Positions 1 to 30,315 of a stretch of DNA of 30,315 bases are shown here, in pieces (position 1 is the first letter of the stretch; each line of letters begins with the position of its first letter). The notes under the pieces were generated by a model. It did no database searches. It was given only the letters and a program-made list of their open reading frames with translations, and was not told the origin of the DNA. Where the stretch lies: the NCBI GenBank assembly GCA_021852225.1, contig JAJZOA010000081.1:1-30315 (forward strand), in the 5' to 3' direction. This DNA comes from Planctomycetota bacterium (GTDB taxonomy: Bacteria; Planctomycetota; Phycisphaerae; WQYP01). The position numbers and the translations under genes were made by a program.

Positions 1-1
1 T

Positions 2-3000
2 TTATGTGGTATTCAGGAGATTCTTTCTGATTCGGTCAATGGCCAGACGGCGGGAAACCTTTCCCTTTCCCAAACCGCCATTGGTGGTACGGCATTGGCT
101 GCTGGCACCAGCGGCGGATATGCCAGCAGTTCGCTGATGAAGGATTATTCAAAGGGCAATACGATTTCGCCCGCCAATTTATCCCTGTCGGCCATCGCCA
201 CCGGAGGCAACGGTGGTGCGGGTTTTGCAAGCGGACTGGCAGCTATTCCAGGTGGCAATGGTGCCAATGGTCGGGCGAGTGCCGAGGGAATTCTGGCCGG
301 CGGCGGAAATGTGAGCATTAACGCGATTGCCACCGGCGGTAATGGGGGAGCCGGTGTAAATCCGGTTATATCCAACCGCGGCATTGGAGACGCTACGTTA
401 CCGGGTCAGGCGGGCACTGGTTCACTTGGCAAAATTTTGGGTGAATCAGGTACAGGAAATGTCAGCGTCTCCGGCACTGAAATGGACGGAACGGGCGCAG
501 TTGGCGCGAGTGTTGAATTAAATAATGCAGTCGAGGGTCTAACTACAGGAAGCCTTTCTCTTTCCCAGACAGCAGTGGGCGGAAATTCACTGGATGCCGG
601 CGCCAGTGGAGGATATGCCAGCAGCAGATTGAATTCGGTTTATTTTGCCAGCCAGACCAATGCTCCATCGAATATTTCACTGGCCGTGTCTGCTACCGGC
701 GGCAATGGCGGTGCCAGATTTGCATATGGGGGAAGTGCCACAGTCGCCGGCGCGGGGGCCAATGGGAATGCCAGTGCCGAAGGAATTTTAGCAGGCAGTG
801 GCAATGTCACGGTCAGCGCCACGGCAATTGGAGGTAATGGCGGCGCAGAAACCTTTGGGGCCGCCCTGGGAACTTACGGAGTTGGGGGAACTGGCCAATT
901 TGGTACATCACAAACTTATGGCCAATCCGATACCGGAAATGTGACGGTATCGGTAACCGGCATTGGGGGCAATGGACAACATGGTGCTGATGAAAATCTA
1001 AATAATGTTGCTGCAGGCCAGACTACGGGCAATCTTTCTCTTTCTCAAACGGCCATCGGTGGCAATGGTGAAGGCTCCGGCGGGAATGGTGGAATTGCCA
1101 ACAGCGCGTTAAATGAAGGTTACAATAATTCCGGCGAAATTAATCCGTCTGGACTTACCCTGAATGTGGATGCCACCGGCGGAAATGGGTCAGCGGCATA
1201 TTTTGACAACGCGGCGCCAGCGGACAGCACGCTGGCTGGGGATGGCGGCAACAGCACCGCCGTGGCAACAGGTATTCTTGCCGGCAGCGGAAACGTAAAC
1301 ATTACGGCTGTTTCCACCGGGGGTAATGGTGGAGCAGGTTATTTGGTCCCGAGTGCCAGCCTAACAACGAATTACAGCGCCGTCGCCGGTACGGGCGGTA
1401 CGGGCGGACTTCACATTTCTGGCCAATCGGGAACAGGCAATGTCAGCGTATCTGGAACGGCAATCGCCGGGAACGGCCTTACCGGAATTAACGAATCAAT
1501 GCAGGATGAAGTGTCAGGAAGCACAATGGGGAACCTTTCCCTTTCCCAAACCGCCATCGGCGGGTCTGCATTAGGGGCAAAGAACAATGGGGGCATAGCA
1601 TCCAGTATTTTAAATGAGAATTATACGGTCGCACCAATTATTCCGTTAAGCCTCAATTTGACACTGGCAGCTATCGGCGGCAATGGCGGGCCGACGAATG
1701 GTCTGGCGGCTGGTGGAGCGGGCGGCGCCGGAACTATCAATTCAAATGCTGTCATTACCGGCAATAGAGCTGTCACCATTACGGCGACCGCAACCGGCGG
1801 CAATGGCGGGGCGGGTCTGACCAGTACCGGGACAGGCTTTGGTGCAGGTGGCATGGGTCAACTGGAACAGATTTATGGCCAATCGGACACGGGCAATGTG
1901 ACGGTGTCCGCCACCGGAATAGGCGGCAATGGAGAGAATGGGTTCAATGAAGTTCTGGGCAACAACACAATCGGTCAAACTGCGGGCAATCTGGCCCTTT
2001 CCCAGTCGGTAATCGGTGGAAATGCTTTGGGAACTGCCGGCAGCGGCGGATATGCACGAAGCGATCTATTTCAAAATGATTCGATCGGTGGAATAGTGGC
2101 ACCGTCAAACCTTTCACTGACCGTTGCGGCAACAGGTGGCAATGGCGGCCCGGCCGCTGGAACCACGGGTGGCGGCAATGGTGCCAATGGATCGGTGTCC
2201 GCCGTTGGGGAGCTTTCCGGGGGCGGAAATGTCACGATCAATGCGACGGCCACCGGTGGTAATGGCGGCACAGGAATAAGCGGTGCGGGTTATGGAAATG
2301 GCGGCACCGATGAATTTGGACAAATTAATGGCCAATCCGGCACGGGAAATGTCAGTGTTTCCGGCACGTTTATTGGTGGGAACGGCCAAAATGGTGCGGC
2401 GGAACAATTCAGCAATGTCGTTTCGGGCCAAACCGCGGGCGACCTGACACTTTCCCAGACGGCTGTTGGCGGATCCGCCCTGGGCATGACCGGCAATGGC
2501 GGCGACGCAAGCAGCCAACTAAGTCTGAAGACCAGCGCCGCAAATCTGGCGGTTTTCACCACTGCCACTGCCGGTGCCGCCGGGCAAGTCAACAATACCA
2601 ATCAGCCGTCCGGACTGGCAGGCATTGCCAGCGCTTGGAGCGATGCGAGCAACCTTACGGGCTCTGTTACCGCCAACGCGGTGGCTTTCGGTGGTCAGGG
2701 TAGCAGCACTCTTACCATGATGGCTCCGTCAGCGGGCGGCGCGTCCCAGGCCACAGCAGATGCGGTTACACCAGGCGATTTTGCCGCCAATGCCGTGGCC
2801 AAATCCACGGGCGGTCTTGCCGGAACCAACGCCCAGCTAAACAGTGGATACTTCACGTTGCCAGTCTTCGCCACGGCAAATGCCACCTCGGGCGGCGGAC
2901 CGGTGGTGGCCACCGCGCAGGCGTTGAATCCATCCGGTGGAAACAGTACAGCAACTTCCGATGGAACCTCCAGCGGCGGTTCGGTTTCCAGTAACGCGAC

Positions 3001-3853
3001 TGCCACGGGCACCAATTTTGGGATGGCGTTGGCTGATGCTACCAGTTCCGGAAATTCCGGCTCCGCAGCAGCTGCCAGTCAATTGATGTTCGGCGCGACA
3101 AATTCAAATAACACTGTCAATTTTGTCGAATCTGTACAGACCGCGGCCACATCCGCTGTAATTACCGGCAATACTGTAAAGACCGAAGCATTTACCGACT
3201 TAGGCGGAGACCCACGATCCGAAAGCAATGCTTCCGGACTGCAGGCCGCCGCCTACGCCACGGTCAACCCCATAAGCACGGCTGTACAGAGTATTCTTAA
3301 TGCCAGCCCAGGTCTTTCCGCTAATTTTAATATTGGTCAGCAGGGTACACATCCAATAGCCAACGTCGGCGGAATTTTTACCTTGGCGTTGCATGCTGGC
3401 GGAGTTTCCGCCAGTCCCCAGACCTATTCAGCCAGCGCCACGGAATTACTAAATCGCGCCGCATTGGGATCATCGATTCAGGATATGCTGATTGGTGCCG
3501 GCGCGATTCAATTTGCCGGTACGGGCACGATTCAATTCACCATAACAGACAACGGCGTAACGGCTGTCAACCAGCAGTTTGATTCGCTTGCCGCGGCGGC
3601 GAATTATTTATCTGGCCGCACTTTTGACTTAGGGTCGTTTACTGGCCTTTCAAACAGTTCCGGAATGTCGTCACTTGATGTTACTTTGCAAATGACCACC
3701 GCGGATTCCGCTGCCATGTTTGATCCGCAGGTTCTGACAGCCAACGGCACACTTGGAGCCGGAGCGGCCCCTGAGCCGGCCGAACTGGCGCTGCTGGCAG
3801 CAGGGATTGCGCCACTTCTACTGATTCGGCGGCGCAGATTCGGCCGCGAATAA
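2..3853 (+). CDS. Giant repetitive PEP-CTERM secreted protein, 5' end outside window
   Basis: The reading frame is open from base 2, so this is the C-terminal part (about 1283 residues) of a longer protein whose start lies left of the window. The visible part is extremely rich in Gly, Asn, Ala, Ser and Thr. GGNGG-type turns and GNVSVSGT / LSLSQTA strands recur in six copies, which is typical of extracellular beta-solenoid or adhesin-like proteins. Roughly residues 850-1220 are non-repetitive. The C-terminus has a PEP-CTERM signal: an AAPEPAE motif, a hydrophobic helix (about 18 residues) and an Arg-rich tail (IRRRRFGRE). In known systems an exosortase recognises this signal and the protein goes to the cell surface or extracellular matrix. 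The gene converges on the next gene, leaving only 7 bases between stop codons. Its ligand or role cannot be told from sequence. Confidence 0.9.
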   Translation, partial: LCGIQEILSDSVNGQTAGNLSLSQTAIGGTALAAGTSGGYASSSLMKDYSKGNTISPANLSLSAIATGGNGGAGFASGLAAIPGGNGANGRASAEGILAGGGNVSINAIATGGNGGAGVNPVISNRGIGDATLPGQAGTGSLGKILGESGTGNVSVSGTEMDGTGAVGASVELNNAVEGLTTGSLSLSQTAVGGNSLDAGASGGYASSRLNSVYFASQTNAPSNISLAVSATGGNGGARFAYGGSATVAGAGANGNASAEGILAGSGNVTVSATAIGGNGGAETFGAALGTYGVGGTGQFGTSQTYGQSDTGNVTVSVTGIGGNGQHGADENLNNVAAGQTTGNLSLSQTAIGGNGEGSGGNGGIANSALNEGYNNSGEINPSGLTLNVDATGGNGSAAYFDNAAPADSTLAGDGGNSTAVATGILAGSGNVNITAVSTGGNGGAGYLVPSASLTTNYSAVAGTGGTGGLHISGQSGTGNVSVSGTAIAGNGLTGINESMQDEVSGSTMGNLSLSQTAIGGSALGAKNNGGIASSILNENYTVAPIIPLSLNLTLAAIGGNGGPTNGLAAGGAGGAGTINSNAVITGNRAVTITATATGGNGGAGLTSTGTGFGAGGMGQLEQIYGQSDTGNVTVSATGIGGNGENGFNEVLGNNTIGQTAGNLALSQSVIGGNALGTAGSGGYARSDLFQNDSIGGIVAPSNLSLTVAATGGNGGPAAGTTGGGNGANGSVSAVGELSGGGNVTINATATGGNGGTGISGAGYGNGGTDEFGQINGQSGTGNVSVSGTFIGGNGQNGAAEQFSNVVSGQTAGDLTLSQTAVGGSALGMTGNGGDASSQLSLKTSAANLAVFTTATAGAAGQVNNTNQPSGLAGIASAWSDASNLTGSVTANAVAFGGQGSSTLTMMAPSAGGASQATADAVTPGDFAANAVAKSTGGLAGTNAQLNSGYFTLPVFATANATSGGGPVVATAQALNPSGGNSTATSDGTSSGGSVSSNATATGTNFGMALADATSSGNSGSAAAASQLMFGATNSNNTVNFVESVQTAATSAVITGNTVKTEAFTDLGGDPRSESNASGLQAAAYATVNPISTAVQSILNASPGLSANFNIGQQGTHPIANVGGIFTLALHAGGVSASPQTYSASATELLNRAALGSSIQDMLIGAGAIQFAGTGTIQFTITDNGVTAVNQQFDSLAAAANYLSGRTFDLGSFTGLSNSSGMSSLDVTLQMTTADSAAMFDPQVLTANGTLGAGAAPEPAELALLAAGIAPLLLIRRRRFGRE
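59..2500 (+). repeat. Six degenerate in-frame repeats of 453-501 bp inside the PEP-CTERM gene
   Basis: Anchoring on the LSLSQTA-like heptapeptide puts copies at about 59, 554, 1034, 1535, 1991 and 2444, so periods are 495, 480, 501, 456 and 453 bp. Each unit reads roughly as follows: LSLSQTA, a GGYASS-like stretch, a strand ending in ATGGNGG, an AEGILAGSGNV-like strand, a second ATGGNGG, a GQSGTGNVSVSGT strand, then GGNG, an acidic loop and GQTxGN. All periods are multiples of three and the copies have diverged. This points to old duplication held by selection on protein structure rather than recent expansion. Confidence 0.85.
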
Positions 3854-3860
3854 TAGCTAT

Positions 3861-4931
3861 TTACCATGCGCCGGTGGCGACGTTGCGGACGGGAACCATG
3901 ACAATGTCATAGGGTGGCGTGGCAGCCGGAACGGTGGGGCATTTGACTGACTTTCCGATGGTTGGTACTTTCCCGCCGCCTAAAAGCGGGTGCCGCTTGT
4001 GCGGCGAAGCAAACGTAAAAATATTGTCCTGATTCTGCCCCACATAGGGACTTACCTCAAACGACACATGGTCATCACCAAAGCCAACGTTCTGGCCGGC
4101 ACCGCCATGATTACCGGAATTAAAAATGCTTTTCTGAGCGACGCGATTCAACGGTTGCGTCGGATCGCGATAGGCCCACTGCATTTTCCCTTTTTCATTT
4201 TTGTCCAGAGCTGGCGCCATATCGCTGACCACGGCAACATCAGAGCCATCGTTGGCGTTCCACCAGGGCGCGGGATTATCGCCCGCCCAGGGGAATGCGA
4301 TGGAATAACTTTCGCCCTGACCGGGCTTGCCGAATTTGCCGCCGATGTATCCAAAGTTACTGTAGCAGGTTGGCAGGGCGTTGCCATTTTGTACGTACTG
4401 ATCGCTGGGTTGGTTGGCGATTGGATCGGACGGGCAAATAAAGCTTTTGGGTGTAATCTGATTTTCCAGAACCATAACCCACAGACAGGCCAGGGGCGAG
4501 CCTTCATGCAGACCGCGACTGCCGGCCTTGAAAAATGCCAGCGGCTGGTTCGCGCCAACTTTCCCTGATTTCGGCTTTCCCTGCGGCGCATACAATGCGC
4601 GCATGACCCGCGCCGGCGCGCCCATGCCATGGCGCGGATTACCGGGCGAATTTTCGTAGTGACCTTTTAATGGCGGCATGACCAGTGGAAATATATTTCC
4701 ATTGGTTTGCGCATAAATAACCATGGATTGAATAATTCCGCGAACGTTGGCTGAACAGACGGCGCGATTGGCCAATTCCTTGGGCCTGGCCATTGCGGCC
4801 ACGGCCAGGAAGGTCAGGGTGGTGAGGCAAAAGGCCAACATGCCGGCATCGGCAAAAGCCCGCGGAAATTGCGGATAAAGGCCGCTTAACGGGACACCCG
4901 CACATTGAGATGGTTGATTATGATTCATCAT
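3861..4931 (-). CDS. Pseudopilin-like (DUF1559/H-X9-DG type) protein
   Basis: A protein of 356 residues. Its N-terminus has one hydrophobic helix (MLAFCLTTLTFLAVAAMA) followed by KELANRAVCSANVRGIIQSM-type sequence. This resembles the helix and the 'CxxNLRQIG..MYxQ' stretch of planctomycete type II secretion-like pseudopilins. Near the C-terminus, HGGAGQNVGFGDDHV fits the H-X9-DG motif of that family with GDD in place of DG. The usual GFTLVE prepilin-peptidase site before the helix is not visible, so processing may differ. I chose the start at 4931 because AGGAG lies 7 bases upstream. An ATG at 4964 (11 residues longer) has only a weak GGA, but overlaps closely with the stop of the upstream gene. 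It is probably cotranscribed with the preceding secreted protein. Confidence 0.75.
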   Translation of the reverse strand: MMNHNQPSQCAGVPLSGLYPQFPRAFADAGMLAFCLTTLTFLAVAAMARPKELANRAVCSANVRGIIQSMVIYAQTNGNIFPLVMPPLKGHYENSPGNPRHGMGAPARVMRALYAPQGKPKSGKVGANQPLAFFKAGSRGLHEGSPLACLWVMVLENQITPKSFICPSDPIANQPSDQYVQNGNALPTCYSNFGYIGGKFGKPGQGESYSIAFPWAGDNPAPWWNANDGSDVAVVSDMAPALDKNEKGKMQWAYRDPTQPLNRVAQKSIFNSGNHGGAGQNVGFGDDHVSFEVSPYVGQNQDNIFTFASPHKRHPLLGGGKVPTIGKSVKCPTVPAATPPYDIVMVPVRNVATGAW

Positions 4932-4966
4932 TCGACCGCTCCTGCTTTTGCAACAAAAGTCCATTC

Positions 4967-6664
4967 TTATCCATTCATCATTTCAAGCATCAAAAGGCCG
5001 CCGATATGCTGGATTGAGGAGGCCGGAACATAGGCCTTTATCTGTAAAACCGGCCCGCGGCTTTGGGCACAGATCGCAAACCATGGACTGAAGGCGACAA
5101 AAAAGCGTTTTCCAAGCATATATTTCCGCATAGCCCGCACAACAGGTGCACGATCAAGCGGGTCGTGATTGTTTTGCACGTTGGCCACGGTGGCCGCCAG
5201 AAGGGTGTTTTCCACATTCGCCCCGCTGATCAGGTGATGCCCCACAAGCCCGCTTTCCACATCAAGGCCGTTAGCCCCGATCATCACCACCTGTTCCAGA
5301 TGACGCAATTCCTTCTGGGTAAAACCGACGGGCGCACCCGGTTTGACAGGTGCCATACGAATGGTGAAGGTGGAAAATGGGACACCGGCAATCGTGCGTG
5401 CGGATTTTGACTGCAACGGCTTGAGATACATACCATTGCTTTTCATCATCGCCGTCCAGCTTTGAGCCAACGCCAGCAGATTGTGCTGATGGGCGGCAAA
5501 ATGGTTTGCCATATCGGCAGACGTGGAAATGGAAACAGCGCGAAAGACCGGCGGCTTATTCATATTTACCGGCAGCATTTCCAGAGACCGGGTTATTGGA
5601 TGCGTAAGGCCGCGCAGTGTCGCCAGCCATGGTTTCAGAAAAGCACTCTGGCTATGACCCAAGGCGGGATCTGCCTTGCTGATAAAGTCATCAAATGATT
5701 GGCACCATCTGCGCAGAGCCTGCGGGTTTGTGGCCATGGCACCGGCGACCGTAAATTGCGTATCCGGCAGGCCGGCCAGTGGCCGAGCGCCAAGCACCGG
5801 GCAGGCCGGCAGGAAATCCGCAGTGGCTGAATGCTTCTGAAAATTGATAAACGCCTGAACGGATATTCCGTGACTATGCGGGTGGGCGACCAGCAGCACA
5901 ATCTTGGCTTGTTCGATCAGATCGATCGCGGCATAAAGGGCACAGACGAAGGGCAGCATCTGTTGCCGGCGATTTTTCGACCGGGCAAATTGAACATTTA
6001 GGGAGTCTATGAAGCGGTCGATACTCTGGATGGTATACTGACGTCCGGCACGGACGTTATCGAGCACACAGATTCCCGGCTGCCGCAAGGCGGCGACCTC
6101 GGCCGCGGAAAGTTTGCCGGTCCAGAACTTTCTGGCCGCCAGAAAAGCCTTGAGCGTTCGGCGGCTGCGGGCACGCACAACATATGGTCCGCTTTGCACC
6201 GCCCAGGCGGTGATGACGTTATTCGATCGCAACTGGAAAATTCCGCCACGGTGGCGCGTTAGTTGTTCATGGCGGAATAAATGGCGCAGATGGGTGGACG
6301 GCAACAGATAGACGTGCGGCGCCGGAATGGTACCGGGCTGGGGATTTTTGTAGGGCATTTGAACAAGGACGACGGTTCCGTGAAGGTCCATGGCGTGAAA
6401 GTTGAGTTGCAATGCGCTGACAAATCCGGTCAGTGCGTCGGGGCTTTGGGGCAGCGGAACAGCGCGTTCCATTCGCGCCAAGCGTTGATTCAATCGACCG
6501 ATATCATTGGCCACCACAAACCACTGGGCATCGGCTGGAATTAGATTTAATATTTTGCCACCGGCGTCCGGTGCGGCCCGGACGCCAGCAACGAACGCCT
6601 GGCAAACAGTCATGGCGAAAGCAGCCACGACCAGGTTGAACAAATGCCTCAGAAGCGTGCGCAT
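4967..6664 (-). CDS. Secreted protein of unknown function
   Basis: 565 residues with a clear Sec signal peptide: MRTLLRHLF, then a hydrophobic core (LVVAAFAMTVCQAFVAG) and a likely cleavage near RAA. The mature part starts with ILNLIPADAQWFVVANDIGRLN, a pattern seen at the start of large periplasmic or surface proteins of planctomycetes that have no assigned function. No catalytic motif or further membrane helix is evident. The start ATG at 6664 has GGAG 8 bases upstream. The stop TAA at 4967 sits 2 bases from one candidate start of the pseudopilin-like gene, so the two are almost certainly one operon and may act together in the envelope. Confidence 0.7.
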   Translation of the reverse strand: MRTLLRHLFNLVVAAFAMTVCQAFVAGVRAAPDAGGKILNLIPADAQWFVVANDIGRLNQRLARMERAVPLPQSPDALTGFVSALQLNFHAMDLHGTVVLVQMPYKNPQPGTIPAPHVYLLPSTHLRHLFRHEQLTRHRGGIFQLRSNNVITAWAVQSGPYVVRARSRRTLKAFLAARKFWTGKLSAAEVAALRQPGICVLDNVRAGRQYTIQSIDRFIDSLNVQFARSKNRRQQMLPFVCALYAAIDLIEQAKIVLLVAHPHSHGISVQAFINFQKHSATADFLPACPVLGARPLAGLPDTQFTVAGAMATNPQALRRWCQSFDDFISKADPALGHSQSAFLKPWLATLRGLTHPITRSLEMLPVNMNKPPVFRAVSISTSADMANHFAAHQHNLLALAQSWTAMMKSNGMYLKPLQSKSARTIAGVPFSTFTIRMAPVKPGAPVGFTQKELRHLEQVVMIGANGLDVESGLVGHHLISGANVENTLLAATVANVQNNHDPLDRAPVVRAMRKYMLGKRFFVAFSPWFAICAQSRGPVLQIKAYVPASSIQHIGGLLMLEMMNG

Positions 6665-6782
6665 GCTTTTTTCTCCACCGACTCATTGCTGTTTATCGCA
6701 GATGAGAATAACCATGGCTTGGGGCGTTGGCAACCTCCAGAGATTTTGCCAATCGTGAGTAAAATGGATGATCACTTAATAA

Positions 6783-6814
6783 CATTCGCGTTCAACGAAT
6801 GCATATGTATTATA
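6783..6814 (-). promoter_or_regulatory. Perfect -10 box with adjacent inverted repeat upstream of the secreted protein
   Basis: On the minus strand a perfect TATAAT occupies 6814-6809. Just downstream is the inverted repeat CATTCG-N7-CGAATG (6801-6783), which would lie at about +1 to +19 of the transcript and so could be an operator. No good -35 box lies 16-18 bases upstream, so the promoter call is tentative. The rest of the 201-base gap (6665-6865) shows no gene. Confidence 0.35.
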
Positions 6815-6865
6815 TCTGCAGGAAAGTGCAAGGGTTCGGCTTGATGCGAGGCCCAAGCCAAGGAA

Positions 6866-8785
6866 TTACCGGGAGATATTACGTCCTGCCGGGACGATGG
6901 CCAGATGACGCGGAACGTTCGTAATAACGGTGATTCGCACAAAACGTCCGCGGGCGGTTTGGATACCTTCAAACCAGTTGCGGCGATAATATATGGTGTG
7001 ATCCTTTTTCAGCAGCGCCAGCACCCGCCGATCGACAACAATCGCGTATTTTTTTGCGCCCGCCTGTAACGGATGCCCAACCGTTCCAAAAGGCACTCCA
7101 GCCAAAAGCGGCGGTCCGCCGCCGAAAAGTTTTACATTGCCACCACTGTAAAACACCAAAGTCGGTTCGATATAACCCGCCGCCGCCAGATGGTAACCGC
7201 GCTGGGCCAGCAATTGCATTTCCATGCCGGCACGGCGGCTTATGGCAATCTGCCGGATGGCCGGTAGTGAAATGGAATCGGCCAGCAACAGCGCCACAGC
7301 AAAGGTAAACACCGTGACAAACGGCCAGGCTGGACGATTCCAACTCATGGCACCCGCCACACCCACGGCAATCAGCGCTGCGGCGGTAGGAACCACAAAT
7401 TTGAATTCCGTACCATGCAATGGCACCAACAGCTTCCAAGCGGCAACGACCGCGAAAAGCCCCAGAAAAATCCAGATTGCCATCCAGATCCAGCGCGCGG
7501 CGGCAAACCAGGCCGCCCCCAGGACGTCGGTCATGCGATGCCAGCTTTGCACCAGTGTGTCGGCACAAAGAATAATGAGTGGAATATATAAAGGCAGCAC
7601 ATATTGCACCATTTTTGTGGCAATACATTCAAAAACAATCCAGGCAGGGACAATCCAGGCCAGAAGGAACTGATACGCCGTGCGATCAAGCACAATGGCG
7701 GTTCGGCCACGCACGCGGCGAAATAAATGGTAGGCCGCGGGAACCAGAAGGACGCTCCAAGGCCAGAACGTGACCCAAATTGTAACCAGATAAAACCCAG
7801 GCGGTGCCCCATGATGCTGCAAACCGGAAGTGGTGCGCTGCACAAGATTCTGATTCAACATTTCGGTTATCAGCCGGCCTTGTGTAGCCAGCCAGGCGGC
7901 GATAAACCATGGACATATCAAAATAAGCAGGAATATCAATCCGCGGATCGGTCGCAAATTGCCCACCCATCGCCAATTGCCACCCCCCACCGCCGCGGCC
8001 AGCAGTTTTGAAAGCGAACCAAACGGCTTTCTAAAATCGGCCTTTCTAAATTCGCCGGGCAAGCGGCCAGTGAAAATGGAAAGGGCCAGAACCGTGCACA
8101 GCACGAATATGGGCGTCACTCCCTTGGTAAGAATACCCGCCGCCATTGCCGCCCAGAAGGCGATCGCCATTTTTCTGGAAAATTTTCCGGCGGCGGCGGG
8201 TGAAGCCTGATTCAGCAGTTGTCCATCTTCCATGTTTTCCAAAGTATGAACCTGCGGAAGAAGTTGTGCCGGTGCCACCGAGCGATTCCAGGCATCCCAT
8301 GCCGACCAGAGACATCCCATGGTCAGCGTGGTGAAACAGATCATGACCGAATCGGCGGTGGCCAGACGGGATTCCGCGAAAAAAAGAGCGGTGACGGATA
8401 GCATAAGGGCGGCCAAAAGCCCGGTCAGGCGACCAAAGCGCTTGCCAGCTATCCAGTAAACCAGTATCAGCGTCATCGAACCGAAAATAACGCTGGGCAG
8501 CCGGGCAGCCATGGTATTGATGCCGAATATTTTATAGCTGATGTCCATAAGCCAGTAGATGACTGGCGGTTTGTCCGGCCGCAGGACACCATCAAAACGC
8601 GGCACAATGAAATTTCCGCTGTTAAGCATTTCGCGAGCTGCCTGGGCGAAACGCGGTTCGTCACGGTCAAACAGCGGAATGCGGCCAATCCCCGGAAAAT
8701 AAAGGGTACACGCAAGAAGCAGAATCAGCAGAATATCTTCCCAGGTCCACCATCGGGGGGCCATTCTTTTTTTTGTTTGTTCCAC
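6866..8785 (-). CDS. ArnT/PMT-family membrane glycosyltransferase
   Basis: About 639 residues, polytopic with 11-13 predicted hydrophobic helices. The first periplasmic loop contains FDRDEPRFAQAAREML and, later, DGVLRPDKPPVIYWL. These are the hallmark of the GT-C fold ArnT/PMT_2 family (GT39/GT83), where the Asp-Glu pair is the catalytic region. Relatives transfer a sugar from a polyprenyl-phosphate donor to lipid A, other lipids or proteins on the outer face of the inner membrane. The acceptor here is unknown. I prefer a GTG start at 8785 because AGGA stands 7 bases upstream. A TTG at 8812 (9 residues longer) lacks a ribosome site, and ATG at 8764 is also possible. The long loop around residues 150-190 with low hydrophobicity is unusual but still in frame. 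Confidence 0.85.
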   Translation of the reverse strand: MEQTKKRMAPRWWTWEDILLILLLACTLYFPGIGRIPLFDRDEPRFAQAAREMLNSGNFIVPRFDGVLRPDKPPVIYWLMDISYKIFGINTMAARLPSVIFGSMTLILVYWIAGKRFGRLTGLLAALMLSVTALFFAESRLATADSVMICFTTLTMGCLWSAWDAWNRSVAPAQLLPQVHTLENMEDGQLLNQASPAAAGKFSRKMAIAFWAAMAAGILTKGVTPIFVLCTVLALSIFTGRLPGEFRKADFRKPFGSLSKLLAAAVGGGNWRWVGNLRPIRGLIFLLILICPWFIAAWLATQGRLITEMLNQNLVQRTTSGLQHHGAPPGFYLVTIWVTFWPWSVLLVPAAYHLFRRVRGRTAIVLDRTAYQFLLAWIVPAWIVFECIATKMVQYVLPLYIPLIILCADTLVQSWHRMTDVLGAAWFAAARWIWMAIWIFLGLFAVVAAWKLLVPLHGTEFKFVVPTAAALIAVGVAGAMSWNRPAWPFVTVFTFAVALLLADSISLPAIRQIAISRRAGMEMQLLAQRGYHLAAAGYIEPTLVFYSGGNVKLFGGGPPLLAGVPFGTVGHPLQAGAKKYAIVVDRRVLALLKKDHTIYYRRNWFEGIQTARGRFVRITVITNVPRHLAIVPAGRNISR

Positions 8786-8885
8786 GCACGCATCCTGAAC
8801 GCCAAAATCCAATCAACCGGTTAAGAATATAGGCGGGTTGTGCGGGCAGGGCCAGTCCCCGGACCTGCAACGGCAGGAAGCCGGT

Positions 8886-10097
8886 TCAACTTGCCCCAGT
8901 TGCCAGCCCCGGCATGACCGGTATCGCCGCCCGGCTTTCCGCCGGGTTGTACCGTTCACCGAGGCTGTAATGCACCGGAACTCCGTCCTTGGTATGCAGC
9001 AAATAATAGCCGCCGCGGTCCACGAGTTCTTCATAAGGTCCAAGCACGCACTTACCCATGGGCGTCGGAATAGTGAGCAGGGGCACACGTGTGCCGGGCG
9101 CGGAAGCTAAAGCGCGCAATATAAATTGGCTTTCCGGCAATGTCAGCCGATGCTGGGGCAGAGTGCCATCAGGGAACGGATGAATAAGATAGTACGGTTT
9201 GACGGTTACCCGCCCGCTGTCCAACCGATCATACATATCGGTAATAATGGCAGCATCGTTGTTAATCCCGCGAAACAGCGGATGCTGTGTCATCATGAGA
9301 GGTGGACGCGCCGGTGTCAGCCGGACAAGAATATCCAAGACTTCAAGCAGCACAGGCGTTACTTCTCGCGGATGCACGACATGCAGAATATAGGAATTCG
9401 GGGCAAGGTCGGCAATGGCCTTTTGCAGTGCGGTGTTGCGCATCAGCCGGTTCGGATACCAGACCGGCTCCCGCGTGTGAATACAAACAGTAATGCGTCT
9501 GGATACACGCTGATTCAGCCGTTTGACGCGGTGGGCCAGATGGGTAAGCACGCCAGCACCCACTGCCAGCGGGTCACCGCCGCTTAGGATAATTTCACGC
9601 AGCTCGGCCAGCCGGGGTGATGTTTCCGCCTGGTCAAACATGGCGTCAATTTCGGCATGGGTAATGGTGCCCGGCGTCACATCGCGATTCTTCAGATAGC
9701 AGTAGCGGCACAGCCCACTGCAAAAGTCGGTGACGCGCAACAGGCTTTCGTATCGGTATTTTTGAATCCATCGCGGATGGTCTACGACTTTTTCGGCAAG
9801 TTGAAACGAATCCCAGCGTTCAGTGCCTGTGTCATACAATTCGCCGCTGTTTGGCAGCACCAGATCCCACAGCGGATCGTCCGGCAGATTGGTGAGAATA
9901 TTTTCCACATAAAACCGCGGCAGACGGAAGGTGAATGTGCGGGCAACCTCTTCCATTTCAGCCAAGCGCGAGGCGCTGATACCGGGCAATGCGGCCGACA
10001 ATGCGGCGACCGAGGTCAACAGGTCCGGGTTGTCATTGGAAGGATGATGCTGTGCGATTTCCACAATATCAAGCGATTTATTCTGTAAGACAGTCAT
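8886..10097 (-). CDS. KamA-family radical SAM aminomutase (lysine 2,3-aminomutase-like)
   Basis: 403 residues. The radical SAM cluster motif CxxxCxxC is seen as CSGLCRYC (Cys126, 130, 133), followed by the SAM-binding ILSGGDPL and the family pattern HTREPVWYPNRL. A Gly-Lys in PTPMGK (Lys349) sits where family members bind pyridoxal phosphate. The length fits lysine 2,3-aminomutases (about 410) better than the EF-P modifying EpmB (about 340). No epmA or efp gene is nearby, so the substrate is open: free lysine, another amino acid, or EF-P lysine. ATG at 10097 has GGAG about 9 bases upstream. A perfect TATAAT on the minus strand (10123-10118) would give a 5' leader of only about 14 bases. The gene is divergent from the aroF leader. 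Confidence 0.85.
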   Translation of the reverse strand: MTVLQNKSLDIVEIAQHHPSNDNPDLLTSVAALSAALPGISASRLAEMEEVARTFTFRLPRFYVENILTNLPDDPLWDLVLPNSGELYDTGTERWDSFQLAEKVVDHPRWIQKYRYESLLRVTDFCSGLCRYCYLKNRDVTPGTITHAEIDAMFDQAETSPRLAELREIILSGGDPLAVGAGVLTHLAHRVKRLNQRVSRRITVCIHTREPVWYPNRLMRNTALQKAIADLAPNSYILHVVHPREVTPVLLEVLDILVRLTPARPPLMMTQHPLFRGINNDAAIITDMYDRLDSGRVTVKPYYLIHPFPDGTLPQHRLTLPESQFILRALASAPGTRVPLLTIPTPMGKCVLGPYEELVDRGGYYLLHTKDGVPVHYSLGERYNPAESRAAIPVMPGLATGAS

Positions 10098-10190
10098 TCC
10101 AGTTTACTCCACAGCTTATTATACGCCAGGCATACCCCAATCGCATAGTCTCGCTGATCCGAAAACCGGCCGCCCAAATAGTAAAACAGG

Positions 10191-10219
10191 TTGACTTTTC
10201 GTCCATTTTCAGACATAGT
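10191..10219 (+). promoter_or_regulatory. Sigma70-like promoter of the aroF leader
   Basis: TTGACT (10191-10196), a 17-base spacer, then CATAGT (10214-10219). The -35 box matches consensus at 5 of 6 positions and the -10 box at 4 of 6. The expected start of transcription is near 10226, at or next to the ATG of the leader peptide (10227), which would make that ORF leaderless. Confidence 0.5.
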
Positions 10220-10226
10220 CCAAATT

Positions 10227-10322
10227 ATGAATACAGCGCCATACGATTTCATTCAAATGTCCGGCCCGGACTTCTGGTTTGGCGGCATGTATTTTACCAC
10301 CGGCTGGCGTCGGCGGACTTGA
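10227..10322 (+). CDS. Aromatic-rich leader peptide of aroF (31 residues)
   Basis: ATG at 10227 and TGA at 10320-10322. Eight of the 31 residues are aromatic: Tyr6, Phe8, Phe16, Trp17, Phe18, Tyr22, Phe23 and Trp27. Seven of these are clustered as DFWFGGMYFTTGW and the nearby upstream YDF. This composition is expected of a ribosome-stalling leader that senses charged tRNA-Phe, tRNA-Tyr and tRNA-Trp. It is followed by overlapping antiterminator and terminator stems, and then by the gene for DAHP synthase. No Shine-Dalgarno sequence precedes it. With the predicted transcription start at about 10226 it may be translated as a leaderless message. The peptide itself probably has no function beyond its translation. 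Confidence is limited because short ORFs arise by chance, but composition, position and RNA folding agree. Confidence 0.65.
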   Translation: MNTAPYDFIQMSGPDFWFGGMYFTTGWRRRT

Positions 10323-10364
10323 GATTGTTATCCAGAGTTTCTTTATCATCCTCAAGCCCGCCGA
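10310..10364 (+). promoter_or_regulatory. Predicted antiterminator helix of the aroF attenuator
   Basis: TCGGCGGACTTGAG (10310-10323) can pair with CTCAAGCCCGCCGA (10351-10364) in 13 of 14 positions, the only mismatch being A10317 opposite C10357. The left arm covers the last three sense codons and the stop of the leader peptide. The right arm contains the whole 5' arm of the terminator, so the two structures exclude each other. A ribosome that reaches the stop codon would cover the left arm and let the terminator form. One stalled at Phe16-Trp17-Phe18 or Tyr22-Phe23 would leave it free. Confidence 0.65.
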
Positions 10365-10385
10365 AAGACGGGCTTTATTTGTTTT
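10354..10385 (+). terminator. Rho-independent terminator (attenuator) before aroF
   Basis: AAGCCCG (10354-10360) pairs perfectly with CGGGCTT (10369-10375) around an 8-base loop, followed by the T-rich run TTTATTTGTTTT. It lies about 200 bases before the aroF start and after the leader peptide, not after any other gene. It must therefore end a short transcript or be bypassed conditionally. Confidence 0.8.
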
Positions 10386-10401
10386 ACGACAGGATTTCAT
10401 C

Positions 10402-10530
10402 ATGCAATCGACTATCGCCATGTATATCCAGCAAAGCTTGCAGTTGGCGGACGACGCCCTGCGGCTGGCGCATCAGATAGAACAACAGATCGACCCCATT
10501 CGGCCCCGGGAGAGACTTTGGCGATTCTGA
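10402..10530 (+). CDS. Possible 42-residue small protein between attenuator and aroF
   Basis: ATG at 10402 has AGGA exactly 7 bases upstream, and the ORF ends in TGA at 10530, 58 bases before aroF. The product would be one largely amphipathic helix (LADDALRLAHQIEQQI) with a basic tail (RPRERLWRF). I recognise no family. If real, it would only be made after readthrough of the attenuator, together with aroF. It could equally be non-coding spacer, so confidence is low. Confidence 0.3.
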   Translation: MQSTIAMYIQQSLQLADDALRLAHQIEQQIDPIRPRERLWRF

Positions 10531-10588
10531 CCGCGTCGGTCAGGTAAAATCGAAAAAGAAAACAACACGCAAACGAAAGGAAGCAACC

Positions 10589-11611
10589 ATGATTATTGTA
10601 ATGGAACAGGGTGCGACAGACGGACAGGTGCAGCATGTCGTGGATCTGGTGCGGGAAATGGGTCTCCGTGAACATGTCATTGTCGGCACGGAACGGACCG
10701 TAGTCGCCGTGCTCGGAGACGACCGTGCCAAGGACAAAGACAAACTGGAAAACGCCGGTGGTGTGGAAAAGGTCATGCCGGTTCTGGCACCCTATAAAAT
10801 GGCCTCACGTGAAGTAAAAAAAGAACGTTCGGTTGTGCCGCTGGGCGGTCGGCTCGGTGGAACGGCCGGTGGAAAAAAACTGGCGCTAATCGCTGGTCCC
10901 TGTTCCGTGGAAGACCGTGTGAAACTGCTGGAAATTGCACACATGGTGAAAGATGCGGGCGCCACCGGCCTGCGGGGTGGTGCATTCAAACCGCGTACCA
11001 GCCCGTACGCCTTTCAGGGTATGGGAGAAAAAGGTCTGGAAATTTTGGCCGAAGCCCGCGAACAGACCGGTCTGGCGGTGGTAACTGAAATCATGTCCAT
11101 AGATCAGGTGGAACTGGTCTGCCGATATGCGGACGTGCTGCAGGTTGGCGCAAGAAACATGCAAAACTTCAATCTGCTATGGGCGGTCGGCGAACAGCGC
11201 AAACCGGTGTTGCTGAAACGCGGCATTGCGGCCACGCTGGAGGAATTCATGCTGGCGGCGGAATACATCATGTCCCGCGGAAACAGCCAGGTTATTTTAT
11301 GCGAACGGGGCATTCGCACATTCGAAACGCATTGCCGCAATACGCTTCCTCTGGCCACCGTGCCGGAGGTTCATCGCATCAGCCACCTGCCGATTCTGGT
11401 CGATCCATCCCAGGGAACCGGACACGCACATCTGGTGCCGGATATGTGCAAGGCGGCGATCGCCTGCGGGGCGGACGGCCTTATTATTGAATGCCACAAC
11501 GACCCTGAACACGCGCTTACAGATGGCGCTCAATCCATTACACCCGCCACATTAAAGGCAATGTATGGCACGCTGAAAAAGCTGGCCGCCGCGGTAGACC
11601 GCGAAATTTAA
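10589..11611 (+). CDS. aroF: 3-deoxy-7-phosphoheptulonate (DAHP) synthase, type I-beta
   Basis: 340 residues. The enzyme condenses phosphoenolpyruvate and erythrose 4-phosphate, the first step of the shikimate pathway to Phe, Tyr, Trp and chorismate products. Residues 1-70 form a ferredoxin-like/ACT-like regulatory domain (MIIVMEQGATDGQVQHVVDL), as in the Thermotoga-type enzyme, where it mediates feedback inhibition. The barrel follows with AGPCSVE near residue 101, GGAFKPRTSPYAFQG, QVGARNMQNFNLL, PVLLKRG, ILCERGIRTFE and DPSQGTGHAHLVP. These carry the metal and substrate ligands. The start has AGGAAG 7 bases upstream. Regulation appears to be by the attenuator in its 360-base leader. No other shikimate gene is adjacent. 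Confidence 0.95.
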   Translation: MIIVMEQGATDGQVQHVVDLVREMGLREHVIVGTERTVVAVLGDDRAKDKDKLENAGGVEKVMPVLAPYKMASREVKKERSVVPLGGRLGGTAGGKKLALIAGPCSVEDRVKLLEIAHMVKDAGATGLRGGAFKPRTSPYAFQGMGEKGLEILAEAREQTGLAVVTEIMSIDQVELVCRYADVLQVGARNMQNFNLLWAVGEQRKPVLLKRGIAATLEEFMLAAEYIMSRGNSQVILCERGIRTFETHCRNTLPLATVPEVHRISHLPILVDPSQGTGHAHLVPDMCKAAIACGADGLIIECHNDPEHALTDGAQSITPATLKAMYGTLKKLAAAVDREI

Positions 11612-11637
11612 ATGGGCCTCCGGCCGCCGCTCTACTT

Positions 11638-11670
11638 GCAGGAAGCGCTTGATATTCAAGTGGTTCCTGC
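11638..11670 (+). terminator. Strong hairpin after aroF, no T-run
   Basis: GCAGGAAGCGCTTG (11638-11651) pairs with CAAGTGGTTCCTGC (11657-11670) in 13 of 14 positions around a 5-base loop, 27 bases after the aroF stop. There is no T-run on either strand, so it may be a transcript-stabilising or Rho-assisted 3' end. A second perfect stem, TTTTCGG-AAT-CCGAAAA (11689-11705), follows. The rest of the gap to 11807 is featureless. Confidence 0.35.
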
Positions 11671-11807
11671 CCAACGACGTCGCCCGAGTTTTCGGAATCC
11701 GAAAATGGACGGACAATTTCATTTCGGATAGCGGGAACGCGCGCATTCACATTCTATTTGACTGCGCATTAAAACCGCCGGGTATCGGGGATGCGCCGGC
11801 AATTATG

Positions 11808-13580
11808 TCAGGCGAGACGCCCTTCCAGGGTCCGATTCTCAGCACGACCGGCGACCTGCGCCGCCCGCAGCAGAAGAATACCGATGATCAGCATGACGGC
11901 GGCGCAAAATGCAAAAGAGAGCCTCCCGGCCAGTGAATTGGGAATAAGTACAAAAAGACCTATCACCACGCCATAGCTCGTGGCCAGCGCACCAAGCACG
12001 CGAAACAGCGGCCCGGAATGACTTGCGGTATTCAGCTTGTCTTCGGTGACCGGCGTGGCGAGTTTCTGCGAAAGGTCTTCTATCGCCTGTCGCTGGACTG
12101 AATCCGATTTCTTGTAAAACAGACCGGTTGTAAAAAACCATGCCGAAGACACAATCAGCATGGCGAAAATCGGCAGGAAGAATGTGGCGTCCACCTTTTC
12201 AGCATGGCTTAACCCAAGCGGAAACATGCTGTGCAGAATTCGGTGCCGAGCAAGATAAATCCCCACTGACGTAACCAGACCCACCGTCGCGGTACTCCAG
12301 CCAGACCAGCCCGGCGTACGAAGATACATAAAACCCAGCGCCATGGGTATTGACAGCGGCAGTATGAACAGACCGGCGACAAGGTTCGTCAGGTTAAAAA
12401 GACCCATCAGTTTGCAATAGCTGAAAAAAATTCCGATGGAAATCACAATGGCGCCAAAAATCAAGGTGAGCCTTTTACTGATGCGCAAGAGTTTCTTCTC
12501 ATCCGCATCGGGATTCATGATTGGCAGATAAAAATTCCGCACCACCACGCCGACACCCTGATTCAGCACGGCATCCAGGTTGGTAATGGTGGCCGCAAAA
12601 ATGGTGCTCACCAAAAGCCCGATCATGCCGTGAGGCATGGTGGCCAGGCAGACGGCCACATAAGCCGCTTCCGAAGGATGTTGCAAATGTGGGAACTCAG
12701 CATGCAGGTTCATGTGGGTGGCGACGGCGCTTAGCGATGGAATAATCCAGATGACCGGAGCGATAAGCATCCCGATAACAGGAATAATGACCATTCGTCG
12801 GGCAGTGCGGTCGGAACGCAACATCAGAAATTTTTGGGAATTTTCCACACTGTTTGCGGATACAATATTCAGCAGTGTCATGGCGATAATCCAACTGACG
12901 ATGAACCCAAGCGGGACCTGCGAAGTCCAGGAAAAATAGCGGGCCGGGACTTTGTGAATCAAGCCGGAAATCCCCCCCACCGCCGGCTGATGCACAGCCA
13001 GAAACGCGGCCACAGCCGTAATGCACAAAACCAGCACCATTTGAATAAAATCATTGACGGCTACCGCCCAGGCACCGCCGAAGTATGACACAAGGGTGAT
13101 TAATACGCCGCAGGTGATCAGCGTGGCGGCAATGGAAACATGAAAAATAGAGGACATGAAAACCGCGACCGCAAACAGCACAATGCCTCCCGCGATAAGC
13201 AGCAGCGGTATTTTCACCCAAGTATAAAACTGCTGCGTTCCGCGGCCAAAACGCTGGTGAACAGCTTCCATCCAGGTAATGGCTCGCAAGCGGCGGAAAC
13301 GCCTGGCGCTTAAAAACAGCAATGTCGTGAAGGCGAAACTGTTGGAAAAGTAGAGCGCCAGCACAAACGTGCCGCTGGTGAATACCTTGCCGGCGGCTCC
13401 GGTAAAAGTCCACGCGCTGAAATTCATAAACAGCGCTGCGCCGGTAATCCACCAGGGAATGACACCCGCAGCGCGAAAATAATCGGATGTGTTCTTGCTT
13501 TGCATACGCAGCAGAACACCGGCGGCCAGAATAAGACTGAAATAAATTGCGATGGCCAGATAATCATAAGATGAAAGCAT
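11808..13580 (-). CDS. Sodium:solute symporter (SSS family)
   Basis: 590 residues with about 13 hydrophobic helices. The N-terminus (DYLAIAIYFSLILAAGVLL, then SDYFRAAGVIPWWITGAALFMNFSAWTFTGAAG) is typical of the SSS family, which imports sugars, organic acids or amino acids with Na+. The substrate cannot be read from the sequence. ATG at 13580 has AGG 7 bases upstream. The gene follows, on the same strand and after 191 bases, a large secreted protein. Opposite that protein lies a glycosidase-like gene, so a carbohydrate-derived substrate is a reasonable inference. The gap 13581-13771 holds no evident gene or terminator. Confidence 0.88.
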   Translation of the reverse strand: MLSSYDYLAIAIYFSLILAAGVLLRMQSKNTSDYFRAAGVIPWWITGAALFMNFSAWTFTGAAGKVFTSGTFVLALYFSNSFAFTTLLFLSARRFRRLRAITWMEAVHQRFGRGTQQFYTWVKIPLLLIAGGIVLFAVAVFMSSIFHVSIAATLITCGVLITLVSYFGGAWAVAVNDFIQMVLVLCITAVAAFLAVHQPAVGGISGLIHKVPARYFSWTSQVPLGFIVSWIIAMTLLNIVSANSVENSQKFLMLRSDRTARRMVIIPVIGMLIAPVIWIIPSLSAVATHMNLHAEFPHLQHPSEAAYVAVCLATMPHGMIGLLVSTIFAATITNLDAVLNQGVGVVVRNFYLPIMNPDADEKKLLRISKRLTLIFGAIVISIGIFFSYCKLMGLFNLTNLVAGLFILPLSIPMALGFMYLRTPGWSGWSTATVGLVTSVGIYLARHRILHSMFPLGLSHAEKVDATFFLPIFAMLIVSSAWFFTTGLFYKKSDSVQRQAIEDLSQKLATPVTEDKLNTASHSGPLFRVLGALATSYGVVIGLFVLIPNSLAGRLSFAFCAAVMLIIGILLLRAAQVAGRAENRTLEGRLA

Positions 13581-13771
13581 GAAGACCTTTCAATTTGAAC
13601 TGACAGCATCGGCGTTCGATTTTGCACAGAGTTTAGAGGCCGCCGGAATTGAACACAAGCCCGTTTCCACCCGCTGCCCGACGAGGCCAGCCATTGCGGC
13701 GTCACAAACCGCGGCTGAAAAGCTTCTTTGCAACAGATGATTGCGTATCACAAGAAGGAATCGTCATCACA

Positions 13772-16174
13772 TTAGTGCAATAGAATGCGACGTTTGTGCA
13801 ATAAAAAGATGACTGTGCGTCGTGGCGAAAGTTTTAATATCTGGTCCAGTTTTATTAGTTTCCCAGAAATCAGATCACGCGAATCCTGGCGGTCTCCCTT
13901 AAGCGGGGTGAAGGTCCATTCATGATGGCGCGAACAATTCATGCCAATAATCCATGGACCGTACCGCAAAACGTACAATCCAGCCCGCCCCAGGTAAGGA
14001 CCGTAGTGGCCGCGCCGGAACATACCATAATGCCCCGCGGTTTTAATATAACCGCGAGGCAGAACCGGGATGGGCATTTTTCCGCCAGCGTATGCTTCAT
14101 GAATTCCGCTGTTGGGCGGAATAAAACCATGAAACTGCAATTGATCGATATCATCCGGGCGGATATACACCTGACCGCTGGGCGTAAATTTGACCTGTTC
14201 ATGGCAGCGCACCAGCCGATCCACCGTGGGGGTGGTGAAGTGAATTCGAGCCAATGCATTGATGCCCGCATACGCACGATAATACAGCGATGCGTAAAGT
14301 CGCAGATGGCCCCGCTTCACGGCCACCACTCCATCCTGCGGATCGGCCCAGGCAACATTCTTCTGTCCCGGAGTCATGGGCAGACGCACGCCTGTGGCCG
14401 GCAATTTGATAACCGCCGCATACTGCTGCGGAATCTGCAGAAGAGATTTTATTATTGAACTGCTCGACGAATTCAGCAGCGGAACAATGGATTGAAAAAA
14501 CTGATTGTCTTGCAGGCACTGCTGGGCATAGCCAACAATCGCACGTGATTTGATATTCGGCAACGCGGCACATTCAAGTGAAAAACCCTGAATGTTGCGG
14601 TCTCCATAACAGACTTCTTCAGGATAAAGGTTGTGCCGCCAACCGATCACCCCCTCCAGTCGCATAGCGCGATAGCCGCTATGGTCGGTACCCGGCTGCA
14701 TGAAAAAGCCGCGAGCCTTGATCATTTTAATCAGTTGTGCGTTAATTTTTGGATTGCCGCCGGTGGCTTCAGACATCTGCCACAGAAAATGCGTGATGGT
14801 TTCCCCATAGCTGGCCACATAGCCAAGCTCGCGCGAAAGACCAGCCTTGGTCACCAGATAATAATGATGTCCGAAAGGCCATTGCCAACCGTGAGCAAGC
14901 TTGTTTCCACGAAATGGGACCAGACCAATCGCTTCATACAGGTACCACAACGCTTTTTTTTCCGGCATGGCCAGGGATGGCTCCAGAATTTCCAGGCCGC
15001 GATTGGCTGTGTATATATTGTAATTCACGATCATGACCTGATTGGTATAAAACCGCTGATGGGTCTGTTCGTAGGCAATTGTCCGGGTTAGAAGCTTTGC
15101 CCAGGCCATGCGCCGAAGCACTCGTTTGCCGTCCACCAGCGTAATCGATTTATTCAGATACGGCACCAACGGCTTGTGAACCAGCATAATGGCCCGCCCG
15201 ATCGGCCCGTAAAGCCGCCAGGAAATGTTGGCTTCGCTATGCTGCCCCTTTCCACATGCCAGAGCGTCAATATCCCGGACAATTCTTGCGATAACGGCTG
15301 GGCGGTTATAAGCCGCGCACCACGGAATCGTATAGGCTCGGGCCAGCATTTCCAGCCGCTGAGGTCCATCAGGCGAATTTCCAAGAAGCATTTTCCGCAG
15401 CACGGAATTCACATGAAATTTCAGCTGCCGCAGAATTGCCCGGCCCGGGCCGGGCCGTCGAGGCGCTACCGGCCCGACACCGCGTGGGCTGTTGTCGGGC
15501 AGGGCAAAATAGGGCGACGCAGATATCCACGCCGCATATATTCCACGCGAAGGGCGCCGCAACTTATGCTGGTATTGGGCGAAGGTGGCCGCATACATCC
15601 AGTCATAACCAATGGCTTGAACTGTCAGCCGGACGCTGGTTTTTCCACGGGTCAGTTTTTGAGGGAGCGGCTCGGTGACATAAAAAAAACGGCCGGGAAA
15701 TGGTCGCGACGGTGTAAGACTTTCCGATCCGGCATTTTCCGCCCCACTGATCAGCCCATAATCGGACATGAAACGGTATCCGACTTGCTGGCCGTTGCAA
15801 TACAGCAACAGGCGGCCCAGGGCTTCGCCACGATCATTTCCCCAGTACCGCATGGTTATATAATTTCGAACGATCGGGCTTACCCGCATCGTAAACGAAA
15901 CCGTGCCGCCATAAATACTGGCTGGATGCAACGGCAGCAGCAGACGGGCCGTCTGGCCCAGGCCGCCGTTGATAATAGCTGAATGCGCTGCCGCCAGATG
16001 ATGGGCGGCCTCGCTTGTAAGAGTGCCAAAATAAATGGAATCAATTGGAGCGGAGGTTTGTGAGACGGGCCTCGCGTGCGCGGCGGCGTGGCCGCCGACG
16101 CGCCCCATAAAACACGTCCCTGCGAGCACCGCACAAATCAGACACCAGAAAGCAAGACGACAACTTACCCGCAT
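13772..16174 (-). CDS. Large secreted protein, possible polysaccharide-active enzyme
   Basis: 800 residues with a Sec signal peptide (MRVSCRLAFWCLICAVLAGTCF, cleavage probably near HAAAHA). Residues 90-160 look like a beta-rich, carbohydrate-binding-type domain (SFTMRVSPIVRNYITMRYWGND, LLLYCNGQQVGYRF). A helical middle follows (about 240-560) with aromatic, His-rich patches such as HGWQWPFGHHYY and PGTDHSGYRAMRLEGVIGWRH, then a beta-rich C-terminal region (about 600-800). The alpha-toroid plus beta-sandwich order resembles polysaccharide lyases such as the PL8 or heparinase groups, but I could not identify a family. The symporter downstream and the divergent glycosidase-like gene support a role in degrading an external polymer. 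That function is inference. Confidence 0.7.
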   Translation of the reverse strand: MRVSCRLAFWCLICAVLAGTCFMGRVGGHAAAHARPVSQTSAPIDSIYFGTLTSEAAHHLAAAHSAIINGGLGQTARLLLPLHPASIYGGTVSFTMRVSPIVRNYITMRYWGNDRGEALGRLLLYCNGQQVGYRFMSDYGLISGAENAGSESLTPSRPFPGRFFYVTEPLPQKLTRGKTSVRLTVQAIGYDWMYAATFAQYQHKLRRPSRGIYAAWISASPYFALPDNSPRGVGPVAPRRPGPGRAILRQLKFHVNSVLRKMLLGNSPDGPQRLEMLARAYTIPWCAAYNRPAVIARIVRDIDALACGKGQHSEANISWRLYGPIGRAIMLVHKPLVPYLNKSITLVDGKRVLRRMAWAKLLTRTIAYEQTHQRFYTNQVMIVNYNIYTANRGLEILEPSLAMPEKKALWYLYEAIGLVPFRGNKLAHGWQWPFGHHYYLVTKAGLSRELGYVASYGETITHFLWQMSEATGGNPKINAQLIKMIKARGFFMQPGTDHSGYRAMRLEGVIGWRHNLYPEEVCYGDRNIQGFSLECAALPNIKSRAIVGYAQQCLQDNQFFQSIVPLLNSSSSSIIKSLLQIPQQYAAVIKLPATGVRLPMTPGQKNVAWADPQDGVVAVKRGHLRLYASLYYRAYAGINALARIHFTTPTVDRLVRCHEQVKFTPSGQVYIRPDDIDQLQFHGFIPPNSGIHEAYAGGKMPIPVLPRGYIKTAGHYGMFRRGHYGPYLGRAGLYVLRYGPWIIGMNCSRHHEWTFTPLKGDRQDSRDLISGKLIKLDQILKLSPRRTVIFLLHKRRILLH

Positions 16175-16303
16175 AGATCACTCCGAATAGTGTGTTATCT
16201 CTTTTAAGGCGGTACCAATCTTGTAAACGCGCGGTGCATTTTGCGATCCGTGCCGGCCTCCGCGTAAAACCGCCTATGGAGAATCTACCGCTTGACGCAG
16301 CCA

Positions 16304-16331
16304 TTGACAATATCAGTTTGCGCTTTATTTT
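16304..16331 (+). promoter_or_regulatory. Candidate promoter of the glycosidase-like gene
   Basis: TTGACA (16304-16309) matches the -35 consensus exactly. A 16-base spacer leads to TATTTT (16326-16331), 4 of 6. It lies in the 299-base gap between the divergent secreted protein and glycosidase-like genes (16175-16473), which holds no other gene. It would give a leader of about 135 bases. Confidence 0.35.
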
Positions 16332-16473
16332 TATCAATTAGCGTCCGGCCCAAATGATCCCAAAATCGCGGGTTTGGTATTGGACGCCCGACCGAAGACG
16401 ACATCAGCCGCTTGCGATAACAGCAGCGTTGCGATGTTCCCATAGGTAAGAACATGCGAAAGGCGGAAACATC

Positions 16474-18528
16474 ATGCAATGGTCGCTTGAAGCGGGAAAA
16501 ATGTTTTTTCAATTCAATGGCCTGAAAGTTGAATTGAAGCTTACCGTACTGATAGCCGATCACTGGCACCAATTGACATGGATTGCCACACCCAAAGGAG
16601 CCATGGCACAGGACCATGACACCAGCGTGAATATACATTTTTCCGCGGTCGATACACACTTCATGGATTACGATTTGTCCTTTGAATCTGATGCGCCGCG
16701 ACGGCTGCGGCTGGAACTTAGCCCGACTCCGACATGTCCAACTGCCGACTGCTTTCACCTGATTCCCGCATGCATCTTTGGCGATAACAATCATGCCATG
16801 GTGCATCCTAACGAATTCCCCACGCTGGCCCAGCCATCTGCGACCAATAAAGCGGCGGCGGAACTTTGGGAATTCCGTGCCGACCGGGCATCGCATCCGG
16901 TCTCCATGGTATGTGCAAGCGCGGGCATTTTCGCCATTTCCATTGACCCATACAGCGCCGACGCACGTCAACCGGACGGCTTTATCCGCAATGGCGTGCT
17001 AAGTCGCCTGCCCGCCGGCTGTGGCGTCAGCCTTGGTTATGGCAATACGCCGTTCACATTTTTAGACAAGCGCAATTTCCAACCCCCCACGCAGCACCTC
17101 ACCTGCGGTGCCTCAGCCAAAGGTACCATTTATATAATGCCCCGAGTCGGCCGGCAGGCGGTACATAAAATTATTCGTCGGCTTTATTCGCAATACCATG
17201 ACCGCCCCCGCCATCAGGCAACCCCGCGTCAGGGAATTGAGGCGCTGGCCCGCGCGTTTATTGACGTCAATTTCTCCGATGAATTCAACAATTACAGCAA
17301 TCTCAAATGTCAGGTACCCACAGACACAACGCTTCGATCATGGCGACCGCTGACTGAAATCGGCTGGACCGGCGGCAGCGTACTGGCCTATCCCCTGTTG
17401 CTGGCACAACATCTGTTTCCTGACCTGCGGTTTCCCAAACCGCCGGCACACATTCTGGATGATATTGTCAGCGTGTATCATCATCCCAGCGGCTTTTTTC
17501 GCGACGTTTACGGCCCCACACTTGTGGGAATGCCGCCGAATCAGCGGATTGTCAGCGGCGGCGTGAACGGGTGGTGGTCGGGCTTTATGCCCTCCACACA
17601 GGATCGACATTGCGCTTACACAAATGCCCACGCGGCGTACTATCTGCTGAAAGCAAGCCGCTTTGTGGAACGTACCGGCGGACGGCCGCCCACGGCCTGG
17701 CTGGAAGCCGCGTGCAAGGTTCTAAGAACGGCGATGGCGCTTCAACGGGATGATGGAGCCTTCGGTTACACGTTCCACGTGGATCATCGCGCGGTGGACG
17801 ACTGGAACGGGTTTGCCGGCTGCTGGTTTGTGCCGGCGCTGGTGCTTGCGGCAAATCTGACCGGCGAGACGACTTTTCTTGCCGCCGCCCGTCGCGGACT
17901 GGCTTTTTACGCTCCGTTTGTCCGCGGACTCAACTGCTGGGGAACGCCCATGGACACATGGAAGAGCGTGGATCAGGAAGGCGTGCTGGCATTTATAATC
18001 GGTGCCCGACTCCTGCATGAGCTTTACGGGGAAGACGATTGCCTGGAATTGCTCGCGATTGGCGCGGAATATGAATTTTTATGGCGCTATGGCTTTAAAG
18101 CCAGACCAGAATTGCCCCCGCTCAAAAATAGCCCCTGGAATTCCTGCGGTGGATCGGTTACATCTGTCTCCAACCCGCATATCCACCCAATGGGATTGGT
18201 TATTACCGACACACTGTTTTATCTGGCTGACCAGACAGGTGACGACTATTTCCGCCAGCGCGCTCAAGACGCCGTCGCCTGGATTTTAAATACCATGGAA
18301 CTGTATCCATCCACCATGGGCTATGGCCGCTATGGGGTCTTAAGTGAACGCTTCTGCCCCAGCGACGGCCTGACTATTGACACGTTTGCCGACACCGGAA
18401 AGCCCGCTTCCACCTGGTGGTCCTACAACGGCTGGGCGGCGGCAAATGTATTGGAAGGGTTAGCCGAACATCTGCTCAATGAGGGGCGTTGGAACGGTTT
18501 TGCCTCCGAATCCGGAATCCGGCCGTAG
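16474..18528 (+). CDS. Six-hairpin glycosidase-like cytoplasmic protein
   Basis: 684 residues, no signal peptide. The first ~220 residues are beta-rich. From about 240 onward the pattern is of repeated helix pairs with aromatic/acidic loops (WRPLTEIGWTGGSVLAYPLLL, RHCAYTNAHAAYYLLKAS, LQRDDGAFGYTFHVD, DDWNGFAGCWFVPALVLAA, WGTPMDTWKSVDQEGVLAFI, TWWSYNGWAAANVLEGLAEHLL). This fits the (alpha/alpha)6 barrel of the six-hairpin glycosidase superfamily, to which unsaturated glucuronyl hydrolases and several other glycoside hydrolases belong. The Asp residues in DDGAFG, DDWNGF and DTWKSVDQEG are candidates for catalysis. Being cytoplasmic, it could finish breakdown of oligosaccharides brought in by the nearby symporter. 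The exact substrate and family are not clear. Confidence 0.7.
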   Translation: MQWSLEAGKMFFQFNGLKVELKLTVLIADHWHQLTWIATPKGAMAQDHDTSVNIHFSAVDTHFMDYDLSFESDAPRRLRLELSPTPTCPTADCFHLIPACIFGDNNHAMVHPNEFPTLAQPSATNKAAAELWEFRADRASHPVSMVCASAGIFAISIDPYSADARQPDGFIRNGVLSRLPAGCGVSLGYGNTPFTFLDKRNFQPPTQHLTCGASAKGTIYIMPRVGRQAVHKIIRRLYSQYHDRPRHQATPRQGIEALARAFIDVNFSDEFNNYSNLKCQVPTDTTLRSWRPLTEIGWTGGSVLAYPLLLAQHLFPDLRFPKPPAHILDDIVSVYHHPSGFFRDVYGPTLVGMPPNQRIVSGGVNGWWSGFMPSTQDRHCAYTNAHAAYYLLKASRFVERTGGRPPTAWLEAACKVLRTAMALQRDDGAFGYTFHVDHRAVDDWNGFAGCWFVPALVLAANLTGETTFLAAARRGLAFYAPFVRGLNCWGTPMDTWKSVDQEGVLAFIIGARLLHELYGEDDCLELLAIGAEYEFLWRYGFKARPELPPLKNSPWNSCGGSVTSVSNPHIHPMGLVITDTLFYLADQTGDDYFRQRAQDAVAWILNTMELYPSTMGYGRYGVLSERFCPSDGLTIDTFADTGKPASTWWSYNGWAAANVLEGLAEHLLNEGRWNGFASESGIRP

Positions 18529-18537
18529 CCCCGCCGA

Positions 18538-18567
18538 TTGGCCACCGCGCGTTTGGCGCGCTACAAT
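18538..18567 (+). promoter_or_regulatory. Candidate uvrA promoter
   Basis: TTGGCC (18538-18543), an 18-base spacer, and TACAAT (18562-18567), matching consensus at 4 and 5 of 6 positions. It lies between the upstream stop (18528) and the uvrA start (18618). I saw no obvious LexA-type palindrome there. Confidence 0.4.
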
Positions 18568-18617
18568 GCGGCGTTCAAGGTTCCCTCGGAAGATGATCCG
18601 GGACACCAGACGTTGCC

Positions 18618-21458
18618 ATGGAGCAGGGAATGCCACTTAAAGAAATTCGAATTGTCGGTGCCCGAGAGCACAACCTTAAAAACGTATCCTTAAATATTCC
18701 CCGCGACCGGCTGGTGGTGATTACCGGCTTAAGCGGTTCGGGCAAAAGTTCCCTGGCTTTTGACACTATTTATGCCGAAGGGCAGCGGAAATATGTTGAA
18801 TCCCTTTCCGCGTACGCGCGGCAATTTCTGCAGCAAATGCAGAAGCCGGACTGCGACGAAATTGAAGGCCTCCCGCCCACAATTGCCATTGAACAGCGCA
18901 GCGGGTCAAGCAATCCGCGGTCCACAGTGGCCACCACCACTGAAATTTACGACTATATGCGAGTGCTGTTTGCGCGCGTAGGTAAACCGCATTGCTGGGT
19001 CTGCGGCGAACCTATTGCAGCCCAAAGTCCATCGCAAATTGTCGATAATCTGATGCTCTGGCCCGTCGGACGAAGAGTGATGGTTCTTTCGCCCCTGATT
19101 CGCGGCCAGAAAGGCACCCACAAGGAAGTCCTTGAAGCCATGACCCGACAGGGCTTTGTGCGCTGCCGCATCGATGGCCAGGTAATGGAAATCAAGGGCG
19201 CACCGGCCATGGACAAGAACCTGAAGCACAGCATCGAAGCGGTGGTGGACCGCCTGGCGATCGGGCCGGATATTCGCGGCCGATTGGCCGATTCCGTGGA
19301 ACTGGCCCTGCGGCTGGCTGATGGCCTGGTTTACATCTGTTCCGAAGAAAATGGCAAATGGATCGACCGCCCGTTTTCCGCGAAATATGCCTGCCCCAGG
19401 CATTCGGAAAGCTCGCTGGAGGAGCTTTCCCCGCGTCTTTTTTCGTTCAACAGCCCTTATGGCGCCTGCAGCGAATGTGATGGGCTGGGAGTCATTCTGG
19501 AACTGGATGAAGAATTGATTGTTCCCGATAAATCCCTGTCACTGGCCGAAGGGGCAATTGAACCCTTCGGCCGCAATGGCAAACGGATGAACATTTATTA
19601 CAAACGGATGCTGCGACATTTCTGCCAGACTTTTAATTTATCGGAAGACACGGCATTTGACGCCATCCCGAAGGGAATCAAAAGCATTTTGCTGCGCGGC
19701 ACGACCGCCAAGGACAAGATCAAATTTGGCGCCGATTTTGAAGGTGTGATTCCGAATTTACAGCGGCGATGGGAAACCACTGACAGCGAATTTGTAAAGT
19801 CTCGTCTGCACCAGTATTTAAGCGAACAGCCGTGCGAATCCTGCCATGGCGACAGGCTTAAGCCCCAGGCCCTGGCGGTGCGCATCGGCCCGCACAATAT
19901 TCGACAGATGACCGCGATGACAATCGCCGCTGCTCTGGAGTTTTTTCAGGCAATTGTTTTCACCGGCGAACAGGAATTAATCGCCGCGCCGGTCGTCAAG
20001 GAAATCCGTGCGCGGCTGGGGTTCATGAATAATGTGGGCCTTGGATATCTGACCCTGGACCGACAGACTGGCACGCTTTCCGGCGGCGAAGCCCAGCGCA
20101 TACGCCTGGCCACACAGGTCGGTTCCGGGCTGGTGGGAGTTTGCTACGTGCTGGATGAACCGACCATCGGCCTGCACCAGCGGGACAACGACCGGCTTAT
20201 CGCAACTCTTCGCCACCTGACGGACATTGGCAATACCACCATTGTGGTGGAACATGATGAAGACACCATCCGGGCCGCCGACTGGCTTGTGGACGTCGGT
20301 CCCGGTGCCGGCGCGCACGGCGGGCGGATTATGGCGCAGGGCACAGTGGCGGAGGTTCTGCAATCTCCGGAAAGCATTACCGCAAAATATCTGACCGGCG
20401 AATGCCAAATTACGCCGCCGGCCAAACGTCGGCAGCCGGACCATTCCCGCTGCCTGGAAATTCTGGGCGCCGCGGAAAACAATCTAAAAAATGTGAACGT
20501 CAAATTCCCCCTGGGTATTATGATATGTGTGACCGGGGTATCCGGATCCGGAAAGTCATCACTCGTGAATCATATTCTGCTAAAGGCGTTGAAGCGTTCG
20601 CTTTATGGCGGCAAAGAACATCCGGGCAAGCACCGCAAGCTGACCGGTCTTGCACACATAGATAAAGTCATAGAGATTGACCAGTCCCCCATCGGCCGGA
20701 CACCGCGAAGCAATCCGGCCACCTATACCGGTGTGTTTGATCTTATTCGGCAGCTTTATGCCAAAACCCGCGAAGCGCGAATGCGCGGCTATCAACTTGG
20801 GCGGTTTAGTTTTAATGTGAAAGGCGGTCGATGCGAAGCCTGTCAGGGCCAGGGAACCAAGCGGATCGAAATGCACTTTCTGCCGGATGTGTTTGTCATG
20901 TGTGAGGAATGCCGCGGCACGCGCTACAACCGGGAAACGCTGGAAATCAAATATCGCGGCAAATCCATCGCCGATGTGCTGGACATGCGAATTGAAGAGG
21001 CTCTGGCGTTTTTTGACAGTTTTTCCAATATTCGGGCCATGCTTCAGGCACTTCATGATGTGGGCCTTTCTTATGTGCAGCTTGGCCAGTCAAGTACCAC
21101 GCTTTCCGGCGGTGAGGCCCAGCGCGTGAAACTGGCCACCGAACTGGGCAAGCCACCCACCGCCCATACGCTCTATGTGCTGGACGAACCGACCACCGGC
21201 TTGCATTTTGCGGACATTCATAATCTGTTGAATGTGCTTAACCGCCTGGCTGATGCCGGTCACACCGTGGTCATTATTGAGCATAATCTGGATGTCATTA
21301 AATGTGCCGACTGGATTATTGACCTTGGACCGGAAGGCGGCGCAGGTGGCGGCACCATTGTGGCCGTCGGCACGCCTGAACAGATATCGCAACATCCGGC
21401 CAGCCATACGGGGCGATATCTAAGGTCCAAACTTGTAGAATCCGCGATCACCGCCTGA
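18618..21458 (+). CDS. uvrA: Excinuclease ABC subunit A
   Basis: 946 residues, the usual UvrA length (about 940). UvrA dimers scan DNA for bulky lesions and load UvrB in nucleotide excision repair. Two ABC ATPase modules are complete. Walker A GLSGSGKS is at 37-44 and again, as GVSGSGKSS, near 640. LSGGEAQR signatures lie near 487 and 828, and Walker B regions are [11 protein letters not shown] and [11 protein letters not shown]. The first zinc module is a CxxH...CxxC variant (CPRH...CSEC), common in the family. The second has CEAC...CEEC near 739. The damage-binding insertion and the [23 protein letters not shown] region are present. ATG at 18618 has a weak ribosome site; ATG at 18630 is an alternative. 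An epimerase gene follows after 27 bases, likely in the same operon. Confidence 0.97.
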
Positions 21459-21485
21459 TTCAACATTAAACAGGAGAATCCAGAA

Positions 21486-22205
21486 ATGCCCGGGAACGAA
21501 TCCGCGCCACGCGCCGCACTCTGGTTCTCTCGCCGCTCGCTGAAAGAAATTGACCGTCGGGCAGTTGCCGATTTTGGCCTGTCAATTGAGGCGCTTATGG
21601 AAAACGCCGGTCGCGCGCTGGCTGAAATAACCCGCGCCTACACCCATGCCGATTCACGCGTGCTGGTGCTGGCCGGTCCGGGAAACAACGGTGGCGACGG
21701 CCTGGTCGCGGCGCGATGGCTGGCCAATTTCGGACAGCCGGTTAGAATTCTTCTTCTGGCTGCCCCGGAAAAGTTCACCGGACCAGCCGCTGAACAACTA
21801 AACACGGTACAACGCATGAGCCTCACGATTCAGCACCTCGACACCGCCAATCCGGCGGCCGATATACTCGCCAGTTGGATTGATAACAGCAATGTGGATG
21901 ACGCGATTGTGGATGCGATTTTCGGAACCGGTCTCACCCGGTCGGTCACCGACGGTGTGGCCGCCGCCATTCAAAAGGTGAATGAATCCAACCGGCGGGT
22001 TATATCCGCGGATATTCCTTCCGGCCTGGACTGTGACTCCGGCGAGCCACTGGGAATTGCCGTCCGCGCCACCCACACGATCAGCTTTTGCGGTATGAAG
22101 GTGGGATTTTCCAAACCGGGGGCGATTAGTTATGTCGGGCAGTGTTCCGTTGGGGATATTGGTGTGCCACGATGCCTGCTGGAAGAACTGGCTGTTGAAC
22201 CTTAG
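21486..22205 (+). CDS. nnrE: NAD(P)H-hydrate epimerase (YjeF N-domain protein)
   Basis: 239 residues. The enzyme epimerises damaged, hydrated NADH/NADPH so that the partner dehydratase can repair it. Recognised by ENAGRALAE, the glycine-rich [10 protein letters not shown] phosphate loop, DAIFGTGL and [12 protein letters not shown]. This is the stand-alone form: the C-terminal dehydratase domain found fused in E. coli NnrR-type proteins is absent and no dehydratase gene is in the window. AGGAGA lies 7 bases before ATG at 21486. It follows uvrA after 27 bases and precedes an MBL-fold gene by 73 bases. Confidence 0.9.
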
Positions 22206-22278
22206 GCCAATCGGGTTAGTATGATTTAACCCAGGGCGGCGTTCGATAGTCCGTCAATCAGGCGAAGGGAATGGAATT

Positions 22279-22956
22279 ATGGAAGTCATTGTAATCAGCA
22301 TCGGTGCGCTGGCCAAAAACTCGCTTTGGGGGGAAAAGACGCCTCTGCGAACCAGCCATGCCACCACCAGCCTTATTAAAACCGGAAATGAACTGATTCT
22401 GGTGGACCCTGCGCTGCCTGCCCCGGCCCTGGAAGCCCGTCTTTTCGAACGTACCGGCCTGAAGCCCGACGCCATCACCCAGGTGTTCCTGACCAACTGG
22501 CGCCCCGCGCACCGCCGCGCGCTGACTCTGTTTTCAAAAGCCCGGTGGTTTATGCACGCTGACGAAATTGCCGCCGCGACCAACGCCCTGCATGAAGCAC
22601 AACGTTATGCGGATGAAGCCGCCGGAACCGACGCACAAGTGCTGGCGGACGAATTGAAGCTTCTGGAACGGATGCAAAGTGCCCCCGATGAAATTGCGGA
22701 CGATATCAGCCTGTTTCCCTTGCCGGGCTATTCGCCCGGTCAATGCGGTTTGCTGATAAGCCTTCCAACCAGCACGGTTCTGATCGCTGGCGATGCCGTC
22801 CCAACCGGTGCACACTTTGCCGCTGGCCAGGTTTTCCAGGAATGTTTCGATATTCGCCGCGCCACCGATTCGCTGGCGGAGGTATATGAAATTGCTGATC
22901 AGATTATTCCCGGCCACGACAATATTTTCGTCAATCCGCGTACCTCCGGCATATAA
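22279..22956 (+). CDS. Metallo-beta-lactamase-fold protein with degenerate metal site
   Basis: 225 residues with the general order of the fold: a first strand region ending in LVDPAL, a central loop, GYSPGQCGLLI, IAGDAV and IIPGHDN. The metal motif HxHxDH is replaced by TNWRPAHRR (residues 72-80), keeping only the last His. The fourth His, normally in PGHTPG, is Tyr151. Asp172 and His213 are retained. So at least four of seven canonical ligands are missing and hydrolase activity through a standard binuclear zinc site is unlikely. It may bind one metal, act by another mechanism or be a sensor or binding protein. AGGGA stands 8 bases before ATG at 22279. It is probably the last gene of the uvrA-nnrE operon. 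Confidence 0.8.
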   Translation: MEVIVISIGALAKNSLWGEKTPLRTSHATTSLIKTGNELILVDPALPAPALEARLFERTGLKPDAITQVFLTNWRPAHRRALTLFSKARWFMHADEIAAATNALHEAQRYADEAAGTDAQVLADELKLLERMQSAPDEIADDISLFPLPGYSPGQCGLLISLPTSTVLIAGDAVPTGAHFAAGQVFQECFDIRRATDSLAEVYEIADQIIPGHDNIFVNPRTSGI

Positions 22957-23075
22957 CAATTCCCGGCGGCGCATCGCGCATACCACGGACTTGTCAAATT
23001 CCGATCTCTGACATTCAACTTTTACCGGCTTTAAATTTTCGGCAAGCAAAGATGTTTGTGGCGGCTCAGCCGCGG

Positions 23076-23780
23076 CTATGTTTTGCTTTCAGAATACGGC
23101 GCCCCTCCCGCGCCAAACGCCGCCGCCACCAGGCCGCACAATCCGCAAAATCCGTAAACCGCAATACTCCAGAATAAATGCACGGATTGAAAACGATGCG
23201 CCTCCCGAGCAATTTGGAACGCCGGCACAAACCAGCGCCAGCCATCGGCCGATTCTGGAAGAAATTCTGCCTGAAGATAAATCAACATTGGCCCGCCAAT
23301 CACAATGGCCGCCAGAAGCCCCATGACGTACACCTGCGCAGTTTTGGAAACACGGTGCAGCCACACCCCCGCCGCTATGGACAATAGCCCCATCACCCCT
23401 TGCAACAGCAGCAAAGCGCTGATGTTTATCCAGGCAATTTGCGACATCCATGCGGACCATACATACGCCGGAACTGACGCCACGGCTGCCGCCAGGCAGA
23501 CCGCGCCCGCTATGCCGGCGGGTGACGCTCCGGATTTTACCACCGTCGCCGCACGTTGCCCGCCGGCGACGGAAGGCAAAACCAGCAGCCAGAGTACAAT
23601 CATCGCCTGATTGACATAAACGAATGCCAAATGCCACCAGGTCGCTCTATTGCCGTCGGCAGACCATCTGCAGTCCAGCGCTGCGGCGGTCAGCCCAAGG
23701 CCGGTGACGACAGCCGCGGACAAGGCACCAGCGACGACGTGCGCCGGAAATACGGATTCCTGTTTGTTCGTAATTTCCAT
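23076..23780 (-). CDS. Six-helix integral membrane protein of unknown function
   Basis: 234 residues with about six hydrophobic helices (for example VVAGALSAAVVTGLGLTAAAL, AFVYVNQAMIVLWLLVLP, ISALLLLQGVMGLLSIAAGVWL, VMGLLAAIVIGGPMLIYL, WSIAVYGFCGLCGLVAAAF). No transporter or enzyme motif is recognisable. ATG at 23780 has GAGCGG about 6 bases upstream. It begins 30 bases after the ketosynthase gene on the same strand and is likely the last gene of the kinase-ketosynthase operon. The gap 22957-23075, between the convergent ends, has a short GCGGC-TCA-GCCGC hairpin at 23061-23073 and nothing else. Confidence 0.65.
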   Translation of the reverse strand: MEITNKQESVFPAHVVAGALSAAVVTGLGLTAAALDCRWSADGNRATWWHLAFVYVNQAMIVLWLLVLPSVAGGQRAATVVKSGASPAGIAGAVCLAAAVASVPAYVWSAWMSQIAWINISALLLLQGVMGLLSIAAGVWLHRVSKTAQVYVMGLLAAIVIGGPMLIYLQAEFLPESADGWRWFVPAFQIAREAHRFQSVHLFWSIAVYGFCGLCGLVAAAFGAGGAPYSESKT

Positions 23781-23810
23781 ATACCGCTCATTGTAATATC
23801 AGACACGAAT

Positions 23811-25085
23811 TTATATCGGGCCAGGCATGACGCGAATGACCAGGGCCGAATTCTTGGATCCGAACGCAATACAATTACACAGCGCCCATTGCGCTGCGTT
23901 GCTGGCAATCGGCTTATTCGGCACATAGTTCAGAGTACACAACGGATCAGGATCGGACAAATTAATCGTCGGATGAATAAACCCGGCCCGCAACGATAAT
24001 ATGGTTGCCGCCATACCCGCCGCACCACACGCCCCCTGCGGATGGCCAATCATTGATTTTGTTGAACTGCATGGAATTTCCGTCGCCCGTGGCCCCAATG
24101 CGCGTAGAATTCCGGCGGTTTCCAGTACATCATTCATTTGCGTGCCGGTGCCGTGCAGATTCACATAATCAATTTGAGCAGGCCCAATTCCGGCGTCTTC
24201 CATGGCCATCGACATGGCCCGTGCGCTTTGTACCACGTCCGGTGCCGGCGCGACCCGATGATAGGCATCGCAAGTCGAACCCCATCCGCAAACTTCCGCC
24301 AGCACCGTCGCCCCGCGCTTTTCCGCATGGTCGGCATCCTCCAGAAGAAACATCCAGGATCCCTCGCCGAGCACAAAGCCGTCGCGATCGCGGTTAAACG
24401 GCCGACTGGCCCGGCTGATTGGGTCTGTCGGCGCGGCCAGAATCCGCATCAATTCAAAACCTTTCAGAATACCCTCGGTTATCGGCGCATCGGTCCCGCC
24501 CGCCAGCACCATCGGCACGTCACCGCGTTGAATATGTCGCATGGCATAGCCGATCGCATCTGTGGAACTGGCACATCCGGTGGTGACCACATGTGAAAAT
24601 CCGCGCAATCCCAAAGCAATCGATATTTCACTTGATATATTCCCATGTGTTCCGGCGGGTACAGTAAATGGGGAATATTTGCCATCGCCTGTAAAATAAG
24701 CTTTGTATTGAGGCTCTATAAAACCCAACGCGCCGCCGCCAGTGCCCAGCAGCACAGCCATGTCCTGGCTCTGCGGCACATTGGCCGGATCGCAAATGAT
24801 ATCGGCCATTGCCAGAGCCTCCCGGCTCGCCGCAATTGCCAGCGGTACGAGGCGCCCAACCCGCCGCAAATCCCGCGCGTCCATCACACATTCCGGCTTA
24901 AAGCGTTCCACATGGCCGGCAAAGCCGACCCGCAAGGGCGATGTATCAAACGCGTGTATCCAGTCAATGCCGCTCTGGCCGGCGCGCAAATTCTTTGTAA
25001 ATTCCGCCACTCCCAGACCATTGGGTGAAACCACTCCGATTCCGGTAACCATCACACGACCGGATCGCTGCCATCGGGAATTCAT
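23811..25085 (-). CDS. Beta-ketoacyl-ACP synthase (FabF-like)
   Basis: 424 residues from the chosen start. The Cys-His-His triad of elongating ketosynthases is intact: Cys171 in TTGCASS, His311 in NLHGTGT and His348 in KSMIGHPQGACG, with Lys343. Such enzymes condense malonyl-ACP with an acyl-ACP. Whether this one is the housekeeping FabF or serves a specialised lipid or polyketide is unclear: no acyl carrier protein, ketoreductase or malonyltransferase gene adjoins it. The C-terminal loop reads AFGSKNSALV, not the FGFGGTN of typical FabF. I placed the start at ATG 25085, where GGAG is 6 bases upstream. The frame stays open to a TTG at 25169 but that extension is Arg-rich and lacks a ribosome site. 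Confidence 0.88.
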   Translation of the reverse strand: MNSRWQRSGRVMVTGIGVVSPNGLGVAEFTKNLRAGQSGIDWIHAFDTSPLRVGFAGHVERFKPECVMDARDLRRVGRLVPLAIAASREALAMADIICDPANVPQSQDMAVLLGTGGGALGFIEPQYKAYFTGDGKYSPFTVPAGTHGNISSEISIALGLRGFSHVVTTGCASSTDAIGYAMRHIQRGDVPMVLAGGTDAPITEGILKGFELMRILAAPTDPISRASRPFNRDRDGFVLGEGSWMFLLEDADHAEKRGATVLAEVCGWGSTCDAYHRVAPAPDVVQSARAMSMAMEDAGIGPAQIDYVNLHGTGTQMNDVLETAGILRALGPRATEIPCSSTKSMIGHPQGACGAAGMAATILSLRAGFIHPTINLSDPDPLCTLNYVPNKPIASNAAQWALCNCIAFGSKNSALVIRVMPGPI

Positions 25086-25169
25086 CAGGCACTCCATGTC
25101 CGTCGCAGGAACGCCTGCTGCCTGGTGCCGCGTCCGCCGCGGTACCAGGCATCGGAACAGAAACATCAA

Positions 25170-25970
25170 TCAATGCGGCTTTCGCGCTGCATCCTGATAA
25201 CGCCCCAGGAAACGCCGCCGCCAGTGAATAATAGGCTGCGCAACTCGCCGATGCAGCCGAATATACCAGCTTCGGTTTTGCGCTGCCGCAAAATCTTCCG
25301 GTGTGCAGACGTGTGGGGCCAGTCGCGTTTTATGTTTGTAAAAGTGATACCAGTCCTCGCGCTGCAGCCGCCGGAGTATTCCGCGCGTCACAAGATTATT
25401 CCACTTTCCGCCGCAATGAAACGAAATCTGAAAATCTATCAGCCACGGCCGTTGGTCTTCACCGTATATAATGTTTTCCCGCTTATTGGTATCCACGTAG
25501 GCCACGCCGCGGCTATGAATCGCCGTCAGCAGTTCATGCAGGCTTTGAAAAAACTGCCCGTCCGGCTTGCATTCCGGGCACAGATCCACTCCTGGCACAA
25601 AGGCGTGCATGTATCCGGTCGGCCCGTATCCGCCCAGAAATTCCGGAATGCCGCGTATGCCCTGCAATTTCTGAAACAGGGCCATTTCATGCCGGGCCAC
25701 CATTCGCCCCAGCCATTGCATAGGCAGTCCATACAGCGGATATGTCCTCTGCAGTTTCAGCACCGCCAGCGGCAGCTCGGCGACCACGTTTGAGTCCGCC
25801 GTTGCTTCTTGGCGGTAAAGTCCGGTGGCTGCGAAAAAGTCATGCTTGAAAACCTTCACAATTGCATAATTCCGCCCCCCCACTGTCGCCTGTTGCGGCA
25901 GGGATTCATAACCGAGCGCAAAAAAGCTTGCCGGTGCTTTCTTTCGATATTCTGGTCCTTCATTTTCCAT
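25170..25970 (-). CDS. Protein-kinase-fold (lipopolysaccharide kinase-like) protein
   Basis: 266 residues. The kinase core is recognisable: a candidate ATP-binding Lys in AVLKLQR (Lys72), a helix-C-type Glu in RHEMALF (Glu95), a catalytic loop SRGVAYVDTNKRENII (Asp160, Asn166) and a metal-binding LIDFQIS in place of DFG (Asp179). The loop form resembles the small bacterial kinases that phosphorylate lipid A/Kdo sugars (WaaP/KdkA-like) more than Ser/Thr kinases. The tail is basic (RRRFLGRY). It is the first gene of a three-gene minus-strand group with the ketosynthase (84-base gap) and the membrane protein, suggesting a lipid or glycolipid modification role. This is inference. The start ATG at 25970 lacks a clear ribosome site. 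Confidence 0.7.
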   Translation of the reverse strand: MENEGPEYRKKAPASFFALGYESLPQQATVGGRNYAIVKVFKHDFFAATGLYRQEATADSNVVAELPLAVLKLQRTYPLYGLPMQWLGRMVARHEMALFQKLQGIRGIPEFLGGYGPTGYMHAFVPGVDLCPECKPDGQFFQSLHELLTAIHSRGVAYVDTNKRENIIYGEDQRPWLIDFQISFHCGGKWNNLVTRGILRRLQREDWYHFYKHKTRLAPHVCTPEDFAAAQNRSWYIRLHRRVAQPIIHWRRRFLGRYQDAARKPH

Positions 25971-26128
25971 GCGAAAAGTATACCCGACACCCGCAAACCA
26001 AGTCTTGGGGTTCCTGAATATTCATCGACGGTGGGCGTTATCATGTCGCCGTCAAAGGAATAATTCCGAATTAGACAAAATATTACCGGGCTTTCATCCG
26101 ATAATACTCTTGTGTGTGCTTTACCGCG

Positions 26129-26163
26129 GCGGTCAACGTTTGATGCGACCCGCGGTCAACATT
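26129..26163 (+). repeat. Direct repeat upstream of DJ-1/PfpI gene
   Basis: GCGGTCAACGTT (26129-26140) recurs as GCGGTCAACATT (26152-26163), 11 of 12 bases equal and 23 bases apart from start to start, about two helical turns. The pair lies 54-88 bases before the DJ-1 family start codon, where an activator or repressor site would be expected. Confidence 0.4.
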
Positions 26164-26216
26164 GGAAACAGCATTATTCGCATTGCGCGCACGCTCGTAA
26201 TTGGAGGCGTTGCCTT

Positions 26217-26846
26217 ATGAAAATCGACATACTGGTATTTAACGGTGCCGAAGACCTGGACTTTGTACCGCCGCAGGAAATTCTTGCCCGTGGCGGCCAG
26301 GCGGCTGGCGTTGCGGACCTTTCCATTCGCCTGGTCACGCCCACTCCCCAAACGCAAATAACCACAGCCCACGGCATGAAGATTGTTCCCGACGGAACCA
26401 TTGATGAAAACTGCGATGTGCTGGTTATTTCCGGCGGTGGCTGGGTAGCCAATGACGGCCAGGGCGTCCGGGCATTAATTCTGAACCGATCCTTGCTCGA
26501 AACACTGCAAAGAATGCACCGGCGCGGCAAGCTGCTGGTCGGAATCTGCACCGGCGCGATGGTGCTGGCGCACGCCGGAATTTTGGTCAATCGGCGCGCC
26601 ACCACCCATTATGCCGCTCAGGCCGCTTTGGCGGAATATGGCGCGATGCTTGTGCGTGCCCGCGTGGTGGATGATGGCGATGTAATCTCCTGCGGTGCGG
26701 TCACCGCCAGCCTGGACACAGCCTTCTGGATGGTTGAACGCTTCTGGGGCGATACAGTGGCGGATATGACCGCCCGCGTCATTGATTACCAGCCTTCTAC
26801 CGATGTAGCCAAACCACTTTCCGGCCAAAAGCCGGTCCACGCCTGA
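26217..26846 (+). CDS. DJ-1/PfpI family protein (isonitrile hydratase-like)
   Basis: 209 residues. The nucleophile elbow is GICTGAMVLAHAG (Cys111), with the acidic partner in NGAEDLDF (Glu12/Asp15) and RRATTHY downstream, the layout of the DJ-1/PfpI superfamily. RATTH and the pattern ISCGAVTASLD resemble isonitrile hydratases and AraC-linked relatives, but activity in this superfamily is hard to predict (glyoxalase, amidase, chaperone, hydratase). I chose ATG 26217, where GGAGG is 9 bases upstream and MKIDILVFNG opens the first strand. The longer frame from 26112 adds a Cys/His-rich tract that fits no family. It stands alone. Confidence 0.85.
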   Translation: MKIDILVFNGAEDLDFVPPQEILARGGQAAGVADLSIRLVTPTPQTQITTAHGMKIVPDGTIDENCDVLVISGGGWVANDGQGVRALILNRSLLETLQRMHRRGKLLVGICTGAMVLAHAGILVNRRATTHYAAQAALAEYGAMLVRARVVDDGDVISCGAVTASLDTAFWMVERFWGDTVADMTARVIDYQPSTDVAKPLSGQKPVHA

Positions 26847-26915
26847 CAGGCCCAATTTCCGGGACAACCACAGCCGGGCAAAGCGTGGCCACCCGCGAGT
26901 TGATTTGGCGGCGAT

Positions 26916-26934
26916 TTAAAAATAAGAAAAAAAA
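26916..26934 (-). terminator. T-run after tRNA-Leu
   Basis: On the minus strand the tRNA discriminator base is followed at once by TTTTTTTTCTTATTTTT (26934 downward). The tRNA acceptor/T arms could serve as the hairpin of a Rho-independent end. Confidence 0.5.
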
Positions 26935-27018
26935 TGCCGGAGGAGGGAATCGAACCCACACTCTCTTGCGAGAACTGGATTTTGAGTCCAGCGCGTCTGC
27001 CAGTTCCGCCACTCCGGC
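26935..27018 (-). tRNA. tRNA-Leu (CAA)
   Basis: 84 bases. Acceptor stem GCCGGAG / CTCCGGC with discriminator A; D arm TGGCGGAACTGGCAGACGC; anticodon stem CTGGA/TCCAG around the loop CTCAAAA, giving anticodon CAA (reads UUG). The long variable arm TTCTCGCAAGAGAG is typical of class II tRNAs, and the T arm is GTGGGTTCGATTCCC. CCA is not encoded. A perfect -10 box TATAAT lies on the minus strand at 27034-27029, placing the transcript start 4-5 bases before the tRNA. Confidence 0.97.
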
Positions 27019-27195
27019 TATGAATTGAATTATACTATCGCATTGGTTTTCGTGAAAGTGGCGACAGCCTGCTTTTTTCCATCGGACGCGAAACGCGAAA
27101 TGCCGGGGGAATTGGTAGAGTATGAACGGCTACATATAATTGGGCGACCTGCAGGCCAGCGGTCCGGACCTTCTGCGTTTTTTTACGAGTCAGCC

Positions 27196-27345
27196 ATGGC
27201 GAGATTGGCCACAGACTATTCCCCGCGTGCCGATGCCATTAAACACTATTTGAATCAGCGGACCTTAAGCCAGAATAAATGGATCCGCCGTGCCGCCAAA
27301 TGCGCGGCCGGAATAACGCTCCAAGATATTCGCATGGCCAGCTAA
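27196..27345 (+). CDS. Doubtful short ORF (49 residues)
   Basis: ATG at 27196 within a frame open from about 27025 (TTG). The product is basic and helical (DAIKHYLNQRTLSQNKWIRRAAKC). I recognise no family, and there is no convincing ribosome site. It may be a remnant or a chance ORF. Confidence 0.2.
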   Translation: MARLATDYSPRADAIKHYLNQRTLSQNKWIRRAAKCAAGITLQDIRMAS

Positions 27346-27644
27346 CCCACGGTAGGCGTTTTTCGCCCGCCAATCACATGCGCCACATGGCTGCCGACTT
27401 GTCGGCGGCACCTCCCCTATTAAACGAACCGCCCAATCGCCATTAAATGTTCAAGCTCATTTCCGATCGCCACCGGTAACCAAGCATGCCGCAGGTATCC
27501 GGTTCGTTCAAGGCAGGTAAAGCTGCGCCGGTTCGTTTAAGGTCGCAAGCGAACGGCTCGTCGCGTCCGTCCCCAAGGAAAAGAAGGCCACGCATCGCCT
27601 GCAAATTCTTCTAACTCCCAAGCCGGACAAGCAGCATCAGTTAG
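27346..27644. other. Intergenic region with short repeated motif
   Basis: No convincing gene. The motif CCGGTTCGTTYAAGG appears directly at 27499-27513 and 27528-27542 (one difference), and its core CGGTTCGTTTAA appears inverted at 27420-27431. A GCCGAC-TT-GTCGGC stem lies near 27393-27406. The nature of the repeats is unknown. Confidence 0.4.
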
Positions 27645-27687
27645 AAAAAAAAGGGCGGCCGGAGATTGTTACATCCCCAGCCGCCCT
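27645..27687 (-). terminator. Rho-independent terminator of the short PEP-CTERM gene
   Basis: On the minus strand AGGGCGGC (27687-27680) pairs with GCCGCCCT (27659-27652) and is followed by a run of eight T. It lies about 50 bases after the stop codon of the PEP-CTERM gene. Confidence 0.85.
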
Positions 27688-27702
27688 GGTTGCGCAAAGT
27701 CA

Positions 27703-27724
27703 GTACTGGCTCGCGAGCCAGTAC
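27703..27724. repeat. Perfect 22-bp palindrome after PEP-CTERM stop codon
   Basis: The half site GTACTGGCTCG is followed directly by its reverse complement, with no spacer. It sits between the stop codon (27738) and the terminator (27687). As RNA it would form a stable stem with a small loop. As DNA it is a perfect dyad. Confidence 0.7.
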
Positions 27725-27737
27725 AGTCAAGCCTCGC

Positions 27738-28658
27738 TTAAATTGCGTTTCTGGTATTGCGGCGACGGGCCAAAAGCAGCCCGATACAGCCAACGCCCAA
27801 TGTGGCAATCGCGGCTGGTTCCGGGACGGCCTCCGAAACGCTGAGATTTTCCGTACCGGCGATGCCGTTGTTGACCGCGCCGAAATTAATGTAGTTGGTG
27901 GTCAGGGCGTTTGTAAGCCCGCCACCAGCGGCTGTTGAATAGGTTGCTATGAGCGACGGCGTCGAAGTTGGCGTACTGCCGGCATACACCTGGATTTCAG
28001 TACCGCTACCGGTGAACCCGGATCCAGTTCCATTTTGGCCGGAGATCACCAGCGTGACTGGGTTCATGTCAGTGGTGTGGTCGCTCGTGCCGATGCCACC
28101 GTCCCAATTTGGCAAGGCGGTCCCACCAGTAATTACATTACCGCCTTGAAACGCCTGTATTCCGCCGTTGCTGCGGAACAGAATGCCAAAGTCGTTGGCG
28201 TTGCCCGCATTAATAAAGGAAGTCTGATCGGTGGAATCAAGCCCGACCACAATAGATCCCCAAATGGTGGTATCTGAATATGAGCCGACATTCACCGCTT
28301 CGTCAAAGCTTATGGTGATGGGCCCCGTTTCGCTGCCAACAAAATTGGCATTCGGCGAAGCACTTCCGGCGAAGGCGGTCAGCAGATAATTACCATTATT
28401 GATGCCGCCCGTGGTATTGCCCACTTGGGTATTGCCACTGCCTGACCAAGTGATGTTGCCACCGGTGCCGAGCGTCCCACCCTCGCGACCGGATAGATTG
28501 AAATTGAGGTTATTGGTGTTGGTGGTACCCGTGGCGTTGAAGTTGTCAGTAAACAGAACGGTCGCATTTGCCGCGCTCGCTCCAAGCCCAGCGGCAGCCA
28601 TGGCTGCCATAATCATTGCCGCTGCGGCTGGTCGCTTGCCCTGAAATAAAATGCCCAT
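27738..28658 (-). CDS. PEP-CTERM sorting domain protein
   Basis: 306 residues. Signal peptide MGILFQGKRPAAAAMIMAAMAAAGLGASAANA, then a beta-rich, Gly/Asn/Thr-rich domain starting TVLFTDNFNATGTTNTNNLNFNL. This opening is common in planctomycete and verrucomicrobial secreted proteins with a lectin-like beta-sandwich. The C-terminus is a classical PEP-CTERM signal: AVPEPAAIATLG, a hydrophobic helix, and RRRNTRN. It should be exported and handed to an exosortase. ATG at 28658 has AGGAG 7 bases upstream; the GTG one codon earlier is less well placed. It is monocistronic, with its own promoter and terminator. Confidence 0.9.
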   Translation of the reverse strand: MGILFQGKRPAAAAMIMAAMAAAGLGASAANATVLFTDNFNATGTTNTNNLNFNLSGREGGTLGTGGNITWSGSGNTQVGNTTGGINNGNYLLTAFAGSASPNANFVGSETGPITISFDEAVNVGSYSDTTIWGSIVVGLDSTDQTSFINAGNANDFGILFRSNGGIQAFQGGNVITGGTALPNWDGGIGTSDHTTDMNPVTLVISGQNGTGSGFTGSGTEIQVYAGSTPTSTPSLIATYSTAAGGGLTNALTTNYINFGAVNNGIAGTENLSVSEAVPEPAAIATLGVGCIGLLLARRRNTRNAI

Positions 28659-28771
28659 CACAAAACTCCTGTGTCCAACCGGCTACTTGTCAGGCAACAC
28701 ACCTGATACGTCCCCCGGCCCTCAGCACGATAGTGCCTGTATCAAAAGAAGACCTGCATTGTCTTGCCATC

Positions 28772-28800
28772 AGTATAGAACGGAAACGCGGCAATTGCAA
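28772..28800 (-). promoter_or_regulatory. Sigma70-like promoter of the short PEP-CTERM gene
   Basis: On the minus strand TTGCAA (28800-28795), a 17-base spacer and TATACT (28777-28772), 4 and 5 matches of 6. The transcript would start near 28765 and carry a leader of about 107 bases. Confidence 0.55.
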
Positions 28801-29001
28801 GAAAAAAGCTGAATAAATCTCCTTCGATTTTGCGACATCCGGCGAATGGCACAATGATGACGAATTTATAGATATTTAGTAGTGAATTATTCGCAATTTC
28901 CTTTATAGGACGCAATAATGTTTTTGAAACACGACACCGCACAAGGCTTCTTTTCCGTTAGCGATAATGTTTTGCCTCGGGCTTTTACCGTGCCAGCGAC
29001 T
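28801..29001. other. AT-rich intergenic spacer
   Basis: A relatively AT-rich stretch between the promoter of the PEP-CTERM gene and the left end of the IS remnant. I see no gene, repeat or terminator here. Confidence 0.5.
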
Positions 29002-29023
29002 CGGGGCAACCGCATTTAGAATC
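29002..29023 (+). repeat. Left inverted repeat of the IS remnant
   Basis: Matches the right end (29840-29861, reverse complement) in 19 of 22 bases; differences are at positions 2, 9 and 15. Confidence 0.8.
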
Positions 29024-29168
29024 CTGCTCCTCTAATAATTCGCGCTCGCGAATTTGCGCTTTTTAAAACGATGTGGTTAATAGGCGTTGTGCCAGAGTGC
29101 ATCTGGTGCCAGCGCGGCGGCGGCGCAAGGTATTTGTACAATCAGACCCTTGCATCAGGAGCTTTGTC

Positions 29169-29841
29169 ATGGAAGACCGAGCCTTCGGAGAACTATTGTC
29201 TTTAGCCGGAACCGTGACTGACTCGCTGCGTCACAAGCGGGTCCATATTCTATCGGAAGTTATTACCATGGCTGTCTGCTCCGTTCTTGGCGGCGCAGAG
29301 GGTTGGCTGGACGTGCAGGATTTCTGCAAAGATTATCAGAAAGATTTCCGCGATTTGCTCACACTTCCCGGCGGAATACCCTCGCATGATACCTTCGGTC
29401 GCATTTTCTCCCTTCTGACCCCCTCGGAGCTTGAACGGGTGATAATCGAATGGACCGCTACCCTTCATGAGCAAACCAATGTTAAATTGCTAAGCCTGGA
29501 CGGCAATATCCTGCGGCAAAGTTTTGCCCGGGGATGGGACCACCATCGACCGGCGTTATTACATCAGCAGCCTGCCGGGCACCGATGCTAAACTCATGGC
29601 CGAATGCGTGCGGGGCCACTGGGGGGTGGAAAATGGTCTGCACTGGATACTGGACGCGGTATTTCGGGAGGACGAATGCCGAATCCGCAAGGGGTATGGG
29701 GCGGAAAACTTCAGTCGGCTACGCAGGTTTGCCATGAACCAGCACAACAAGGAGAACAGCACCAAAGCCATGCGCCTCCGACGTAAACGCAAGCGTTGCG
29801 GCAGAAGCATCAGCTACCTGCTCCAAACCCTGCTCGCTTGA
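29169..29841 (+). pseudogene. ISAs1-family transposase, central part deleted and frameshifted
   Basis: The 5' part from ATG 29169 (AGGAG 7 bases upstream) encodes the N-terminal domain of the family (LRHKRVHILSEVITMAVCSVLGGAEGWLDVQDF, PSHDTFGRIFSLL). It runs up to LLSLDGNILRQSF, where the first catalytic Asp lies. From about 29525 the frame shifts to the C-terminal part (TTIDRRYYISSLPG, VRGHWGVENGLHWILDAVFRED, RIRKGYGAENFSRLRRFAMN). Complete members have about 370 residues; here only about 120 plus 100 remain. Some 150 codons, including the second catalytic Asp, are gone. The product cannot be an active transposase. Confidence 0.9.
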
Positions 29842-29861
29842 TTCTACATGCGATTGCCCTG
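29840..29861 (-). repeat. Right inverted repeat of the IS remnant
   Basis: Ends in CATGCGATTGCCCTG on the plus strand, the form usual for ISAs1-family right ends. It overlaps the last codon of the transposase remnant. Confidence 0.8.
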
Positions 29862-29989
29862 GTTTGTTCCCCAGTCCGACCGTGCAGTCAATTTCAGTAA
29901 AGACCATCTTGCGATATACTGCCGGCCGTCAGACTTATCTGCTGTGCGAAATTGTCGAAACGCCCTGCTCCGATTCACGAGGTTACACC

Positions 29990-30315
29990 ATGCGTCAATA
30001 TTCATTCGTCCGTATGCCAACAGCATGGCTTCTGGCCATCCCTCTGGCTTTGGCAATATACGGCTGCTCAGTGAATGCTTCGGATACCGGAGCGGGTGGG
30101 GCGGCAATTTCCTTAAAGCATCAGGCGGCATTACGTGCGTCACTTAAGGCGGCGGGAACCAATCGCGACAGCCTGGTTAAGGCGCTGGAAATGTTGCCCG
30201 CCGGCCAGCGGCCCGGCATGAAATACCTTTTGGAAAATATGCCCAGGGCGGATCTGCAAAAACTCACCGGGGCATTTCTGGCAAATAATGTTTCACAATC
30301 GTATGCCAGCGACGC
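29990..30315 (+). CDS. Lipoprotein, N-terminal part (right edge of window)
   Basis: The first 108 codons of a gene that continues beyond the window. The N-terminus MRQYSFVRMPTAWLLAIPLALAIYGC is a signal peptide with a probable lipobox (IYGC), so the protein is likely lipid-anchored. The following LKAAGTNRDSLVKALEMLPAGQRPGMKYLLENMPRADLQKLTGAFLANNV stretch resembles the helical region that precedes the transglutaminase-like domain in some planctomycete proteins. That domain itself would lie outside. GAGG stands 7-8 bases before ATG at 29990. A possible -10 box TATACT is at 29915-29920. Confidence 0.7.
   Translation, partial: MRQYSFVRMPTAWLLAIPLALAIYGCSVNASDTGAGGAAISLKHQAALRASLKAAGTNRDSLVKALEMLPAGQRPGMKYLLENMPRADLQKLTGAFLANNVSQSYASD

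Follow-up and report, generated by a model that had tools for sequence, protein, structure and literature searches.

The DAHP synthase gene aroF in the 30,315-nt stretch of planctomycete DNA analysed here (the window) is very likely controlled by a ribosome-mediated transcription attenuator, and there is a high probability that this attenuator is real and works as a sequence-only reading of the same DNA had proposed. Together with its RNA switch, the leader peptide ORF very probably senses a shortage of aromatic amino acids. The elements of the locus are as follows:

10191..10219, plus strand: promoter-like site of the sigma-70 type, TTGACT-17-CATAGT, with the −10 element ending 7 nt 5′ of the leader ATG
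10227..10322, plus strand: leader peptide ORF of 31 codons plus TGA, with the aromatic cluster FWFGGMYF and orthologous leaders in relatives
10272..10295, plus strand: predicted inducing stall sites, Phe16 to Phe23, from ribosome-occupancy folding in a minimum-energy model only
10310..10323, plus strand: antiterminator left arm, over the leader stop codon, forming 13 of 14 pairs with 10351–10364 (shuffle test, p = 0.002)
10351..10364, plus strand: antiterminator right arm, overlapping the 5′ arm of the terminator (pairing, folding and shuffle test)
10354..10385, plus strand: intrinsic terminator with stem 10354–10360/10369–10375 and a T-rich tail (terminator scan and folding)
10402..10530, plus strand: ORF2, 42 residues, one predicted helix and a C-terminal RLWRF (present in 23 of 26 loci of the order; dN < dS)
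10589..11611, plus strand: aroF, 340 aa, DAHP synthase with a ferredoxin-like domain, the putative regulated gene (NCBIfam and Pfam)

Inspection of the window bore out the anatomy that had been claimed. The promoter could be read directly at 10191–10219, the 31-codon ORF with eight aromatic residues and the terminator hairpin with a T-rich tail behind it were both present, and the rival helix formed 13 of its 14 pairs with its left arm across the stop codon. Translation of the leader would run from the ATG at 10227 to the TGA at 10320–10322 and yield the peptide MNTAPYDFIQMSGPDFWFGGMYFTTGWRRRT, in which eight of 31 residues are aromatic (four Phe, two Trp and two Tyr). The codons for Phe16, Trp17 and Phe18 occupy positions 10272–10280, and those for Tyr22 and Phe23 positions 10290–10295. 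The terminator stem (predicted energy −11.1 kcal/mol) is followed by TATTTGTTTT, and the arms of the alternative helix, TCGGCGGACTTGAG and CTCAAGCCCGCCGA, are interrupted by a single A–C mismatch. The aroF product belongs to the NCBIfam families TIGR01361 and NF006421 and to the Pfam families PF00793 and PF18152. Because both neighbouring long ORFs, upstream and downstream, lie on the opposite strand, the leader, ORF2 and aroF form an isolated unit, and since the gene at 8886–10097 is divergent, a plus-strand terminator cannot belong to it. This minus-strand gene is a 403-aa ORF, which we take to resemble a radical-SAM lysine 2,3-aminomutase. A minus-strand promoter-like site is also present within the leader (10252–10224).

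Three features by which an attenuator is recognized are found together: a short ORF with codons for the products of the pathway precedes a biosynthetic gene, an intrinsic terminator separates this ORF from aroF, and, in the folding model of the window, an antiterminator excludes the terminator and is placed so that a terminating ribosome would mask it. In the proposed mechanism, a leaderless transcript would start at or beside the leader ATG, and a ribosome would translate the aromatic peptide while RNA polymerase copies the leader. When charged aromatic tRNA is scarce, the ribosome would stall within Phe16–Phe23 and leave the stop-codon stretch unoccupied, which could then pair with the 5′ arm of the terminator. 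Formation of this antiterminator would allow read-through into ORF2 and aroF; termination at the T-rich tail would be the alternative outcome.

We modelled these states by placing the ribosome edge 12 nt past the A-site codon and computing minimum-energy structures at equilibrium. In the window, the antiterminator was the minimum-energy structure for ribosomes stalled from Phe16 to Phe23, and the terminator was the minimum-energy structure for ribosomes at Trp27 or at the stop codon, with a modelled switch point between Phe23 and Trp27. The outcome was unchanged when the ribosome edge was set to 10 or 14 nt. The earlier proposal that stalling at the aromatic codons frees the antiterminator, and that completed translation hides it, therefore holds in the model for Phe16–Phe23 and for the stop codon, but it does not extend to Trp27, which adjoins the left arm and where a stall leaves the terminator in place and would not induce.

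The five closest loci that we found all came from planctomycete metagenome-assembled genomes, with DAHP synthase identities of 82–92%. Among 28 genomes of the nearest relative's order, 25 had an ortholog with at least 77% identity, which together with the window gave 26 distinct loci. In 25 of them, a terminator stood behind an aromatic leader ORF, some leaders and long-loop terminators having been set by eye; the sole exception, L041, had no leader. L042, L043, L045, L046 and the more distant L011 escaped the initial automatic search for terminators, either through its loop limit or because another ORF had been picked, and were likewise set by eye. The T-tract is poor in L003 and L004. In a class-wide search, 165 of 298 genomes had a strong DAHP synthase match, from which six loci (L052–L057) and 60 upstreams taken by rank yielded 63 regions that were long enough and not duplicates. 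In 16 class loci, which make up a second group, the leaders are F[GS]FWFxGYFYP-like and the arms are of the CTCAGGAC/GTCCTGAG type. The arm sequences of this group are unrelated to those of the order and its layout is unchanged; here too the left arm is found at the stop codon, its first nucleotide lying 8 to 18 nt ahead of the ORF's end. Leaders of other types were found at L084 and L086, and most class loci outside both groups, among the 63 regions looked at, had no recognisable leader. Four upstreams (L006, L007, L093 and L094) contain longer ORFs with a YRYWRRG/YAYWRRW-like Tyr/Trp motif before the stop and no terminator clear to the eye, possibly reflecting another type of control. At L064 and L073, a short GGRCxFxF ORF comes after a small ORF that has a Trp close to its end, an order of elements opposite to that of the window.

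These loci provided a curated set of 43 leaders (24 from the order, 16 from the second group, L084, L086 and L011), from which L047 was excluded, its leader being identical to that of L033. Phe, Tyr and Trp occur together in 41 of the 43, with Tyr absent from L003 and Trp from L042, in agreement with the suggestion that the codons are mixed, unlike those of trpL or pheL. Comparison of homologues, which the sequence-only reading had put forward as a check, thus showed that the aromatic ORF, the terminator and the position of the rival helix are kept in relatives. No family for the leader or for ORF2 was found in NCBIfam or Pfam, and Rfam gave no match at the gathering threshold in five loci (L138, L149, L160, L052 and L027).

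A mere coincidence of promoter, ORF and hairpin has to be weighed against this conservation. The window promoter matches the consensus at just 9 of 12 positions, which is weak on its own, and two terminator-like sites were observed with 0.8 expected. To score leader ORFs, we counted aromatics per 10 residues in ORFs within 450 nt upstream and compared the result with shuffled upstreams. The window leader has a maximum of five aromatics in 10, a score met by 5.0% of shuffles and therefore not very rare for the window alone; two of six paralogue upstreams tested also reached it. Across loci, however, ORFs with at least six aromatics in 10 were present in 15 of 26 loci of the order, compared with 1.2% in 520 shuffles; for the other class loci the figures were 17 of 63 and, in 1260 shuffles, 0.4%. 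Lowering the threshold to five in 10 gave 18 of 26 versus 5.0% and 18 of 63 versus 2.7%, respectively. Automatic counts reached no more than three to four aromatics in 10 in L005, L038–L042 (for L042, on another ORF) and L045, and the leader start of L043 falls slightly beyond the 450-nt search span. Furthermore, no leader-terminator unit was seen by eye in seven upstreams of the order's more distant DAHP synthase paralogues. Chance is thus an extremely improbable explanation, and on these sequence comparisons it is conservation among relatives, not the window alone, that carries weight against it.

For the antiterminator itself, the energy found in the window was not equalled when the left region was dinucleotide-shuffled 500 times (p = 0.002). 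Applied to the curated set, dinucleotide shuffling of a fixed region around the stop codon gave p < 0.05 in 15 of 24 loci of the order, 12 of 16 of the second group and one of the three others. In the second-group terminator, 97.2% of cells were paired and two pairs showed two-sided changes; its pairing and its covariation score were each reached by 0 of 500 shuffles, its number of two-sided pairs by 402 of 500. The second-group antiterminator was 93.0% paired, and none of its pairs had changed on both sides. For the 11 sequences of the window's subgroup, the share of paired antiterminator cells is 76.8%, which is not above shuffles, as against 29–44% in slid versions. A check for compensatory changes in both stems had been proposed; such changes were found for the second-group terminator, whereas none came to light for the antiterminator inside any one group. 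Given this absence of column-wise covariation, the evidence for the antiterminator lies in unrelated arms at an equivalent place across groups.

In the folding model, with a ribosome at the stop codon, 42 of the 43 leaders formed the terminator, the exception being L003, and both states were modelled in 29 (18 of 24 in the order, 10 of 16 in the second group and one of three others). In many of the 14 loci without a modelled switch, the terminator wins at equilibrium under every state. During co-transcriptional folding, an antiterminator can form first. Untranslated window RNA folds as the antiterminator, whereas 35 of the 43 untranslated leaders fold as the terminator (16 of 24, 16 of 16 and three of three, respectively), so that the default-off state varies among relatives.

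The close spacing of promoter and start codon is also shared. In 40 of the 43 leaders, a promoter-like −10 element ends 3–12 nt (mode 6) before the start codon, using lax criteria (TTGAC, a spacer of 16–18 and A at the second −10 position); as a background, TTGAC occurs in 80 of 1362 46-nt windows tiled across all upstreams, true promoters counted in. The exceptions are L061, L086 and L011, the last of which has AAGGAG ahead of its start. Since the −10 element of the window ends 7 nt before the ATG, its predicted transcript begins at or beside the start codon, and the leader is probably translated from a leaderless transcript.

The leader ORF could instead encode a functional small protein, with the terminator marking an unrelated transcription boundary. 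Indeed, comparison of 30 leader pairs gave dN values lower than dS. However, the peptides of different groups have little in common outside the aromatic cluster, the RNA arms overlap the peptide ends, and upstream there is no plus-strand gene for the terminator to end, which makes this explanation very unlikely compared with attenuation.

The attenuator belongs to a known kind, of which it would be a mixed-codon and probably leaderless variant. Its logic of stall, antiterminator and terminator is common to trpL and pheL of E. coli. Those leaders respond to a single amino acid and have a ribosome-binding site ahead of the leader, and trpL has a protecting 1:2 hairpin; the untranslated window RNA differs from trpL in folding as the antiterminator. 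Membership in the Rfam family RF00513 (Trp_leader) was considered and rejected: the match to 10274–10381, although full-length, is weak (15 bits, E 5.1) and far under the 41-bit cutoff. The leader upstream of a DAHP synthase gene in Corynebacterium, which the sequence-only reading had mentioned, is aroR of C. glutamicum. According to the available text of the two reports (PMC11802643, PMC4046766), this aromatic-codon leader precedes aroF, and ribosome stalling on it raises transcription; Phe but not Tyr limitation is effective. It comes from an actinobacterium and contains Phe-Tyr-Phe, with no Trp reported in the motif in those portions, whereas the window mixes Phe, Tyr and Trp. The uORFC-13-1 motif of Acholeplasma, for which attenuation with Phe as signal was proposed, similarly places a uORF with one or more Phe codons immediately before an apparent intrinsic terminator and aroF, but it has a ribosome binding site and, in the part of the report available, is given only from Acholeplasma and environmental sequences (PMC8632094). 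Eight leader peptides on leaderless transcripts are described in Streptomyces lividans (leu, trp, ala, ilv, met and thr), none of them at a DAHP synthase gene in the text available (PMC8079986). Attenuation of Shewanella aroF is listed in one source, which cites older E. coli work for it (PMC2659441). The accessible text of another covers actinobacterial trp, cys, ilv and leu leaders, with no aro leader seen among them (PMC1262725), and a further one states, in its available portion, that leader peptides had previously been shown only in Proteobacteria and Actinobacteria, to which it adds Firmicutes (PMC2965389). A mixed Phe/Tyr/Trp leader at a DAHP synthase gene was not reported in the literature searched, most subscription journals lying outside it. 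Nor did this literature describe a planctomycete leader-peptide attenuator, at DAHP synthase or otherwise, in line with the earlier statement that none was known.

The aroR case raises the question of whether a single amino acid, either Phe or Trp, is the main signal for the attenuator, with the other aromatic codons hardly mattering. We consider this possible but the less probable reading: Tyr availability is reportedly without effect on the C. glutamicum operon despite the Phe-Tyr-Phe of AroR (PMC11802643), and Phe is the most frequent aromatic in most of the 43 leaders, yet Trp and Tyr are both retained in 41 of these otherwise diverged peptides. In addition, Trp17 and Tyr22 of the window are at positions where a stall yields the antiterminator in the model. 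On this basis, we infer that Phe, Tyr and Trp are all sensed.

Between the terminator and aroF, 23 of the 26 loci of the order contain ORF2 (35–52 residues), of which the earlier note made no mention. It is missing from L035, L037 and L041; L035 and L037 retain the leader and terminator, and no copy of ORF2 turned up at another place in their genomes (G021 and G022). Most copies have a purine-rich, ribosome-binding-like sequence ahead of them, the near-terminal Trp is invariant in the 22 distinct sequences aligned, and dN was below dS in 10 of 10 pairs compared, which are not independent. The predicted structure is a single helix (residues 2–33) with a low-confidence tail. A protein search with ORF2 returned 13 clusters, the window's own included, and in the 28 genomes there were 22 strong matches, all at aroF, and six weak ones elsewhere (E 0.017–0.036). 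Near its end, the conserved Glu is encoded by GAG in 15 of 15 sequences and the Leu preceding the Trp by CTT in 15 of 15, whereas codon choice is variable at further conserved Leu and Glu positions, with six codons in use for the invariant Leu of alignment column 27; in window genes, CTT accounts for 165 of 799 Leu codons. The end of ORF2 thus looks constrained at the nucleotide level, with no p-value claimed for the codon constancy because the sequences are related. A regulon sharing the 3′-end motif of ORF2 was not supported (in 28 genomes, the motif had 68 matches and its reversed control 69), and no consistent result came from looking by eye for base pairs that the end of ORF2 might form with the terminator loop or with the ribosome binding site of aroF. 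Tentatively, the aroF transcript might carry two regulatory layers, the pan-aromatic attenuator and ORF2, the latter being a lineage-restricted helical microprotein that would act on DAHP synthase or its translation; a Trp-dependent arrest peptide would be one such role.

Similar leaders occur well outside the planctomycetes. L011, a deltaproteobacterial match in the first scan, has the leader NRWFGYFYFYG and a terminator. In its class, 128 of 155 genomes had a strong DAHP synthase match, and we examined the best 30 of these loci, including L011's own (L118), which is therefore counted twice, once in the 43 leaders and once here. In 29 of the 30 (L118 and L137–L164), a GCCATGG/CCATGGC-type terminator lies behind an aromatic leader; L136 lacks this arrangement. 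Many of these leaders end in a VCPxLRRT-like sequence, the left arm sits on the Val-Cys-Pro codons, and 28 of the 29 antiterminators reached p < 0.05. Rfam gave no match in three of these loci that were checked. From these 29 of 30 loci it would seem that attenuation governs DAHP synthase far more often than the small number of published cases implies. Within the planctomycete class, the two groups show that the arms can diverge while the switch logic persists, and the leader peptide probably acts as an OR-gate for three tRNAs, placed at the committed step that all three products share.
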